A stretch of DNA of 64,000 nucleotides from Chthonomonas calidirosea (GCA_945882415.1 CAMCWC010000003.1:62001-126000); one strand, 5' to 3'; shown: positions 1 to 64,000, counted from the stretch's first letter. Notes: generated by a model from the sequence alone, not told the origin. Numbers and translations: made by a program.

Positions 1-190
1 CGAGAGGGCCGCTCGTCACCGAACCTTCTGAAAGGGACTCAAGACCGCAGAGGCATCGAAGGAGCGTGCTCTTACCTGAGCCGTTGGGGCCGGTGATGAG
101 GAGCGCATCGCCAACTCCGAGCTCAAACTCAAGGTTACGGAAGAGCCAACGCGAGCCGAGTCGTTTCCCAAGGTTCTTCGCGCTAAGCAC
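1..190 (-). CDS. ABC transporter ATP-binding protein, N-terminal part (runs off the window)
   Basis: The minus strand from a GTG at 190 reads an ABC ATPase N-terminus: about 63 residues with a beta-strand start (LSAKNLGKRLG) and a Walker A motif GPNGSGKST at residues 34-42, followed by LLRCLCGLE. The signature motif and Walker B lie beyond the window edge. An in-frame TAA lies four codons upstream of GTG, so the start is well bounded. The short A-loop region and the LLRCLCGL sequence resemble CcmA-like haem-exporter ATPases, but this is only a suggestion. It is divergent from rfaE2, and both genes share a 65-nt intergenic region with one promoter each way. Confidence 0.85.
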   Translation of the reverse strand, partial: MLSAKNLGKRLGSRWLFRNLEFELGVGDALLITGPNGSGKSTLLRCLCGLESLSEGSVTSGPL

Positions 191-196
191 GTCCAG

Positions 197-202
197 AGTT
201 TA
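197..202 (-). promoter_or_regulatory. -10 element of the ABC ATPase gene
   Basis: TAAACT on the minus strand ends 6 nt before the GTG at 190. No ribosome-binding site fits between them, so the mRNA is predicted to be leaderless. No convincing -35 is visible. Confidence 0.5.
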
Positions 203-243
203 CGTCCGAAGCGCCGAGTCGTGGGACCGCTGGGGGAAGGCGA

Positions 244-249
244 TAAACT
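244..249 (+). promoter_or_regulatory. -10 element of rfaE2
   Basis: TAAACT ends 6 nt before the GTG at 256. It is the same hexamer and spacing as the divergent promoter at 197-202. A leaderless GTG start is predicted. Confidence 0.5.
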
Positions 250-255
250 AGCCGA

Positions 256-705
256 GTGGAATTGTCGGAAGCGTTGCAACTCCGGCGCGGAAAGCGCTTG
301 GTGTTTACCAATGGCGTTTTCGATATTCTCCACGCCGGTCACGTCCAGATTCTTAGCCAATGCCGTGCGCTTGGTGACCTTCTCATTGTCGGTGTGAACT
401 CGGATGACAGCGTCCGGCGGCTCGGAAAAGGGCCAGAACGCCCGATTCACAGACTGGAAGATCGGATTGCCGTGCTGGAAGGGTTGCGGGCTGTGGATGG
501 GGCGGTTGTTTTTGAAGAAGACACTCCGAGCGAGCTGATCTCGATTTTGCGACCGGAAGTCCATGTGAAGGGTGGCGACTACGTCGCCGATGATTTGCCA
601 GAGACCGCGATTGTCCGCAGCTACGGCGGCACGGTGGTCATCTTGCCTTTGTTGGAAGGAAGGTCCAGCACGCGGGCGGTGCGTGCTTTGGGGTTGGACC
701 AGTGA
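256..705 (+). CDS. rfaE2: D-glycero-beta-D-manno-heptose 1-phosphate adenylyltransferase (RfaE2/HldE C-domain)
   Basis: 149 residues, the length of a free-standing HldE adenylyltransferase domain. It would transfer AMP from ATP to heptose-1-phosphate, giving ADP-heptose for the LPS inner core. The cytidylyltransferase-like fold is shown by FTNGVFDILHAGHV at residues 17-30 with the HxGH nucleotide-binding motif at 26-29, then GVNSDDSVRRLGKGPERP and VKGGDYVADDLPE. The C-terminal EGRSSTRAV takes the place of the usual STT motif. The GTG start is fixed by the upstream -10. It fits with waaA at 49.7 kb, both pointing to an LPS-bearing outer membrane. It overlaps the next gene by GTGA. Confidence 0.9.
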   Translation: MELSEALQLRRGKRLVFTNGVFDILHAGHVQILSQCRALGDLLIVGVNSDDSVRRLGKGPERPIHRLEDRIAVLEGLRAVDGAVVFEEDTPSELISILRPEVHVKGGDYVADDLPETAIVRSYGGTVVILPLLEGRSSTRAVRALGLDQ

Positions 706-1478
706 ATGCTTTCGAGTTTGAGGCTGGGCAGCGGTGGGTTTTTGTCTTTCCGCATCCGGATGATGAGCTTGCCGTCGCCGCATTCATTCGTCGCCTTTGC
801 CTGGGCGGAGCGGAAGTTCATATCCTCTGGCTGCACCACACACCGGTCCGGAAGGCGGAATCCACCGCGGTTTGCATCGACCTTGGAGTCGAGGAAAATC
901 GGCTGCACTTTTGGCACGGGCAAGATGGTCGGCTGTGCGAGCAAATGGCAGAGGCGTTGCCCTGGCTGAACGAATTGATGGCGGAAATTGAGCCAGATCG
1001 GGTGGCGACTTGCGCGTTTGAGCAAGGGCATCTTGATCACGACGCAACCCACGTTTTGGTCCGCCGCGCCTTCGCGGGGACCGTCCTTGAGTTTCCGCTG
1101 TACTACGGCTATCACACGATCATGCAGCGGATGAACCGGTTCTCGGATCCGGCAGGGCAGACCGTTCTGACGCTCACGGCAGAGGAAATCCGGGTCAAAA
1201 AGAGCTGGGCAAAGCGGTATCCGAGTCAGACCATCTACCGAGTCCTGTGCACTTATCACCTTTGTTGCGGAGTGCTCGGACAGCCAGCCAAGTTGGCGAC
1301 GAGAGAAGTTATGCGTACGGCGACGACCCGCGACTTTTTGATTCCAAACCATTCGGGTTGGCGACGACATCGACTTGAAGTCTCGGACCGCTGGGTTCGT
1401 TGGACCTTGGCGTACCGCGAATTTGAACGTGAGTACCAGCCGTCAGTAGGTCTAACGTCAAGTCCGGCCGCAAACTGA
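702..1478 (+). CDS. PIG-L family (LmbE-like) deacetylase
   Basis: 258 residues. The N-terminal PHPDDE motif (H18, D20, D21, E22) and the later GHLDHDATH segment (about residues 108-116) supply the zinc ligands and general base of the GlcNAc-PI de-N-acetylase fold. Family members remove N-acetyl groups from sugars such as GlcNAc-containing glycolipids or bacillithiol/mycothiol precursors. The substrate cannot be told here. It starts at a GTG overlapping the rfaE2 stop (GTGA), so it is translationally coupled to a heptose-activating enzyme. A role in envelope sugar metabolism is an inference. Confidence 0.85.
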   Translation: MNAFEFEAGQRWVFVFPHPDDELAVAAFIRRLCLGGAEVHILWLHHTPVRKAESTAVCIDLGVEENRLHFWHGQDGRLCEQMAEALPWLNELMAEIEPDRVATCAFEQGHLDHDATHVLVRRAFAGTVLEFPLYYGYHTIMQRMNRFSDPAGQTVLTLTAEEIRVKKSWAKRYPSQTIYRVLCTYHLCCGVLGQPAKLATREVMRTATTRDFLIPNHSGWRRHRLEVSDRWVRWTLAYREFEREYQPSVGLTSSPAAN

Positions 1479-1485
1479 AAGCACA

Positions 1486-2151
1486 ATGCTATCGATGCAG
1501 CCCAGCGAACTTGTTAGCATTCTTCAGCGGGAGAAGAAGCGGCGCGATCAAGTCAAGAATGGTATTCGATGGGTGCTGGCGCTCACCGCGGTTAGTAGTC
1601 TGTATTTGCTTGTCCAAAGCATTCTGAAAAATCAGTTCCCCGACTGGAGCGGGCTCGGCGCGATGATTCTCTTGACCACCGGCATCGCCGCCGGCGCGAC
1701 TCCGGGGCAGCGAATGGCGGCAGAGCAAGCGAAGCAACTCGCCGACCCCCAGCTTCTTCCCGAGCTGCTTGATCTCCTCGATGCGCCAGAGGAGGATATG
1801 CAAAAACTGGTCGCGGAAGCGATTCTGGTCAGCGCGGCGGCGATGACCGCGGAAACGAGCCTCCTGCTCACGGCGACGCAGGCTTCAAATGCGGTCAAGG
1901 CGTACGAAAAATCCAAGAACCCTGAACTTAGCGCTGCCCTGATTGCCGTTGTAAAACGATTTGCAGGGAGCGATGCTATTAGCCCGCTTGAGCAGGTGGC
2001 GTTGGAGTCGGCCAAGGCTCAGAATGCAGACCTGGTCGGCAAAGAAGTTCCGGTCCGGATGGCACTGGCAGAGATCCGCATGCGAACCGCGCAAGCCACG
2101 ATCTCGCAGCGAACGGCTGACGCCCCGGCAGACCAGACGGTACGCTCCTAA
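1486..2151 (+). CDS. Conserved membrane protein of unknown function
   Basis: 221 residues, no family recognised. A charged N-terminus (about residues 12-22) is followed by two hydrophobic segments, about residues 28-46 and 56-72, and then a largely helical, Ala/Glu/Leu-rich cytoplasmic or periplasmic domain with HEAT-like alternation (DPQLLPELLDLL, EDMQKLVAEAIL). It lies 7 nt after the PIG-L gene and 3 nt before ftsY, so it is part of that operon. A second ATG three codons in (1495) is an alternative start. Confidence 0.75.
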   Translation: MLSMQPSELVSILQREKKRRDQVKNGIRWVLALTAVSSLYLLVQSILKNQFPDWSGLGAMILLTTGIAAGATPGQRMAAEQAKQLADPQLLPELLDLLDAPEEDMQKLVAEAILVSAAAMTAETSLLLTATQASNAVKAYEKSKNPELSAALIAVVKRFAGSDAISPLEQVALESAKAQNADLVGKEVPVRMALAEIRMRTAQATISQRTADAPADQTVRS

Positions 2152-2154
2152 GCA

Positions 2155-3027
2155 ATGTTCAAACGCTTAATCGATCGATTTGACCGGCTCGTTGGTCGCG
2201 GCGTCATCGATGAGGATTTGTACGAAGAGCTTGAGGAAGCCCTGCTCCAAGCCGACACAAACGTTCAGACCACGCAGGAAATTCTCGAGGAACTGCGAAA
2301 GATCGTTCGGGAAGAGAAGATCACCGATCCGGCGGATATGCGTGAGCGGCTGAAAACCGCGATCAGCAGTCGGTTTAAGCAAGACGGCCCGGCGGGATTG
2401 ACGATTAGCGACGAGTCGCCGACGGTGTTTCTGTTCGTCGGCGTGAATGGCGTAGGCAAGACCACGAGCATCGCCAAGGTAGCGAACTTGCTCCATAAGC
2501 GCGGGTTCAAAGTTCTGCTCGCAGCGGGTGACACTTTCCGCGCGGCGGCGATTGATCAGCTTGAAATTTGGGCGGATCGCATCGGCGTCCAGATCGTGCG
2601 GAGCCAACCGGGATCGGATGCTGGCGCCGTGATTTTTGATGCGATCCAAGCGGGTAAATCGCGCGGAGTTGACTTTGTGCTGGCCGATACCGCCGGGCGA
2701 CAGCACAGCAAAGCTAACCTTATGACGGAGCTTGAAAAAGTGCTTCGCGTCACGGAGAAAGCGCTGGGTCGAAAGCCAGATGAGATTCTGTTGGTGCTTG
2801 ATGCCAACACCGGCCAGAACGCGATTCGTCAGGCGGAAGAGTTCATCAAGGCGGCGGGAATCACCGGAATCATTCTTACGAAGATTGACGGCACGGCTCG
2901 CGGTGGCGCGCTGATCGGAGTATTTGACCGGTTTAAGGTCCCAATCAAACTCGTGGGCACGGGCGAGAAGGTCGACGACCTGCTCGACTTCAAGCCTGAG
3001 CGATTCGTATCCGCCCTATTCGACTAA
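2155..3027 (+). CDS. ftsY: Signal recognition particle receptor FtsY
   Basis: 290 residues: a compact FtsY without the long acidic A domain of E. coli. It has a short helical N domain (1-80) and the SRP GTPase NG domain. Visible motifs are G1 GVNGVGKTT (96-104), GDTFRAAAIDQL (125-136), G3 DTAGR (178-182), G4 TKIDGTARGG (242-251) and the closing GTGEKVDDLLDF. It docks SRP-ribosome complexes at the membrane next to SecYEG (secY is at 14.6 kb). It is the last gene of the rfaE2 operon, and its 3' end overlaps the convergent DUF4434 gene by 12 nt. Confidence 0.97.
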   Translation: MFKRLIDRFDRLVGRGVIDEDLYEELEEALLQADTNVQTTQEILEELRKIVREEKITDPADMRERLKTAISSRFKQDGPAGLTISDESPTVFLFVGVNGVGKTTSIAKVANLLHKRGFKVLLAAGDTFRAAAIDQLEIWADRIGVQIVRSQPGSDAGAVIFDAIQAGKSRGVDFVLADTAGRQHSKANLMTELEKVLRVTEKALGRKPDEILLVLDANTGQNAIRQAEEFIKAAGITGIILTKIDGTARGGALIGVFDRFKVPIKLVGTGEKVDDLLDFKPERFVSALFD

Positions 3028-3924
3028 GTCGGCGTACTCTGCGTACCGGCGGAACAAGTTGTGGGCCGCTGGGTAGCACGAGTTTGGAGACATGAAGTGC
3101 GGGAACTCGAAGGTGATGATTTTGTCAACCGTTGGGGCAGCGGCTTCGATTTTTAGCTTCAGATAGCGCCAATCGGCGGGGGGGAACTTGATGGGCATAT
3201 CTCGATCGAAGCTCTCCACATTCGACCAAATTGTCACTCCATGCTGGTCGCCCAGGGCGCGGATTCCGGCGTGAAAGGCAGGAAGCTGGTCGTAGTGAAT
3301 CTGGCCATCTTGGAAAGCGCAGATGTCAAAAGCGCCCTGAGTTTCGGCAAAAATCCGCTTCCAGTGGTCGAATGATTCGTCCAGTGACATCACGTTTCCG
3401 CCGGAGAACTGCTTGGCACCTTGAGGAAATGGCGAGATCAGCACGGGGCGATCCAACGCCGATTTGCAGTGGCCACCGATGTGGTTGAAGAGCTCGATGA
3501 TGTTGGCGTCGTTGCGGCTGGTCTCGTGGCACAGGTACCAACCGGCAAAGCTCGGGTGGTGCCCGTAGCGGGTGACGACCTCGTCAATAAACGCCTTGTT
3601 CAGATCGACCTCGTTCCACCAAGCGCCGCGCATCCAGTGGAAGCCGCTATCGAAGGTGCCGAAGAACAGCTTCAGCCGAAACTCATCGGCCAAGGTGAAG
3701 AACATTTCGGCAAGATCGTCGCTGAGCGGGAGCAAGCCCGGAACCGAATTGGCGGGAAAGATGCACTTGTTTTGATATCCGGCTCGGATGATGATGACGG
3801 TGTCCAGACCGATTTGCTGATACATCGCAAACTCGCGCTTCCACTCTCGATGGCCCCAGTTTTGGCTCGGAATGTCGTGCGTGATCTCGTCGAGAAAAGT
3901 GCCGGTGATGCGCGGAGCCGTCAT
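3016..3924 (-). CDS. DUF4434-type TIM-barrel protein, glycoside hydrolase-like
   Basis: 302 residues. The N-terminus (ITGTFLDEITHDIP, then GLDTVIIIRAGY) and the barrel motifs FAGWYLCHET and FDICAFQDG match the DUF4434 family, a TIM-barrel fold related to glycosidases. No signal peptide is apparent, so a cytoplasmic location is likely. It lies 13 nt downstream of the acyl-CoA dehydrogenase homologue on the same strand and is probably cotranscribed. Substrate is unknown. Confidence 0.7.
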   Translation of the reverse strand: MTAPRITGTFLDEITHDIPSQNWGHREWKREFAMYQQIGLDTVIIIRAGYQNKCIFPANSVPGLLPLSDDLAEMFFTLADEFRLKLFFGTFDSGFHWMRGAWWNEVDLNKAFIDEVVTRYGHHPSFAGWYLCHETSRNDANIIELFNHIGGHCKSALDRPVLISPFPQGAKQFSGGNVMSLDESFDHWKRIFAETQGAFDICAFQDGQIHYDQLPAFHAGIRALGDQHGVTIWSNVESFDRDMPIKFPPADWRYLKLKIEAAAPTVDKIITFEFPHFMSPNSCYPAAHNLFRRYAEYADLVE

Positions 3925-3937
3925 TTGCCCGAATACG

Positions 3938-4990
3938 TTACCGGGTTAGTCGGCGGATGCTGGCGTCGCGGATCGCGGAGGTTTGCGCGCTGACGGTGAA
4001 AACGAGTGCTTCCCGCAGAATTCGTTGGGCGGGATGGGTAAGAACATTTGCGGCGCCCGCGCTTGCGGTGACGCCCGCCCATGCGCATCGCTGCATGACG
4101 TCAATCGCCCAAGCTCGGGCTTCGAGGCGGGTATCGGTGGTTTCTTCCGCCGAATCTGAACTCAGAACGGTTAGGTTCTCGCGGCAGCGATCCCACTCTT
4201 GGTTGAGCTGGTCGTAGGATTCTCGAAGCTGATCGGAACCTTTGTTTTCGACAACTTGCTGAACCACGTCCAGACCCGCGCGGGCGTTTCCGATCGCGAA
4301 GTGTCCTTGCAACGCGACATTGATCATGTCGTTTCGCTGAATCCAGCCGGACGGCTTAACGAATGCCACCTTGTCCCACGTGACCAGGAAGCGATTGAGG
4401 TCGGCCGTTACGGTTCGGGCAGTTTCCATCGCGGCGAGCCGCATTGGGTTGGAAAGTCGAATGCCGGTTTGGTCACGGAGCGGAACAAGGGCAAAGGCGG
4501 CTTCACCGCTGGCGGTGGTAGCGCCGACGAGGAACTGCGGATAAAAGCCTTGGCCGGTGACCCAGGGCACGTGGCCATCGAGGACGAACCCCTCGTCAAC
4601 GCGCTCGGCGGTGACCATCGGTGGTCCAGGACGGCGGAGCTGGCTAAATCCGATCCCAACGAGCCGCTGTCCGTTACGGGTGCCGGGCAGGATTTCTGCC
4701 TTGAGGTCGGCATTGTCGCTGCCGTTGAGCATGGAAACGGCGCTTTGGTGTTGGGTTTGGAGGAAGGCGAAGACTCCGCTGGTTCGGGCGCAAGCCTGCT
4801 GAAATTCACGAAAATCGGGTTCGGAAAGCGGCTCTCCGCCGTATTCCTCAGGGCACTTGAGGCCCAGAAGGTTGGCTTCGCCCATCTCTCCGAGTACATC
4901 GGCCACGGCGTCGCTGCTCTGGTCCAATTCCGCCGCGCGAGGAGCGACCCGGGTCGCAAGGAAGTCAAGCGCGGTTTGAAGTTGGGACAT
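3938..4990 (-). CDS. Acyl-CoA dehydrogenase family protein
   Basis: 350 residues, slightly short for the family (380-400). It has the helical N-domain (ECPEEYGGEPLS-like segment LKCPEEYGGEPL), the beta-domain (GIGFSQLRRPGPPMVTAERVDEGFVLDGHVPWVTG) and a C-terminal four-helix bundle ending in the usual HPAQRILREALVF segment. Family members are FAD enzymes that desaturate acyl-CoA thioesters. I could not identify the catalytic glutamate confidently, so an alternative oxidoreductase or flavin monooxygenase-like role is possible. The ATG start is preceded by a -10 at the leaderless distance. Confidence 0.8.
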   Translation of the reverse strand: MSQLQTALDFLATRVAPRAAELDQSSDAVADVLGEMGEANLLGLKCPEEYGGEPLSEPDFREFQQACARTSGVFAFLQTQHQSAVSMLNGSDNADLKAEILPGTRNGQRLVGIGFSQLRRPGPPMVTAERVDEGFVLDGHVPWVTGQGFYPQFLVGATTASGEAAFALVPLRDQTGIRLSNPMRLAAMETARTVTADLNRFLVTWDKVAFVKPSGWIQRNDMINVALQGHFAIGNARAGLDVVQQVVENKGSDQLRESYDQLNQEWDRCRENLTVLSSDSAEETTDTRLEARAWAIDVMQRCAWAGVTASAGAANVLTHPAQRILREALVFTVSAQTSAIRDASIRRLTR

Positions 4991-4996
4991 CGTTTG

Positions 4997-5002
4997 ATTC
5001 TA
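4997..5002 (-). promoter_or_regulatory. -10 element of the acyl-CoA dehydrogenase gene
   Basis: TAGAAT on the minus strand ends 6 nt before ATG 4990. There is no Shine-Dalgarno match between them. Confidence 0.5.
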
Positions 5003-5058
5003 CGGAAGTTGGACCCAAAAACTCGAAATGCCCAACGACGCCTTAACAGAATCGTGGG

Positions 5059-5064
5059 CATAAT
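5059..5064 (+). promoter_or_regulatory. -10 element of pyk
   Basis: CATAAT ends 9 nt before ATG 5074. The expected transcription start is within about 3 nt of the ATG. The region between 4990 and 5074 thus carries two back-to-back promoters. Confidence 0.45.
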
Positions 5065-5073
5065 TCTTGTGAC

Positions 5074-6522
5074 ATGCGACGCCGGACGAAGATTGTTTGC
5101 ACCTTGGGTCCGGCGGTGGACTCGCGAGAAAAGATACAGCAGCTCATCAATGCGGGAATGAACCTGGCGAGGCTGAACTGCTCCCACGGCGACTGGGAAA
5201 CGAAGGCGCGTTGGATCGAGTGGATTCGCGAACTGAGCCCGAAGCACGCGCCGGTCGGGATTCTTGCCGACTTACAGGGACCGAAGTTCCGAATTGGAAT
5301 GTTGCCTGAGGCGGGGCTCGTCCTTCGCGCAGGTGACCACATCACAGTCGGTCATAGTTGCCAGATTCCGATTAACCAGAACGAAATTTTGGATGCGATG
5401 GCGGCAGGAGATCGGCTGTTGCTTGGCGACGGCGAAATTGAGTTCAAACTGCTTTCTGGCAAAGACGGCGTTTTTGAGGCGAAGGTCATCAGCGGCGGCG
5501 TTCTCAAGAGTCGCAAGGGCGTAACGCTGGTAGGCAAGGCGTTCGCGGTTCCGGCAATGACGGATCAGGATCGCGCTGACGTCGAGCGTGCCATCGAGCT
5601 TAACTGCGACTTCATCGCCCTCAGCTACGTGAAGCACTCCGAAGACATCACGATGCTGCGAGACCTGATCGCGCTGAAAGATAAGTCAATCGGGATTTGC
5701 GCGAAGATCGAGACACCGGAGGCGATAAAGGATTTGATTGATATCGTGGAAGCGGTCGACCTGGTGATGGTCGCGCGCGGCGATATGGGCTTGCAGATGG
5801 ATCTGGAAGACGTTCCGCTGCATCAGAAGAAGATCATCGAAGCATCGAACCAGCGGGGGATTCCGGTCATCACGGCGACCCAGATGTTGGAGAGTATGAT
5901 TCAGAACCCTCGCCCAACCCGAGCCGAGGCGACGGATGTGTTTAACGCGATCCTCGATGGAACCGACGCGGTGATGCTCAGCGGCGAAACGGCGGCGGGT
6001 GCCTATCCAATCGACTGCGTAAAGACAATGTCCCGAATCTGTGAGGCGGCGGAGGCTGTCTTCGACCGGGGACGCATCGAGCGGGACTTTAAAGAGCGCG
6101 CCCGGGGGCACATGCCGGCGACGGATGCCATCGCTCACGCGGTGAGCGATTTGGCCCGACTTCTAAAGCCCAGCGCCATCTTGTGCAACTCAACCAGTGG
6201 CCAGACGCCGAGATTGGTAAGTAAATTCCGACCTCGCATGCCGATTCTTTGCGCAACGCGATCCGAACGAACCCAGAGAAAGCTGTCGGTCGTTTGGGGT
6301 GTGGAGGCGTACTACATTCAGTCTGAGCCGACGATGGATGAGACCTTGATGACGGTGCTGGAGACTTTTCGCTTAAAGAAGCGAATCAAGGACGGTGATC
6401 TGGTCGTCATGACGGCAGGAGTACCGATGGGAACGCCCGGAAACACGAACCTTATTCAACTTCACCGGGTTGGCTCGGAGCGAGTGAGCACCGAAAACAT
6501 CGTGCCCGAAGGGGGCAAGTAG
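5074..6522 (+). CDS. pyk: Pyruvate kinase
   Basis: 482 residues, full length. It converts phosphoenolpyruvate and ADP to pyruvate and ATP, the last step of glycolysis. Family motifs in order: RTKIVCTLGPA at the N-terminus, ARLNCSHGD (usually ARMNFSHG), ADLQGPKFRIG, the catalytic-lysine segment AKIETPEAI, VMVARGDMG, ITATQMLESM and LSGETAAGAYP. The C-terminal regulatory domain (SAILCNSTSGQTPRLVSKFRP) is present. It starts with ATG right behind a -10 element. Downstream the 80-residue gene follows without a terminator. Confidence 0.97.
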   Translation: MRRRTKIVCTLGPAVDSREKIQQLINAGMNLARLNCSHGDWETKARWIEWIRELSPKHAPVGILADLQGPKFRIGMLPEAGLVLRAGDHITVGHSCQIPINQNEILDAMAAGDRLLLGDGEIEFKLLSGKDGVFEAKVISGGVLKSRKGVTLVGKAFAVPAMTDQDRADVERAIELNCDFIALSYVKHSEDITMLRDLIALKDKSIGICAKIETPEAIKDLIDIVEAVDLVMVARGDMGLQMDLEDVPLHQKKIIEASNQRGIPVITATQMLESMIQNPRPTRAEATDVFNAILDGTDAVMLSGETAAGAYPIDCVKTMSRICEAAEAVFDRGRIERDFKERARGHMPATDAIAHAVSDLARLLKPSAILCNSTSGQTPRLVSKFRPRMPILCATRSERTQRKLSVVWGVEAYYIQSEPTMDETLMTVLETFRLKKRIKDGDLVVMTAGVPMGTPGNTNLIQLHRVGSERVSTENIVPEGGK

Positions 6523-6556
6523 TCTGAAAAAGTCAAAGCGATGGATCGGGCCGGTC

Positions 6557-6799
6557 TTGGTGATTGCGGTGGGTGTTGCGCTCGGAATGTACAAGAGTGA
6601 ACCAAGCTGGCGGATCTTTCGGGCCGAGAAAGTGAAGGCTGACGAACGCCTTGTCAACATGAAGTCGAAGCAGTCGGAGAACATTCGCACGCTGCAGCTC
6701 GAAGCGCGGTACGACAGCGCGATTGGTCGCGAAGAGCGCGCCCGTGAGCGGGGCTGGATCGACGAAAAAGCGGGCGAGGTTCGTCTCCAACTCCCATGA
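6557..6799 (+). CDS. Small membrane-anchored protein of unknown function
   Basis: 80 residues from a TTG at 6557. One hydrophobic stretch at the N-terminus (VIAVGVALGM) is followed by a charged, probably helical region (RAEKVKADERLVN, RTLQLEARYDSA). The frame has no ATG before residue 11. A CTG at 6524, two bases after the pyk stop, would add MKKSKRWIGPV and give a more convincing basic-then-hydrophobic anchor, so the true start may be that rare codon. It overlaps the next gene by ATGA. Size and topology resemble FtsL/FtsB-like septum proteins, but nothing specific supports that. Confidence 0.55.
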   Translation: MVIAVGVALGMYKSEPSWRIFRAEKVKADERLVNMKSKQSENIRTLQLEARYDSAIGREERARERGWIDEKAGEVRLQLP

Positions 6800-7305
6800 T
6801 CCTGTTGGCCCTTGGCCTGAGCGCGCCGCCAAGCCTCAGCTTTATCCGGACGACCGAGTACATCAACACCCGGATTGATCTGAACATCAAGTTCGTTGAT
6901 CGCGTCGAGTTGCGATTTGGCGGCAGAGAGGGGACCGAGGTTGATTTGCACCCGGTCAAGACCGTGATCGATGAGTCCTCGGTTCCGGCGAGCCCGAACC
7001 TTGAGCCAGAGAAGTTTAAGTTCGATTTCTCCAAGCCTTTCCCCGAAAAGGAAGTCAGCGCCGGAGACCCGGTTTCTTGGCTGAGCCTTTGGGCACTGGC
7101 TCAGATCCTGCAAAAGACCGAAGCCAAGCGCGAGTTTGTTTGGAAGAGTCCCGAGCCATTCAAGTTGTCGGGCAAGGGGAAGTGGGGGGATAAGGCCGAG
7201 TTGGTCCGGTTTGAGCTCACGAGCCCGAAGGAGCGCGTTCCGGGCGGGGAAGAGTACGGCGAGGTTACGGTGACCTTCGTTCCGAATCCGCCAACGTTGC
7301 GTTAA
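6796..7305 (+). CDS. Secreted or membrane-anchored protein of unknown function
   Basis: 169 residues. A very short hydrophobic N-terminus (ILLALGLSAPPSLSF) could act as a signal peptide. The rest is soluble and rich in Lys, Glu and Pro, with beta-type patterns (DRVELRFGGREGTEVDLHPVKTV). No family is recognised. It overlaps the preceding small membrane gene by 4 nt, so the two probably act together. comM begins 10 nt downstream from its own promoter. Confidence 0.6.
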   Translation: MILLALGLSAPPSLSFIRTTEYINTRIDLNIKFVDRVELRFGGREGTEVDLHPVKTVIDESSVPASPNLEPEKFKFDFSKPFPEKEVSAGDPVSWLSLWALAQILQKTEAKREFVWKSPEPFKLSGKGKWGDKAELVRFELTSPKERVPGGEEYGEVTVTFVPNPPTLR

Positions 7306-7308
7306 ACT
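7303..7308 (+). promoter_or_regulatory. -10 element of comM
   Basis: TAAACT ends 7 nt before ATG 7316. It overlaps the stop codon of the preceding gene. Its context GCGTTAAACT closely resembles GCGATAAACT at rfaE2. Confidence 0.5.
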
Positions 7309-7315
7309 TCGCGCA

Positions 7316-8845
7316 ATGATTTCGCAGGCGCATTCCGCCACGCTGATTGGGATCGAGGCTCTGCCGATCGTCATCGAGACCGACCTCGGCGGGCATATTC
7401 AGGGCGATGGCGAGCGGTATTTCGTGCTCGTCGGGCTTCCCGATGCGGCGGTGAAGGAATCGAAAGAGCGCGTTCGCACCGCGATGCGCAACTCCGGCTT
7501 GAGCTTTCCGAACCGGAAGATCATGTGCAACCTGGCCCCTGGCGATATTCGGAAAGAGGGGCCGTGGCTGGACTTGCCGATGGCGGTGTCTCTTTGCGCG
7601 GTGCAGCATGATGTTCCGCAATCTGAGCTTGACGGCACATTGATTCTTGGCGAACTTGGCTTGGATGGCACGCTTCGTCCGATTGACGGGGCAGTGAGCG
7701 TTGCCCTGATGGCGATGGAGAAGGGTTTTCGCCGAATGATCGTGCCGGAGCCAAACGCGGCGGAGGCAGCGGTTGCGACGGGGATTGAGGTTTACGGCGT
7801 TCGGACGCTACTGGAAGCCGTTGAACTGCTGAACGGCAGCAACCTCTTTACGCCGAAGAGGTTTGAGCACGAACAAGGACCGGGGCTGGTGTCGTACGAC
7901 GTCGACTACGCTGATGTGAAGGGACAGAAGCATGCGGTCCGCGCGCTAGAGATTTCGGCGGCAGGGGGGCACAACGTGCTCATGACAGGCCCGCCGGGAT
8001 CGGGAAAGACGATGCTGGCGCGGAGACTGCCGACGATCCTGCCGCCGCTAGCCCTTTCTGAAAGCATCGAAGTAACTCGGATTCACAGTGCAGCGGGGGA
8101 GAAGGGTGGGCGGCCCGGATTGATTTGGGAGCGTCCGTTCCGGTCGCCGCACCATAGTGCGTCCCACGCTGCAATTGTCGGCGGCGGCAAGAATCCGAAG
8201 CCCGGTGAAATCAGCACCGCGCACCACGGCGTTTTGTTCATGGACGAAATGCCGGAGTTCGAGCGGCCGGTGCTAGAAGCCTTGCGCCAGCCGCTGGAGG
8301 ACGGTGTCATTACCGTTGCGTGGGTCTCGAACACCATCACCTTCCCGGCCGAGTGCATTCTCATCGGCGCGATGAACCCTTGCCCGTGCGGGTTTAAGGG
8401 CTATCCCGAGCAGAAGTGCGTGAGCAATCCGTCGTCGTGCAACAAGTACGCGGGCAAGATCAGCGGACCGCTGATGGACCGGATTGACTTGCACATCGAG
8501 GTTCCGCGCTTGAAGCCAGATGAGCTGCTGGATTCCTCGGATGGGGAGCGGTCCGACGTGATTCGCGACCGCGTCATCGCGGCGCGGGCGTTGCAGCATG
8601 CGCGCTTGGGCGGGCACCGGACCAATGCCAAGATGTCGCCGCGGGAGATCAAGGAGACGGTTGAGCTAGACGAAGACAGCCGCGACTTCATGCGCGTGAT
8701 CTCGGCGCGTTTGGGGCTGTCGGGGCGGGTGTTTGACCGGATTTTGAAGGTGGCGCGGACGATTGCGGACCTTCGTGGCGATGAGAAGATCGGGAAGAGC
8801 CACTTGGCGGAGGCGGTTCAGTACCGCGAGCGTAGCGAGGCTTAG
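7316..8845 (+). CDS. comM: YifB/ComM-family AAA+ ATPase (Mg chelatase-like)
   Basis: 509 residues, typical length. The N-terminal ChlI-like domain (GLPDAAVKESKERVRTA; GPWLDLPMA) is followed by the AAA+ core with Walker A GPPGSGKT at 225-232, Walker B GVLFMDEMPEF at 305-315 and the sensor GAMNPCPCGFKG, then the Mg-chelatase C-terminal helices (ISGPLMDRIDLHIEV). In studied bacteria ComM is a hexameric helicase that promotes branch migration during natural transformation. Its 3' end overlaps the convergent Fic gene by 4 nt. Confidence 0.95.
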   Translation: MISQAHSATLIGIEALPIVIETDLGGHIQGDGERYFVLVGLPDAAVKESKERVRTAMRNSGLSFPNRKIMCNLAPGDIRKEGPWLDLPMAVSLCAVQHDVPQSELDGTLILGELGLDGTLRPIDGAVSVALMAMEKGFRRMIVPEPNAAEAAVATGIEVYGVRTLLEAVELLNGSNLFTPKRFEHEQGPGLVSYDVDYADVKGQKHAVRALEISAAGGHNVLMTGPPGSGKTMLARRLPTILPPLALSESIEVTRIHSAAGEKGGRPGLIWERPFRSPHHSASHAAIVGGGKNPKPGEISTAHHGVLFMDEMPEFERPVLEALRQPLEDGVITVAWVSNTITFPAECILIGAMNPCPCGFKGYPEQKCVSNPSSCNKYAGKISGPLMDRIDLHIEVPRLKPDELLDSSDGERSDVIRDRVIAARALQHARLGGHRTNAKMSPREIKETVELDEDSRDFMRVISARLGLSGRVFDRILKVARTIADLRGDEKIGKSHLAEAVQYRERSEA

Positions 8846-9426
8846 GCCACCACGAACGAGATGAGCGGCTGGAAATCGAGGGCATCTGCGTGCCGAAGAG
8901 CCTGAATGTAACTCTTTCGAATTTCGTCTGAGGCCATCCGACCGTTTGCGCCCCAAGATAGCTGTTCCTCAGAGATTTGTTCCAGAACGAGGTCTGCCGC
9001 AAAGCGCGCCCAGCGACCGTTGCCATTTGGGAATGGGTGAATCACGACGAGACGGTGATGAAGTCGGGCTGCGATTTCGATCGGTTCGAATGTGTTGAAC
9101 TCGATCCAGGTTTTGGCGTCCTCGCAGGCATTGAAGAGGTCGGATGAGATCTTCCAAACGGGCACGCCGATGTTCTTCTCGGTCTTCCGAAACTTTCCGG
9201 CCCAGGTCCAGACCCTGCGAAACATCCGGTCGTGAAGTTCACAAAGCGTGGCGGGAGTCAATAGCGATTTTCTGACCGCCCGGCTCTTTCGGGCCCAAAG
9301 CATCGCCTCCCGAATGTTCGCTTGTTCGAACTCGTCAAGCTCCGCCCGAGTTGCAAGGCTTGGGATTAAGCCTTGCAACTCGTCGTGATCAATCTCGGTT
9401 TCGCCGTAGCGAGAGGTCATGAGCAT
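8842..9426 (-). CDS. Mobile mystery protein B (Fic/DOC family)
   Basis: 194 residues. The Fic motif reads HPFPNGNGRWAR (canonical HxFxxGNGR), so the AMP-transfer active site is intact. Upstream lies LYHGEL-like DLQGLIPSLATRAELDEFEQANI, typical of the mobile mystery protein B family. No inhibitory S/TxxxEG helix is obvious in this protein. It is the second gene of a two-gene operon with the Xre-type gene at 9433-9885, separated by 6 nt. By analogy with Fic/DOC modules it may be a toxin that modifies a host target, with the partner as regulator. The biological role of this pair is not established. Confidence 0.85.
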   Translation of the reverse strand: MLMTSRYGETEIDHDELQGLIPSLATRAELDEFEQANIREAMLWARKSRAVRKSLLTPATLCELHDRMFRRVWTWAGKFRKTEKNIGVPVWKISSDLFNACEDAKTWIEFNTFEPIEIAARLHHRLVVIHPFPNGNGRWARFAADLVLEQISEEQLSWGANGRMASDEIRKSYIQALRHADALDFQPLISFVVA

Positions 9427-9432
9427 GCGCAG

Positions 9433-9885
9433 TTACCAGAGGTTCCGGCGCGGGTTGGCGGAGTACTCGGCGGCAAGTTCGCGGACCATTCGGGCTTCGG
9501 TTTCGGGCGAGACGCCCTGGTCTTCTAGTCGCATGGAGTGCGAGATACGGCGGATGTCTTTGGTTGCGAGTTCGGTTGCCCGTTGCTCAATCTGCTCCGA
9601 AAGGGGCCGACGCGGAACGACCAGCACGACAAGATCGCAATCGAGGGCGTTTGCGGCTTCTCGCAACCGGTTCACGGTGATGTGGCCGGAGGCTTCGGCT
9701 TTCTCAAGCTGATTGACCGCCTGCTTGCTCACATTCAGTCGCCCGGCGAGGACCTCTAGGGTGACGCCGAGGGCTTCTCGGATGGCACGGAGCCAACCAT
9801 TGGCAGGCATCGTCGGTACAGATTCGGACGGGAACGCCCGGAACATCGCGTCCAGTTGGCGTCGGCGGATATCGGATACGTTCAT
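9433..9885 (-). CDS. Mobile mystery protein A (Xre-family DNA-binding regulator)
   Basis: 150 residues. A Cro/CI-type helix-turn-helix covers about residues 30-75 (WLRAIREALGVTLEVLAGRLNVSKQAVNQLEKAE), followed by the family-typical ANALDCDLVVLVVPRRPLSEQIEQRA segment. It is always found with mobile mystery protein B, and that is the next gene here. The promoter sits inside an inverted repeat, so autorepression is likely. Confidence 0.85.
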   Translation of the reverse strand: MNVSDIRRRQLDAMFRAFPSESVPTMPANGWLRAIREALGVTLEVLAGRLNVSKQAVNQLEKAEASGHITVNRLREAANALDCDLVVLVVPRRPLSEQIEQRATELATKDIRRISHSMRLEDQGVSPETEARMVRELAAEYSANPRRNLW

Positions 9886-9894
9886 AGTTCAATC

Positions 9895-9925
9895 ATTATG
9901 TTGACTTTCTGTTCAAAAAGTCAAC
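9895..9925 (-). promoter_or_regulatory. Promoter and operator of the mobile mystery A/B operon
   Basis: On the minus strand, -35 TTGACT (9919-9924) and -10 CATAAT (9895-9900) are 18 nt apart, with the ATG 9 nt beyond the -10. A perfect 9-bp inverted repeat (GTTGACTTT at 9900-9908 and AAAGTCAAC at 9917-9925) spans the -35 and spacer and touches the -10, so a bound regulator would block RNA polymerase. Confidence 0.6.
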
Positions 9926-9964
9926 TCAAAATTGGACAAAAGAAATTAAAAATCAAACTCTAAC

Positions 9965-10001
9965 TTGACAATAATTGCAGACTGTCAAACAAAAAGTTGA
10001 C
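9965..10001 (+). repeat. Further TTGAC/GTCAA half-sites upstream of the A/B operon
   Basis: TTGACA (9965-9970), TGTCAA (9983-9988) and GTTGAC (9996-10001) repeat the half-site found in the operator at 9900-9925, in alternating orientation. They lie on the far side of the AT-rich spacer. They may be auxiliary regulator sites or the -35 region of the gene at 10093. Confidence 0.4.
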
Positions 10002-10092
10002 GAAGCGATTGGGCTGAATCCCTTGAATCGGAAAGATCAAGACAATAAATTTGAGTTATTGCCATTACCAAACGAAAGACGTACAGTTCGGT

Positions 10093-10725
10093 ATGCGAAA
10101 GGCATGTTTGCTCGCTGTCGCGGCTGGTCTAGCCCAAGTCTCGTTTGCGCAGGTTAACATTACGCAGACGTTTCCGATTGATGCGCCGATATTGGAGAAC
10201 CTGACGGCGACGCGGCAGTCGTTTTCTGGCGCGGATTTGTTCGTCAATGGCTTCAACCCCGCGCTTGGGACTTTGAAGGCGATCACCGTGACCGCTTACG
10301 GGAACATGGTGGTTTATACGCCGGTTGAGAACACGTCTCCTGCGCTGATTTCGGGCGATCTGACGGTTCGATCAAAAGTGATCGCGGCGATCTCGGTGCC
10401 CGACGGGATGGGGGGAAGCGTACAGCTTAACGCGGTGAGGTTGGAAGGTTCGGATACGCGCGTTATCGCCTCGCCGCCTTTCTCGGATCAGATCTTTGGT
10501 AATCGACGGGAGCTTTATGGCACAGTTCGCATTACGAACACGCCCGGCAATGCGGCATTTTTTCGCCACTTCACGAGCCCTGGACAGGTGGTTCTTTCGG
10601 TGCTTCAGACAAACGATCACGAACTGCCAGCGGGAACTCGGGTTAGCCGAGACATTCCGCCCGTGTTTGGGCTTTACGGGCGGTTTCGCGGCACGATCCG
10701 AGTGACCTACACCTACATTCCATAA
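10093..10725 (+). CDS. Secreted protein resembling choice-of-anchor E proteins
   Basis: About 210 residues from the ATG at 10093, chosen because it gives a clean signal peptide (MRKACLLAVAAGLAQVSFAQ, cleaved after FAQ). The stretch FNPALGTLKAITVTAYGNM followed by VENTSPA matches the pattern of choice-of-anchor E domains (predicted beta-sandwich surface proteins). No PEP-CTERM or LPXTG-like sorting tail is present at the C-terminus (RVTYTYIP). It is convergent with the pseudopilin gene, 7 nt away. Confidence 0.65.
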   Translation: MRKACLLAVAAGLAQVSFAQVNITQTFPIDAPILENLTATRQSFSGADLFVNGFNPALGTLKAITVTAYGNMVVYTPVENTSPALISGDLTVRSKVIAAISVPDGMGGSVQLNAVRLEGSDTRVIASPPFSDQIFGNRRELYGTVRITNTPGNAAFFRHFTSPGQVVLSVLQTNDHELPAGTRVSRDIPPVFGLYGRFRGTIRVTYTYIP

Positions 10726-10732
10726 GTACGAC

Positions 10733-11455
10733 TTACGGCCGGTTGTTTTCGTTTCTGGGATCGAAATTCCCGGCGTAGACGCCGGCGGGAATGTTGCGCC
10801 ACCAGACTTGGTTCCACCGGCCGAACTTGGCGTGGCCATCGACATAGGTGTAATTCGCCCCTCCGGTGAAGGCGCGAATTTTGAGCGCTTTGGTTTCTTG
10901 CTTTGCGGAATCCCAGGTCATGTTCTGCATGAAGGCGTCGGGAATCTCGGGTGGATCTCCCCAGAAGAAGGGGGCGAAGTGATCGCGCACGACGTTATCA
11001 GGCGAAGGGGCAAGATAGATGGTCGATGCTGGACCGGCGATGCTCGTGATGGTGGCGTACTTTCCGCCGAACTGAGCGCCGCTCATGTAGGCATTCAGGA
11101 AGTAGCTGGTCATTCGGTAGGTGAGAAACGTCGGATCGGTCGCCAAAAGGCTGGCAGGTGGCCAATTCGAGGAGTTGTCGGCGGGGGACCGGTAAATGGC
11201 GCGGTTCTTGATGTACGGCTGAACGTGGTTGGTCCAGGTGTTTTCTGGCGCGGGGAAGTTGGTCAGCGGGAAGTAGTCGTCAAAGTCGTTGGCGTACATC
11301 ATGATCGCCACGCCGAGCTGGCGGCAGTTCGAGAGGTCCGTGGTCTTCTTTGCCGCCTCTTTGGCTTGGGCAAAAACGGGGAACAGAATCGCCGCAAGGA
11401 TGGCGATGATGGCAATGACCACCAGGAGCTCGATCAAGGTGAACGCGCGACGCAT
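10733..11455 (-). CDS. Type IV pilin-like protein (pseudopilin, H-X9-DG class)
   Basis: 240 residues. A class III prepilin signal is present: MRRA then [18 protein letters not shown], with cleavage expected between A4 and F5 and the E at mature position 5. The rest is a GspG/H-like globular domain with the C-terminal [11 protein letters not shown] motif of the H-X9-DG family (formerly DUF1559). Such proteins are greatly expanded in Armatimonadota and Planctomycetota. No pilus assembly genes are nearby. Confidence 0.9.
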
Positions 11456-11461
11456 CCTGTG

Positions 11462-11467
11462 AGATTA
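11462..11467 (-). promoter_or_regulatory. Possible -10 element of the pseudopilin gene
   Basis: TAATCT on the minus strand ends 6 nt before ATG 11455. The spacer CACAGG also has weak Shine-Dalgarno character, so the leaderless reading is less certain here. Confidence 0.35.
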
Positions 11468-11498
11468 CCGGGGTAGCCGGACAATTTAAGTTCAAAGG

Positions 11499-11640
11499 TT
11501 GCGCCATTGGGGACGGATTGGGGTATCTTTTCGATTCGCGTCTCTGGACCTCGGTCCAAAAAGTGAGGCGTGAGCAAAAACTAGGCCACGAAGCACGTCT
11601 CGGCTAGGACGGGATACGGGTTCGGTAACGGCGGAAAAGT
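11499..11640 (+). promoter_or_regulatory. Promoter and leader of the rpsN ribosomal-protein operon
   Basis: A candidate promoter is TTGCGC (11499-11504) with TATCTT (11524-11529), at a long 19-nt spacing. The leader of about 105 nt has a small hairpin TGGAC-CTCG-GTCCA (11545-11558) and ends just before the rpsN ATG. It could carry ribosomal-protein feedback control, but no known motif was recognised. Confidence 0.35.
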
Positions 11641-11934
11641 ATGGCAAAGCAGTGTCTAATTGAAAAGCATCGCGCGGCGAAAAAGAAGTGGGAGCTTCTT
11701 AATGCCGAACAAGCGCGAATTGATGAACTCCCGAAGGATAAGCGAGCTGAGGCTCAGGCTGAATTTGATGCGAAGCGCATCAAGGCCCGAATGTTCAAGA
11801 CGCGTCAGTACAACCGATGCGCTCTTACGGGTCGCGCAAGCGGCGTCATTCGATACTTCGGCGTTTGCCGACAGGCGTTCCGCGAGAAAGCGCACAAGGG
11901 CGAGTTGCCCGGCGTGAAAAAGGCGAGCTGGTAA
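11641..11934 (+). CDS. rpsN: 30S ribosomal protein S14 (zinc-independent type)
   Basis: 97 residues. It ends in the invariant GVKKASW with the preceding [19 protein letters not shown]. In the usual CxxC...CxxC site only single cysteines remain (RCALTGR, GVCRQAF), so this is the longer zinc-free form. It opens the ribosomal block. The genes that normally precede it (rplN, rplX, rplE) are not in the window. Confidence 0.96.
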
Positions 11935-11955
11935 AGCTCAGAAGGTCAAAAGAAT

Positions 11956-12351
11956 ATGCATAGCGATCCCATCGCGGACCTTCTTACGCGAATCCGAAAC
12001 GGTGCTACGGCCCACAAGGACAGCGTCGATATTCCGCACAGCAAAATCAAAGTCGAAATCGTGAAGATTCTCGAAGCCGAAGGCTTCATCACGGGTCACG
12101 AGATCACGACTGAATCGAAGTTCCCAACCATCAAGGTTCACCTGCGCTACGACAGCAAGCGCAAGCCACTCCTTACTCACCTGAAGCGAATCAGCAAGCC
12201 AGGTCTGCGTGTTTACAAGCAGATCGGCGAACTCAAGCCGCTTCGAAATGGTTTGACCACCCGAATTATCAGCACGAGTGCTGGACTCATGACCGACCGA
12301 GAGGCTCGTCGACGCAATATGGGCGGCGAAGTCATTTGCGAGGTGCACTAA
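11956..12351 (+). CDS. rpsH: 30S ribosomal protein S8
   Basis: 131 residues, normal length. It begins HSDPIADLLTRIRNG and ends RRRNMGGEVICEVH, with STSAGLMTDREARR before that, all characteristic of S8. S8 binds helix 21 of 16S rRNA and in E. coli represses the spc operon. It lies 21 nt after rpsN and 1 nt before rplF. Confidence 0.97.
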   Translation: MHSDPIADLLTRIRNGATAHKDSVDIPHSKIKVEIVKILEAEGFITGHEITTESKFPTIKVHLRYDSKRKPLLTHLKRISKPGLRVYKQIGELKPLRNGLTTRIISTSAGLMTDREARRRNMGGEVICEVH

Positions 12352-12352
12352 G

Positions 12353-12919
12353 ATGTCACGAATTGGAATTAGACCGATTACCGTTCCGGCGAAAGTCGAG
12401 ATTACGGTTGACGAAGCAACCAACGTGGTTACGGTTTCCGGCCCTAAGGGTGCTTTGGTTCAGCCGATTTCCCGATTGCTGACCGTTTCGCAGGAAGGCG
12501 CTGAACTTAAGGTTGAGCGACCAAACAACCTCCGCGAAGCACGAAGCCAGCACGGCCTTGCCCGAACGCTGATTGCGAACATGGTGGAGGGCGTGACCAA
12601 CGGACATGCCAAGACCCTGGACGTTATCGGTGTTGGTTACCGAGCTGCAGCAGCAGGCAAGAACCTGACGCTGAACATGGGTTACTCCCACCCGGTAGTC
12701 ATCGAGGCTCCGGACGGCATCAATTTTGAAGTCAAAGCTGACGATAAGACGCGACAAACGCAGATCATCGTGAGTGGCATCGACAAGGCGCTCGTAGGCC
12801 AGGTGGCCGCCGACATCCGAAAGGTCCGTAAGCCTGAACCATACAAAGGTAAGGGAATTCGGTACCGCGGAGAAGTGGTCAAGATTAAAGCCGGTAAGCG
12901 CGCCGCGGCTAAGAAGTAA
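12353..12919 (+). CDS. rplF: 50S ribosomal protein L6
   Basis: 188 residues. It opens [16 protein letters not shown] and carries the L6 signature near the C-terminus ([17 protein letters not shown]), with two tandem alpha/beta repeats between. It contributes to the factor-binding region near L7/L12 and the sarcin-ricin loop. Spacing to rplR is 8 nt. Confidence 0.97.
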
Positions 12920-12927
12920 GGAAAACA

Positions 12928-13278
12928 ATGGCGAACAAAACCCGACAGGAACTGCGCCTTGCCCGGCATGCCCGAATCCGAAAAAGTATTACCGGCACCG
13001 CCGAGCGACCGCGCTTGAGCGTATTTCGAAGTTTGAAGCACATCAGTGCACAGTTGATCGACGACACCACCGGCAACACTGTCGCAGCGGCATCTTCCAT
13101 CGAGAAGGAAGTCGTAGGTGGCAACGCCGAGGGTGCGAAGCAGGTTGGTCTCAAGCTAGCCGAGCGAGCGAAAGCGAAGGGCATCGATGCCATCGTCTTC
13201 GACCGCGGTGGCTTCCGATACCACGGCCGAGTGGCGGCGCTTGCAGATGGCGCTCGTGAAGGAGGCTTAGACTTTTAA
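12928..13278 (+). CDS. rplR: 50S ribosomal protein L18
   Basis: 116 residues. L18 hallmarks are [20 protein letters not shown], then AAASS and the closing [21 protein letters not shown]. It binds 5S rRNA. CGA is the commonest arginine codon in this gene, as in its neighbours. Confidence 0.97.
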
Positions 13279-13281
13279 ACC

Positions 13282-13854
13282 ATGCGAATGATGAACCGAA
13301 TGAGCGGCAAACGAGAGAGCCGCTTTACAGAAGGACCGCAACTCGACGTTCGCGTGATTCGAACCAACAAAGTCTTCAAGACCACCAAGGGTGGTAAGAC
13401 GGCTAGCTGGTCCATCCTCGTGGTGGTCGGCGACAACAAGGGCCAGGTTGGCGTTGGGCTTGGAAAAGCTCGCGGCATTCCAGACGCGATTCGAAAGGCA
13501 GAAGAAGCCGCCCGAAAGTCGATGTTCTTGGTTCCGATGATTGGAAGCACGATTCCGCACGAAATCCGAGCCATCAGTGGGACGGCGCAGGTCGTTCTCC
13601 GACCGGCTGCTCCGGGAACCGGCGTTAAGGCCGGCGGCGCGGTGCGCGCTTGCCTTGAAGCTGCGGGCGTCCACGACGTTCTATCGAAGTCGCTGGGTAG
13701 CCGAAACGCGATCAACATGGCGTACGCCACGATCGAAGCGTTCCGAGGACTCCAGTCCCCAGAAGAGATTGCCGCTCGACGAAGCGTGGATGTGCGAAAG
13801 CTCACTCCATGGATTGAGAAGGCACGAAAGGAGGAAGCAGATGCTGCACATTAA
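13282..13854 (+). CDS. rpsE: 30S ribosomal protein S5
   Basis: 190 residues. It contains the S5 N-terminal double-stranded-RNA-binding domain (VVVGDNKGQVGVGLGKA) and the C-terminal S5 domain (RSLGSRNAINMAYAT-like SKSLGSRNAINMAYAT). The N-terminus has a somewhat long basic tail (MRMMNRMSGKRESRF). The rpmD start lies inside its last codons. Confidence 0.97.
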   Translation: MRMMNRMSGKRESRFTEGPQLDVRVIRTNKVFKTTKGGKTASWSILVVVGDNKGQVGVGLGKARGIPDAIRKAEEAARKSMFLVPMIGSTIPHEIRAISGTAQVVLRPAAPGTGVKAGGAVRACLEAAGVHDVLSKSLGSRNAINMAYATIEAFRGLQSPEEIAARRSVDVRKLTPWIEKARKEEADAAH

Positions 13855-14095
13855 GCTATTCCGAAGTCCGATTGGCCAAACGCCGCGCAACCGCGCGACG
13901 TGTGTAGCTCTCGGCCTCGCTCGCCCAGGACGTGAAGTGGTCAAAGAAGACACCCCAAGCATCCGAGGCATGGTTCATGCGATTCGCCACATGGTGATCG
14001 TGACGAATCAGGAAACCGGCGAAATCCTTATCGATGCGCGACTCATTAAGCGACGCGCCCTGACCCGGGACCATAAGCCCCCCGAGACGCACTAA
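13841..14095 (+). CDS. rpmD: 50S ribosomal protein L30 with C-terminal extension
   Basis: 84 residues, against about 60 for most bacterial L30. The first 60 residues match the family (KLFRSPIGQTPRNRATCVALGL; EDTPSIRGMVHAIRHMV). A further 24 residues (TNQETGEILIDARLIKRRAL and a His/Pro tail) are extra. The ATG at 13841 is set by a strong Shine-Dalgarno AAAGGAGG at 13827-13834, and the gene overlaps rpsE by 14 nt. Confidence 0.93.
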   Translation: MLHIKLFRSPIGQTPRNRATCVALGLARPGREVVKEDTPSIRGMVHAIRHMVIVTNQETGEILIDARLIKRRALTRDHKPPETH

Positions 14096-14129
14096 GCCTA
14101 CGTACACTAGGCACTAGGAGATTTAGAAA

Positions 14130-14609
14130 ATGGCATTGCACAAATTTAATCCCGGTAAGGGTGGTACACGACCGAAGCGACGTATCGGTCGAGGTATCGG
14201 CTCGGGCATGGGTAAAACGGCAACCCGAGGTTCGAAAGGACAGCAGGCTCGCCGACAGATCCACCCGAACTTTGAGGGTGGACAAACCCCAATCCAGCGC
14301 CGAGCCCCGGTCAAGAAGGGTTTCCGAAACATCAACGCAAAGGAATTTGCGATTGTTAACCTGGATGACCTTCAGAACCTGTTCGAAGATGGCGCGGAAG
14401 TTACGGTTGCTGAGCTCTACAAGACCGGTATCGTTTCTGCCCACAAGGATGGCGTCAAGGTTCTAGCCTTCGGCACCCTTGAAAAGAAGCTCATCGTTAA
14501 GGCCCAGAAGTTTAGCAAGACCGCCGTCGAGGCGATCGAAGCTAAGGGTGGACAGGCCCTCGTTGTTCCGCTTGAGAAAGTCAAGAAGGGCAAGACGGAG
14601 GCCGAGTGA
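14130..14609 (+). CDS. rplO: 50S ribosomal protein L15
   Basis: 159 residues. The N-terminus is the glycine/arginine-rich extension of L15 (KPNPGKGGTRPKRRIGRGIGSG-like NPGKGGTRPKRRIGRGIG). The C-terminal domain has VLAFGTLEKKLIVKAQKFS and AIEAKGGQ. L15 binds 23S rRNA early in assembly. Its stop overlaps the secY start by GTGA. Confidence 0.97.
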   Translation: MALHKFNPGKGGTRPKRRIGRGIGSGMGKTATRGSKGQQARRQIHPNFEGGQTPIQRRAPVKKGFRNINAKEFAIVNLDDLQNLFEDGAEVTVAELYKTGIVSAHKDGVKVLAFGTLEKKLIVKAQKFSKTAVEAIEAKGGQALVVPLEKVKKGKTEAE

Positions 14610-16006
14610 TTCCTTCCGCATATAGCGGGAACTCGACCAATTCTGGTCGAAAAAGCGACAAGGGGCTTTCACTGCCCCTTGCCGAAACAATCAAGCGCGC
14701 CTGGGAAGATCCTGATCTCCGGCAGCGCTTGAGTTTCGTTTTGTTCATGTTTGCCGTGTATGCCCTAGGCGTACACATTCCGGTACCGGTTCCTGGCTTC
14801 GATTCCGAGAAGGTTGTTGACCTTCTGAAAGGCAGCCCATTCTTCCAGCTTCTCAACGTGTTTGGCGGAGGCGCCCTGCGCCGACTGTCCATCTTCGCGC
14901 TCGGTCTGAACCCCTACATCACCTCCAGCATCATCATGCAGGTCATGCAGCAGGCCATTCCGGAATGGAAGAAGGACATGCAAGAGGGTGGCGAGTATGC
15001 CCGAAAGAAGAACAACCAACGAACGCGAGGCTTGACCATCTTGCTTTGCTTCTTCCAAGGTTGGGGCTTTTTGCAATACATGCGAGTTGTGCCGGCGATT
15101 GCGGCTTTGACTCCGTTTGATAACGCTACGATTCTCATCTTCTGGACGGCAGGTTCGATCTTCCAGCTTTGGATGGGTGAACAGATCTCTGAGCGAGGAA
15201 TCGGCAACGGCGTCTCCCTCATGATCTTCGCGGGCATTATCCTTTCCTTGCCATACCAGGCAGAAACGATCATCCGCGGACTGCAGACCGGAACGGTTGC
15301 TTGGTGGAGCATCATCGTGGTGCTTGCCTTGTTCCTGGCCGCGACCTGGTTCATCGTTTACTTCACCACGGCTCAGCGAAAGATTCCGATTCAGCACATG
15401 CGCCGACAGGTTGGCACGAAAACGATGGGTGGTCAAACCAACTACCTGCCGCTCTCGCTCAACATGGCGGGCGTTATGCCGATCATCTTCGCCGTCTCGC
15501 TGGTCTACATTCCGAGTCAGTTCGCCGGAATGCTTGGTGGCGCGACCACGCCGGCGGGCGCTTGGCTCGAAAATCTAGGTTCGTTTTTGAACCCGGCTAA
15601 CGGACAGGCGATTTCTCAGCAGGTACCGCTACCACGAGGACTTATTGGGTGCTTGTTCTACACAAGCCTCATCATGTTCTTCAACTACTTCTGGACGGCG
15701 ATGCAGTACAACGTCCAGGATATCGCCGACAACCTGAAGCGACACGGCTCGTTTATTCCGGGGGTCCGACCCGGTAAGCAGACCCGTGACTTCTTGGATG
15801 CGGTGATCTCAAAGATCACGCTCGTTGGAGCCGTCTTCATCGCTCTCGTTGCGCTGTTGCAGTACGTCACGCCGGCTTTGGCTCGGATTGATGCCAGCTT
15901 CGTTTCCGTTATCGGTGGCACCTCGTTGCTGATCATGGTTAGCGTTGCGCTGGAAACCATGCGACAGATCGAGTCGAGCGTTTTGATGCGGCAGTACAAC
16001 CAGTAA
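14606..16006 (+). CDS. secY: Protein translocase subunit SecY
   Basis: 466 residues, ten predicted membrane helices. It is the channel of the Sec translocon, which FtsY at 2.1 kb feeds. Landmarks: FGGGALRRLSIFALGLNPYITSSI after TM1 (plug region), GIGNGVSLMIFAG, RKIPIQHMRRQVG, NYLPLSLNMAGVMPIIFA and the cytoplasmic loop FIPGVRPGKQT. The GTG start overlapping rplO adds about 25 polar residues before TM1, and a downstream start is possible. A strong terminator follows at 16023. Confidence 0.97.
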   Translation: MIPSAYSGNSTNSGRKSDKGLSLPLAETIKRAWEDPDLRQRLSFVLFMFAVYALGVHIPVPVPGFDSEKVVDLLKGSPFFQLLNVFGGGALRRLSIFALGLNPYITSSIIMQVMQQAIPEWKKDMQEGGEYARKKNNQRTRGLTILLCFFQGWGFLQYMRVVPAIAALTPFDNATILIFWTAGSIFQLWMGEQISERGIGNGVSLMIFAGIILSLPYQAETIIRGLQTGTVAWWSIIVVLALFLAATWFIVYFTTAQRKIPIQHMRRQVGTKTMGGQTNYLPLSLNMAGVMPIIFAVSLVYIPSQFAGMLGGATTPAGAWLENLGSFLNPANGQAISQQVPLPRGLIGCLFYTSLIMFFNYFWTAMQYNVQDIADNLKRHGSFIPGVRPGKQTRDFLDAVISKITLVGAVFIALVALLQYVTPALARIDASFVSVIGGTSLLIMVSVALETMRQIESSVLMRQYNQ

Positions 16007-16022
16007 AGTTCACGTGTACGGA

Positions 16023-16062
16023 GAAGGGTCGCCGACACCCGTCGGCGACCCTTCATTTCATT
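16023..16062 (+). terminator. Rho-independent terminator after secY
   Basis: A 14-bp perfect stem (GAAGGGTCGCCGAC, 16023-16036, with GTCGGCGACCCTTC, 16041-16054) and a 4-nt loop are followed by the T-rich run ATTTCATTAT. It separates the spc-type operon from adk. Confidence 0.85.
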
Positions 16063-16079
16063 ATCATTTGCCACTAGCC

Positions 16080-16757
16080 ATGAGCCAACTTCCTGCAGAT
16101 CAACCTCACGCGATACCACCGCGGCGATTGGTGCTGGTCGGCCCTCCCGGTGTGGGAAAGGGCACGATGAGTGCACTGCTCAAGGAGCGACTCGGGCTAA
16201 GAACCCTCTCGTCCGGCGAAATCTTCCGCCACGAGATCGAGATGCAGACGGATCTCGGACGTATGGCCAAGCGGTACATCGACCACGGCGAGCTCGTGCC
16301 GAACGGCGTGACGATCGAGATGATGTCGAAGCAACTTCACGATCCGCAGATCAAGCAGTCTGGCTTTGTTCTGGACGGATTTCCACGAACAGTGAAGCAA
16401 GCGGAAGCGCTTGATGAAGTGCTGTTCGAACTTGAACAGGGGCTGGATAAGGTTGTCAGTCTTGAAGTTCCGCAGGAAGTGATCGTGCAACGGCTCACTG
16501 GTCGCATTGGTTGCACCAAGTGCGGCGAGATTTATCACAGCAAAAACAAGCCACCGAAGCGAGAAGGGGTCTGCGACCGATGCAACAGCCCGCTCTTCGT
16601 TCGAGAAGATGACCGCCCTGAGACAATCCGAGAGCGAATCCGTGTCTTCTGGGAAACGACGGCCCCGGTGATCGAGTACTACGCGAAGACTTCGACGCTC
16701 CAACGTGTCGATGCGAGCCACGGTCCAGAAAACACTTACGCAGCAATCTGCAGCTGA
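16080..16757 (+). CDS. adk: Adenylate kinase
   Basis: 225 residues from the ATG at 16080, which lies after the secY terminator. It interconverts ATP + AMP and two ADP. The P-loop GPPGVGKGT, the AMP-binding segment LSSGEIFRHE and GFPRTVKQAE are present. The long LID domain has two CxxC pairs (CTKC and CDRC), so it should bind a structural zinc. The weak -10 TATCAT at 16062-16067 would give a 5-6 nt leader. Confidence 0.96.
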   Translation: MSQLPADQPHAIPPRRLVLVGPPGVGKGTMSALLKERLGLRTLSSGEIFRHEIEMQTDLGRMAKRYIDHGELVPNGVTIEMMSKQLHDPQIKQSGFVLDGFPRTVKQAEALDEVLFELEQGLDKVVSLEVPQEVIVQRLTGRIGCTKCGEIYHSKNKPPKREGVCDRCNSPLFVREDDRPETIRERIRVFWETTAPVIEYYAKTSTLQRVDASHGPENTYAAICS

Positions 16758-16803
16758 ACATTTCAAAGCCCTAAGCGTCATTTCGAGTGACACTGGGTTG
16801 TAA

Positions 16804-17604
16804 ATGAACCGAATTTCTTCCCCGTTGACGGCTTGCTTGCTCGCATTGGGGCCCGTTGCGCTCGCCGATTGGACGCAGTTCGAAATTGCGTACACCATCC
16901 GAACCTTGTCTGGAAAGCAGAACGTGGAGAACTGGAGACGAACGCGCCCACTCACCGTGTCCAGCTTCGAAACTGCTACTCATCCCGCTCTCCGATCTGA
17001 GATCGGGACTGCGACGCTGACGCGCGCGAAGGCAAGTTGGAAACTCGAACTCAAAGGAAGGGGCTACGACAACGTGGCGGTTTGGGACGGCAGGAGACTG
17101 TTTGTAAAGGCCCAGGGCCACGTTTTGGTCTTGCCTACCTGCGATCCGACTTACTTAGAGGTTCTTCCGAGGATCGGGCTGAATCTGCCCGGGCTGCAAA
17201 TCTATAAGCCGGCCGAAGTACCGAACGCGGAATATGTGCTGGAGCATCGCTCTCGCCGAAATGATCGCGAGCTCCACTACAACTTCACGAGTCTTATTCC
17301 CGCAAGCAAGGGTCTGAAAGTGCAGCCGGCGGCCAACTTCCTCGGGGCAAACTTTGAGCGACGCGTGAGTCCCAGCAGATTCGAGACCTTGCTCGACACT
17401 GAAAGCAACTTGAGGTACGAAACCTACCATGTAGTTTCGAAGAAGAACGTCAAATCTGAGGCGGAAATTTCGATTCTTCCCCACCTTTCTGAGGGAACGG
17501 TTCTACAGTTCCCGGGGCCAATCTCGTTTTCGTTCGATCCAAGAGGTGGGAGTCTGGACGCGCAGTTGGAGCGAGCAAAAGCCGCCAAGGCCGGAACTGG
17601 CTGA
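16804..17604 (+). CDS. Secreted protein of unknown function
   Basis: 266 residues. Signal peptide at 1-21 (MNRISSPLTACLLALGPVALA). The mature part is beta-rich (ASWKLELKGRGYDNVAVWDGRRLFVKAQG; ESNLRYETYHVV), a pattern seen in LolA- and RseB-like lipid-binding proteins. That is a resemblance only. It sits between adk and infA, where map is usually found. Confidence 0.7.
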   Translation: MNRISSPLTACLLALGPVALADWTQFEIAYTIRTLSGKQNVENWRRTRPLTVSSFETATHPALRSEIGTATLTRAKASWKLELKGRGYDNVAVWDGRRLFVKAQGHVLVLPTCDPTYLEVLPRIGLNLPGLQIYKPAEVPNAEYVLEHRSRRNDRELHYNFTSLIPASKGLKVQPAANFLGANFERRVSPSRFETLLDTESNLRYETYHVVSKKNVKSEAEISILPHLSEGTVLQFPGPISFSFDPRGGSLDAQLERAKAAKAGTG

Positions 17605-17655
17605 AAGATGGGTGCTCGCCAGAATCTTCTTTGAAAAAGCGATGCTAGGGCGCAT

Positions 17656-17664
17656 TGATATACT
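17656..17664 (+). promoter_or_regulatory. Extended -10 promoter of the tyrosine phosphatase gene
   Basis: TGATATACT: an extended -10 (TGn) with hexamer TATACT at 17659-17664, ending 8 nt before GTG 17673. A leaderless GTG start is expected. Confidence 0.5.
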
Positions 17665-17672
17665 AGTAGCGC

Positions 17673-18155
17673 GTGATCAAGGTCCTTTTTGTATGCCTAG
17701 GCAACATATGCCGTAGCCCGATGGCGGAAGCGATCTTGAAGCACAAGGTGGCCGCCGGACCTTTGCGTGGGCGGGTGAAGGTGGATTCCGCCGGTACGGG
17801 CGATTGGCACGAAGGTCAGCTCCCTAACCCCAGAACCCGAAAGGTTTGTTCGGTAAACGGGATCACCGCAAACTCATTGGCCCGTCAAGTGAACAGCTTG
17901 GACTTCCGCGATTTTGACCTGATCATCGCGATGGATCGCAAGAATCACCGCGACCTGTTGGCTTGGCCCGGCAGCGTTTCCGAGAAAGTTCACCTCATGA
18001 GAGACTGGTTGGGTGAACCAGAGACGGATGTTCCAGATCCGTATTACGGAAACGAATCGGACTTTGAGCACTGTTTCGACTTGCTAAGCCGAAGCTGTGA
18101 CGCCCTTTATGCAGACCTTATGTCCCGATTCACGACCGATCCCGGTACAATGTAG
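17673..18155 (+). CDS. Low-molecular-weight protein tyrosine phosphatase
   Basis: 160 residues. The N-terminal P-loop [13 protein letters not shown] (C-x5-R-S) and the C-terminal general-acid loop VPDPYYG define the family. Substrates are phosphotyrosine proteins, in many bacteria the tyrosine kinases of polysaccharide export. Arsenate reductase is less likely because the DPYYG loop is intact. The GTG start is set by the extended -10 just upstream. infA follows after 4 nt but has its own -10. Confidence 0.9.
18146..18151 (+). promoter_or_regulatory. -10 element of infA
   Basis: TACAAT ends 8 nt before ATG 18160 and overlaps the end of the phosphatase gene. Confidence 0.4.
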
Positions 18156-18159
18156 AAGA

Positions 18160-18417
18160 ATGGCGAGAAGACCGTACCGGCCGCGAACAAAGGACATTGA
18201 CAAAGAGAAGGGGATTGAGCTCGAGGGCTCGGTGCTGGAAAACCTTCCGAATGCCCGATTTCGCGTGAAGCTGGACGAAACCGAAGGCGAGATTCTTGCT
18301 CACGTCAGCGGAAAGATGCGAATGCACTACATTCGAATCCTTCCTGGCGACCGTGTGAAAGTTGAGCTCAGCCCATACGACCTCACCATGGGTCGAATCA
18401 CGTACCGATTTAAGTAA
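18160..18417 (+). CDS. infA: Translation initiation factor IF-1
   Basis: 85 residues. The OB-fold core is near-canonical ([46 protein letters not shown]). The N-terminus is about 13 residues longer and basic ([16 protein letters not shown]) compared with the usual 72-residue protein. It binds the 30S A site during initiation. The 3' end overlaps the convergent acetyltransferase by 8 nt. Confidence 0.96.
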
Positions 18418-18967
18418 GCAGGCCGTACGTCGCGATGTCCGTCCAAGCTCCGTGGGCATCGCGCCGGAACCGTCGGTGAGTTCCTTCAAGTTCAAATCCT
18501 AGCCTGAGCGCGATGTTCGCACTCTGAACGTTACGGGTGTCACAGCGAAGGATTAGCTTTGTTGATTGGAGCGCCGTGCGTGCTGTCTCCAGCAGGGCGT
18601 TGCAGGCTTCAGTCATGTATCCGTTGCCGGTCTCGGCGGTGGCGAGCCAGTAGCCAATCTCAAATTGCCGGATGTCCCACTGGCACTTCACAAAACCGGT
18701 GACGCCAATTGTGCTGCCATCGGATCGTTTCAAGATGCGGTAGTTCAGCTCGTTACGCAGGGTGAATTGCGCGCTTTGTCGACGAACATGAGACTCGACT
18801 TGTTCGAGAAAAATCCCGTCAACTGCCCAGTCTAAATACTGAGCCAACTCGGGCTGGGAAGCGGCCGCAGCCGCGTACAGGTCCTTTCCGGTATCAGGCA
18901 AGTGCCGCTCAAGAAGAAGTCTTGACGTTACAAGTGTGTCCGGAACATGAATGAGGATCGGGTCCAC
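18410..18967 (-). CDS. GNAT-family N-acetyltransferase (RimJ/RimL type)
   Basis: 185 residues. It has the RimJ/RimL-type layout: TSRLLLERH at the N-terminus, [20 protein letters not shown] as the acetyl-CoA-binding core, and [21 protein letters not shown] near the end. Typical substrates are N-termini of ribosomal proteins or small amines. Placement inside the ribosomal block on the opposite strand is suggestive but no more than that. The GTG start is set by CATAAT 7 nt upstream. Confidence 0.88.
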
Positions 18968-18974
18968 AGTTTCG

Positions 18975-18980
18975 ATTATG
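18975..18980 (-). promoter_or_regulatory. -10 element of the acetyltransferase gene
   Basis: CATAAT on the minus strand ends 7 nt before GTG 18967. Confidence 0.45.
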
Positions 18981-19049
18981 GGTGGCCAGTTGAAGAAGTA
19001 CTAGCGGTGCTGGCGCTCAGCCGTTGGGCGCAGCCGATTACGGTTACTG

Positions 19050-19138
19050 GTGAAAATACTGGGCTGAACAGGATTTTCACAAACAGGCGAGAAGTTATTG
19101 CGAGATCGGGAAGGGCTTTGTGGTATCCTTCCTGTTTG
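19050..19138 (+). promoter_or_regulatory. Promoter region of the rpmJ-rpsM-rpsK-rpoA operon
   Basis: An extended -10-like TGGTATCCT (hexamer TATCCT at 19124-19129) gives a leader of about 100 nt before rpmJ. Two inverted repeats frame it: GTGAAAAT/ATTTTCAC (19050-19057, 19073-19080) and CAAACAGG/CCTGTTTG (19080-19087, 19131-19138). The second pair brackets the promoter. Confidence 0.35.
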
Positions 19139-19233
19139 CGCCCAGGTGCCTGATGGCTAGCATGCGTCGCCGATATTTCACGGCGAGATTGCGATGCTTT
19201 ATGTAAGGACGAGTCTGGGTGACGATTTGAAAC

Positions 19234-19347
19234 ATGAAAGTTCGGGCCAGTGTTAAGCGAATTTGCGATAAGTGCAAGATTGTCAAGCGCAATGGAGTTG
19301 TGCGTGTAATCTGCATCGTGCCGAAGCACAAGCAGCGACAGGGTTAA
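19234..19347 (+). CDS. rpmJ: 50S ribosomal protein L36
   Basis: 37 residues, [20 protein letters not shown] then GVVRVIC and a basic tail. The zinc ligands C11, C14, C27 and H32 are all present, so this is the zinc-binding form. It is a standard first gene of the rpsM-rpsK-rpoA operon and lies 14 nt before rpsM. Confidence 0.95.
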
Positions 19348-19361
19348 GGCGTTAAAGAAGC

Positions 19362-19739
19362 ATGGCGAGAATTGCAGGTATTGACCTTCCGCGCGATAAA
19401 GCGGTGATTTACTCTCTTCCGGTCCTTTACGGGATTGGGAAGCACAACGTGCATGATCTGGTCGCGAAAGCGGGCATCGATCCACGCACTAAAGTGCGTG
19501 ACCTCACGGAGCAGGACATTACTCGGCTTCGAGAGATCATCGACGCTGACTATCAGGTTGAAGGAGACCTTCGCCGAGAAGTCGGTGGAAACATTCGCCG
19601 ACTCATCGAAATTCGATGTCTTCGCGGAATCCGTCACACCCGTGGCCTGCCCGTTCATGGTCAGCGAACCCGAAGTAATGCTCGAACGCGTAAGGGTAAG
19701 CCCAAGACGGTCGCCGGCAAGAAAAAGGTCAAGAAGTAA
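19362..19739 (+). CDS. rpsM: 30S ribosomal protein S13
   Basis: 125 residues. It opens [15 protein letters not shown] and ends with the S13 signature [20 protein letters not shown] and a Lys-rich tail. It contacts the P-site tRNA and forms inter-subunit bridges. Gap to rpsK is 13 nt. Confidence 0.97.
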
Positions 19740-19752
19740 GGCTTAAAGATTT

Positions 19753-20145
19753 ATGGCACGAAAGACAGTTCAGAAAGGCAAGCAGAAGGAAAAGAAGAAT
19801 ATTCCGGTTGGCGTTGCTCATATCCACGCTTCGTTCAACAACACGCTTGTTACGATCACCGATCCACGAGGGAACACGATTTCTTGGGCCAGCGCCGGAA
19901 ACGTCAACTTCAAGGGAAGTCGAAAAGGCACTCCGTTTGCTGCGCAAGTTGCCGCCGACAAAGCCAGCCGACTCGCCCAAGATCACGGCCTTAAGAAGGT
20001 TGAGGTTTTGGTGCGCGGGCCGGGTTCCGGTCGAGAGACTGCCATTCGCGCTCTCCAGGCTTCCGGGCTTGAAGTCACGACTATTGTCGATGTGACCCCG
20101 CTGCCACACAACGGTTGCCGCCCGCCAAAGCGACGCCGAGTCTGA
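19753..20145 (+). CDS. rpsK: 30S ribosomal protein S11
   Basis: 130 residues. Characteristic segments are [39 protein letters not shown] and the C-terminal [16 protein letters not shown]. It forms part of the 30S platform. rpsD, which often follows, is absent; the next gene is rpoA. Confidence 0.97.
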
Positions 20146-20156
20146 TTTCTCCTGCA

Positions 20157-20173
20157 GGGGGCTTCGGCTCCCC
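20157..20173 (+). other. UUCG-loop hairpin between rpsK and rpoA
   Basis: GGGGGC, loop TTCG, GCTCCCC: six pairs including one G-U, closed by a very stable C(UUCG)G tetraloop. No T-run follows, so it is not a terminator. It may protect or tune the rpoA part of the transcript. Confidence 0.5.
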
Positions 20174-20199
20174 TCGCCATTCCGCAACCCACGATTACG

Positions 20200-21189
20200 A
20201 TGCCGCAAATTACGACCCTTGATCTCCAAACCGAATACGGGAAGTTCATTCTCGAACCGCTTGAGCGTGGCTATGGCCACACGCTCGGGAACGCACTGCG
20301 CCGCGTCCTGCTCAGCTCCATCCACGGAGCCGCTGTCTCTGCGCTTAAGATTGACAAGGTTGCTCATGAGTTCGCGCCAATTCCAGGCGTGAAAGAAGAC
20401 GTTACGCAATTGATGCTGAACCTGAAGGATTTGGCAATCAAGGCGACGCCAGAGAATTTTGCAGAAGAAGTTGTTCTCCACATCGATGTCAAGGGTCCTG
20501 GTCGCGTGACCGGCGCCGACATCGTTTGCCCAGAAGGCTTCAGCATCGCGAATCCAGAGATGTATCTCGCGACGATTAGCGACGAGTCCAGTCTGTCCAT
20601 CGAACTCTACGTTGGATGGGGCACGGGCTATGTTCTTCCGGAGAAGCAGGACAAGTACAAGGGCATCATCGGAGTCATTCCATTCGGCGCCCAGTACACG
20701 CCGATCACCAAGGTGAACTTCACGGTTGAAGCCACCCGCGTCGGAATGCGAACCGACTACGAGCGACTTGTGCTCGACATTTTCACCAACGGCGCCATCG
20801 CTCCGAACGACGCTCTTTCTCAGGCTTCGCGAATTCTCGTGAAGTTCTTCGAGATGTTCAGCGACCTTGGAGAAGCCGGTTACGAAGCCAGCATTGGTAT
20901 TGAGCTTGACGAAGATTCTGCGTTGCTCAAGAACGTGCCTGACCTTCGCATCGAAGAACTCGATTTCTCCCAACGAACGTTTAACTGCCTTCGACGTGCC
21001 GGTATTTTGACCCTGCGCGCCCTGGCAGCCACCAACGAATCTGATCTCACCTCCATTCGAGGCTTCGGCAAGAAATCCTTGGTTGAAGTTCGAGACAAGC
21101 TGGGTGAGCACGGTCTGGAAATGAAGCCACCGAAGGGCGGCGTACGCATTCTGGACACCCTCGACGATGACGAGGAGGACGAATTCTAA
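20200..21189 (+). CDS. rpoA: DNA-directed RNA polymerase subunit alpha
   Basis: 329 residues. The N-terminal dimerisation domain has FILEPLERGYGHTLGNALRR and LLSSIHGAAVSALKI. A linker leads to the C-terminal domain with its helix-hairpin-helix (RIEELDFSQRTFNCLRRAGI; SIRGFGKKSLVEVRDKL), followed by an acidic tail (DDDEEDEF). The C-terminal domain contacts UP elements and activators. Confidence 0.98.
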   Translation: MPQITTLDLQTEYGKFILEPLERGYGHTLGNALRRVLLSSIHGAAVSALKIDKVAHEFAPIPGVKEDVTQLMLNLKDLAIKATPENFAEEVVLHIDVKGPGRVTGADIVCPEGFSIANPEMYLATISDESSLSIELYVGWGTGYVLPEKQDKYKGIIGVIPFGAQYTPITKVNFTVEATRVGMRTDYERLVLDIFTNGAIAPNDALSQASRILVKFFEMFSDLGEAGYEASIGIELDEDSALLKNVPDLRIEELDFSQRTFNCLRRAGILTLRALAATNESDLTSIRGFGKKSLVEVRDKLGEHGLEMKPPKGGVRILDTLDDDEEDEF

Positions 21190-21228
21190 CCACCGGCAGT
21201 CCGCCGGAAACGGAACCAGGAAACAAGC

Positions 21229-21681
21229 ATGAGACACAAAGTTGATCACCGTAAACTCGGACTGCCAACAGATCAGCGCATGGCGCTGCTCACCAATTTG
21301 CAGCGGCAGTTCATTCGACACGGCTACCTCCGAACGACCCTCGGACGAGCTAAGGAGCTTCAGCGACTGGTTGAAAAGCTCATTACTCTGACTAAGCTCG
21401 AGGATGGGCTGGAAGCACGACGCCGAGCCCGAAAGGTTCTCGTCGGCCACAGCAGCAGCTCGCCAAAGCCAGAGAAGGTCCTCGCAGGAAAGACCGCCGC
21501 AGAGAAAACCGAAATTCTCGCTGCGCGAAGTCTGATCAACGGTGAAGATCTCGTCAAGCACCTTTTTGACAACATCGGTCCTCGCGTTAAGAACCGACCG
21601 GGTGGCTACACCCGACTGACGAAGCTCGCTCCACGACGTGGCGACGCCGCTCCGCAGGCCGTTCTAGAACTCGTTGACTAA
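21229..21681 (+). CDS. rplQ: 50S ribosomal protein L17
   Basis: 150 residues. It opens MRHKVDHRKLGLPTDQRMA and has LLTNLQRQFIRHGYLRTT and the closing RPGGYTRLTKLAPRRGDAAP. It is somewhat longer than the common 115-130 residues because of a mid-protein stretch (HSSSSPKPEKVLAGKTAAEK). It lines the peptide exit region. Confidence 0.96.
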   Translation: MRHKVDHRKLGLPTDQRMALLTNLQRQFIRHGYLRTTLGRAKELQRLVEKLITLTKLEDGLEARRRARKVLVGHSSSSPKPEKVLAGKTAAEKTEILAARSLINGEDLVKHLFDNIGPRVKNRPGGYTRLTKLAPRRGDAAPQAVLELVD

Positions 21682-21698
21682 GTCCGGGTAACCGGACT

Positions 21699-22490
21699 AT
21701 GAGACTTAAACTTGTAGTTGCCTACGATGGCACCGACTTCCGCGGCTGGGCCGCACAAACTGAGCAGAGAACTGTTCAGAGCACATTGACGAATGCTGTT
21801 CGCCTAGTCTCGGGCGAGGAAATCGAGATTCAAGGAGCCAGTCGAACGGACTCCGGAGCGCACGCGAAAGGGCAAGTTTGCCACTTCGATACGCACCGAG
21901 GAATTCCGGTCGAAAAGTGGCCGAGCGTATTGAACAAAGTTCTGCCGCCAGATTTGGCGGTGGTTTCTGCAAAGAAGGTTCAGCCGGAATTCAACAGTCG
22001 GTTTTACGCTCAAGATCGCTGGTATCGCTATCGGATCTCTACCGGAGATCCCGATCCGCATCGAAGCCGCTTTCACCACTGCTATGGCAAACCGCTCAAT
22101 CTGGAGCGGATGCAAGCTGCCGCAGAGGTCTTCCTTGGAGAACACGATTTCCGCGCTTTTACCGAGGAACTGGATTTTCACACGCTCAACACGGTGAGGA
22201 AAATCTTTCGTTTCGAAGTAAACCGGGTGCGAGATGAGGTGTGGGTGGACGTGGTTGGTACCGCTTTTCTTCGCGGAATGATGCGAAGAATGTCGGGAGC
22301 GATTCTAGAAGTAGGTCGTGGTTACCGCCCCGTCGAAGAGGTCAGCAAACTCCTTGAACTCAAGGAGCGGGAAAACATTCAGTGGCCGGTGGTATTGCCG
22401 GCGCGCGGATTGTGCCTCATGCGCGTTCGATATGAACGTCGCCCCAAAGACAGCAGACTCAATAAAAATTTGAAAGACCCGCAGGGGTGA
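21699..22490 (+). CDS. truA: tRNA pseudouridine(38-40) synthase TruA
   Basis: 263 residues. The catalytic aspartate lies in GASRTDSGAHAKGQ. RLKLVVAYDGTDFRGWAAQ at the N-terminus and FLRGMMRRMSGAILEVGRG near the end are typical of TruA. It isomerises uridines 38-40 in the anticodon arm. It is 17 nt after rplQ and overlaps the GTG alternative start of rplM. Confidence 0.96.
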   Translation: MRLKLVVAYDGTDFRGWAAQTEQRTVQSTLTNAVRLVSGEEIEIQGASRTDSGAHAKGQVCHFDTHRGIPVEKWPSVLNKVLPPDLAVVSAKKVQPEFNSRFYAQDRWYRYRISTGDPDPHRSRFHHCYGKPLNLERMQAAAEVFLGEHDFRAFTEELDFHTLNTVRKIFRFEVNRVRDEVWVDVVGTAFLRGMMRRMSGAILEVGRGYRPVEEVSKLLELKERENIQWPVVLPARGLCLMRVRYERRPKDSRLNKNLKDPQG

Positions 22491-22498
22491 CAGAAACA

Positions 22499-22942
22499 AT
22501 GAATCGAACATTTACAAATAAAGGCGAGTACACCGATCACAAATGGTATGTGGTCGATGCGGCCGGTATTCCTCTGGGGCGTTTGGCTGGACAAGTCGCG
22601 AAGGTCCTCCGCGGGAAGGGTAAGCCGAATTTTCAATACAACGTTGACACCGGTGACTTCGTCGTCATCATCAACGCCGACAAGGTGGTTCTCACTGGCA
22701 ACAAGGCCGATGAGCTCATTTACTGGCACACCGGTTGGCCAGGCGGACTGCGCAACGTTTCGCGCGGCAACCTCCTGGAAAACGATCCGGTGAAGCTGGT
22801 TGAAAAGGCCGTATGGGGAATGACTCCCAAGACCAAGCTCGGCAAGGCACTTTTCAAGAAACTCAAGGTTTACGCGGGCTCAGAGCATCCGCATGCGGCA
22901 CAGAATCCGGAGCCGCTCAACGTCCGGAAGGAGAGGAACTAA
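22499..22942 (+). CDS. rplM: 50S ribosomal protein L13
   Basis: 147 residues from ATG 22499. The L13 fold is shown by DHKWYVVDAAGIPLGRLA, VDTGDFVVIINADK and KAVWGMTPKTKLGKALFKKLKVY, with HPHAAQNPE at the end. A GTG at 22487 overlapping the truA stop would add MTET; the ATG form matches usual L13 N-termini better. rpsI follows after 3 nt, the common rplM-rpsI pair. Confidence 0.96.
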   Translation: MNRTFTNKGEYTDHKWYVVDAAGIPLGRLAGQVAKVLRGKGKPNFQYNVDTGDFVVIINADKVVLTGNKADELIYWHTGWPGGLRNVSRGNLLENDPVKLVEKAVWGMTPKTKLGKALFKKLKVYAGSEHPHAAQNPEPLNVRKERN

Positions 22943-22945
22943 CGC

Positions 22946-23335
22946 ATGGCAGAATCAAATTACGGAACGGGCCGACGCAAGTGCGCGATTGCACGAGTCT
23001 GGATCACTCAGGGCGAAGGCAACATCAGCATCAACGGTCGAGACTTCAAGGAGTATTTGGGCCGACCAGTTCTTGAGATCCTCGTCAAGAGCCCACTCGT
23101 TGCTCTCCAGATGGACGGACGATTTGACGTCAAAGCCACCTGTAAGGGCGGCGGAATGGCCGGACAGGCTGGCGCCGTCCGACTCGGTATCTCCCGAGCC
23201 CTTCTGCAGTACGACGAAACCCTGCGAAAAGAACTTCGCGGTCATGGCTTCCTCACCCGGGATTCCCGCGTCAAGGAACGAAAGAAGTACGGTCGAAAGA
23301 AAGCTCGACGTGGCTTCCAGTTCGTTAAGCGCTGA
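22946..23335 (+). CDS. rpsI: 30S ribosomal protein S9
   Basis: 129 residues. It has YGTGRRKCAIARVWI at the N-terminus, CKGGGMAGQAGAVRLGISRAL in the middle and the basic RKKARRGFQFVKR tail whose last residues reach the P-site tRNA. It is the last gene of the block, ended by the terminator at 23364. Confidence 0.97.
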   Translation: MAESNYGTGRRKCAIARVWITQGEGNISINGRDFKEYLGRPVLEILVKSPLVALQMDGRFDVKATCKGGGMAGQAGAVRLGISRALLQYDETLRKELRGHGFLTRDSRVKERKKYGRKKARRGFQFVKR

Positions 23336-23363
23336 GAACTCGTTCTCACCCGCAAACTCAATC

Positions 23364-23397
23364 ATGGGTTCCAAACTTCGGTTTGGAACCCATTTTT
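23364..23397 (+). terminator. Strong Rho-independent terminator after rpsI
   Basis: A 13-bp perfect stem (ATGGGTTCCAAAC, 23364-23376, with GTTTGGAACCCAT, 23381-23393) closes a TTCG tetraloop, followed by TTTTT. It also lies at the 3' end of the convergent gene at 23401. Confidence 0.93.
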
Positions 23398-23400
23398 CGT

Positions 23401-23910
23401 TTAGTTCATTCGCTTTCGCACGCTCTTGACGGCGTGCATGTAGCCGTCGAACTCATCGCTGAGGCGGTAGAGGACCTCCGCCTCTTCTTCAAACGGCGAT
23501 TCTCGATAGGACGAAGCGATGTAGTAGCTCGCCTTTCCTTGGGCTGGTGCATCGATCAAACCATCAACATGACCAGCCTTCCGTAGGTGCTGGAAATACT
23601 CGGGGTACATCCCTGCCCAAAAGAGCAAGTAGTCGCCGATGTGCTTGTGAACTTCGCGCTCGCGGAGGAAAGAGTTCGCGTGGAGGCGAACGTCAGCCTC
23701 GGGAAGCATTCCGGTTACGGTTGGGATTCGGTGTCCAAAAGCATCACGGATGCCGTGCATCCGCTCAAAGTGGGCAAACCGGACCAGGAGGTCGGCGAGG
23801 TAGGCCTCGGTCGTTTCGCTCGGGAGTACTCCCGATTCGTGCTGGATGGCATCGTGGAGCAGCGTCCGGAAGTATTGTCCGAGTGGCTCGTTTGTGAACT
23901 GTAGCTTCAT
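23401..23910 (-). CDS. Conserved protein of unknown function
   Basis: 169 residues, soluble, mostly helical, no signal peptide. Recognisable features are limited to an aromatic-rich segment (HIGDYLLFWAGMYPEYFQHLR) and several conserved-looking acidic and histidine residues (LLVRFAHFERMHG). No family assigned. It is convergent with rpsI and has a private promoter region of about 225 nt shared with the next divergent gene. Confidence 0.7.
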   Translation of the reverse strand: MKLQFTNEPLGQYFRTLLHDAIQHESGVLPSETTEAYLADLLVRFAHFERMHGIRDAFGHRIPTVTGMLPEADVRLHANSFLREREVHKHIGDYLLFWAGMYPEYFQHLRKAGHVDGLIDAPAQGKASYYIASSYRESPFEEEAEVLYRLSDEFDGYMHAVKSVRKRMN

Positions 23911-24135
23911 GCTTTTTCTCGATCTGATTTTCGTGGCTTCATTGCCGTAGATGGCGTCACTGCCAATCTAGTTCCGAACATCCTATCAGAACTTAGGACT
24001 TTCTCAAAAAATACAAGTAATAATGCTAGCTTGCGCTATTGACAAAGCTTGTTGGCACTCGTGACGAAAGAGTGCTGAGGAGATATGGAACGATTGCGTA
24101 ACGCCGTTGCGTCAAGATGATTAGAGGACATTCGC

Positions 24136-24999
24136 ATGCAACCAGGCCAACAACCTCCCCGTTCCGCGCCATCGATTGCGGATGACTTCGCCGCTCAAAA
24201 AAAGAAGCAGACGCAGGCCGTAATCATTGGTGGCGTTCTCGCCATCATCGCTGCTGCCATCTTTGGCCTGTTCGCCTCAGGCGCGTTGAGATTTGGTGCC
24301 ACGAATCCACAGGGCGATGCGCTCCAAGCCAAAGGAACACCACCGGATCCGGGTGCTTTGCAACTCAAAGCGACACCGCCCGATCCAAGCCTGCAGAAGA
24401 CGGCAACTGCCCCGCCGGCTCCGGCCGAAATGCCAGCGGATGTCTACAACTGGCTCAAGCATCTCGAAGAGTGCGAGCGGCGAAAGATCGAAATCAGCGG
24501 CGATCAGGCCGCGGAAGTGACGGTCTTCATTCAGAAGAACTCGGTTCTCGGCGCGGGAATGGGCTTGATGAACCCTTACGATCAGTCCAGTGAAGGTGAG
24601 GGCGACAAGCCGCCAGCGGAGTACACGAAGGGCAAAATTCTAGACCTCCGACCGCGTTGGGATGAACTGATCCAGTTCTTCTACAGCTATCCGCCGCCGG
24701 CCGAGTGCCAGCCGCTTGCAAACGACTTTGGGCAAGCCGTCAACGAAATCCCGGGCATGATGTCGGACCTTGGTGCGATCTTGAACGACCTGTCGGGCAA
24801 CCCGGATAAAGCGCTGCAAAGCCTCACGAAGATGCAAAATGCAAGCTACGACGGCGTCGACCGCTACTTTGCGCGGGCTGATGAGAAGCTCTCCCAGATC
24901 TGCACAAAGTACAACCGGCACAAGTGGTTTAACATCGCGAGCGACGTTGGCAGCAGCGGCATTCTCGGCAAAACTCTGGGTGGTTCTTTGCCGCGGTGA
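24136..24999 (+). CDS. Single-pass membrane protein of unknown function
   Basis: 287 residues. A short cytoplasmic N-terminus (KKKQT at about 24) leads to one membrane segment (residues 29-52, VIIGGVLAIIAAAIFGLFASG), then a Pro-rich linker with an imperfect repeat (KGTPPDPGALQL and KATPPDPSLQK), and a soluble C-terminal domain. The start has a Shine-Dalgarno AGAGGA at about 24123. It overlaps the SprT gene by GTGA. Confidence 0.7.
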   Translation: MQPGQQPPRSAPSIADDFAAQKKKQTQAVIIGGVLAIIAAAIFGLFASGALRFGATNPQGDALQAKGTPPDPGALQLKATPPDPSLQKTATAPPAPAEMPADVYNWLKHLEECERRKIEISGDQAAEVTVFIQKNSVLGAGMGLMNPYDQSSEGEGDKPPAEYTKGKILDLRPRWDELIQFFYSYPPPAECQPLANDFGQAVNEIPGMMSDLGAILNDLSGNPDKALQSLTKMQNASYDGVDRYFARADEKLSQICTKYNRHKWFNIASDVGSSGILGKTLGGSLPR

Positions 25000-25463
25000 G
25001 TGCGGAGTTAAACCGGTATGCCGAAGAACTATTCTCGGAACTGACGACAAAGTTTCCGCTTTCCTACCAACCCAACTGGCGCTGGAAGGGATTGCGTGTC
25101 TCAGCTGGAATGGCGTACTGGCGCAAGGGAGAAATAGCGCTTTCGTCGGTGGTCCTGACCACGCCGGAAATGGTTCGCGACACGCTGGTACACGAGTACG
25201 CGCACTTGCTCGCAGTGGATCGGCACGGTGCAAAGGCGGCCAACCATGGAATTTTTTGGCAACAAGCGATGCGTGACCTAGGCGCGGAGCCGGTGACAAG
25301 GCACACGTACCCAGTGGTTCGAAACACGGCGCGACAACAGGTTTGGTATCGGTGTAAAAAGTGCTCTTACCGATTTTCGAGAAATCGACAACTTCCGCGG
25401 AACCGATCTTACGTACATCGGGGTTGCGGCGGAAATATCACACTGGATTCCGTAAGCGGGTGA
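24996..25463 (+). CDS. SprT-like zinc metalloprotease domain protein
   Basis: 155 residues. The HEYAHLLAVDRHG segment provides the HExxH zinc site, and AANHGIFWQQAMRDLG gives the third ligand region. A C-terminal zinc ribbon has CKKC and a later HRGCGG. SprT/Spartan-related proteases act on DNA-protein crosslinks in eukaryotes, and the bacterial role is little known. It begins at a GTG overlapping the preceding stop. Confidence 0.88.
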   Translation: MSAELNRYAEELFSELTTKFPLSYQPNWRWKGLRVSAGMAYWRKGEIALSSVVLTTPEMVRDTLVHEYAHLLAVDRHGAKAANHGIFWQQAMRDLGAEPVTRHTYPVVRNTARQQVWYRCKKCSYRFSRNRQLPRNRSYVHRGCGGNITLDSVSG

Positions 25464-25509
25464 CGAGTCCCAATGGGGTCGCGTAGTACGCAGTGCTCCT
25501 AGGACTGCT

Positions 25510-27051
25510 ATGTGGATTGCGACTTCTGACCATTGCCGAAAAATAGATCGTCAGACGAGCGAAAACTACGGAATTTCCTCTACCGTTCTGATGGAGAGAG
25601 CTGGACTGGCGGTGTTCGAAGTCGTTCAGCAGACCATGCCTGAGCCTGGAAAGATCACCGTTGTGTGCGGAAAGGGGAACAACGGCGGCGACGGATTTGT
25701 CGTTGCGCGCCTTGCTCGCGATTTTGGTTATCACGTGGAATGCCTCGTGACGGCAACCGAAACGGAGCTGCGAGCGGAAGCTGCAGACGCAATGCGCTCG
25801 GCGCACTCCCATGGCGTTGTGCCGGTTTTCAGCGACGATGCCCGCTGGGCACGAAAGCTTGAGATGCTAGGAACCCGAGAGCTGATCGTTGATGCCGTTC
25901 TCGGGATTAGCGCCAGTGGCGACTTAAAGGGCGCTGCGCGAGAGGCCATTGAGGCGATCAACCGATCCGGCGTGCCGGTGATCGCCGTGGACGTCCCTAG
26001 TGGTATTCATTGCGATTCGGGTGAAGAACTCGGAGATAGCGTGTGGGCGTTACGAACGGTTACGTTCGGGCAGCCGAAGCCATTCCTTTTCCAAGGCACC
26101 GGGATTGAGCACTCCGGCTATTGGTCGGTCAGCGACATCGGGATCCCTCGCCAGCTACTGAGTGAGCCAACCGAAGCGCGACTTCTTGATGGTCCGTACA
26201 TCGGGCACCTTCTTCCGGAACGTCTTCGCGGATGCCATAAGGGAGATAACGGCTCGGTGCTTGTGGTCGCGGGGAGCACTCGCTATCGGGGTGCGGCCAT
26301 TCTTTCCGCACGGGCGGCGTTGCGGGCTGGGGCTGGGTTGGTGACCGTTGCTGGCGTGCCCGACGTTTGCCGCGCCGTGTCGGCCGCACTGCCCGAAGCG
26401 ATCTTGGTTCCGCTGCCAGAGCGAGATGGAGTAGTCGATCCGGCTGCAGCAGAAGTCTTGCTAAACATCCCGAAAATTCATAGCGCGATCTTTGGCCCGG
26501 GGCTTTCTCACGATGCATCGGTCCTTGAGTTCCTCGATCGCGTTTGGCGACATTGGACCCTCCCGAGCGTGATTGATGCCGATGCTTTGAACGCCGTGAG
26601 TGCTGGAGTACGTCTGCCAGATACCGAATGCGTATTGACACCCCACTCCGGAGAGATGAGTCGACTGCTGCAACTGAGCATCGCAGAGATCGAGTCCGAT
26701 CGATTTCAGACCGTGCGTCAAGCGGTCGAGCATTTCGGTCAGTGCGTATTGCTAAAGGGGCCGTACTCGCTGGCGGGGATGCCGGAGCATCCGCTGATGG
26801 TCAATTGCACGGGCAATCCAGGCCTGGCGGTCGGCGGCGCGGGCGACGTTTTGAGCGGAATCATCGGCACCTTGCTGGCCCAATGCGTCGGCGCGCTGGA
26901 TGCAGCGGCGTGCGGAATGTACTGGCACGGTGCAGCGGGAGACCTCTGCGCAGAAGAGATTGGTCCCGTCGGATTCTTGGCTTCAGAATTAGCGGATCGC
27001 CTTCCGCAGGCGCGGCGCAACATAATCAATGCGTGTCTTGGCGCATCGTAA
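25510..27051 (+). CDS. nnrD: Bifunctional NAD(P)HX epimerase / ADP-dependent NAD(P)HX dehydratase
   Basis: 513 residues, a fusion of NnrE and NnrD that repairs hydrated NADH and NADPH. The epimerase domain (about 1-215) has LMERAG and GKGNNGGDGFVVARLA. The dehydratase domain (about 225-505) has HKGDNGSVLVVAGS, IFGPGLS, VIDADALN, LTPHSGEMSRLL and NPGLAVGGAGDVLSG, the ribokinase-like phosphate site. Its last 19 nt overlap the start of the next gene, which has its own promoter inside nnrD. Confidence 0.96.
   Translation: MWIATSDHCRKIDRQTSENYGISSTVLMERAGLAVFEVVQQTMPEPGKITVVCGKGNNGGDGFVVARLARDFGYHVECLVTATETELRAEAADAMRSAHSHGVVPVFSDDARWARKLEMLGTRELIVDAVLGISASGDLKGAAREAIEAINRSGVPVIAVDVPSGIHCDSGEELGDSVWALRTVTFGQPKPFLFQGTGIEHSGYWSVSDIGIPRQLLSEPTEARLLDGPYIGHLLPERLRGCHKGDNGSVLVVAGSTRYRGAAILSARAALRAGAGLVTVAGVPDVCRAVSAALPEAILVPLPERDGVVDPAAAEVLLNIPKIHSAIFGPGLSHDASVLEFLDRVWRHWTLPSVIDADALNAVSAGVRLPDTECVLTPHSGEMSRLLQLSIAEIESDRFQTVRQAVEHFGQCVLLKGPYSLAGMPEHPLMVNCTGNPGLAVGGAGDVLSGIIGTLLAQCVGALDAAACGMYWHGAAGDLCAEEIGPVGFLASELADRLPQARRNIINACLGAS
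27021..27026 (+). promoter_or_regulatory. -10 element of the FHA membrane protein gene
   Basis: CATAAT ends 6 nt before GTG 27033. It lies within the nnrD coding sequence, so the FHA gene can be expressed independently of nnrD. Confidence 0.45.
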
Positions 27052-28283
27052 TTGGATTTGTCTTCATTTGCTTGAGCGCCCTGTCGTTCGGGCAGTCCGT
27101 CGCACTGACTTTTGAGTCGGCCGGGGACCGGCTGGCCTGGATCGGTCCAGCCACTCTCGAAGGTGAGCCGAAGAACGCAGTGAAGTCATCTCGAAATGGG
27201 ATTGACCTGACCGACACGAGCGGCGGAGACACGATCTATGTTCGAGACGAGAAGACGGGCAATCTCGCGAGCAAGAAGCTTTCCGAGCTGAAGGGGTCAT
27301 GGGCGGTCAAGCCGACTGACTTCTCGAAGGTGTTCCAGATCAAGGTTCGCGTTCTTTCCGGTGAAAATCCGGTGGCTGCTGGAGCGGTCGAACTTTCCTC
27401 CGGCGCGCGGAAAAACTCTGCGCTACTCGATCCGAGTTTGAACGGCGAAGTCTCGATTTTCGGCTGGCCGGCAGGTGAACTCACGGCGACCGTAAAGACG
27501 GTAGTGGAAGGCAAGCCCGCAGACCCGGTTAAGCAGGTGTTTACGGTTGCTTTGAATCGAACGGACGCTGTACCAACCTTCGACATTGCCGTGCCTGGCA
27601 AGGTCGCGACGGTTGGCGCAGTATCCGATGCTCCAGTCGAGAAGGACGGCGAGGAAAAGACAAATTCGGATGAGCCGAAAACAAACGGCAAGTCCGAAAA
27701 AACGGAAGCGGCACCCGCTGGGCCGCAGTTTGGAAACATCCTTGCCTACATTCTTGGGCTCGGGGCGGCCGGTGCGGCGATCTACTTTGGACTTCAGTAC
27801 TACAAGCAGAACACAACCAGCGTCAACGCCCAACTGACTCAGCTTGGAGTCCAAATTCCGAAAACGGACGATCTCGCAAATGCTCACGCGAACACTCCTC
27901 TTCCGGCGGCACCGGCTCCGCAGCCAGTGCAGAAGATCCTCTTGACCGATGCTGCTCCAGATCCAGTCCCGGTTTCCGCGTTCAGCGCACCGGCCACGTC
28001 CACGGGTGTTCTTAGGCTTGTCAGCCCGCAGGGAGACGAGATTCCGCTTGATGGCGAGGTGCTCGTCGGGCGAGAAGCTGGGCTCGGCCTGAGCCTCACC
28101 ACCGAGTCCACCGTTTCTCGGCAACACGCACGCCTCAGTTGCAGCGGCACGACGGTGACGGTGACCGATTTGGGGAGTAGCAACGGAACGTACGTGAATG
28201 GTGCAAAGATCAACAGTGTGGTCGTGTTGAAGCCGGGTGATAACGTTCAGTTCGGTCAGGCGAAGTTCCGATTCGAGGCATAA
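27033..28283 (+). CDS. Membrane-anchored FHA-domain protein
   Basis: 416 residues from GTG 27033, chosen because it yields a signal peptide (WRIVIGFVFICLSALSFGQ) and follows a -10. A long secreted N-terminal region, partly beta-rich (about 20-190), is followed by a Lys/Glu linker, a membrane segment (about 233-252, ILAYILGLGAAGAAIYFGLQ), a Pro/Ala linker and a C-terminal FHA domain with VGREAG, VSRQHARL and DLGSSNGTYVNG, all phosphothreonine-binding residues intact. The FHA end is expected to face the cytoplasm. First gene of an FHA-FHA-VWA cluster. Confidence 0.85.
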   Translation: MSWRIVIGFVFICLSALSFGQSVALTFESAGDRLAWIGPATLEGEPKNAVKSSRNGIDLTDTSGGDTIYVRDEKTGNLASKKLSELKGSWAVKPTDFSKVFQIKVRVLSGENPVAAGAVELSSGARKNSALLDPSLNGEVSIFGWPAGELTATVKTVVEGKPADPVKQVFTVALNRTDAVPTFDIAVPGKVATVGAVSDAPVEKDGEEKTNSDEPKTNGKSEKTEAAPAGPQFGNILAYILGLGAAGAAIYFGLQYYKQNTTSVNAQLTQLGVQIPKTDDLANAHANTPLPAAPAPQPVQKILLTDAAPDPVPVSAFSAPATSTGVLRLVSPQGDEIPLDGEVLVGREAGLGLSLTTESTVSRQHARLSCSGTTVTVTDLGSSNGTYVNGAKINSVVVLKPGDNVQFGQAKFRFEA

Positions 28284-28286
28284 ACC

Positions 28287-29690
28287 ATGGCTCTCACATT
28301 CCGTTTCTTCATCGCTGGTCTTGCCGGATTGCTTGCATGGGCGATTATTGAACCCACGAATCCGGGCATGACATCGTCCGGTGCGTGGAGCAACTTTGAA
28401 CTCCGGCTTGTCATTTCGCTCGGCGCGCTCGTCGGGGCGACGATTGGTGGAATGAACGGATTCAACCAGGGCAGCCGAACGCACTTGCTGCGCGGCTTGG
28501 GACTTGGCGCTTTATTCGGCGCGATCGGGGCGTCGTTTGGTTACGGCGTTGGTGGCGGCATCGTGCGGCTATTGTTTGGCGGCGTGACCGGGATGGGGCC
28601 GATGACGGTCATCGCCCGAGTCGTCGCCTTGGCGCCCTTAGGAACGATGCTCGGTGCAGCGATCGGATTCAGCTCGCTCAACGTGAAGCGAGCGATTCAA
28701 GGAGCGGTCGGTGGAACGATTGGTGCAGCCCTCGGTGCGGGGGTGTTCGACATCATTGGCACCGTCTTTGGCGTGTTTCAGCTCACCTTGAACGGTACGC
28801 CCTCGGGGCAGAGCGGAGAAGTCGGAAGCATCCCGCGCGCGGTCTTCGCGGTTGCGCTTAGCTCGCTCATTGGCTTGTTTATTGGGCTCGTTGACCTAAT
28901 GTCTCGATCTGCTTGGCTGCGGCTAACGCTTGGTCGAAATGAATCGAAAGAGTGGTCGCTTGACTTCGCGAGCAATTTTATCGGCCGAAGCGAAACCGCC
29001 CAGATTCCGCTCTTTGGCGATATGAACGTCACCGCCACACATGCCGTGATTAGAAAGCACGGATCCGCCTACGTTCTTCAGGATGGCGGCTCTCCGATTG
29101 GCACCTATGTAAACGGACATCGGATTCAGCAGGCTGAATTGCATGCGGGTGACGTTATCCAAGTGGGACCGTATCAACTTCAGTTTTTGATGAAGAACCA
29201 AGCGGCGCCAGCTCGTGGGCCGGAGCCGTACCGTGGTCCCGTCCAGCCGATGCAACCCATGCAGCCGATGGCTCCGATGCAGCAAGTGCCCCAGATGCAG
29301 CAGATGCCGCAAATGCAGCCGATGCAGCCAATGAATCCGACGATGATGACCCCGCAGCCGGGCATGAACCCAACGATGGCGTATCCGCAGTCGCCAATGC
29401 CGTCTGGATTCGGACTCATCGCGGTGGATGGACCGCTGGCCGGAACGCGATTCCCGGTCATTGCGGCACTAGAACTCGGGCGTGGAAGTACAAGCGTTCC
29501 GATGGCTTATGATCAGCAAGCTTCTCGTCGGCACGCGCAAGTTGGACCCGATGCGACCGGGGTCGTGGTCACAGATTTGGGCAGTACAAACGGGACTTTC
29601 ATCAACGGCAACCGAATTCAGCAAGCGCAAGCTCGGGTTGGCGATATCATTCGAATTGGCAGCACGTCTTTCCGGGTTGAACCCGTCTAA
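28287..29690 (+). CDS. Membrane protein with two FHA domains
   Basis: 467 residues. The first 215 residues are a glycine-rich multi-pass membrane domain (several hydrophobic segments with GAxxG patterns). A first FHA domain (about 225-295) is partly degenerate: GRSETA is kept but the SRxHA serine is replaced (TATHAV) and SNGT reads SPIGT. A Met/Pro/Gln-rich linker follows, then a canonical second FHA domain (GRGST, SRRHAQV, DLGSTNGTFING). It lies 3 nt after the first FHA gene. Confidence 0.85.
   Translation: MALTFRFFIAGLAGLLAWAIIEPTNPGMTSSGAWSNFELRLVISLGALVGATIGGMNGFNQGSRTHLLRGLGLGALFGAIGASFGYGVGGGIVRLLFGGVTGMGPMTVIARVVALAPLGTMLGAAIGFSSLNVKRAIQGAVGGTIGAALGAGVFDIIGTVFGVFQLTLNGTPSGQSGEVGSIPRAVFAVALSSLIGLFIGLVDLMSRSAWLRLTLGRNESKEWSLDFASNFIGRSETAQIPLFGDMNVTATHAVIRKHGSAYVLQDGGSPIGTYVNGHRIQQAELHAGDVIQVGPYQLQFLMKNQAAPARGPEPYRGPVQPMQPMQPMAPMQQVPQMQQMPQMQPMQPMNPTMMTPQPGMNPTMAYPQSPMPSGFGLIAVDGPLAGTRFPVIAALELGRGSTSVPMAYDQQASRRHAQVGPDATGVVVTDLGSTNGTFINGNRIQQAQARVGDIIRIGSTSFRVEPV
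29247..29406 (+). repeat. Met-Pro-Gln repeat region within the two-FHA gene
   Basis: Imperfect tandem units encoding QPMQPM, QQMPQM and PTM/PQP triplets. This is a low-complexity linker between two FHA domains and prone to length variation between strains. Confidence 0.6.
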
Positions 29691-29710
29691 GTCCACACAA
29701 GAGCAAAACC

Positions 29711-31084
29711 ATGGATAACCGCACCCAGCGCATCGACCCGAACCGAACGCAACTCGGAGCACCGCCGCAGGCGTTCGACCCGATGCGCACCCAGGCCATG
29801 TCCGCTTTTGATCCGCTCAAGACTACGGCGATGACGGCAGCCTTCGAAGGCATTCGGGTCGAGATCATCCCGGGTCGCGAAGCTTCGATGGCGAACGGTC
29901 CCGCGCGGGAGCAGTTCATCGTTGAGTTCACCGCCGGTGGAGCGCCGACTTCTGGCGGGATGTTAACCGGTGGCCGAACGCCGCTGAACGTTTGCCTCGT
30001 CATCGACCGGTCGGGGAGCATGGAAGGCGCGCCCCTGGAGTACGCCAAACAGGCCTGTAGCTATGTGGTGGACATGCTCGGGCCGAACGATATTCTCAGC
30101 ATCGTCACCTTCGAAGAGACGGTCGACGTGCTGATGCCACCGCAGCGTGTGAGCTCAAAGCAGCCGATTAAAGACGGTATTCAGCGGCTCATGCCCGGAA
30201 ACACGACCAACCTTTACGATGGCCTCGCCCTCGGCGCACAACAGGTTCTGAGCGTAAACGAAGGTGGGCGATCGACCCGGCTTGTGGTGCTTTCGGATGG
30301 TGACCCTACCGCCGGAATCAAGGACTTTTCGGCCCTCGTTGCTCACGCGGGAGACATAAAGAACCGTGGAATCACGGTTACATTCCTCGGATTTGGCCCG
30401 GACTACAACGAAGAGCTTTTGGCCAGCATGGCGAAGCGAGCGGGCGGAAACTACTATTACATTCCTCGCCCCGAGATGCTGCCCGAGGTCTTTAAGCTCG
30501 AACTCGACAAGATGATGACCGGCGCGGCTCGCAACCTTCAGTTGTCGGTCAAGCCCGCGCGCTGGGTTGGCTTGCGCTCGCCGCAGACCGCCGCCGAAGG
30601 GCAAGAAGTCATCATTCCGCTCGCCGACCTGGAGCGAGGCGCGTCAATCCAGCAAGTGCTTGACTTTGAGTTCAAGAACCATCCGCTGGGCTGGTATCGC
30701 GTCGCTGCCGGAAAGCTGACTTACGACGATCTGTCCGATGGCGGTGGAATCAAAACCGTGGACCTTGACTTCGTCATTGAGTTCACGGCGGATTCGGCCC
30801 GTTACTCCGCGCCGCAGGACCCTCGCGTTGCTGGAGCAGCGCAAGTTGCCTTGGCCAGCCGTGCGGTCGAGAAGACGGTCATGGGTCTGAAGACGGGAAT
30901 GATCACGCAAATGGCGGCGGTGCAAGAACTGCAGAAGACGCAAATGCTTCTGAGCCAACAGGGCAGAGCTGCCGAAGCGCAGGAAGTCACGATGGCCCTG
31001 CGAGCTCTTCAAACCGGCGATACCGGCCAAGCCGAGAAAACTCTGATGGGCACAATGCTTCATCTCGATCAGGGCAAAAAGTAA
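29711..31084 (+). CDS. VWA-domain protein
   Basis: 457 residues. The von Willebrand factor A domain has an intact metal-ion site: DRSGSM at 99-104, a TTNLYDGL segment and VVLSDGDPTAGI. The C-terminal part is a beta-sandwich plus helical tail. The first 45 residues contain three similar motifs, DPNRTQ, DPMRTQ and DPLKTT, which look like phosphothreonine targets for the FHA domains encoded just upstream. No signal peptide, so cytoplasmic. It lies 20 nt after the FHA gene, in the same operon. Confidence 0.88.
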   Translation: MDNRTQRIDPNRTQLGAPPQAFDPMRTQAMSAFDPLKTTAMTAAFEGIRVEIIPGREASMANGPAREQFIVEFTAGGAPTSGGMLTGGRTPLNVCLVIDRSGSMEGAPLEYAKQACSYVVDMLGPNDILSIVTFEETVDVLMPPQRVSSKQPIKDGIQRLMPGNTTNLYDGLALGAQQVLSVNEGGRSTRLVVLSDGDPTAGIKDFSALVAHAGDIKNRGITVTFLGFGPDYNEELLASMAKRAGGNYYYIPRPEMLPEVFKLELDKMMTGAARNLQLSVKPARWVGLRSPQTAAEGQEVIIPLADLERGASIQQVLDFEFKNHPLGWYRVAAGKLTYDDLSDGGGIKTVDLDFVIEFTADSARYSAPQDPRVAGAAQVALASRAVEKTVMGLKTGMITQMAAVQELQKTQMLLSQQGRAAEAQEVTMALRALQTGDTGQAEKTLMGTMLHLDQGKK

Positions 31085-31115
31085 CGAAAGCACCTCGAAA
31101 TCTCAAGAATTCCTC

Positions 31116-31143
31116 TTGACAGCATTCTGATTGATCGTATAAT
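31116..31143 (+). promoter_or_regulatory. Consensus sigma-70 type promoter of the lipoprotein-lacI operon
   Basis: TTGACA (31116-31121) and TATAAT (31138-31143) with a 16-nt spacer, both perfect consensus. It is the best promoter in the window. Unlike the many leaderless promoters, it drives a gene with a 40-nt leader and a Shine-Dalgarno AGGGA (31176-31180). Confidence 0.88.
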
Positions 31144-31176
31144 CAACGTTGATAAATCCGTTAATCGGATCAATCA
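31128..31176 (+). promoter_or_regulatory. LacI-type operator region overlapping the promoter
   Basis: ATCAACGTTGAT (31142-31153) is a perfect 12-bp palindrome with the central CG typical of LacI-family operators, sitting on the -10 and start site. Outer arms TGATTGATC (31128-31136) and GATCAATCA (31168-31176) form a second symmetric pair around it, and ATCCG/CGGAT (31156-31170) a third. A LacI-family gene is second in the operon. Confidence 0.65.
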
Positions 31177-31189
31177 GGGAACCTGATCG

Positions 31190-31411
31190 ATGAAGAAGCT
31201 TGCCGCCCTATCCCTCCTCTTCGCCGCCATTTTTGTGGTCGGGTGCGAATCTGCCGAACCAACGAACGAACCCACACAAGAAGCGATTGATAAGGCGAAC
31301 GCCGATCGAGCGAAGGCCATCGACAACGATCCGAGCATGACTCCTGAAGGCAAGCAGAAGATGAAAGAGATGCTCAAGCTAAACGGGACCGCGCCTACAG
31401 AGAACCGATAA
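31190..31411 (+). CDS. Small lipoprotein
   Basis: 73 residues. A signal peptide with lipobox VVGC places the lipidated cysteine at 19. The mature 54 residues are charged and helical (EAIDKANADRAKAIDNDPSM). Function unknown. It is the first gene of an operon with a LacI-type regulator 5 nt downstream, which suggests regulated, possibly nutrient-linked expression. Confidence 0.8.
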   Translation: MKKLAALSLLFAAIFVVGCESAEPTNEPTQEAIDKANADRAKAIDNDPSMTPEGKQKMKEMLKLNGTAPTENR

Positions 31412-31416
31412 TTTAG

Positions 31417-32469
31417 ATGGCAGTAACGATTCGCGATGTGGCGAAGGCGGCTGGCGTTTCTACCGCCGCAGTTTCGAAGGTCTTGCACGGCCGGGGCAAC
31501 AGCGTTCGTGTGAGCGATGTCCGCGCTGGCCAGATTCGCGAGATTGCGGAGCAACTGAACTACCGGCCGAACGTTCTTGCGCGAAACCTTCGCACTCAGC
31601 GAACCCACACGGTGGGCCTCATCTTCGAAAACTTTGGGTCCTTCGCAGCCGGCCCTCTCTATTACATGCACTTGCTAGAAGGCGTCGGGTCCGTTCTGTT
31701 TAAGAACCACTATCGACTCACCATCTTGCCCGAGCTGTTGCATGACGACATCCTTGGTTCGCTTGGCGATGGTCAGCTTGAAGGCGTGGTGTGGTGCAAG
31801 CTAACGCGCGACGCGCAGACGTTGCAACTGATTCACGACTGTCCAATTCCGATTGTCGCAATGAATGCCCCCGCTCCGGCGGAGCCAACGGACGCCGTCT
31901 TTGTGGCTTGTGACAACGCCAGTGGAGTTCGGCTCGCGGTCGAACATCTGGCCAAGCTTGGTCACCGAAAAATCGCATTCGCGCACGAAATTCAAGAACT
32001 GACATCGCCGGACTGTTTGGAGCGAAGAGATGCGTTCCACGCCTCTGCAAAAGAGCTCATGGGGCAAGAGCCGAACCCGGCCGATGTTTTAGCGTGGGAT
32101 TGGCACCTTCCGGAGTTTGCTGGTTGGTGGAAGAGCGATCCGGGTTATACGGCAATCATCTGCTGGAGTGAGCGCACGGCGGGGACCCTCATTAATCGCG
32201 CCACCGAGGCTGGACTGAAGCTCCCGGAAGACTTGAGCATTGTCGGATTCGACAGCACGGCCTACTGCGAAACCACCACGCCAAGGCTGACCTCGGTAAG
32301 TCAGCCGATCTCCGAAATGGCGCGCTACGCCACCAACACACTTTTAAACCTCATTCAGGGCAAACGCCCAGAGAACTTCTCGTTAACATTTCCTTGCGGC
32401 TTAGACGTGAGGGATTCAACCACCTGTCCACCTCCAACCGGACCCCTAGGGCCAGTCTCCTCAGAGTAG
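31417..32469 (+). CDS. LacI-family transcriptional regulator
   Basis: 350 residues. The N-terminal helix-turn-helix and hinge helix are canonical ([34 protein letters not shown]). A periplasmic-binding-protein-like sensor domain follows ([42 protein letters not shown]). The ligand is probably a sugar and unknown. It lies between the lipoprotein and a pseudopilin gene and probably represses its own operon through the palindrome at 31142. Confidence 0.93.
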
Positions 32470-32479
32470 AGAAAACACA

Positions 32480-33357
32480 ATGAATCGAAAGGCATTCACG
32501 CTAATTGAACTCCTCGTCGTCATCGCGATCATCGCGATCCTTGCCGCTATCCTCTTCCCAGTTTTTGCTCAGGCAAAGTCTGCGGCCAAGAAGACTCAGT
32601 CGCTCAGCAACGTCAAGCAGCTTGGCCTCGGTCAGCTGATGTACTCCGGCGATTACGATGACTCGTTCGCGCAGTCCGAGTACGGCTCCGGTGACAATCA
32701 CATCACTTGGGCAACGGCAATCTATCCATATCTCAAGAGCGGCGACAAGCGCGTCAGCTCGACCGGTGTAGATCAGAACTTTGCACAGGACGGAATTTTC
32801 CGAAGCCCAGGTAACCCTCGAGCTTCGCGACCAGGCTTCAGCACGGGCGCATCGTTCAGCTACGGCTGTTCGTCAACAACTTCGACAACTACGGTGGAGC
32901 TGCCAACCCTGGCGTTTCCCAGTCCGTGGTTGACGCCCCGGCAGACAAGATTGCCATGATGGAAAAGGGCGCAAACTCCAACGATTGGAGCTACCCTTGG
33001 TTCCACGACTGGCAGCAGATGTGGGTTGGCAGCATCCTTGGAACGCCAGGCGATGTTTCAACGATCCAGCGCGACGGCGTTGATGTCTACACTCCAGGCA
33101 CATCGGTCTACTCGCCCGTGTTCGACTCCGACTGTGGCGCAAGCAACGGCGGAGCATGGGAGTGCGCCGCGCACGCTCGCTACCGATTCACCACGACCGC
33201 ACCAGTTGTCTTCGTTGACGGCCACGCGACGTCGATGAAGAAGGGGCAGATCCAGTGGTTCAAGAACATCTGGGTCGACCGACGAAACGTCAACCAGTGG
33301 AACTGGTACTACGGCTACGTTAACGGCGGCGGCTGGGGCTTCCCCGGCATTCACTAA
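32480..33357 (+). pseudogene. Type IV pilin-like protein, frameshifted (H-X9-DG class)
   Basis: Two reading frames make one protein of about 292 residues. The first (from ATG 32480) has MNRKA then [18 protein letters not shown] and [15 protein letters not shown]. It leaves its proper frame near 32861-32870, where the text reads TACGGCTGTTCG; one extra C would restore [18 protein letters not shown] in the second frame, which continues to FVDGHATSMKKGQ and the stop at 33355. The total of 878 nt is one short of a multiple of three. It could be a true mutation or a consensus-sequence error. It lies 10 nt after lacI and is ended by the terminator at 33376. Confidence 0.85.
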
Positions 33358-33375
33358 GTTGTCTTAGGACGACCG

Positions 33376-33409
33376 AAGCCCTCCTCGATTCATCGCGGAG
33401 GGCTTTTTT
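33376..33409 (+). terminator. Rho-independent terminator after the pseudopilin gene
   Basis: A 9-bp stem (AAGCCCTCC, 33376-33384, with GGAGGGCTT, 33397-33405) runs into TTTTTT. It closes the lipoprotein-lacI-pseudopilin operon. Confidence 0.9.
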
Positions 33410-33462
33410 GTGCCCGATTGCTAAGATTCTGTTAAGGATGGTCCCAACGACTTCCGTAGAAA

Positions 33463-33602
33463 GCTACCAATTCGGTACACCATTGGGTTACGATAGGTAG
33501 GATAAGCAACCTTTTCTGAAGGTTCGCGTCTATCGAAATGAAAGGGTGAGATTTCCTCACTTCTTTGCTTTGTTTTAGGATCAGCTACCGGAGGTCCGCG
33601 CG
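33463..33602 (+). promoter_or_regulatory. Structured leader upstream of the glycosyltransferase gene
   Basis: The 190 nt between the terminator and ATG 33603 can form several short hairpins: TACC/GGTA (33465-33477), CCAAT/ATTGG (33467-33486), AACC/GGTT (33508-33524) and GTGAG-ATTTC-CTCAC (33546-33560) followed by a T-rich run to 33576, which looks like a weak attenuator. A good Shine-Dalgarno GGAGGT (33590-33595) comes 7 nt before the ATG. No known riboswitch class was recognised. Confidence 0.35.
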
Positions 33603-34751
33603 ATGGGAAAACGTAGTCGAGCGAAAATGAATATGGATGCAGCGCCGAGGGTCGCGCTGTTTACGGACACGTTTTTCGAAATCAACGGCGCGGCCCACAC
33701 GCTACGCAAAGTAGCAGAAACGATGCAGGACATGTCGATACCGCTCGACGTGTACACCTACGGTGAAAACGAAGGGGTCGAAGAGCGCGGTTCCGTCCGA
33801 ATCTTCTCATTCGATCATCGCTTCAGCCGGTCGTACTACGAACGACTTCGGTTTGAACTCCTTCCAGACTTTCGTATTGGAGATCGGTGGCGAAAGGCGC
33901 TCACGGAAGTTCGATACTCCGTGGTTCATCTTGCGACTCCCGGAAGCATGGGCCTCATCGGCCGAAATCTCGCGGCCAGAGCCAAACTTCCGATGCTTGG
34001 CACCTACCACACGCATCTCGCTGAGTACGGTGCCCTACGGTCTGCCGCGCCCATGCGGCGAGTCATGCGAAACATTGGCTGGGAATTTCTGCGCTGGTTC
34101 TACACGCCTTGCGATCAGGTTCTGAGCCCAACGGACGGTGTGGCAAAGGACCTCAAGGTCAACGGCTTTAAGAACAAGCTTGGCGTTTTCACTCGAGGCA
34201 TCGACGTTCAGCTTTTCTCCGGGAACAAGCGCCTCCGTAAAGACCACCAAGTTGTTTGCTCTTACGTAGGCCGACTCGCTCCCGAAAAGAACGTCCGTCA
34301 GTTGCCCGAAATTTTGAACGGCCTCAGCGTCCCGATATGGGTGATTGGCGACGGCCCCGAGAGGCCTTGGCTGGAGCAGGAACTCACGGGGGCCAAGTTC
34401 ACCGGCTATCTTCACGGGGAAGAACTTGCGCAGACGTATGCAGATTCCGATGTTCTCCTCTTCCCGAGCGTGACCGACACGTTCGGGAACGTCGTTCTTG
34501 AGGCAATGGCTTCGGGCGTTGTTCCCATCGTCGCCAACGGCCCCGGACCTCGGGATTTTGTGAATCACGATGAGAACGCGTTCGTCTGCGATGGACCACG
34601 CGCGATGCGCGAAGCGGTCCGCAAGCTAGTCGACTCTCCCGACTTGCGCCTGCGCATGAAGCGGAATGCCCGCGAGTTTGCCGAGCGGCGAGATTGGCGC
34701 GGAGCGGTGGAGCAGCTCGTGAGCCACTACCAGTCCGCGGTGGGACGTTGA
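33603..34751 (+). CDS. Glycosyltransferase family 4 protein
   Basis: 382 residues. GT-B fold: N-terminal RVALFTDTFFEINGAAHTLRKV and GTYHTHLAEYG; C-terminal SYVGRLAPEKNVRQLPE, WVIGDGPERPWL, DVLLFPSVTDTFGNVVLEAMASG and the retaining-enzyme EX7E-type region. It resembles MgtA/PimB-like alpha-mannosyltransferases that act on membrane glycolipids using a nucleotide sugar. Coupled (TTGA overlap) to the acetyltransferase downstream. Confidence 0.92.
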   Translation: MGKRSRAKMNMDAAPRVALFTDTFFEINGAAHTLRKVAETMQDMSIPLDVYTYGENEGVEERGSVRIFSFDHRFSRSYYERLRFELLPDFRIGDRWRKALTEVRYSVVHLATPGSMGLIGRNLAARAKLPMLGTYHTHLAEYGALRSAAPMRRVMRNIGWEFLRWFYTPCDQVLSPTDGVAKDLKVNGFKNKLGVFTRGIDVQLFSGNKRLRKDHQVVCSYVGRLAPEKNVRQLPEILNGLSVPIWVIGDGPERPWLEQELTGAKFTGYLHGEELAQTYADSDVLLFPSVTDTFGNVVLEAMASGVVPIVANGPGPRDFVNHDENAFVCDGPRAMREAVRKLVDSPDLRLRMKRNAREFAERRDWRGAVEQLVSHYQSAVGR

Positions 34752-35839
34752 CGGTCCGTCCGTATCAACCCTCCGACCGAGCCGCCGTTGAAAGAATCTG
34801 CATCGACCACGGTCTGCGCGGCAACCTCGAAAAGTACTTTATCGATAAAGACCTCTTTGCGAAAATCTGGCTTGCCCCGTTTCTGGATGGTGAGCCGGAT
34901 GCCGCTTGGGTGATCGAAGCGGATGGCGCCGTCGTTGGTTACTTGGTCGCCGCGATCAAAGACGGCTTTAAGATGCGGGCGGTCCGAATTCTGTTGCCGT
35001 ACTTGGCAAAAATGGCGGCAAACTCGATCGCCGGAAAGTACCGGCACCATCCGCCCAGTCGGCGGTTTGTGAAATGGTTCCTGTTCCGAAGCTGGCGTGA
35101 AGTGCCGGCGCATCCGCCGAATACCTCGAACTTCCATTTCAATATCGATTCCGCTTTTCAAGGTAGCGCTCGGGGTGGAGAGGCGCTTGCGGAGGCGTAC
35201 TTTAATCGGCTCAAAGAGCTTGGCCACACGCATTTTTACATTCACGTTTTTGCTTCGTCGACCAAGCGCGCCCTTGGGTTTTATCGCTACATCGGCTTTA
35301 AAATTGTGGATGCGAAGCTGAGCAGCCTCTTTCATGAGCCGACCGTGGTCACCAGCATGCTCCGAACGTTGCCGGAAACTGTTTCCCTCGGCAAGGAGCG
35401 CGTAAAGTTCCTGCCAAAGCTGACTGTCCGACTGCGGTTCCGAGGCGATCTGGGCGCATTGGAATCCGCCTTAACGGAGATTTCGCTGCAGGCACTTCCC
35501 GCAGATGCCGTCGTGATCGAAGTTGAGAGCGACCCGAATCAAGCACTCCGAGATCTTGCCGAGCGGTTCGATGCTCGCCTTAGCAGTGAGCCTGTGTCTG
35601 CGGGCAAAGATGACATCGTCGTTACGCTAGATCCTGAACTTGAGATTCGGCCCGAGTTTCTGGCCCTGATCTTGGCCGCCTATGATGGCGGCACGAACTC
35701 GGGAGTGGTGCAGACTGATGGCGGGGAAGCGTTCTTCACTTCTCGAAAAGCGTTCACCAGCGGCGAGTACCCCGACACGTTACCGAAGCAGGATTTTCCG
35801 AAACTGAATCTGCGGCTTCGCTCAAGAAAATCCCGCTAA
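34748..35839 (+). CDS. GNAT acetyltransferase with a C-terminal extension domain
   Basis: 363 residues from TTG 34748, which overlaps the previous stop (TTGA) and begins right at the GNAT fold (LTVRPYQPSDRAAVERICIDHG). The acetyl-CoA region is SARGGEALAEAYFNRLKELG with FYRYIGFKIVDAKL. Residues beyond about 215 form a second, unassigned alpha/beta domain (DAVVIEVESDPNQAL; DDIVVTLDPELEIRP; SGVVQTDGGEAFFTSRKAF). An in-frame start at 34694 would add 18 residues over the glycosyltransferase and is less likely. Confidence 0.8.
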   Translation: MTVRPYQPSDRAAVERICIDHGLRGNLEKYFIDKDLFAKIWLAPFLDGEPDAAWVIEADGAVVGYLVAAIKDGFKMRAVRILLPYLAKMAANSIAGKYRHHPPSRRFVKWFLFRSWREVPAHPPNTSNFHFNIDSAFQGSARGGEALAEAYFNRLKELGHTHFYIHVFASSTKRALGFYRYIGFKIVDAKLSSLFHEPTVVTSMLRTLPETVSLGKERVKFLPKLTVRLRFRGDLGALESALTEISLQALPADAVVIEVESDPNQALRDLAERFDARLSSEPVSAGKDDIVVTLDPELEIRPEFLALILAAYDGGTNSGVVQTDGGEAFFTSRKAFTSGEYPDTLPKQDFPKLNLRLRSRKSR

Positions 35840-37103
35840 TCCGCCTCGAAAAGCAGAACCCAGTCTTCTGCCGTCGGAGCATTAAACGTCTCGTCAATCG
35901 AGGTTGCGTCGCTCCGGCTACCCGTTCGGGGATCGAACCAGTACGATCGGGCACCAGCTTGTAGTTGGCTACGGTCTACTTTCAAAGGTCTCGGGCTCGG
36001 CAAGTAAATCGCGGCTCGTTTACCGGAAGCGGTGCGCCAGGCGCGAGCAGTGTCTGCGCCGTCTCCAAGACCGGCCAGGATGAGTGACTGATCGGCCATG
36101 CGGTCGAAGTACTCTGGTCCGCTAACAAGGTCGCGGAGATGCACCAACTGAACAGCACCGGGTAGCTGCATCGACTGGTGCCAGTATCCGATCGGGTAAT
36201 TCACCGGCTCAAACATGGGCTGCGCCATCTGCCAGATCGCATGGCACCCGTACGTCACGCCACAGCCACCAGCAAACACGCTTTGGTAGCAAGCTCGGCG
36301 AACGTGGTAGGCACCAAAGACCGGAATCGAGAGATCCTTGTATTCCATCAATGCCTTGAATGGCCGATGGTTTTCGTAACAAGGCTCGGTCGATTCGGGT
36401 CAATTTGCAGATCGTTCTCGATCATCAGATCTGGCCGCATGTCGAACCACCAGTGGCCCGATTGGTTCATGTGCATGTCGAGCCATGGCTCGTTCAAGAC
36501 CTCGGACGAAGAGCTCTTGCCACCAACCGGGTGGAATGACATCAGGTGCCGCTTGGCTTCGGTAGCGCGAATTCCTTCGGCCATGGCACGGACAATCTCA
36601 AGTTGCTGCGGCTCGAAAGACCGATCGCCACCCATGATCCAGATCAAATTGTCTCGGTGACCGTAGCGCTTGCCAATGAACTCGCCATAGGCTCGGGCGT
36701 TTTCGACGGTGAAGATTTCTGGTCCGTCGCCCCAGTCTTTCTTGATCTTATCGCCCCACGTCGGCAGTAGGGCGATGTAAATCTGGTGCCTCTCGGCGAT
36801 ATCAAAAGCAAAATCGACGAGGTCCCAGTATCCGCCCGCCCGAAGGTCGGGCTTGGTTGGGTCCTCGTCGATGAGGGGGAAATTCCCTTCTCGGTTTGGT
36901 ACACGAATTCCGTCTAGCTCTGCCAATGCTACGGCTTGCACGACGTTATAGCCTTGCCGATGCCGAACCGAAAGGAAGTCGGCGATCTCCGTACGGGAGA
37001 GACGATGGAACAGCTCCCAAGTGGTATCGCCGAGCCAGAAGAACGGCGAACCATCCTCCGTCTGCAAGAACCGACGTGATTCGTGAACCGAGACGAGCTG
37101 CAT
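35836..37103 (-). pseudogene. DUF4038 (apiosidase-like) glycosidase with C-terminal domain, frameshifted
   Basis: The N-terminal TIM barrel is read from ATG 37103 (LQTEDGSPFFWLGDTTWELF; RHQGYNVVQAVAL-like RHRQGYNVVQ; IWIMGGDRSFEPQ). The C-terminal part (VRRACYQSVFAGGCGVTYG; SYWFDPRTGSRSDATSID) is in another frame. The family-typical EPCYENH is found in the second frame upstream of its first start, so the shift lies near 36388-36402, and 1268 nt is one short of a multiple of three. No signal peptide. Members hydrolyse plant cell-wall side chains. It shares 1 nt (TAATG) with the VOC gene, which comes first. Confidence 0.8.
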
Positions 37104-37558
37104 TAGTCCAGCGGGGTTCGCACCTTTTCAAGGAGTTCAATGACGATGCCGTGCTCCGGGGCGTCGAAGTAGGCGTACTGTCCCTCGCCCATATCGCCGC
37201 GCTGGATCATCACGATCCCCTGCTCGGCCAACTCGTCATGCGCGGCCTTCATGTCTTCGACCCAATACGCAACGTGGTGGAAGCCGTTGCCGGCCTTGGC
37301 AAGTCCTTCGTACCAGGCGCTGTCCTCTCCAATCGGTTCGATGAGCTCGAACTGGGTGTTCGGTAGCTCGATAAACGCGAGCTTCGCCTTCGCGTCGGAA
37401 GGCTTGCCTCGGTAGGTCATGTTCACGGAGAGTCCCGGATCGGTGACGATGGTTGGCGGAACGGGCGCTCCGAATAGGGCGGCGTAGCTCACCTTCGCGG
37501 ACTCGATGTCCTTGACGACGACGGCGACTTGCGCGACTTTGCGATCTCCAAATGGCAT
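37103..37558 (-). CDS. VOC (glyoxalase/bleomycin-resistance) superfamily protein
   Basis: 151 residues, two beta-alpha-beta-beta-beta modules. AQVAVVVKDIESAKVSYAAL opens module 1, and FHHVAYWVEDMKAAHDEL opens module 2, with metal-ligand candidates in FELIEP and GIVIELLE. The layout resembles methylmalonyl-CoA epimerase but the first ligand is Q where that enzyme has H, so the activity is uncertain. The ATG start is set by TAAACT 6 nt upstream. Confidence 0.85.
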   Translation of the reverse strand: MPFGDRKVAQVAVVVKDIESAKVSYAALFGAPVPPTIVTDPGLSVNMTYRGKPSDAKAKLAFIELPNTQFELIEPIGEDSAWYEGLAKAGNGFHHVAYWVEDMKAAHDELAEQGIVMIQRGDMGEGQYAYFDAPEHGIVIELLEKVRTPLD

Positions 37559-37564
37559 TAGGCC

Positions 37565-37570
37565 AGTTTA
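37565..37570 (-). promoter_or_regulatory. -10 element of the VOC-glycosidase operon
   Basis: TAAACT on the minus strand ends 6 nt before ATG 37558. Confidence 0.5.
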
Positions 37571-37627
37571 GGCGAAAGCCCTGCGGACATTGCGCGGGGA
37601 ACGGGGTAGAAAGTGCTGGGGCAAACA

Positions 37628-38842
37628 ATGAATCAACCTTTGCCTCCTTCCCGATCGCGTCTGGCCGTAGGCTGGTGCATCGCGGTGGCTCTGGTGGCAG
37701 AAATAGCCTTTGCGACCCTTAACCTGAGCACGATGCCGGTGTATCTCACGCAGGCGCGCGGACTTTCGGAACGTTGGGTCGGGATTGCGCTGGCAGGATT
37801 CCTTCTTTCTGAAACGCTCCTAAAGAGCCGACTTGGAGCATGGGCGGATCGCGTGGGGCCGCAGCGGCCGATTCTGACCGGCGCTGCGCTTGGAATTTTT
37901 AGTACCGCTTGTACCCTTCTGATGCCCATGTGGCCGGGGTTGGCGCTCTCGATGGTCGCGCTTCGGCTGGTTGATGGCGTGGCGGCGGCGATGATATGGC
38001 CAAGCGTTTTCCTTTGGGCCGCATCAAGTGCGCACGATGAAACGGAGCGCCAGAAGGTCATGGGGTGGGTGAACACCTGCTACCTCGTTGGGGTCGCGCT
38101 GGCTTTCCCGCTCGGTGGATTTGCGAATGACCTCAGCCGCTGGACGGGCGCGGGGATTGTCGCTAGCGGTGTTCTGTTCGTCGTTTTGGCCGGGCTCGCG
38201 TTGGTGTCCGGCGCTTCCGACAAATCTTCCGCACCGACGCATGCCGAGCGAGTGGAGGGCGGAGCGTCGTCCGCGGCCTGGCCTTACATGATGGTGGGCT
38301 TTCTCATTTTTGCGGCCATCGGCTTCCCGAGTTTCATTGCGAAGTTGCTCCCAATCCAGGTGTTCAAGATTTCCGAGTCTGCGGTTGGGGCTTCGGTGCT
38401 CCCGGCCGCGCTTGGTTTGGCGGTACTCGCCGGGCCAGTCAGCAGGCTGGGAGCGCGTCTCGGCGCTTACCGGGCAATGATGCTAGGGCTGGCCCTGTCG
38501 CTGGTCGGATCAACTCCTCTCGCGCTCGCAACGACGGTGCCGAGTCTGCAGACCTTGCCGGTGTTGATTGGGTGTGCTTTGCCGTTAGGCGTCGGCTTCT
38601 TACTCGCGATGCCCGCGTGGTATGCACGGGTGGCCGAGATCGATCCCGCGCGGAAAGGTCAGAACCTCGGCGCGGTCATGGCGGCTCAAGGCGTGGGGGC
38701 AGTGGTGGCGGGGCCAACCGGAACCTGGCTTTTTGAACTGGCGCCGTTCAGTCCGTTCATTGGCACATTCGCCCTTCTGTTGATCGGCACAGCGGTGGCG
38801 TCCAGTGCTAGCTTTCGGTCCCAAGAGCCTCCCGCCATGTAG
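37628..38842 (+). CDS. MFS transporter
   Basis: About 404 residues, twelve predicted membrane helices. The conserved motif A appears in loop 2-3 as RLGAWADRVGPQRP and a half-copy in the second half (SRLGARLGAYR). Loop signature WVNTCYLVGVALAFPLGGF lies in helix 5. Substrate unknown. I prefer ATG 37628; a GTG at 37613 would add MLGQT. It diverges from the VOC gene. Confidence 0.88.
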   Translation: MNQPLPPSRSRLAVGWCIAVALVAEIAFATLNLSTMPVYLTQARGLSERWVGIALAGFLLSETLLKSRLGAWADRVGPQRPILTGAALGIFSTACTLLMPMWPGLALSMVALRLVDGVAAAMIWPSVFLWAASSAHDETERQKVMGWVNTCYLVGVALAFPLGGFANDLSRWTGAGIVASGVLFVVLAGLALVSGASDKSSAPTHAERVEGGASSAAWPYMMVGFLIFAAIGFPSFIAKLLPIQVFKISESAVGASVLPAALGLAVLAGPVSRLGARLGAYRAMMLGLALSLVGSTPLALATTVPSLQTLPVLIGCALPLGVGFLLAMPAWYARVAEIDPARKGQNLGAVMAAQGVGAVVAGPTGTWLFELAPFSPFIGTFALLLIGTAVASSASFRSQEPPAM

Positions 38843-38850
38843 GTGCTAGG

Positions 38851-38856
38851 TAAACT
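38851..38856 (+). promoter_or_regulatory. -10 element upstream of gap
   Basis: TAAACT with an expected start site near 38863, giving gap a leader of about 44 nt. The leader contains an inverted repeat AACCAG-A-CTGGTT (38886-38898). Confidence 0.35.
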
Positions 38857-38906
38857 CCTGAAGGTAGACGGCAAAGACGCCGGTAAACCAGACTGGTTAC
38901 AGCGTT

Positions 38907-39914
38907 ATGGCAATTCGCGTAGGTATCAACGGATTTGGCCGCATTGGCCGCTTGTCTCTCCGCACGATTTTGGCTCGGTACCCCGAAGCCATCGAAGTCG
39001 TCGCAATCAACGACCTTACGGACGTCAAAACCAACGCCCACCTCTTTAAGTACGACTCCACTTACGGTCCGTTTGCCGGCACGGTGTCGGGAGATGCCGA
39101 TGAGCTCTTCGTCAACGGCAAGGCCATCAAAGTTTTCGCCGAAAAGGATCCAGGCGCGATTGCTTGGGATACGGTCGGCGTTGACGTTGTCGTCGAATCC
39201 ACCGGCTTCTTCACCGATGCAACCAAGGCGGTTGCCCACAAGAACCACGGCGTCAAGAAAGTCATCATCTCGGCTCCGGCAAAGAACGAGGACCTCACGG
39301 TTGTGCTTGGCGTCAACGACAACGTTTACGATCCGGCGAAGCATCACGTGATCTCGAACGCGAGCTGCACCACCAATGGCCTCGCACCGGTCGCTAAGGT
39401 TCTGCACGAAAAGTTCGGCATCGAGAAGGGACTTCTCACCACCGTCCACGCTTTCACGAACACGCAGAAGACCCAGGACACCGCCGCAAAGGACCTTCGC
39501 GACGCTCGAGCCGCTTCGCAGAACATCGTTCCAAGCAGCACCGGGGCAGCACGAGCCGTTGGCTTGGTCATCCCAGAATTGCAGGGCAAGTTCACCGGAA
39601 TGGCCTTCCGAGTTCCAACTCCAACCGTTTCCGTCGTTGACTTCACCGCGCTCCTCACCAAGGAAGCGTCCGTCGACGAGATCAACGCAGCGATGAAGGA
39701 GTATGCGGACGGTGCCATGAAGGGCATTCTTCAGTACTCGGATGAGCAGCTGGTTAGCACCGACCTTCGTGGAAATGAGCACTCCAGCATCTTCAGCGCC
39801 GTCGACACCATCGGCCTTGGCAGCATGGTTAAGGTTGTCAGCTGGTACGACAACGAGTGGGGCTACAGCAGCCGAATCGCCGACATCGTCAACTTCGTCG
39901 GACAGCGACTCTGA
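38907..39914 (+). CDS. gap: Glyceraldehyde-3-phosphate dehydrogenase (type I)
   Basis: 335 residues, normal length. The NAD site is RVGINGFGRIGRLSLR and the catalytic cysteine lies in ISNASCTTNGLAPVAK, with LLTTVHAFTNTQ and WYDNEWGYSSR. It oxidises glyceraldehyde-3-phosphate to 1,3-bisphosphoglycerate. Codon use is strongly biased toward C-ending and CGA/CGT codons, as expected of an abundant protein here. A bidirectional terminator follows. Confidence 0.98.
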   Translation: MAIRVGINGFGRIGRLSLRTILARYPEAIEVVAINDLTDVKTNAHLFKYDSTYGPFAGTVSGDADELFVNGKAIKVFAEKDPGAIAWDTVGVDVVVESTGFFTDATKAVAHKNHGVKKVIISAPAKNEDLTVVLGVNDNVYDPAKHHVISNASCTTNGLAPVAKVLHEKFGIEKGLLTTVHAFTNTQKTQDTAAKDLRDARAASQNIVPSSTGAARAVGLVIPELQGKFTGMAFRVPTPTVSVVDFTALLTKEASVDEINAAMKEYADGAMKGILQYSDEQLVSTDLRGNEHSSIFSAVDTIGLGSMVKVVSWYDNEWGYSSRIADIVNFVGQRL

Positions 39915-39926
39915 AGTCCTGATAAC

Positions 39927-39965
39927 AAAAAGCCGTCCGATCAGATTGATCGGGCGGCTTTTTTT
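39927..39965 (+). terminator. Bidirectional terminator between gap and sdpI
   Basis: A 14-bp stem (AAGCCGTCCGATCA, 39930-39943, with TGATCGGGCGGCTT, 39947-39960; one T-G pair) is flanked by AAAA on the left and TTTTT on the right, so it can end transcripts from both convergent genes. Confidence 0.92.
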
Positions 39966-40617
39966 ATTGCGGAGTCCCGTCTGGCTCGAGCCTGCGTGAC
40001 AATAGGTAGCTGTCAACTACGGGCGCAAGGGACATCAGTACGAGTGCTGCGATTGGCACGTACATTGGGATCGGTAACAGGCTGAACAACACCCCGCCAA
40101 TGCCGCCAAAGAACCAAAGGCGTCCGGCTCGGCGGTGGGTTGCCAGCCAAACCCGCTCACTTGCAAGCGTCCAAGGGGTTCGAACACCCATATAGAAGTT
40201 GCGCTTGATTCGTCCCATCAGATTGCCAAAGAAGGCGAAGAAAGCGAAAATCACCGCCATCATCACGTTTCCGATGTTGTCCATTCCGCCACCAGCCGAG
40301 CGCAAGATTACGAAATGAATCGCGAGAAACATGCCTTGCACGAGTAGCATCACCGTCGCGAACGTCTCGCCAAAAGTTTCGCCGCCGAAGTTCTTCGGAG
40401 ATAACTTTGGGATTGCCACGGTCATCAATGGTCCCAGCAACAAGATGGCTAAGCCTAGGTAGAGAACGGTGCTTTTCGGGCCCCATGCGTCTGGCTGGTT
40501 GTTGATGTTCCAGTGCGTTGGGACCCGGTCTGGCAACTGTTGGTTCATGTACAGGCTATAGAGGAGCCCGAGAACCAGCATGCTGGCCTGGACTAGCAAC
40601 GATTTCTTGATGTTCAT
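39964..40617 (-). CDS. sdpI: SdpI-family membrane protein (DUF1648-SdpI)
   Basis: 217 residues, about six membrane helices. The DUF1648 motif LPDRVPTHWNINNQPDAWGPK lies after helix 1, and the SdpI signature MGRIKRNFYMGVRTPWTLASERVW lies in the second half. In Bacillus SdpI gives immunity to the SdpC toxin and sequesters SdpR. No sdpABC toxin genes are in this window. It overlaps sdpR by 4 nt. Confidence 0.9.
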   Translation of the reverse strand: MNIKKSLLVQASMLVLGLLYSLYMNQQLPDRVPTHWNINNQPDAWGPKSTVLYLGLAILLLGPLMTVAIPKLSPKNFGGETFGETFATVMLLVQGMFLAIHFVILRSAGGGMDNIGNVMMAVIFAFFAFFGNLMGRIKRNFYMGVRTPWTLASERVWLATHRRAGRLWFFGGIGGVLFSLLPIPMYVPIAALVLMSLAPVVDSYLLSRRLEPDGTPQ

Positions 40618-40925
40618 TCGGTGGTCTCCGATGGAGAGGTTTCGGTGCGTTGGATGAGATCGAGCACGAGAGCGGCCAGTTCCTGCATCACGGTGGTGTT
40701 CACCGAGTACAGAATCTGCTGCCCCTCGCGCCTTCCGGAGATGAGTCCGGCTTGCTTGAGCACGTTGAAGTGATGTGACATAGAGGCGGGGGAGATCGGA
40801 AACGCATCTCCGATCTGTCCGGCCGACATCTCACCATCGCCTAGCATCCGCAAGATCTTTCGTCTTGTTGGATCAGCGAGCGCGCGATAACCGTGGTCAC
40901 TTCCCGTTGTTTGATCTTTAGCCAA
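40614..40925 (-). CDS. sdpR: ArsR/SdpR-family winged-helix repressor
   Basis: 103 residues. The winged helix-turn-helix reads YRALADPTRRKILRML then SAGQIGDAFPISPASMSHHFNVLKQAGLI and GRREGQQILYSVN. No metal-binding cysteines are present, which fits SdpR rather than a metal-sensing ArsR. It starts at a TTG, 7 nt after CATAAT. In the sdpRI model it represses its own operon until captured by SdpI. Confidence 0.9.
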   Translation of the reverse strand: MAKDQTTGSDHGYRALADPTRRKILRMLGDGEMSAGQIGDAFPISPASMSHHFNVLKQAGLISGRREGQQILYSVNTTVMQELAALVLDLIQRTETSPSETTE

Positions 40926-40932
40926 CTGTCTA

Positions 40933-40938
40933 ATTATG
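40933..40938 (-). promoter_or_regulatory. -10 element of sdpR-sdpI
   Basis: CATAAT on the minus strand ends 7 nt before the TTG start at 40925. Confidence 0.45.
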
Positions 40939-41006
40939 TGGGCCGGGCGGAGGGAAATATTACTGGGTTAGGACTTTCGCGGAACTCGGATCCGGGAAAT
41001 GTCGCG

Positions 41007-41012
41007 TATATT
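41007..41012 (+). promoter_or_regulatory. -10 element of the M28 peptidase gene
   Basis: TATATT ends 8 nt before ATG 41021, with GTCGCG immediately upstream. Confidence 0.45.
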
Positions 41013-41020
41013 AACCACCT

Positions 41021-42496
41021 ATGCGTCGCCTACCTGTTTCCGTCCTGCTTGTGGGACTGAGTTCGCTCTCGTTTGCCCAATACGCTGGCAGCGTTCCCCC
41101 ACCCGCCGCCCAGAAGGTTGGGTTCGAGAGCATCAACCAAAAGGACGGACGCGAGTTCTTGGGCTACCTTGCCGGACCTGAAACTCAGGGCCGAGGCACC
41201 GGACAACCTGGTTTCCAAAAGGCGGCGGAATACGTTGCCGGGAAACTGAAAGGCTGGGGAATCAAGCCGTTAGGCGACAACGGTACTTATTTCCAGAACA
41301 TGCCGTTCTATCGAAGTCGCATCGATCCGGGTTCTGTGAACGTGGAACTCGCGGGCAAGAAAGCGTCGGTTGGCTCCGACATTGCCCTATCTGGTGCGAC
41401 GGAAGCTTTTTCCGTTGAAGGCAAGGCTGTTGTGCTCCGAACGGGCGGTGCTGCCCTCGCCGAACCTGCGGTTCTAAAGGATGCGATTGTCATCATCGTC
41501 GGTACGCAATCCCGCGACCTTATGCGACAGTTCGCTGGCAACCGTCCGAAGCTGATTTTGAACCTGAGAAAGACCGTAGCTGCCGGAGAATGGAGCCCAA
41601 CGCGAACTGCCCCAACCGCAGGAGCACGGGCGAATATCCGTGGAAGCATCACCGAAGCTGGCGTGAAAAAGCTTGCCAGCAGCGTTAAGAAGGACATATC
41701 TCTTGCAACCCCAGCCGCAACGGTTTCGGAAGCAACCGAACTCGGCGACATCAAGATTTCCGGCAAGGGAATGTTTGAAGAAGTGGGCGTGCCGAACGTC
41801 GTTGGCATTCTTGAGGGTAGCGACCCAACGTTGAAAGCCGAAACAGTTGGTATTGGTGCACACCTCGATCACCTCGGGGTTACGGGAGGAGTGGTTTATC
41901 CGGGCGCAGACGATGACGCAAGCGGAAGCACGGCGGTTCTTCAGATCGCCAAGGCATTCAGCACCAACCCAGTCAAGCCGAAGCGCAGCATCATCTTCAT
42001 GTGGTTCTGCGGCGAAGAGCGCGGCCTGTTGGGCAGCGCTTACTATTCGGACAATCCGAAGATGCCGCACGACAAGATGATCGCGGAGATCCAGATGGAC
42101 ATGGTCGGACGCGACAGCGATGGAGTTCAGAACGGAGACCCGAACCGCGTCGATAAGGCAGACGAAAACCGAGATACGATCCGTTTGGTCGGAACCAAGA
42201 AGATCTCGAATGAGATTGACGACATCATTCAGCGCTTGAACCAGCATACGAAGTTCAAGTTCAAGTACGACGCAGAGGATGTTTACACGAGAAGCGACCA
42301 CTACAACTTCGCGAAGGTCGGCATTCCAATCGCGTTCTTCTTCGATGGATTCCACCCGGACTACCACCAGCCAACCGACACCGCCGACAAGATCAACTAC
42401 GAGAAGATCGCGAACGCGGCAAAGCTTGGTTATCTCACCGCTGCTGAACTCGCGGATCGATCGGGTCCGCTGAAGCGAAACACGACCGGAAACTAG
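41021..42496 (+). CDS. Secreted M28-family zinc aminopeptidase
   Basis: 491 residues. Signal peptide at 1-20 (RRLPVSVLLVGLSSLSFAQ). A PA-like insert (about 95-220) precedes the catalytic domain, where zinc ligands are seen in GAHLDHLG, GADDDASGST (D), GEERGLLGSAYY (EE) and QMDMVGRDS, with the final H in DRSDHYNF-like TRSDHYNFAKVGIP. Such enzymes trim N-terminal residues from peptides outside the cytoplasm. It is followed 7 nt later by a DUF554 gene. Confidence 0.92.
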   Translation: MRRLPVSVLLVGLSSLSFAQYAGSVPPPAAQKVGFESINQKDGREFLGYLAGPETQGRGTGQPGFQKAAEYVAGKLKGWGIKPLGDNGTYFQNMPFYRSRIDPGSVNVELAGKKASVGSDIALSGATEAFSVEGKAVVLRTGGAALAEPAVLKDAIVIIVGTQSRDLMRQFAGNRPKLILNLRKTVAAGEWSPTRTAPTAGARANIRGSITEAGVKKLASSVKKDISLATPAATVSEATELGDIKISGKGMFEEVGVPNVVGILEGSDPTLKAETVGIGAHLDHLGVTGGVVYPGADDDASGSTAVLQIAKAFSTNPVKPKRSIIFMWFCGEERGLLGSAYYSDNPKMPHDKMIAEIQMDMVGRDSDGVQNGDPNRVDKADENRDTIRLVGTKKISNEIDDIIQRLNQHTKFKFKYDAEDVYTRSDHYNFAKVGIPIAFFFDGFHPDYHQPTDTADKINYEKIANAAKLGYLTAAELADRSGPLKRNTTGN

Positions 42497-42503
42497 TTCC
42501 GCT

Positions 42504-43223
42504 ATGCGCGGAACGTTACTGAACACCGCGACGGTTGCGGTGGGCGCCGGCATCGGCGTGGCCCTCGGGAAGATCATTCCCGAGGGCCTCATGGAAGTTG
42601 CCCTCACTGGCCTCGGGCTCGTCACACTCGGGCTCGGGATGAAGACCTTCTTCGAGACGAAGCAACTTATGCTGGTCGCGGCAGCAATTACAATTGGCGG
42701 AATCCTTGGTCGCCTCATGGGCATCGAAGCTGGGCTGGCCAACCTCGCGGACCAGATGAAACAAGCCTTCGGCGGAGCAGGCCGATTTCAGGAGGGTTTG
42801 ATCACTGCGACGGTCCTGTTCTGTGTCGGCCCGATGACTCTGCTTGGGTGTCTCCAGGACGCATTGGAGAAGAAGATCGAGCTGCTGGCGATTAAGAGTC
42901 TTCTAGATGGCGTGGCGGCGATGTTCCTTGCCGCCACCCTTGGCGTCGGGGTGCTTGCCAGCGCGATTTTGGTGTTTCTCATTCAAGGCGGGCTGACGCT
43001 TCTCGCGAAGCCTCTGAAGCCGATTGCGGACGATCCGGAGTTCATTCGGGAGGCATCGGCAACGGGTGGCCTGATGCTGATCGCAACCGCTTTCGGATTG
43101 CTGAACGTGAAGAGTTTGCCAACGGCGGCTTTTCTTCCCGCGCTCGTGCTGGCACCTTTCGCGGTTTGGCTTAGCCGAAAATGGAAGCAACCGCAAGTCG
43201 AAAACGGGCAGAGTGTCGGATAA
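42504..43223 (+). CDS. DUF554 family membrane protein (YdfK-like)
   Basis: 239 residues with about seven membrane helices. The N-terminal GTLLNTATVAVGAGIGVALGK and the internal VLFCVGPMTLLGCLQDAL are the DUF554 hallmarks. Function unknown; it may be a transporter. Its stop overlaps an alternative start of the S9 peptidase gene (TAATG). Confidence 0.88.
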   Translation: MRGTLLNTATVAVGAGIGVALGKIIPEGLMEVALTGLGLVTLGLGMKTFFETKQLMLVAAAITIGGILGRLMGIEAGLANLADQMKQAFGGAGRFQEGLITATVLFCVGPMTLLGCLQDALEKKIELLAIKSLLDGVAAMFLAATLGVGVLASAILVFLIQGGLTLLAKPLKPIADDPEFIREASATGGLMLIATAFGLLNVKSLPTAAFLPALVLAPFAVWLSRKWKQPQVENGQSVG

Positions 43224-43224
43224 T
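43219..43224 (+). promoter_or_regulatory. -10 element of the S9 peptidase gene
   Basis: GATAAT ends 7 nt before ATG 43232 and supports that start over ATG 43223. Confidence 0.35.
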
Positions 43225-43231
43225 GCCCTCT

Positions 43232-45370
43232 ATGCGCTTTTCGGCCAACAGATTTTTCCTTGTTCCCGGCTTGCTGATTTCGGGGTTTGCCCTTGAATCG
43301 GTAGCCTTTGCTCAGGAGGTTTTTGCGGAAATGCCGAGATACGATCGATACCAAAAGCTCGCCCGTGCGCAGACATTCCAGCCCGGCGTTGCCTCGGTGG
43401 TATGGGATGAAGACGGGAAGGGCGTCACTTTCACCGTGCGCGGAAAAGCGAGCCGCTATGACTTTGCGACCGGCGCGATCAGCGAAGTTACGGCCGCGGC
43501 CACGACGCCAAATCGGCGCGCCGGTGGAGCACGCCAAGCTCCAGAACGTGGACGGCAATTCGATACCGCCACTTCAGCGGACGGCAAGTGGACCGCGGTC
43601 ACTCGAGATCGGAACGTTTATGTAAAGGGCACTGGAGTCGCTGAGAAAGCGCTGACGACTGACGGCTCCGTTGATAAGCGCATCAAGAACGGCGTCGCCA
43701 GTTGGGTCTATGGCGAAGAACTCAACGTGCGGGAGGCGATGTGGTGGTCTCCAGATAGCTCAAAGCTGGCTTATTATCGATTCGATGAGACTGCGGTCAA
43801 GGACTACTACCTCGCCCTGGCGCAGACGGAATTCCAGTCGACACTCGACACCGAAGCCTATCCGAAAGCCGGCACGGTGAACCCGGTGGTGCAATTGCGC
43901 ATCGCGAATCCTATGACAGGCGCTTCGATCACCGTCGATACGCAGTTCGGTGACGCGTCGCTCGGCGAGTATGTGTACGACGTCAAGTGGTCTCCAGACG
44001 GAAAGGAGCTTTTCTTCAACCGCACGAACCGAAAGCAGAATGTGATGCAGTTCTGCGCGGCAGACCCGACGACCGGAAAGTCTCGAGTGATCCTCGAAGA
44101 ACGACAGCCGCAAAGTTGGGCTGAAAACCATCCGGACGCGCAGTTCTTGAAGGATCAGCAGCGATTCATCTGGAGCAGCGAAAAGGGCGGATTCAAGAAT
44201 TTGTATCTTGCGGACGTGAAGAAGGGAATCCTGAACCCGATCACGAAGCTAGGCCGGGATGTCATCAGCATTGTCCGAGTGGATGAAGCCAAGAACCGCG
44301 TCTTCTACGCGGCGGCTGGACTGGACAATCCGTACTTCCTCCAGCTTCACGTAGCGACTTTGGATGGCAAATCGGACAAGATTCTCACTGATCAGAAATT
44401 CCACCATTCGGTGAATTTGGCTCCCGATGGCGAAAGATATGTCACGGTTCGTCAAACGCCCGATTCCGCGCCGGAAACCGTGTTGATTCAGCCTGGAAAG
44501 CCCGAGGTTGTCCTAGCAAAGTCCGATCTCACGGAATGGGAAAAGCTTGGACTCAAGAAGACGGAGCTGTTCAAGTTCAAAGCTGCTGATGGCGTGACGG
44601 ATTGCTTTGGCACGGTCCAATTCCCGTCCGACTTTGATCCGAGCAAGAAGTACCCGATGGTTCTGAGCGTTTACGCTGGACCAGAGTCGGGCGGGCCGCA
44701 AGTTGGCTTCCGCGCACCGAGTCCACTCACGGAGATGGGTTTCTTGGTCGTGAACCTCGCGGGGCGCGGCACGAACGGTCGAGGTAAGGCTTTCCGGGAT
44801 GCGGTTTACGGCAAGCTCGGCGTTGTTGAGATTGACGACCAAGCCGCAGGAATTAAGGAACTTGGCAAGCGGTCCTACGTCGATCCAGCGCGGGTCGGAA
44901 TCTACGGAACTTCCTACGGCGGGTACGCGTCGATCATGGCGATCCTGCGACACCCAAACGTCTTCCGAACGGCGTGTGCGAGTAGCAGCGTGACCGACTG
45001 GCGCCACTACGATACGATCTATACGGAGCGCTTCATGGGGTTACCAGCGGAAGGCGAGAACAAAGCCGGATACGAAGCTGGGTCAGCGTTCACTTACGCA
45101 AAGGAGCTGAAAGGGAACCTGATGCTTTACATCGGTACTTCCGATAATAACGTCCATCCGGCGAACACCTACATGTTTATTCGCTCTTTGGAGCGCGCGG
45201 GCAAGCGGTACGACATGCAGGTCGGACCGGACCAGGGACACACGCAAATGAACACGAATCGAATGTGGGAGTACTTCGTCAAGACCCTCATCCTCGATCC
45301 AAAAATGAAGCCTCAAGCAAAGCTCGTTCCCGGCGGGCTAAAGCTTAAGTTTAAAGACCAACAGGGGTAA
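43232..45370 (+). CDS. Secreted S9-family prolyl peptidase (DPP IV-like)
   Basis: About 712 residues. Signal peptide RFSANRFFLVPGLLISGFALES...AFAQ. The first 450 residues form the DPPIV N-terminal beta-propeller (EELNVREAMWWSPDSSKLAYYR; EYVYDVKWSPDGKELFFNR). The alpha/beta hydrolase domain has the nucleophile in GTSYGGYAS, the acid in GTSDNNVHPANT and the histidine in DQGHTQM. It cleaves X-Pro dipeptides from peptide N-termini. An in-frame ATG at 43223 is the alternative start. It may work with the M28 peptidase two genes upstream. Confidence 0.93.
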   Translation: MRFSANRFFLVPGLLISGFALESVAFAQEVFAEMPRYDRYQKLARAQTFQPGVASVVWDEDGKGVTFTVRGKASRYDFATGAISEVTAAATTPNRRAGGARQAPERGRQFDTATSADGKWTAVTRDRNVYVKGTGVAEKALTTDGSVDKRIKNGVASWVYGEELNVREAMWWSPDSSKLAYYRFDETAVKDYYLALAQTEFQSTLDTEAYPKAGTVNPVVQLRIANPMTGASITVDTQFGDASLGEYVYDVKWSPDGKELFFNRTNRKQNVMQFCAADPTTGKSRVILEERQPQSWAENHPDAQFLKDQQRFIWSSEKGGFKNLYLADVKKGILNPITKLGRDVISIVRVDEAKNRVFYAAAGLDNPYFLQLHVATLDGKSDKILTDQKFHHSVNLAPDGERYVTVRQTPDSAPETVLIQPGKPEVVLAKSDLTEWEKLGLKKTELFKFKAADGVTDCFGTVQFPSDFDPSKKYPMVLSVYAGPESGGPQVGFRAPSPLTEMGFLVVNLAGRGTNGRGKAFRDAVYGKLGVVEIDDQAAGIKELGKRSYVDPARVGIYGTSYGGYASIMAILRHPNVFRTACASSSVTDWRHYDTIYTERFMGLPAEGENKAGYEAGSAFTYAKELKGNLMLYIGTSDNNVHPANTYMFIRSLERAGKRYDMQVGPDQGHTQMNTNRMWEYFVKTLILDPKMKPQAKLVPGGLKLKFKDQQG

Positions 45371-45379
45371 AACTTAGGG

Positions 45380-48300
45380 GTGCTCGGGCTCCTAGCTTCC
45401 CTGGTGATTTACTCACCGCAATTCGTCACCCCGCCTGCTCCGCAACGGCCCAGAGACATCTGGGTTTTCCGCTCCGTGCTCGATCAGCGAGCCCGGATTG
45501 TCACCCTCGCTCTGAACGAAAAGCTGTGGGTGGCATACGACGCTACCAACTGCGGACTCTACAAGGCATGGGCGGGCGGCGTAAAGTTTGACGGGGCGGT
45601 TTACACCGCCTCACATGGTCCACAGCCCACCAGCGAAGGAGCTCGGTACGAAAGTGGCATCGTGGATCAGCCCGTTTGGTTCATCGAACAAAGTGGTCAA
45701 ACCATGCCCGCCCCAATCCGGTACCGGGGTTATCGAATGGAGGACAAACAGTGCGTCCTTCAGTACGAAATTCCCCGCCCCGGCAAGGCATCGATTCGAA
45801 TCGAAGAAACGCCGGAGTACTACAACCGGAACGACCGAACGGGGTTCATTCGGCAATTCAAAGTCTGGGGTCTCACTGAAGACCTGAAGCTGAAGCTCAA
45901 GACCCGAGTTGAATCCATCTCCAACAAACGCGAATTCATCTCGCAGGGGGATTTCAAGATCGTTACCGAAAAGGAAGTAACGGTCAACGGCGAGAAGCAA
46001 CTGGTCATTGACGGTGAGCTGCTCTTCGAGCGAAACGAAGAGCAAGAAGAACGAGCGCGCGCTGCGAACGGCGGAAAGCCAGGGCCCACGCTCAATCACC
46101 TCGTGGTTGGATTTATTCCGGCACCGACGTCGGTTCAGAAGAACGACGAAATTCTCTTTGCAGGGCCGGCCAGTCTTCCGCAGGAACCGGTTGCGGGCCG
46201 CATTCCGGGCGTTGCCGTTCGCGTTTACGATGTCGGAATTGGAATGTCGAAAGTGCCGGTCCTTGTTGCGGCGCAGACGCCAAACAAGTCCTATGTCCTG
46301 CCGGTGGTTGACCTAAAGTCGAAGGACGACTTCGGTGGATTCGAAGAGAACTTCATCGTTCACATTAGCGGGTTTTTGAACGTTAAAGACACCGGCAAGT
46401 TCAAGTTCCGCCTCGGCAGTGATGACGGTTCGAACCTGTACATTCGAGACACGATGGTCGTGAATCACGACGGTCTGCACTCGTTCGATTACAACACGGG
46501 CGAGTTCACCCTTGATCCGGGTGAGCATCCGTTTCGCATCGAGTACTTCCAGGGCGGAGCAGACGCGACGTTGAGGTTGGAATGGCAAAAGCCCGGGTCA
46601 ACGACTTGGGAACTGATTCCCGCCAGCGCTTTCACGACCATCGAAGGCGAAGTTCGCGTGACGTCTCCGGGCCGAAAGAATGTCATCGTCGAGGGTAATT
46701 ACAGCCGCCCTGGCGATCAGCGACCCCTTGAGGGAGTTCACCCGTCGTACGATCTGATCACCATTCGTCCAAAGGACTTTAAGCCGCGAGTCGGCGGAAT
46801 TGCCTTCTTGCCAACCGGCGAAATGCTGGTTTGCACGTGGGACGCCGACGGCGCGGTTTACAAGCTAAGCGGCATCGAAAAGGGCGCGGAATCGGTTAAG
46901 GTCACGCAAATCGCGAAAGGTCTCGCTGAGCCGCTCGGACTTGCGGTCGTTGGTAAGGACATCTACGTTCTGCAAAAGCAGGAACTCACGAAGCTCATTG
47001 ACAAAAATGGCGATGGCATTACGGATGAGTACTACGCGCTAGCCAACGGCTGGGGAGTAACCGACAACTTCCACGAGTTCGCTTTCGGACTTGTCTACAA
47101 GGACGGTTACTTCTACGGGAACCTCGCTACGGCGATCAATCCAGGCGGTGCCAGTACTCAGCCCCAGAACCCAGATCGTGGCAAGGTCGTGAAGATCAAC
47201 GGCAAGACGGGTGACTACGAACTCGTTGCGCACGGTCTTCGAACCCCGAACGGCATCGGCTTTGGCTACAAAGGCGAGATCTTCATTGCCGACAACCAGG
47301 GCGACTGGCTACCTAGCTCGAAAATTCTTCATTACAAGCCCGGCGCATTCTTCGGTTCGCGTTCGGTTGATCCGACTGGCACGAAGGGTCTGAAAGAGCA
47401 GCCTCCGGTGGTTTGGCTGCCGCAGGGTGAAATTGGCAACTCGCCAAGCAACCCAACGACGATGAACGACGGCCCGTACAAGGGTCAGATGCTTCACGGC
47501 GACGTGACGCACGGCGGCGTCAAGCGTGTCTTCGTGGAGCAGGTCAACGGCGTGCTCCAAGGCGCGGTCTATCGGTTCACTCAGGGCCTTGAAGCCGGCG
47601 TGAACCGCATTGCCTGGGGTCCAGACGGCGCGCTCTATATTGGCGGCATCGGCGCGGCGGGCAACTGGGGACAGGAAGGCAAAGAGCGATTTGGTCTGCA
47701 GAAGATCAAGTTCAACGGCAAGTCCACCTTCGAAATCCTCGCTACACGGGCCAAGACGAACGGATTTGAACTTGAGTTGACTCAGCCTCTGGCCGAGTTC
47801 AACGGCAACGACGCGGCCGACTACACCGTTCAGACCTGGCGATATGTGCCAACCGAGCAGTATGGCGGACCGAAAGTCGACACCGAGGTCAAGCAACCGA
47901 AGTCGATCACCGTTTCAAAGGACCGAAAGAAGGTCTTCGTCGAACTCGACGGCCTCAAAGCCGGCAATGTTGTCTACTTCCGCCTCGACCCAACTTTGCT
48001 ATCCAAGTCTGGAGAGAATCTCTGGAGCACTGAGGCTTGGTACACGCTGAACGAGATTCCACAGAACGCGATTGTCAAGCCAAATCCGGCCAAACCGGTC
48101 ACTGGACTGAGCGAGCAAGAAAAGAAGGAAGGCTTTGAACTCCTGTTCGATGGCAAGTCGCTGAGCAACTGGATTGGCTTCCGCCAGAAGGTGGTTCCGA
48201 CCGGCTGGAAGGCCGTCAACGGCGAAATTCGCTACGTGCCGGGTTCTGGCGGCGGTGGAGATCTCCGCACGTTGGATACTTTTGGCGACTTCGATTTCCG

Positions 48301-48733
48301 ATGGGAATGGAAAGTCGGACCCGGCGGCAACAGCGGCATGATGTACCGATCAACCGAGGAGTACACCGCGCCGTACATCACCGGACCGGAGTATCAGTTG
48401 CTGGACAACTTGCGACATAACGACGGTCGTAGCCCGATGACCAGCGCTGGCTCGGTGTACGCGATCTACCCAACGGATCGAGCTCAGGCTCGAGCGGCGG
48501 GACAGTGGAACAGCTCCCGGGTCGTTGCTCGTGGCAACAGCATCGAGCACTGGCTCAACGGCAAGAAGGTCGCGGCCTACGAGATCAATTCGGCGGACTG
48601 GAAAGATCGAGTGCTGAAGTCGAAGTTCGCGAACGCCGCGATCTACGGTCAGCGCAAGGTCGGTAACTTGGTCTTCCAAGACCACGGCGACCCGGTCGCC
48701 CTTCGCAACATTCGCATCAAGCGACTGAAGTAA
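45380..48733 (+). CDS. Large secreted multidomain protein: PA14, sugar-dehydrogenase-like propeller and DUF1080 domain
   Basis: 1117 residues from GTG 45380. A short signal peptide (LGLLASLVIYS) precedes a beta-rich region. A PA14 carbohydrate-binding domain lies at about 310-410 (DTGKFKFRLGSDDGSNLYI; GEHPFRIEYFQGGADATLRLEW). A six-bladed propeller like those in PVC-type membrane-bound dehydrogenases follows, about 460-780 (GGIAFLPTGEMLVCTW; LRTPNGIGFGYKGEIFIADNQGDW). The C-terminal 200 residues are DUF1080, a 3-keto-disaccharide hydrolase domain (ELLFDGKSLSNWIGF; PGGNSGMMYRS). A role in breaking down glycosides outside the cell is likely. Confidence 0.85.
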   Translation: MLGLLASLVIYSPQFVTPPAPQRPRDIWVFRSVLDQRARIVTLALNEKLWVAYDATNCGLYKAWAGGVKFDGAVYTASHGPQPTSEGARYESGIVDQPVWFIEQSGQTMPAPIRYRGYRMEDKQCVLQYEIPRPGKASIRIEETPEYYNRNDRTGFIRQFKVWGLTEDLKLKLKTRVESISNKREFISQGDFKIVTEKEVTVNGEKQLVIDGELLFERNEEQEERARAANGGKPGPTLNHLVVGFIPAPTSVQKNDEILFAGPASLPQEPVAGRIPGVAVRVYDVGIGMSKVPVLVAAQTPNKSYVLPVVDLKSKDDFGGFEENFIVHISGFLNVKDTGKFKFRLGSDDGSNLYIRDTMVVNHDGLHSFDYNTGEFTLDPGEHPFRIEYFQGGADATLRLEWQKPGSTTWELIPASAFTTIEGEVRVTSPGRKNVIVEGNYSRPGDQRPLEGVHPSYDLITIRPKDFKPRVGGIAFLPTGEMLVCTWDADGAVYKLSGIEKGAESVKVTQIAKGLAEPLGLAVVGKDIYVLQKQELTKLIDKNGDGITDEYYALANGWGVTDNFHEFAFGLVYKDGYFYGNLATAINPGGASTQPQNPDRGKVVKINGKTGDYELVAHGLRTPNGIGFGYKGEIFIADNQGDWLPSSKILHYKPGAFFGSRSVDPTGTKGLKEQPPVVWLPQGEIGNSPSNPTTMNDGPYKGQMLHGDVTHGGVKRVFVEQVNGVLQGAVYRFTQGLEAGVNRIAWGPDGALYIGGIGAAGNWGQEGKERFGLQKIKFNGKSTFEILATRAKTNGFELELTQPLAEFNGNDAADYTVQTWRYVPTEQYGGPKVDTEVKQPKSITVSKDRKKVFVELDGLKAGNVVYFRLDPTLLSKSGENLWSTEAWYTLNEIPQNAIVKPNPAKPVTGLSEQEKKEGFELLFDGKSLSNWIGFRQKVVPTGWKAVNGEIRYVPGSGGGGDLRTLDTFGDFDFRWEWKVGPGGNSGMMYRSTEEYTAPYITGPEYQLLDNLRHNDGRSPMTSAGSVYAIYPTDRAQARAAGQWNSSRVVARGNSIEHWLNGKKVAAYEINSADWKDRVLKSKFANAAIYGQRKVGNLVFQDHGDPVALRNIRIKRLK

Positions 48734-48750
48734 GGCCAGCGAATGTTTCT

Positions 48751-48779
48751 GGCGCAATCTCGCCCGACGAGATTGCGCC
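48751..48779 (+). other. Perfect 12-bp hairpin between the DUF1080 gene and purC
   Basis: GGCGCAATCTCG and CGAGATTGCGCC around a 5-nt loop, 17 nt after the stop codon. No T-run follows, so it may be a terminator acting without one, or an mRNA 3'-end stabiliser. Confidence 0.6.
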
Positions 48780-48790
48780 GGAATCCGCGC

Positions 48791-48796
48791 AATAAT
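48791..48796 (+). promoter_or_regulatory. -10 element of purC
   Basis: AATAAT ends 5 nt before ATG 48802, just downstream of the hairpin. Confidence 0.4.
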
Positions 48797-48801
48797 CAGG
48801 C

Positions 48802-49695
48802 ATGCCTGAACTGCTCCATACCGCCGTTTTTGGACTTCCGCCCGCGCGGTGCGGGAAAGTTCGTGAGGTCTACGATTTGGGCGATGAGCTTCTGATCGTC
48901 GCCACGGACCGGATTAGCGCGTTCGACGCGGTCATGGCGAATGGCATTCCCGATAAGGGCTGCATCCTCACCCAGATGAGCACGTTCTGGTTCGATAAAT
49001 TCTCGGACCTTTGCCCAAACCACGTCATCTCCACCGACGACGCAGAAATTGCGAGCCGATGCAAGAACCCTCAGCCGGAGCTTGCCGGGAGATCCACGAT
49101 CGCGAAAAAGGCTAAGCCGCTGCCGATTGAATGCGTTGCCCGTGGCTATATCACGGGCAGTTTGTTCAAGGAGTACACGAAGTCTGGCGGCAACATTCAT
49201 GGGTTGGCCTTGCCGACGGGGCTGGTCGATGCAGCGCGACTTCCTGAACCGATTTTCACTCCCGCGACCAAAGCCGAAGAAGGTCACGACGAGAACATCT
49301 CTTTCGCCTCCGTCGTGGATCAAATCGGAATCGAAGCGGCAGAGTTCATTCAGTCGAAGACGCTCGAGATTTATGCAAAAGCTGCCGAGCACTGCGCCAA
49401 CGTGGGCATCATCCTCGCAGACACTAAGTTCGAGTTCGGCTGGACTGACGACGGAATCATCTGGATCGATGAGGCTTTAACGCCAGACTCAAGTCGATTC
49501 TGGGATGCCGAAAAGTACGCGCCCGGCTCTAGCCCGGCTAGCTACGACAAGCAGTTCGTCCGGAACTACCTCGCCGAAACGGGCTGGGATCAGCAGCCGC
49601 CTGGCCCCGCGCTTCCGGCGGAGATCGTTAGTCAAACTCGCGCGAAGTACGTGGAAGCATTTGGCCGGATTACGGGCCGAAGTTTCGAGGCGTAA
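48802..49695 (+). CDS. purC: Phosphoribosylaminoimidazole-succinocarboxamide synthase
   Basis: 297 residues, the longer SAICAR synthase type. It joins aspartate to CAIR with ATP in purine synthesis. Motifs: GKVREVYDLGDELLIVATDRISAFD, PIECVARGYITGSLFKEY and DTKFEFGWTDDGIIWIDEALTPDSSRFW. It shares 1 nt with waaA (TAATG). purE is two genes downstream, so this is a small pur operon interrupted by an LPS gene. Confidence 0.97.
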   Translation: MPELLHTAVFGLPPARCGKVREVYDLGDELLIVATDRISAFDAVMANGIPDKGCILTQMSTFWFDKFSDLCPNHVISTDDAEIASRCKNPQPELAGRSTIAKKAKPLPIECVARGYITGSLFKEYTKSGGNIHGLALPTGLVDAARLPEPIFTPATKAEEGHDENISFASVVDQIGIEAAEFIQSKTLEIYAKAAEHCANVGIILADTKFEFGWTDDGIIWIDEALTPDSSRFWDAEKYAPGSSPASYDKQFVRNYLAETGWDQQPPGPALPAEIVSQTRAKYVEAFGRITGRSFEA

Positions 49696-50957
49696 TGTTC
49701 CTTGTCTACAATATCGTCCTGACGTTGCTGGCACCAATCTGGGGGCCGTGGATGTGGTTCCGCGCCCGGCGGCGGCAACCGATGCCGAACTGGAAGCAGC
49801 GTTTCGGGCAATACGAATTGCCGCGACACGAGAACCGCATTTGGTTTCATGCCGTTTCGGTGGGCGAAGTGGTCGCGGCGAAGCCCATCCTGCAGGCGAT
49901 CCGTCGCAAACTTCCTGAATACGATCTTGTCCTGAGCGTCACCACGAGCAGCGGCTTTGAAACTGCCCAACCGCTGCTAGGCGAAGTCGTCAATCAAGTG
50001 GTCTATTTCCCAATTGACGTCGCCCGGTTCCAACTGGGGGCAATTCAGACGGTCCGTCCAAAGGTTGCCGTTCTCATGGAGACGGAGTTGTGGTTCAACT
50101 TCCTTTGGGCGGCGGATGTCTTTGATGTGCCCGTGATCCTGGTCAACGGCCGCATCAGCGAGCGAAGTTTTCGGGGCATGAACCGAGTAGCACCGCTGTA
50201 CCGGCAGATGGCGGCATGGCTGAAAGCGGCTCTGATGCAAGCGCAATCTGACGCGGATCGGATGTCCTCTTTCGGTGCGAAGGATGTTCGCGTGCTGGGA
50301 AACTGCAAGTTCGATCAGGCGGTGGAATCCGGCGGGAAATCAGTTGCCGAATGGCAAGCAGAGCTTGGGTTGTCGCCAGAGAAGCCCGTTGTTATCTTCG
50401 GTTCAATCCGGCACGAGGAGTTTGACGAGTGCTTAGCCGAAGCCAAGAAGCTCACGCCAGATGTTCAAGTCATCTTCGCGCCGCGCCACATCGACCGCAA
50501 GGTGGAGTTAGACGCGGCGTTTGCTCGGCACTTTAACGGTCCGATGCTCCGGAGAATGGCAAACGAAAAGATCGGGGCCGAGCAGATTTTGATCTTGGAT
50601 TCGTACGGAGAATTGAGCCCTCTCTACGCGGTTGCGTCCCTTGCCATTGTTGGAGGCGGGTTTGCCGACCTTGGCGGGCAGAACATCATCCAGCCCCTCG
50701 CGCATGGCGTGCCGGTCATCCACGGGCCAAACATGCGGAACTTCCGCGACGTCGCCGCGGTGGCAAAGGGCACCACTCAAGTCCAAGCAAGCGAGATCGC
50801 GACCACGGTTCGGCAACTGCTCGCGGATCCACAGCGTCTCAAGGCCGTTGGCGAGGAAGCGAAGAACTTCGTCGCATCGAACACCGGAGCCAGTGAGCGC
50901 TATGCCGACGCGATCGTGGAGACCGCTCTATCGGTGAAAGGTAAGGTGAAAAAATGA
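49695..50957 (+). CDS. waaA: 3-deoxy-D-manno-octulosonic acid (Kdo) transferase
   Basis: 420 residues. An N-terminal membrane anchor ([20 protein letters not shown]) precedes the GT30 fold: [33 protein letters not shown], the GSIRHEE acceptor motif, FAPRHIDR and [21 protein letters not shown]. It adds Kdo to lipid A precursors on the inner face of the inner membrane. With rfaE2 it indicates an LPS outer membrane. It overlaps purE by ATGA. Confidence 0.95.
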
Positions 50958-51445
50958 CTCCGATCGTTGGCATTATCATGGGGAGCAAAAGCGACCTTGA
51001 AACCATGAAACCGGCGGCCGAAGTACTGGCCGACTTCGGGATCAGCTACGAGCTCCAGGTCGTTAGCGCCCACCGAACCCCGCTCAAGATGGTTGAGTAC
51101 GCCCAATCCGCCAGTGGACGTGGACTCAAAGTAATCATCGCCGGAGCCGGCGGTGCGGCGCACTTGCCTGGCATGGTCGCAAGCCTGACCACGCTCCCGG
51201 TCATTGGCGTCCCCGTTGCACTGAAGTACTTGAGCGGCGAAGACTCTCTGCTCAGCATCGTCCAAATGCCTGCGGGAATCCCGGTCGCGACCGTAGCGAT
51301 TGGCAATGCCAAAAACGCTGGGCTCCTTGCCGTCCGAATGTTAGCGATCGGCAACGAGAGCCTAGAACAGAAGCTCGTTGCCTTTGCCAAGCAGCAGGAA
51401 GAGCTGGTCGCGCAAATGAATCGCGAGCTTATCGCTGAGCTTTGA
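50954..51445 (+). CDS. purE: N5-carboxyaminoimidazole ribonucleotide mutase
   Basis: 163 residues, class I PurE. It opens [16 protein letters not shown] and has the catalytic [22 protein letters not shown] and the family-typical [23 protein letters not shown]. It isomerises N5-CAIR to CAIR, the substrate of PurC. purK is not in the window. Its 3' end overlaps the convergent gene by 17 nt. Confidence 0.97.
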
Positions 51446-52196
51446 GGAAGGCGGCCAGCTTGGCGGGTTGATCGGTCCCGATCACGTCGACATCAAAGTC
51501 GCGCAGCATCTTCCAGGCCACAGGCGTGTCCGGCGTTGCCCAGAACCGCAGCTTCTGCCCCTGCCGGTGCGCGCGGTTTACCGCGAGTTGGAGCTTGAAC
51601 CGGTCCTTGTTGTTCAGCGCGCCAACGCCGCGCCACTCGAAATTCTCTAGCCAACTGTCACTGATCAGCGGCATCAACTCAGCATCAATCTTTTCAAGAT
51701 CCGAGAGTCGGCCGTCGATAAATGCGTACCGGACGTCCTCCTTCTTCACGATATCAGTCGGTCGGTCTCCGCTCAGGATGATCCGAATCGCAGACGGGAC
51801 AACTCCGCCGGGGATGCTGTAGCCCGTGAAAAACTGCTGGTTTGGTTTGATCAGCTGCTTAAGAAGCGCGTACGCCTCGGGCCCCTTTTCTTTGATGTCC
51901 ACCAGGAGCCAGAGCTCTTCCTTCGGGCCATAAATCCAGCCGCCATTATCCTTTGCGCGAGCAACGAGCGGGTTCAAATACATCGATTCGATGGTGTTCC
52001 CGGGCTTCAGGTCCTTCTTATCGTGACCGACGAGGAGTTTCCCGTTAACCGGGAACACGTCGACTTCGATGCTCTTGAATCCGAGCGACAGGGCTTCGGT
52101 CAGCGGCTTTGGGTTGACGTAGTCGTTGTGAGCGTGTGCGTTCGGCAAATACACCGACTGCGACAGCCCAAGAAGAAGCGCGCTGATAATGGCCAT
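51429..52196 (-). CDS. Secreted glycerophosphodiester phosphodiesterase-like (AIM6-like) protein
   Basis: 255 residues with a short hydrophobic N-terminus ([16 protein letters not shown]). [31 protein letters not shown] carries the TIM-barrel phosphodiesterase motif (HAHND, E-x-D) and [14 protein letters not shown] the second histidine. The C-terminal [12 protein letters not shown] fits the GDPD/PLC fold. It is closest in style to the yeast AIM6-type branch. It lies 7 nt after the DUF4139-like gene on the same strand. Confidence 0.82.
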
Positions 52197-52203
52197 GGGA
52201 TTA

Positions 52204-53811
52204 CTAGCTACTTCGCAAGTAGAGCTTGTAGCTGTAATTCAGTTTAAGCGATTTGCCCGGCGAAAGCGTTGGATTCCATGTTAACGTTGCGTTTGGGTTC
52301 ACGGCTTTCAGTCCTTTGGCCGTTTTAGCAACGTCCGCCGTCCCGGCTTCCAAGATTTCCCCCGTGATCTGCTTTCGAATTCGGAGCTTGACTTCTTTGG
52401 TCTTGTCATTGCGAATCTCGATGACGCCTTTCAACGTGACCAGATCGTAAAGCGGCTGCTCGCTGTTGAAGTACTTGATCGCGCCCCGCTCGCGGGTCAC
52501 TTCTTCTTCGGTTGCTTCAACTCGAATGTCGAGCGACTTGTTGATTTGAAGTTCGGCATCGGCGTTTGCCGGCGTGTAGTTCAGCATCCCTTGGCCGACG
52601 ATGTCGCCCTTGCTAAAGGCGGTGGCGATACTGGTTGTGAGCGGTTGACCAGAAGTGTTTCGGAACTGCAGCGTATTCCAGACATCCGCTGGACCGTCAG
52701 GAAGACCTCGGTACGTCGATTCTGGAGTCGTGGAATCGGGCAGATCGGCGGTGAAGAGGGTCTTGTATGGAGACTTCGCTTCGAACAGGATGTAGTAGCC
52801 GCGGTCACCAGCCTTGAGCGAGACCTTCGGATACTTGTAGAAGAACAGGTCTTCTTTCTGCTCGCCGCTGGCGTCGCTAGGCGCGGCCATTCCGGCACTA
52901 AAGTCGGCCATCACGGCCTCCTTGGCCATCCGATTTTGGGTCATCATCGCCGCTGGCGCTTGGCCGCCACCGCCGAATCCAGCGCCAAGCAAGGGACCGT
53001 TCGTCGGCGAACCACTCAAGAACGGTTCTAACACTCCAGCCCACGGGAGGTTAGGGAAGCCGGTAATGAGGCGTACATCGAGATTTTCGAAGCTATCAAG
53101 ATCGTTGCTGATCGTAGCCTTCGAAACGACTTTAAGTTCTTTATCGTCCAAAAGCTCAACGGCGTAGCCCGGGGTCCAAGAGATTCCGCGCTCTAGGGAG
53201 AGCATTTGGATCTTGCCTTTACCTGTAGTTGTGAACTGCACGACGCGCGTGGCTGCCTGGTATGAGGTCGTAAACACGAGTTTTCCGTCTTCCGGCGTGA
53301 TCTTTTGAATGCCGGCTTTGGTCAAAACCTGTTGGCCCGTTGGCGTTTCGATGACGATGAAGTCGCCGTTGATCGCGAGCAGCTTTCCTTTGACGAACGG
53401 ATGTCCCGCCTCGCCTTGCCGATAGTCAAGTTGAAGCACCTTGCCAACGTTCGCTGCGAGAATTTGCTCGAGACTTCCTAGGTTGGTGGTCTCTGGCCTT
53501 TTCAGGGTCGTTGCCGTGACCGTCTTTAATTGCGCCCCGCCAACCGTGCTAAACCACAGGGTGCCAATGGAGCTTTGCGGAATGTAGCTCAGGTTCGTGT
53601 TGCCTGTTTCATCAATATCAAACTGTCTTGTGACGACGGCATAGCCGTTCTTGAACATCGCGACATCAACGATCTTTGCTTCATTTACGACGCTACCCTT
53701 GACAAAGTCGTTCTTGACGAATTCAAATTGGCTCAAGGCTCCAATCAGGCTGGGGTTCGCCAGCGGGGCCGGAGCCAAAAAGGCGGAAATACATGCAATC
53801 GCGAGATTCAT
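52204..53811 (-). CDS. Secreted DUF4139-like protein
   Basis: 535 residues from ATG 53811, which gives a signal peptide (NLAIACISAFLAPAPLA). The frame is open for 120 more codons upstream, but that part overlaps the divergent small gene and has no membrane or domain logic. Beta-rich throughout. The segment ISWTPGYAVELLDDKELKVVSKATISNDLDSFENLDVRLITG is the DUF4139 core seen in mucoidy-inhibitor-like proteins. A Gly/Ala-rich loop lies near residue 260. Function unknown, probably envelope-associated. Confidence 0.75.
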   Translation of the reverse strand: MNLAIACISAFLAPAPLANPSLIGALSQFEFVKNDFVKGSVVNEAKIVDVAMFKNGYAVVTRQFDIDETGNTNLSYIPQSSIGTLWFSTVGGAQLKTVTATTLKRPETTNLGSLEQILAANVGKVLQLDYRQGEAGHPFVKGKLLAINGDFIVIETPTGQQVLTKAGIQKITPEDGKLVFTTSYQAATRVVQFTTTGKGKIQMLSLERGISWTPGYAVELLDDKELKVVSKATISNDLDSFENLDVRLITGFPNLPWAGVLEPFLSGSPTNGPLLGAGFGGGGQAPAAMMTQNRMAKEAVMADFSAGMAAPSDASGEQKEDLFFYKYPKVSLKAGDRGYYILFEAKSPYKTLFTADLPDSTTPESTYRGLPDGPADVWNTLQFRNTSGQPLTTSIATAFSKGDIVGQGMLNYTPANADAELQINKSLDIRVEATEEEVTRERGAIKYFNSEQPLYDLVTLKGVIEIRNDKTKEVKLRIRKQITGEILEAGTADVAKTAKGLKAVNPNATLTWNPTLSPGKSLKLNYSYKLYLRSS

Positions 53812-53968
53812 AAGGCGTTCCTGACGGAGGTGCAAACGCCTCAAACCCGGCAAAGTTTCAAATTGCCGAGAACTCCCTGCGGAAATTTCTTGGGCTTCCG
53901 ATAATATCCACAGCTTTATCAGAAAAAGTATGTTAAGGTAACGCTTAAAGGTTGGGAAGGGAATCTCT

Positions 53969-54190
53969 ATGACAATTGCTGAAAGGAATCGGCGAATTCG
54001 GAAAGATGCCTCACAGAAAGCCATTGAGGGCTTTTTCGTGTGGTTCATTATCGTGGGAACGTGGCACGTGGCGGCGGCAATGTGGTTCTTCCGGGACCTG
54101 CTGTCAGCCCTTATGGTGCTGATCATCGGCACAGGGTTGGTAGGCGCACTTCGCGGCCTTGATCGCGTCAAGCAATTTCTGCTGAGCTAG
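53969..54190 (+). CDS. Small two-helix membrane protein (2TM-like)
   Basis: 73 residues. A basic N-terminus (ERNRRIRKDASQKA) is followed by two membrane helices (about 22-40 and 43-62). It resembles the 2TM domain found in histidine kinase-associated and stand-alone proteins. The ATG has a Shine-Dalgarno GGAAGGGA 6 nt upstream. It is the last gene before the defence region. Confidence 0.6.
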   Translation: MTIAERNRRIRKDASQKAIEGFFVWFIIVGTWHVAAAMWFFRDLLSALMVLIIGTGLVGALRGLDRVKQFLLS

Positions 54191-54661
54191 GGGCTCCGCG
54201 AGACCGGCAACCCAGGGGCATTTCATTCGTATCTCGTTGTTTACGACCCGATCGTGCTAGCTAGACCGCGGATGCGTTCAAGTACGAGGTCGTCACGCGC
54301 TGCATCGCCGTAGTCCCGAATGGCTCCCGCGAGGTGGTCGTGCTGCCAGATTGCGCTAGAAAGGCAAACTGGCTGGTTCCTCGTCAACTGGTCTCCTTGT
54401 GCTTGTGTCGGCCTGCTCTTGCCTATCGACAACAATATTACTTTTTGTAAGGATGAAATAGGTCAAACTGAACCATGAAGAACCTTTCGAGAGAGATTAG
54501 CGGCACGCGAGAGGGGATGTTTGACATGCGCCTCGACGAGCACCTGCATTGACGGCTGCCCGTGTTTGTAGGAGACCGAGACTCAAGCATTCAGTAACGA
54601 GTCGCTTCTGAAATCGTAACCGAGGACTTAGCAAAAGGACTCATGTGGGAGTGCCTCGTCG
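54191..54661 (+). other. Gene-free stretch at the left edge of the defence region
   Basis: 470 nt without a convincing gene. A minus-strand 64-codon frame (54241-54435) and a 25-codon plus-strand frame from ATG 54475 have no family likeness. No tRNA, inverted terminal repeat or integrase remnant was recognised. It holds the upstream region of the methylase operon; a clear promoter was not found. A Shine-Dalgarno-like GGGAG lies about 11 nt before ATG 54662. Confidence 0.6.
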
Positions 54662-55981
54662 ATGAGTAAAGTAGAGACAGAGTGTCTTATGACAGTTGGA
54701 CAAACCGCAACAGGTCAAATATTGCTATTTCCCAAAGATGTGAAGACACTGAAGGGCCAGGTCCTTGAAAGTCTTGATTCCCGTTCAGGCCCCTTAGCAT
54801 TACACCAGGAAACATTCCCGCAGTTCATCAAATACATGGGCTCGAAGACGAAGATCCTTGACTTTGTAATTTCGGGACTCAATGAGGTTTATGAGGGGGG
54901 TGGAGTCTGCGACCTGTTCGCCGGTTCCGCCAGTTTGGCTGGTGCGATCGGAGACCAGGTCCCCTTCGTTTCGAACGATATTCAGCGCTATTCGGCTGTT
55001 CTCGCGGGAGCCTATCTCATGCAAGAGGATCTGCCGTGCACTATCTCGGCAGCTTGCCTTATTGAGGACGCTCGCCCACTAGCCGAAGATCTCCTTCACA
55101 GTATTGGACCATACACAAATTACGACTCGATTACGGAAAGAGAAGCATTCGTGCGAGCAGAAAATGATGCACTGAACCTCCATTTAAAGCCACTCCCGCA
55201 GAAACACCACCTTTTCACACGCTTCTATTCGGGGACGTGGTGGTCGGCGGAGCAGTGTGCTTGGATTGATGCGCTTCGCTCAGTGGCGGACCGCCATGAA
55301 GGACACGCACACCACCTTATTCTTGCAACCATCATGCACGCGATGGCCTACTGTGGACAGGGAACCGGGCACTTCGCACAGTACAGAGACGCGACAACCG
55401 ACCACGCTTTTCAGGACATCGTACGCTACCGAAAGCGAAGCATTACCGATTACTTCGCGCGAAAGTGGCACAAGGACGCTCTGCCTCTAACACGACGACG
55501 CCCAGTGCAAGGGCATCAGCTTCTATCTAAGGACTACGTCGATTGCCTCGAAACTCTGAGGCCTTGTACTGTTTACGCGGATCCGCCGTATTGCTTCGTT
55601 CACTATTCACGCTTCTATCACGCCCTCGAAACACTCGTTCGGTACGACTATCCAGAGATCCAGCACAAGAACGGAAAGATGGTGAAGGGGCGCTACCGGG
55701 CCGAGCGACATCAGTCGCCATTCTCCATCGGAACGCAAGTTCCGGGAGCCTTCACGAAACTGTTCCAGGGTGTTCAAGCCTCGGGCAGTAACCTCGTTTT
55801 GAGTTATAGCAACACTGGAATGATTACACTCGAAAAATTACAAAGTCTTGCTCAAGCGACGCTCGGCAGCTCTTACGACCTGCAAGTTCTCACGATGGCC
55901 CACGTCCATATGACGATGGGACGCGCTAAAGACCGTGCCCGAGAGGTCACCGAAGCCCTACTGTTGGCTCGAAAAAAATGA
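54662..55981 (+). CDS. D12-class DNA adenine-N6 methyltransferase
   Basis: 439 residues, longer than Dam (about 280). The target-binding and SAM motifs are in order: FIKYMGSKTKILDF (56-69), DLFAGSAS (84-91, motif I), SNDIQRYS (104-111), and ADPPYCF at about 305 (motif IV, catalytic DPPY). An additional C-terminal region follows. It should methylate adenine N6 in a specific site. It overlaps the McrB-like gene by ATGA, so modification and restriction subunits are translationally coupled. Confidence 0.9.
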   Translation: MSKVETECLMTVGQTATGQILLFPKDVKTLKGQVLESLDSRSGPLALHQETFPQFIKYMGSKTKILDFVISGLNEVYEGGGVCDLFAGSASLAGAIGDQVPFVSNDIQRYSAVLAGAYLMQEDLPCTISAACLIEDARPLAEDLLHSIGPYTNYDSITEREAFVRAENDALNLHLKPLPQKHHLFTRFYSGTWWSAEQCAWIDALRSVADRHEGHAHHLILATIMHAMAYCGQGTGHFAQYRDATTDHAFQDIVRYRKRSITDYFARKWHKDALPLTRRRPVQGHQLLSKDYVDCLETLRPCTVYADPPYCFVHYSRFYHALETLVRYDYPEIQHKNGKMVKGRYRAERHQSPFSIGTQVPGAFTKLFQGVQASGSNLVLSYSNTGMITLEKLQSLAQATLGSSYDLQVLTMAHVHMTMGRAKDRAREVTEALLLARKK

Positions 55982-57717
55982 ACGGTTTACAAAACCTCAC
56001 TGTTTCGCTCACAAAGAACGGATTCAACAAGATTGGAGACGTTCTCACTCAGGTTCCCGCGAATCAGCTACTCGACAACCTAGACGGCCAGGTTAATGGG
56101 GCGCATATCGACTCGGCCCAGGTGAAGGCAATGCTCAATTTCGATGAGGCGACGGGAACATTCCCAGCTCTTTGGGACAACATCCGTACTCTCGGAGTGG
56201 ACGCCGTACAGAAATGTGTTTTTGTGGCAGTCGTCTTCAGCCACAGAAAATTCATCGACGAGCTTTCAAAGGGGAAGATTGGAGAGATGCGAGGAGTTGT
56301 CCGAAGAGACGACCTCGGGGACAAGCCCTATACGAATCTCGCAGGGTTCATGGCAAAGCTGAACATGACCACGCTTGCCAAAGGAACGAATGAGCTCTCT
56401 TATAACCTGGCGCCTCTGTTCACAGATCCGACGTTAGGCCCCCATTATAAGGAAATTGTAAGTCTGAAGCTCAAAGAGTGCGGGTGGCCAGGCGCGAATG
56501 ACGACTTCACGCGCGACTTTTATCAGCAATGTGAAGAGTATCGCCTTCATGATGTGTTGGCCATCAGCCCGGCTCAGTTTCAGGACTGGCTCGAGGGGAA
56601 CGTTGTCGAGGTCGAAGTTCCTCCGACTGTCGCATTCTCAGCAAACAATGCGGCGGTAACCGCTTCACTACTCATTTCGTTAGCGACCAAACCATTCGTG
56701 ATATTGGCAGGAGCCACAGGCACTGGAAAAACGAGATCTGCCAGACACCTTGCTTCATCAATTCGCCCTACCGACTGGTCAGAAGAATTCAGCGTCGCAT
56801 TCGTGCCAGTCGCGGCCGGCTGGACAGATGCCCGACACCTTCTCGGATATCGTTCACCCTTTGGACCTCGAGGAGAGCAGTATGTAGCGACCGCACTCCT
56901 TCGACTTTTGCTTCGGGCGAACTTTGCTGACTACGCAAACGTGCCTTTTTTCGTTGTTCTCGATGAGATGAATCTTAGCCAAGTTGAGATGTATTTTTCG
57001 AGCTTCCTTTCTCTGATGGAGGTATCTCAAGCGGGGGGACGCGAACCAGTTCTCGGTGTTCAAGATCTAGAGATATTTCTCAAGTCTAGGTTGCACGATG
57101 CGCTCGACGCGACCTTTGCTGAGGCGGCCATAAAGCAGGGTGGACTCTTTTTCACGAAGAACGTCTTCGTCATCGGCACGGTCAACGTTGACGACACGAC
57201 GCATACGTTCTCGCCCAAGGTTCTAGACCGAGCTTTTGTGTTGGAGTATCAACCTCCGAAGCCGTCAGAAACCGGAGCCGGCTTTTCAGTCGCAGCCGAC
57301 GATAGAGCTACCGGAACGGTCGAGGCACTTTCCAAGTTTATCCTGAACCCACCAATTACCGGCGACCCGTCCGTTCGAGGGACGGTAACAGCGGCCTTAG
57401 ATGAACTCTTCGCTAAGCTTGGGAGATACAGGTTCGGTCCCCGAACTACGAACGAAATCGTGCGCTACGTTGAAGTCGCGAAGGTGGCAGCAGCCGAAGG
57501 TTTATGTCCCGCTGTGGCTACCGATATCGAGATCCTCGATCGGGCAATTGTCTGTAAGGTACTCACGAAGCTTCAAGGGAGTCGGTCAATGCTTAGCCAA
57601 CCGCTAAAGGATCTGAGCGAAATCGCCATGGCCAAGGGCTATAGCAATGCGTCGGCAAAGCTAGATGCAATGACAAGGGAGCTCGCCGGTGGATATGCGA
57701 ACTACTTCTCGGTGTAA
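55978..57717 (+). CDS. McrB-like AAA+ ATPase/GTPase (restriction subunit)
   Basis: 579 residues. The N-terminal 215 residues are unassigned and may sense DNA or the modification. The AAA+ core has Walker A GATGTGKT (about 245-252), Walker B FFVVLDEMNLSQVEMYF (about 323-339) and the McrB-group sensor GTVNVDDTTHTFSPKVLDRA, followed by a helical lid (RFGPRTTNEIVRYVEVAK). McrB-type motors hydrolyse GTP and translocate DNA for a partner nuclease. Here the partner is the next gene, 7 nt downstream. Confidence 0.88.
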   Translation: MNGLQNLTVSLTKNGFNKIGDVLTQVPANQLLDNLDGQVNGAHIDSAQVKAMLNFDEATGTFPALWDNIRTLGVDAVQKCVFVAVVFSHRKFIDELSKGKIGEMRGVVRRDDLGDKPYTNLAGFMAKLNMTTLAKGTNELSYNLAPLFTDPTLGPHYKEIVSLKLKECGWPGANDDFTRDFYQQCEEYRLHDVLAISPAQFQDWLEGNVVEVEVPPTVAFSANNAAVTASLLISLATKPFVILAGATGTGKTRSARHLASSIRPTDWSEEFSVAFVPVAAGWTDARHLLGYRSPFGPRGEQYVATALLRLLLRANFADYANVPFFVVLDEMNLSQVEMYFSSFLSLMEVSQAGGREPVLGVQDLEIFLKSRLHDALDATFAEAAIKQGGLFFTKNVFVIGTVNVDDTTHTFSPKVLDRAFVLEYQPPKPSETGAGFSVAADDRATGTVEALSKFILNPPITGDPSVRGTVTAALDELFAKLGRYRFGPRTTNEIVRYVEVAKVAAAEGLCPAVATDIEILDRAIVCKVLTKLQGSRSMLSQPLKDLSEIAMAKGYSNASAKLDAMTRELAGGYANYFSV

Positions 57718-57724
57718 GTGAGCT

Positions 57725-59593
57725 GTGGAACTTTGCGCCGCCAAGTTCTTAGGGACAGACATAGAGTTAAAGCTCTCAGTGAATGGAGTTACGGCCGGGC
57801 AGGCCGCTACATGGGTCGAACTCTCCGGTCCCAAGATCCAAGGCCTAGAAGCGCCTCTTATGGACCGCTCACGACGACTAACCTTCGACGAAGGAATCTC
57901 CTCGATTCTTCAGCCTTTTAGGCTCAAAGAAAACACCGAGTACGACTTCGCTCTCAGAATCAAATGCAGCGAAGCTGACCTTATCGAAGCCATGTCCGAG
58001 CACGCGTTCGCACCATTCCGAATGGACTCTCTTATCGGTGTTGCGACGCTGAATACTAGGGATTCGTGGAGGTCAGAGGGCGAATGGGTTTTCCTAACAG
58101 GTCGAATCAACTTTAAAAACCGAGCCGGCCGAGCAGATTTATCGGTTCGGCTAAAATCGGCCGAGCTGGATCTCTTCGTAGAAGTTGCCCCTTCTAAGCT
58201 TGAATACGAAGAACATTTCCATGTAATCGTTGACGCTCTTGCAAAGAAGCACGTTGAGCTTCTTCTCAGGCTAGATACAGGAGTCGAAACAGCCCTCGAA
58301 ATTCTAGAGGAGGAGCCGAGCTCTCCTCTGCAGGAGATGATTCACCTCCGTAGGCTCTTCGAGTCAGGAACCATCGAACACGCGGTGAGAATGATTGAAA
58401 ACAATCCGACGTTTCGCCTCAACGCGGAGAAGCAATCTGAAATCACGGCGCTCAGCGCGGATCCGGATTGGTCAACCTTTACGACGTCCCCGTACGAATC
58501 GGAATGGATAAATTCTGGAACGCAGAGTGGCCTTATCGATGGATGGATCCCGGTCACTCTGCCAACCGTCCGCAAAGAAAGCACGAACGATTCTAAGGAA
58601 AACCGCTTCATAAAGCATCTCCTTCAAGTTCTTGGCTGGAGGCTTCACGCTCTCTCCGAGATGTTATCTAAGAGCCAAACAGCCTCGCATCACGCGCTTA
58701 GAAGGTGGCAGACCACCATTCAAAATATACTCGCACAACCCTTTTGGCTTAGTGTTCAACCACGAGGAACGATGCCAAATTCAATGGCCCTTGTTTACCG
58801 AGCAGGGTATCGAGACATTATTCGCTCGTTTGCCGAGCTCGCGATGGCGGTCAGCCTTTCAAAAGTCCAGACTCTCTCCGATGAATCAGGAGAATTGAAG
58901 CCGGTATACGATTTGTACGAAGCCTGGTGCTTCTTTGCGTTCTGCGACGCCACGAGTAAGGTTGCCGGGACGGACCTTACTTCACAAATTCAACTCGTTG
59001 CAGATCCAGAAGGCGCAATGTCCGTTCTCGGAGCGATACGCGGCACGCCGTTGAAGGCCACCTTCGTTCGAGGAGGAAACGCGGTCACTATCACGGTTCA
59101 CTATAATCGAACCTTCAGACGTACGAATGCGGACGCGTGGCAAGATAGCTATTCGGTCAAGCTCCGGCCGGACATAAGCCTCCATATTGAGGCGGCCGAG
59201 ATAAGCCATTGGCTTCACTTCGACGCAAAGTACAGACTCGATTTTAAACAGCTCGAAGATGCTTGGAAAACTGAGCTCGAAGAGGACGCCATGGCTGCTT
59301 CTTTCGTTGAGGATGACATCCACGTCATGCACACATACCGGGATGCGGTCTTAGGCACACGCGGAAGCTTCATTCTTTATCCTGGCAGGGAAACGAAGGC
59401 GAGGCTTTTCACAAGACACGGCCAAGCCGCCTATCGTGCAGCCGAAAAGCTTCCGAGTGTTGGAGCCTTCCCTTTGTTACCTTCCCCAACAGGCAACGCC
59501 TTACAAGAATTGGAACTCTTCAACTTCATTCAGGAGGCGGTAGAACGCATATCATCTGCTGGAGGCTATCAAGAGGAGTCAGCGTTCGTATAG
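57725..59593 (+). CDS. DUF2357-domain PD-(D/E)XK nuclease (McrC-like restriction subunit)
   Basis: 622 residues from GTG 57725. The N-terminal half is a beta-rich DUF2357 region with KENRFIKHLLQVL at about 295. The C-terminal half is a PD-(D/E)XK nuclease of the DUF524/McrC-related group: LRPDISLHIE (about 480) and LHFDAKYRLDF (about 497) provide the D and the D-x-K catalytic residues, followed by DDIHVMHTYRDAVLG. The likely product is the cleavage subunit driven by the McrB-like ATPase. Codon use contains more AGA/AGG arginine codons than the flanking housekeeping genes, a sign of transfer. Confidence 0.85.
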   Translation: MELCAAKFLGTDIELKLSVNGVTAGQAATWVELSGPKIQGLEAPLMDRSRRLTFDEGISSILQPFRLKENTEYDFALRIKCSEADLIEAMSEHAFAPFRMDSLIGVATLNTRDSWRSEGEWVFLTGRINFKNRAGRADLSVRLKSAELDLFVEVAPSKLEYEEHFHVIVDALAKKHVELLLRLDTGVETALEILEEEPSSPLQEMIHLRRLFESGTIEHAVRMIENNPTFRLNAEKQSEITALSADPDWSTFTTSPYESEWINSGTQSGLIDGWIPVTLPTVRKESTNDSKENRFIKHLLQVLGWRLHALSEMLSKSQTASHHALRRWQTTIQNILAQPFWLSVQPRGTMPNSMALVYRAGYRDIIRSFAELAMAVSLSKVQTLSDESGELKPVYDLYEAWCFFAFCDATSKVAGTDLTSQIQLVADPEGAMSVLGAIRGTPLKATFVRGGNAVTITVHYNRTFRRTNADAWQDSYSVKLRPDISLHIEAAEISHWLHFDAKYRLDFKQLEDAWKTELEEDAMAASFVEDDIHVMHTYRDAVLGTRGSFILYPGRETKARLFTRHGQAAYRAAEKLPSVGAFPLLPSPTGNALQELELFNFIQEAVERISSAGGYQEESAFV

Positions 59594-59604
59594 GGATTGC
59601 TGAT

Positions 59605-60582
59605 TCACCAGCTGGCCAACGATAGCGCGTCCTGAAGACCCGGAAGAGTCTTGACAGTAAGGCTTGGCTTATAGCTAAGTAGTTTTTTCTCGATATCGGC
59701 AGCCCAAGGGTCAAGAATTGCAATTCTTTCGACCACTCCTTCTCGAATCGCATCCCGAAAGAACGCCTGGACGGCGATGTCGTAGGTAGGAAACGAATAT
59801 CCGCACACAAGCCAACTTCGGGACTTCCTAAGAGCTTGGCCTGCATATTTCCAGACTACTGCAAAATCCTCCGGGAGTTGCTTCTCCGGTATAGGAGGAA
59901 CAATCGCGACGTGGCCGGCTTTGGTTGTCTTGCGGAATGCTGCCCTTAAATCCCCATGAATTTTAAAATCGTGAGGTTCAAATGCCCAGTTTAATGAACC
60001 ATGAAGCTTGAAGAGGGAGATGTCATTTCCCATAAGTACTGCCTCACTCTCGTTTTTGATTGGGTTCAGCATCTTGCGATACCACTGCTCCGGGCCCGGC
60101 ATCCCGCCGTAGTGGCACAGGGGCGCATAGCGGTCACTCTCGTATCTTGGGCGCAACCCTTGTTCTATGAGGATGTCGTAATTCGTAGTTACAACGGTTC
60201 GGATCTCGCCTTCCTTTAAGATCCTAGTCCAAAATTGGCGATGAATATCGCTTTGCACGGAAGTGAACACATCATGAAAATATTCCGCTTTTTGCCGCTC
60301 CTTCAAACCCAAAACAAGGCGAGCGGTTAGGAAGCGAAGCACCTTTGGCCATATACTCCCATCAGTTTCTCGATTTGAATATAGTTCGGACATCCATTCC
60401 TCGGTTCCCTTGCCCGGATTCAAAGAGCTCCAATGAATCCAGGCAGCACGAACTGACTCATGTTGCGCTAATAAATTTTGGTGCTCGCTCGGCTCAACTG
60501 GTAGCTGATCAAACAATTCCTTAGTAAGGGGCAAGCCAGCAGCCTTTGAGAACCCGGCACCAAGAATAAGAGCTTCTGCCAT
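59605..60582 (-). CDS. SIR2-domain protein, probable NADase defence effector
   Basis: 325 residues. The SIR2 NAD-binding motifs are LILGAGFSKAAGLP (8-16 core), VVTTNYDILIE (132-136 TNYD), FKLHGSLNWA (192-199) and VCGYSFPTYD (261-268). Stand-alone SIR2 proteins in phage-defence systems deplete NAD+ on infection. No Argonaute, HerA or Thoeris partner is adjacent. It converges on the nuclease gene with 11 nt between stops. The ATG is preceded by TAGAAT. Confidence 0.85.
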   Translation of the reverse strand: MAEALILGAGFSKAAGLPLTKELFDQLPVEPSEHQNLLAQHESVRAAWIHWSSLNPGKGTEEWMSELYSNRETDGSIWPKVLRFLTARLVLGLKERQKAEYFHDVFTSVQSDIHRQFWTRILKEGEIRTVVTTNYDILIEQGLRPRYESDRYAPLCHYGGMPGPEQWYRKMLNPIKNESEAVLMGNDISLFKLHGSLNWAFEPHDFKIHGDLRAAFRKTTKAGHVAIVPPIPEKQLPEDFAVVWKYAGQALRKSRSWLVCGYSFPTYDIAVQAFFRDAIREGVVERIAILDPWAADIEKKLLSYKPSLTVKTLPGLQDALSLASW

Positions 60583-60588
60583 TTTTTG

Positions 60589-60594
60589 ATTCTA
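60589..60594 (-). promoter_or_regulatory. -10 element of the SIR2 gene
   Basis: TAGAAT on the minus strand ends 6 nt before ATG 60582; the spacer is CAAAAA. Confidence 0.5.
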
Positions 60595-60699
60595 ACAGAT
60601 GGTAGCAATTTATAATTCGGGCAGTCCAAAATTTTGCAAGAAATTTTCGTAATTCAAATGTAGGTAAACTGAATTAACGATGCGTCGTCATTGGTTGCC

Positions 60700-61221
60700 T
60701 TAGCTACACTCGTGGCTCTCCCGCCTGAAGTCTCGACTCAGGAAGATGTCGTCGTGATACTCTCGCGACGGCGAACGGAAGGCCGTCATCTTCGTGCCCA
60801 AGAAACATACGGGTTCAATCACCTTGATCTTGATTCCGTTCTCAAGCGTGTACGGCCATGCCGTGTCGATTGCGAGGGGATACCACGGATTCAGCTCAGC
60901 CGTCGTCTCGGGATTGACGGGGATCACATCAATCACCGTGATGCCATTCAGATAGCGGCAAACGGGGCCCTCCATGTCGTTCCTAAAGCCAAGTGCTAAG
61001 AGGCGACGGTCGAGGGCATGCAAATCCAGCATGCCCGTACCCATCTTGATCGCGACATCAACGTCTTTGGTTACTCGGGGTGGCAGCCCTCCCTTGTCGG
61101 TGAGAAGCAAACCGACGACGGCGCCACCGAGGAAGACCACCTCTGGGCAAAGGTCTCCCAGTTGTTGGGCTGCAAGGTTCAGCAACTCGATTGGCGGAAC
61201 AGCCCTCACTTCAGTCCTCAC
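60700..61221 (-). CDS. Nucleotidyltransferase (AbiEii-like)
   Basis: 173 residues from GTG 61221; the longer frame overlaps the upstream gene in nonsense sequence. The nucleotidyltransferase core is FLGGAVVGLLLTD (GG motif) followed by RVTKDVDVAIKM (D-x-D metal ligands) and IDVIPVNPETT. AbiEii-type toxins use this fold to modify tRNA or other targets with nucleotides. It overlaps the regulator gene by 11 nt. Confidence 0.8.
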   Translation of the reverse strand: MRTEVRAVPPIELLNLAAQQLGDLCPEVVFLGGAVVGLLLTDKGGLPPRVTKDVDVAIKMGTGMLDLHALDRRLLALGFRNDMEGPVCRYLNGITVIDVIPVNPETTAELNPWYPLAIDTAWPYTLENGIKIKVIEPVCFLGTKMTAFRSPSREYHDDIFLSRDFRRESHECS

Positions 61222-61732
61222 CTCGTAGCGAGAAGATTCGGTGGAGTTCTTTCCGAGCCAAGTCGCGCTCTCGGTTGTCACCCAAGCGCAGTGCATCGAC
61301 AAGGGCCAGGACCGCGTAAAAGTCTGGGTCGCGTAACGCAACCTTCGGCGCACTCGGGTGCAGGGGCTCAACGGAGAGCCCGCGCGTCTCGCCCAATGGA
61401 TAGGGCCAAACGGGGGGTAGGGAGTCCGATGATGCAATTTCCGCGTCCAGTGGAGGGGCCGCCCACGCCGTGGGGGTTCCCCGCGACTCTCCGCCCTGCT
61501 CGGGGGCCAGGAAGAATCTTGATCCATGAACCAGGGCCTCTTCAAGACTTCTGAGATTCAGGTTCTTGCTTGAGGGATGGTAGAGCTTTGCGTTCGTAGC
61601 TCGCTTGAGGGCGCGGTTCACGGTAGAAGGACTCACGCCGATTTCGGCAGCCAGCAGGCCCTGGGTCCAGTCGCTACGCCCCCTAAGGGAGGCGATTTTC
61701 AGTAACACGTACATGTCCGCGGAGTCCATCAC
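61211..61732 (-). CDS. Winged-helix regulator paired with the nucleotidyltransferase
   Basis: 173 residues from GTG 61732. The helix-turn-helix is WTQGLLAAEIGVSPSTVNRALKRA. A conserved central block (ESRGTPTAWAAPPL; PPVWPYPLGETRGLSVEPLHPSAP) and helical end (LALVDALRLGDNRERDLA) belong to a family usually found next to nucleotidyltransferases, as in type IV abortive-infection toxin-antitoxin pairs. TATAAT lies 6 nt before the GTG and a palindromic operator just behind it, so it probably represses its own operon. Confidence 0.82.
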   Translation of the reverse strand: MMDSADMYVLLKIASLRGRSDWTQGLLAAEIGVSPSTVNRALKRATNAKLYHPSSKNLNLRSLEEALVHGSRFFLAPEQGGESRGTPTAWAAPPLDAEIASSDSLPPVWPYPLGETRGLSVEPLHPSAPKVALRDPDFYAVLALVDALRLGDNRERDLARKELHRIFSLRGED

Positions 61733-61738
61733 ACCTCA

Positions 61739-61744
61739 ATTATA
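61739..61744 (-). promoter_or_regulatory. -10 element of the regulator-nucleotidyltransferase operon
   Basis: A perfect TATAAT on the minus strand ends 6 nt before GTG 61732. An ATG three bases further has no usable upstream site, so the GTG is the start. Confidence 0.6.
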
Positions 61745-61749
61745 GGCTG

Positions 61750-61778
61750 TTCGGTATTCGCGATTCGCGAATGCCGAA
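61750..61778 (+). promoter_or_regulatory. Near-perfect 29-bp palindrome, probable operator
   Basis: TTCGGTATTCGCGA (61750-61763) and TCGCGAATGCCGAA (61765-61778) are inverted copies with one mismatch around a single central T. It covers the region where the -35 of the promoter at 61739 should be, so binding would block transcription. Confidence 0.65.
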
Positions 61779-61903
61779 TAAACTTGTATTGGACTAGCGA
61801 TGTTTGACAACATAGCCCGGTCGGAAAGGAAGTCGAAGTACCGGTCACCTACCCGACTGTCGCTCATGTGAAATCTTCCTCTCATAAGACCTGCGGAGGC
61901 ACC

Positions 61904-61909
61904 CATAAT
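61904..61909 (+). promoter_or_regulatory. -10 element of the DtxR/MntR gene
   Basis: CATAAT ends 6 nt before ATG 61916. The start at 61916 is preferred over the in-frame codon at 61868 for this reason. Confidence 0.5.
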
Positions 61910-61915
61910 AGGTTG

Positions 61916-62626
61916 ATGCCGAAGCAAGAACTCACGCTGAGAGTCCCCGCGAGTTGCCGTCCGCGCAGCGAAGATCAGAAGCAGCGCGCCTTCAGCGAGA
62001 GCGTGGAGGAGTATGTCGAGGGGATTTTTCGACTTCAGAAAGAAGTCGATTCGGTTTCGACCGGCGAGATTGCGACCTACATGCAGGTGAGCGCGGGCAG
62101 CGCTTCTACCATGGTGAAGAAGCTCGCGGAAATGGGATTGGCCGAGCACTCACCGTACCAAGGCATCCGGCTCACCGAGTTTGGCGAAAAGGTCGCCAAG
62201 CAGTTGACGCGTGCCCACCGCATTCTTGAGCGGTTCTTGGTGGACGAACTCGACCTTCCGTGGGACGATGTTCACGAGCTCGCATGCAAGCTCGAGCACT
62301 ACTTGTCGGAGGACGTCATCGACAAAATGGACACCAAGCTTGGGCACCCGACCACCTGCCCACACGGGAATCCAGTGGACCCCGACGCGCCTGATCCTAG
62401 CTTCCGATTGCAGGCAGCGCCGGTTGGCAAGCTGAAAGTGTTTCGAATTTCCGATGAGCGAGTTGAGTTCTTACGGCGACTTGATGATCTCGGTTTGAGG
62501 CCGGGTTCCGAGTTCGAAGCAACCGGCAGCACCCCGGTCGATAAGCTGATTCACCTCAAAATTGGCGACCAAACGCACACGGTCGGCCATGAAATCGCTC
62601 GCCATCTTTGGGTTGTTCTGGCGTAG
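61916..62626 (+). CDS. DtxR/MntR-family metal-dependent regulator
   Basis: 236 residues. The winged helix is SVEEYVEGIFRLQKE then STGEIATYMQVSAGSASTMVKKLAEMGL. The dimerisation and metal-binding domain has RAHRILERFLVDELDLPWDDVHELACKLEHYLSEDVIDKMD, ending CPHGNPVDP, which is typical. A C-terminal FeoA-like SH3 domain (LDDLGLRPGSEFEATGST) is present, as in DtxR and long MntR. It should sense iron or manganese. Confidence 0.92.
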   Translation: MPKQELTLRVPASCRPRSEDQKQRAFSESVEEYVEGIFRLQKEVDSVSTGEIATYMQVSAGSASTMVKKLAEMGLAEHSPYQGIRLTEFGEKVAKQLTRAHRILERFLVDELDLPWDDVHELACKLEHYLSEDVIDKMDTKLGHPTTCPHGNPVDPDAPDPSFRLQAAPVGKLKVFRISDERVEFLRRLDDLGLRPGSEFEATGSTPVDKLIHLKIGDQTHTVGHEIARHLWVVLA

Positions 62627-62629
62627 AAT
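62624..62629 (+). promoter_or_regulatory. -10 element of the DNA polymerase IV gene
   Basis: TAGAAT ends 6 nt before ATG 62636 and points to that codon, not the in-frame ATG at 62630, as the start. Confidence 0.5.
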
Positions 62630-62635
62630 ATGAAC

Positions 62636-63922
62636 ATGGTAGACGATGTTCTACCCATTGAGAAGCAGTCGCGACCGCTGAGCACACTGTTCTTGGACCT
62701 CAACGCCTACTTTGCGAGCGTTGAGCAGCAAGAGCGGCCGGAGTTGCGTGGAGAACCCGTCGCCGTTGTGCCGGTAGACGCCGACACGAGCTTCGTGATC
62801 GCCGCAAGCTATGAGGCAAAGCGGTTTGGCGTCAAGTGCGGCACGATGATTCGCGACGCGAAGCGGATGTGCCCGGGCATCGCCATTGTCAAAGCCCGTC
62901 CGGCCGTCTATGTGGGCTACCACCACCGAGTTCTGGAAGTCGTTGAGAACGTACTTCCGGTGGACCAGGTTTGTAGCATCGACGAGATGCGCTTTCGGCT
63001 TATCGGCGCGGAGCGCGATCCCGTACAAGCCCGCGAGATTGCACTTAGCCTCAAGCGCAAACTTCGCGAGGATGTCGGACCCGAGATGCGTGCGAGTATC
63101 GGCATCGCGACGAACCCATTCTTAGCGAAGATTGCGACGGAAATTCAGAAGCCAGATGGCCTTGTGGTGCTTCAGAAGGAGGATTTGCCAGAGCGGCTGT
63201 ATGGACTCAAGCTCACCGATTTCACCGGGATTAACAAGCGGATGGCTGCGCGCCTTAACGCGGCAGGCATTTTCAGCGCGGAGCAGATGTTGTCCACTGG
63301 TCGTGCCGAACTTCGCCAAGCGTTTGGCTCCATCATCGGCGAACGCTGGTGGTACCTATTGCGCGGCTATGAATTGCCAGAGGACGAGACGGATCGAAAG
63401 ACCCTCTCGCACAGCCACGTCTTAGCCCCAAGCCTTCGGAACGACCAGGGATGTCGAGAGGTGCTCATGCGCCTCCTCCAGAAGGCGTCGGCTCGACTGC
63501 GGTCGCAGAACTTGTACACGACGGCGATGTCCGTGCGTGTGAGCGGATTTGAGAAGACTTGGGAAGCCAAGGTCAAACTTCCACCAACCCAAGACACGAT
63601 CACGATGAACGACAACTTCATGCGCGTATGGGAAACGCGCGACTTCGTGAAACCGAGGAGTGTTTCGGTCTGCTTTTACGAACTTCATGAACCCGGCCAG
63701 GTCACCCCGAGCTTGTTCGAGGACGTTCAAGAGCGAGCCGAGCTCATGAAAGCGATGGATGGCGTGAACCAAAAATTCGGAAAGAACACCGTTTTTCTTG
63801 CCGGGATGGAAAAAGCGAAAGACTCGGCCGATGAAAAAATCGCGTTCCAAAAGACGTGGTTGTTCCAGGAAGGGAAAGGTGACAACGAATGGATGAACAC
63901 TTTTCGTGGATTGCGGGACTGA
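62636..63922 (+). CDS. dinB: Y-family DNA polymerase (DinB/Pol IV-like)
   Basis: 428 residues. The palm has TLFLDLNAYFASVEQQ (first catalytic D; the usual DxD is DxN here) and VCSIDEMRF (catalytic D-E). RASIGIATNPFLAKIATEIQKPDG is the family IGIA...NKLLAK segment. A helix-hairpin-helix (TDFTGINKRMAARLNAAGI) and little-finger domain follow. No clear beta-clamp motif closes the C-terminus. It copies past damaged bases. The TAA-less junction with the DtxR gene is only 9 nt. Confidence 0.92.
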   Translation: MVDDVLPIEKQSRPLSTLFLDLNAYFASVEQQERPELRGEPVAVVPVDADTSFVIAASYEAKRFGVKCGTMIRDAKRMCPGIAIVKARPAVYVGYHHRVLEVVENVLPVDQVCSIDEMRFRLIGAERDPVQAREIALSLKRKLREDVGPEMRASIGIATNPFLAKIATEIQKPDGLVVLQKEDLPERLYGLKLTDFTGINKRMAARLNAAGIFSAEQMLSTGRAELRQAFGSIIGERWWYLLRGYELPEDETDRKTLSHSHVLAPSLRNDQGCREVLMRLLQKASARLRSQNLYTTAMSVRVSGFEKTWEAKVKLPPTQDTITMNDNFMRVWETRDFVKPRSVSVCFYELHEPGQVTPSLFEDVQERAELMKAMDGVNQKFGKNTVFLAGMEKAKDSADEKIAFQKTWLFQEGKGDNEWMNTFRGLRD

Positions 63923-63928
63923 ACACGT

Positions 63929-63934
63929 TATCAT
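63929..63934 (+). promoter_or_regulatory. -10 element of the last, partial gene
   Basis: TATCAT ends 6 nt before GTG 63941; the spacer is GAAAGC. Confidence 0.4.
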
Positions 63935-63940
63935 GAAAGC

Positions 63941-64000
63941 GTGATCGTCCTTGGGCTCTGCCTGCTCACCACAAATCCTTTCTTTGAGCGCCCCATTCTC
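63941..64000 (+). CDS. N-terminus of a probable secreted protein (runs off the window)
   Basis: Twenty codons from GTG 63941: MIVLGLCLLTTNPFFERPIL. The hydrophobic start looks like a short signal peptide similar to that of the 45380 gene. Too little is present to assign a family. The start rests on the -10 six nucleotides upstream. Confidence 0.45.
   Translation, partial: MIVLGLCLLTTNPFFERPIL

Follow-up and report, generated by a model that had tools for sequence, protein, structure and literature searches.

Does a three-gene operon of Chthonomonas calidirosea, in which an adenine methylase is joined to an McrB-like motor and an McrC-like nuclease, attack modified DNA as McrBC does, or does it spare DNA that carries the operon's own mark? 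The operon lies in a stretch of 64,000 nucleotides (GCA_945882415.1 CAMCWC010000003.1:62001-126000), here called the window, whose positions are counted from its first letter. Its genes, and the domain of the second on which much of the argument turns, are as follows.

54662..55981, plus strand: D12-class N6-adenine DNA methyltransferase (439 aa, ATG start)
55978..57717, plus strand: McrB-like AAA+ motor protein with a predicted N-terminal reader domain (579 aa, ATG start)
55978..56613, plus strand: N-terminal domain of the ATPase (residues 1-212; hereafter the N-domain), a predicted DNA-recognition domain (AF2 model, structure alignment)
57725..59593, plus strand: McrC-like nuclease with DUF2357 and PD-(D/E)xK domains (622 aa, GTG start)

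The reading frames agree with the initial annotation, which had described an overlapping operon of D12 methylase, McrB-like ATPase and DUF2357/PD-(D/E)xK nuclease with intact catalytic motifs: methylase and ATPase share four nucleotides (ATGA), a 7-nt gap separates ATPase from nuclease, and the motifs are intact in all three proteins and kept in aligned relatives. Promoter and terminator scans gave no more than chance, and in contrast to several relatives there is no regulator ORF upstream of the window methylase. A small HTH protein is encoded just upstream of the methylase at L010 6551-6772, L028 4521-4739, L031 4568-4801, L033 1521-1721, L034 4604-4810 and L035 290-490 (L numbers denote loci), of type HTH_17 in Roseibium and the Pseudomonadales and XRE-like in the Bacteroidota, and is possibly a control protein.

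The methylase matches PF02086 (MethyltransfD12) in Pfam at 2e-13, above the curated cut-off, and its KYMGSK, DLFAGS and DPPY motifs are intact and conserved among aligned relatives; PF02086, DPPY and an AdoMet motif together place it in the D12 class. The ATPase drew only sub-threshold AAA matches from Pfam, and matches PADLOC PDC-M26A at 4e-36. Its full AlphaFold model (pLDDT 80.7) aligns over residues 221-432 to E. coli McrB (6ut6, Z 15.4) and also to a chain titled YDJA-YDIS (9a5m, Z 13.2), and three motor motifs occupy invariant alignment columns.

56710..56733, plus strand: Walker A, GATGTGKT (ATPase residues 245-252)
ATPase residues 328-332, plus strand: Walker B, LDEMN
ATPase residues N403-V-D405, plus strand: McrB signature NxD (GTVNVD)

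Single-sequence scans of the genome_contigs and viral_contigs collections returned no relative of the ATPase, nor did a two-row ATPase alignment scanned on viral_contigs. Searching PDB sequences directly turned up no relative. For the nuclease, Pfam reports PF09823 DUF2357 (3e-31, residues 125-368) and PF04411 PDDEXK_7 (1.4e-26, residues 397-556), with catalytic residues PD483...D500xK502 invariant among relatives.

A gene-neighbourhood survey showed the triplet to be conserved in other genomes. The same gene order occurs in Pseudomonadota, Verrucomicrobiota and Bacteroidota, with identities of 48-52% for the methylase, 33-47% for the ATPase and 25-35% for the nuclease, and since order and identity recur in three other phyla the triplet is more than a chance arrangement. 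On a Roseibium plasmid the three genes keep this order, and the ATPase is 48% identical over its full length; the triplet was also found in Pseudomonadales, Gammaproteobacteria and Geminisphaera, and in Bacteroidota with a more distant motor. Scanning genome_contigs with two N-domain patterns (DFYQQCE and LTKNG[FY][NF]K) gave eight loci. A D12 methylase (48-52% identical) lies directly upstream of the ATPase in all seven that have upstream DNA, and a DUF2357 nuclease directly downstream in six of the eight; of the other two, L033 is on a contig that ends in the ATPase and L035 has a different nuclease. With Roseibium included, the methylase is directly upstream in 8/8 N-domain relatives with upstream DNA, all found by searches that made no use of the methylase (L032 and L033, whose N-domains are identical, are probably one organism in two MAGs). 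The partnership of N-domain and methylase is strict in the sampled loci. Where other McrBC pairs are coupled to a methylase, their N-termini are unrelated and the methylases belong to other classes: relatives of the motor and nuclease stand beside an N6_N4_Mtase in Sinorhizobium (Pfam), with similar annotations in Thauera and Rhizobium, and beside m5C methylases in Caballeronia and Deinococcus, and tblastn matches to the ATPases of such systems begin no earlier than about residue 200. Scanning viral_contigs with the N-domain alignment gave no relative.

The methylase also occurs without the other two genes, a pattern that the initial annotation had counted against its own reading; it then adjoins a BglII/BstYI restriction enzyme instead, so that a restriction-modification reading is strengthened. 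Such neighbours of the same tight methylase family were found at L013, L014, L043 and L045, the L013 and L014 methylases being 43-53% identical within the family.

We therefore arrive at a reading to which we assign a probability of roughly three in four (0.77): the operon would be a horizontally acquired, McrBC-like, methylase-coupled restriction-modification system that cuts unmethylated DNA, with the N-domain as reader. We infer methylation, recognition of a target sequence, translocation and cleavage by the operon's proteins along the following lines. The D12 enzyme would methylate adenine wherever a short GATC-core site occurs in the host's DNA, marking self, while the BrxA/SspB-like N-domain of the McrB-like protein would bind the same site where it lacks the methyl group; the AAA+ ring would then translocate DNA with NTP, and the McrC-like subunit, joining the ring through DUF2357, would cut unmarked DNA with its PD-(D/E)xK domain. 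An McrBC-type nuclease with its own methylase and LlaJI-like self-protection is what the initial annotation had proposed, and on our analysis this is the best-supported reading, with experimentally tested precedents in LlaJI, an McrBC-like pair with a methylase that restricts unmethylated DNA and whose R1 (McrB-like) subunit binds the site (PMC1459862), and in PcaI, which restricts plasmids and phage and is blocked by its methylase (PMC8989522).

The effector behind the N-domain/methylase pair has been exchanged. In Mariniflexile sp. AS56 (L035 290-5013) the methylase and N-domain are 71% and 77% identical to those of L032/L033; after about residue 210 the ATPase is a canonical McrB/LlaJI-type GTPase (AAA_5; PADLOC REase_II 6.7e-43) with the signature NxxD, and the third protein is a nuclease-like one of 562 aa without a Pfam hit, whose Pedobacter homologue stands, in the LlaJI layout, next to an AAA protein and a pair of m5C methylases. 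The prophage-like IMG/VR contig IMGVR_UViG_2808606686_000001 (L044 5917-9718) carries a related D12 methylase (38% identical), an N-domain-PtuA fusion and a PtuB-like HNH protein. Residues 1-207 of the fusion match the N-domain (hhalign 96.8%, 18% identity, alignment from column 60), the remainder is Septu PtuA (1.4e-43), and the protein that follows matches PtuB at 3.9e-43. Because this contig was found through its methylase, the N-domain on it is an independent outcome; the locus, a distant relative that combines both Septu proteins with a D12 methylase whereas the window has no PtuA/PtuB, is possibly a methylase-guarded Septu, and its N-domain returned only L044 itself from viral_contigs. 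A single origin of the N-domain systems is rejected by the DUF2357 nuclease tree (p-AU 0.0076) and compatible with the AAA+ tree (p 0.144). Separately, on the E. coli plasmid pTE_T100_3 (L016 5881-11709) two D12 methylases face a LlaJI-family endonuclease (PF09563) and an AAA ATPase, which reads as a LlaJI-type system with m6A, not m5C, methylases; the arrangement at L048 is similar.

The 215-residue N-terminus of the ATPase, listed as unassigned in the initial annotation, is a conserved domain that pairs with the D12 methylase, and its predicted fold resembles that of BrxA and SspB, an assignment of moderate confidence. Predicted alone with nine sequences it is globular and mostly helical (AF2 pLDDT 89.5, pTM 0.89). 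When Foldseek-ranked chains were aligned with VIA-align, BrxA came first (7zge, Z 7.6, 146 residues aligned), followed by the Magnetospirillum BrxA homologue 3bhw (Z 7.1) and SspB (6juf, Z 5.5, 192 aligned), with a drop to 3.2 at the next chain. We hold the assignment at moderate because Z, for a domain that is mostly helical, does not reach 8, and because the N-domain has no Pfam sequence match to DUF1819/DUF4007. Foldseek itself gave nothing significant for the N-domain against the PDB (best gasdermin D, E 0.17) or BFVD, and a weak, off-target profile match to dynein light chain in the PDB was judged to be chance. BrxA binds DNA, and a DALI comparison puts 3bhw nearest to it and SspB next (PMC9240713); in BREX and Ssp systems, BrxA/DUF4007 has been described as a DNA-binding module with a tandem HTH/wHTH arrangement (PMC12839542).

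The N-domain might instead couple the motor to the methylase or sense a phage protein, specificity coming from the methylase or some other part, and its occurrence with the methylase and not with any one effector would fit such a protein-protein interface. We regard this as unlikely: in the characterized examples, McrB and R1.LlaJI, the equivalent subunit is the one that binds the site on DNA (PMC1459862, PMC12707154), four residues (R110, K116, T119 and N120) are conserved at a hairpin of the N-domain, and the fold is similar to that of DNA-binding proteins. It is very unlikely that the ATPase-nuclease pair is a type IV enzyme cutting modified (m6A or other) foreign DNA, with the methylase a bystander or decoy. 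McrBC, the motor's closest structural match, is indeed modification-dependent, but type IV McrBC is characterized by a DUF3578 (ADAM) N-domain and no methylase partner, whereas here Pfam reports no such methylcytosine-binding domain in the ATPase, the genes overlap, a D12 methylase adjoins in every sampled N-domain locus with upstream DNA, and a nuclease specific for m6A, sitting next to an active adenine methylase, would cut the cell's own chromosome. A BREX-like action, in which unmethylated sites are recognized via the BrxA-like domain and replication is blocked with no cutting, has the N-domain's resemblance to BrxA and SspB in its favour and is very unlikely given the intact, conserved PD-D-x-K residues of the nuclease, the HNH cutter that adjoins the N-domain elsewhere and the BglII-type cutters beside the same methylase family.

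As to how the operon came to be in C. calidirosea, comparison with the nearest relative (G014) shows that the operon sits in an island inserted relative to that genome, together with separate candidate defence genes.

54189..61899, no strand: inserted defence island of 7.7 kb (blastn of the window against L062, GC drop)
59605..60582, minus strand: SIR2-like defence protein, a separate island neighbour facing the operon (PF13289 2.3e-6; PADLOC SIR2 3.6e-15)
60700..61732, minus strand: candidate defence pair PDC-M21A/B, a separate island neighbour (PADLOC)
61211-61732, minus strand: PDC-M21A (PADLOC 4e-36)
60700-61269, minus strand: PDC-M21B (PADLOC 2.9e-25)

The flanks are 82% identical up to window position 54188 and from 61900 (blastn, window against L062), and in G014 the same two flanks, with flanking proteins 91% and 98% identical, are only 154 bp apart as against 7.7 kb in the window. 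GC falls to 0.51-0.53 within the island. The next-best match to the methylase in the phylum (291 genomes) is no more than 29% identical over most of its length, so we take the system to be sporadic and acquired. The second gene of the PDC-M21A/B pair was read as nucleotidyltransferase-like.

If the operon is a methylase-coupled restriction-modification system, its methylase is predicted to act on a site with a GATC core, most likely RGATCY, which would be RG(m6A)TCY once marked. In the methylase tree, BglII/BstYI-linked rows are interleaved with N-domain-linked rows; a single clade of all ten N-domain-linked rows is rejected with the L044 row included (p-AU 1.8e-6) and is borderline without this long-branched row (p 0.054). 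The A. baumannii A118 system, composed of an adenine methylase, an HTH protein and a BglII/BstYI endonuclease, places m6A in RGATCY and restricts DNA that enters the cell (PMC10287943). Like L013 and L014 it sets an adenine methylase beside a BglII/BstYI enzyme, and its H0N27_10820 may belong to the same family; its cutter is a single type IIP enzyme whereas the window has an McrBC-like motor and nuclease. This interleaving, taken with the RGATCY methylation of a system of the same layout, therefore makes RGATCY, or another GATC-core site, the leading prediction. RGATCY is also the site cut by a BglII-family enzyme of phage NrS-3 (PMC10734518), and tblastn of the NrS-3 phage methylase, of known RGATCY specificity, found nothing in the phage collection.

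AGATCT, RGATCY and GATC show no system-specific depletion in the window or in 396 kb of its own genome compared with 400 kb of the relative that has no system at the site (for RGATCY, observed/expected 0.75 versus 0.76), a point against our main reading, and also what a newly arrived system should show. AGATCT is present three times inside the operon, an uninformative finding because such sites would be methylated. Among viral contigs, L049 4574-10973 carries two D12 methylase-like genes and then a GmrSD endonuclease gene, and L050-L057 repeatedly show a D12 methylase preceded by a DGQHR-domain gene and a gene of 400-450 aa without assignment; a DGQHR gene follows the methylase of L013 as well.

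The kind of system to which the operon most likely belongs is known: it has an McrB-like AAA+ protein, an McrC-like PD-(D/E)xK partner and an operon methylase conserved across relatives. LlaJI from the Lactococcus plasmid pNP40 (PMC1459862) shares an McrB-like NTPase with a unique N-terminal half, a separate PD-(D/E)xK nuclease subunit and cognate methylation. In LlaJI proper, however, the methylases are two m5C enzymes and the nuclease is RE_LlaJI (PF09563), neither of which Pfam finds in the operon with its one D12 m6A methylase and DUF2357/PDDEXK_7 nuclease, and the N-domain is B3-type (reported in PMC12707154), whereas that of the window's ATPase is predicted to be BrxA/SspB-like. PcaI of Pectobacterium (PMC8989522) shares the three-part layout of methylase, AAA+ protein and DUF2357 nuclease, but its methylase is a Dcm-type cytosine enzyme.

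Bell et al. 2024 (PMC11090510) describe the NxD branch of McrB as often methylase-associated (methyltransferase-associated McrBC), and the operon shares with it both NxD and an operon methylase; the portions of that paper drawn on here name the association without this subtype, the word 'adenine' being absent from its main text, and contain no mention of a BrxA-like N-domain. CoCoNuT systems combine NxD with long coiled-coil McrB domains; here NxD is present and the N-domain is globular in its model. A PADLOC HMM search named only the ATPase (as candidate PDC-M26A), and because the nuclease lacks a convincing match to PDC-M26B (E 0.016) the operon is not an established PADLOC system. A D12/BrxA-like subtype of methylase-coupled McrBC was not found in the open-licence papers searched. 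What sets the operon apart is its predicted BrxA/SspB-like N-domain and its D12 m6A methylase, the two parts that the initial annotation had singled out as less familiar.

With this operon the methylase-coupled McrBC systems gain a D12 m6A branch, an McrB N-terminal domain that had no assignment receives one that can be tested, the BrxA/SspB-like fold, and a predicted reader domain and a methylase are seen to move as a pair between different nucleases. What BrxA-like domains read also becomes directly testable, since both the site predicted here (RGATCY) and the mark that protects it are simple, and binding of the isolated N-domain to methylated versus unmethylated DNA should be readily measurable. 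More tentatively, and at somewhat less than even odds, the BrxA-like reader and D12 methylase may form a portable GATC-core cassette mounted on at least four effectors (two DUF2357 McrBC lineages, a LlaJI-like GTPase/nuclease and Septu PtuA/PtuB), from a methylase family that also serves BglII/BstYI enzymes. If so, telling self from non-self and killing would be modules that can be exchanged at will, and a restriction-modification system could be run with Septu as its effector.
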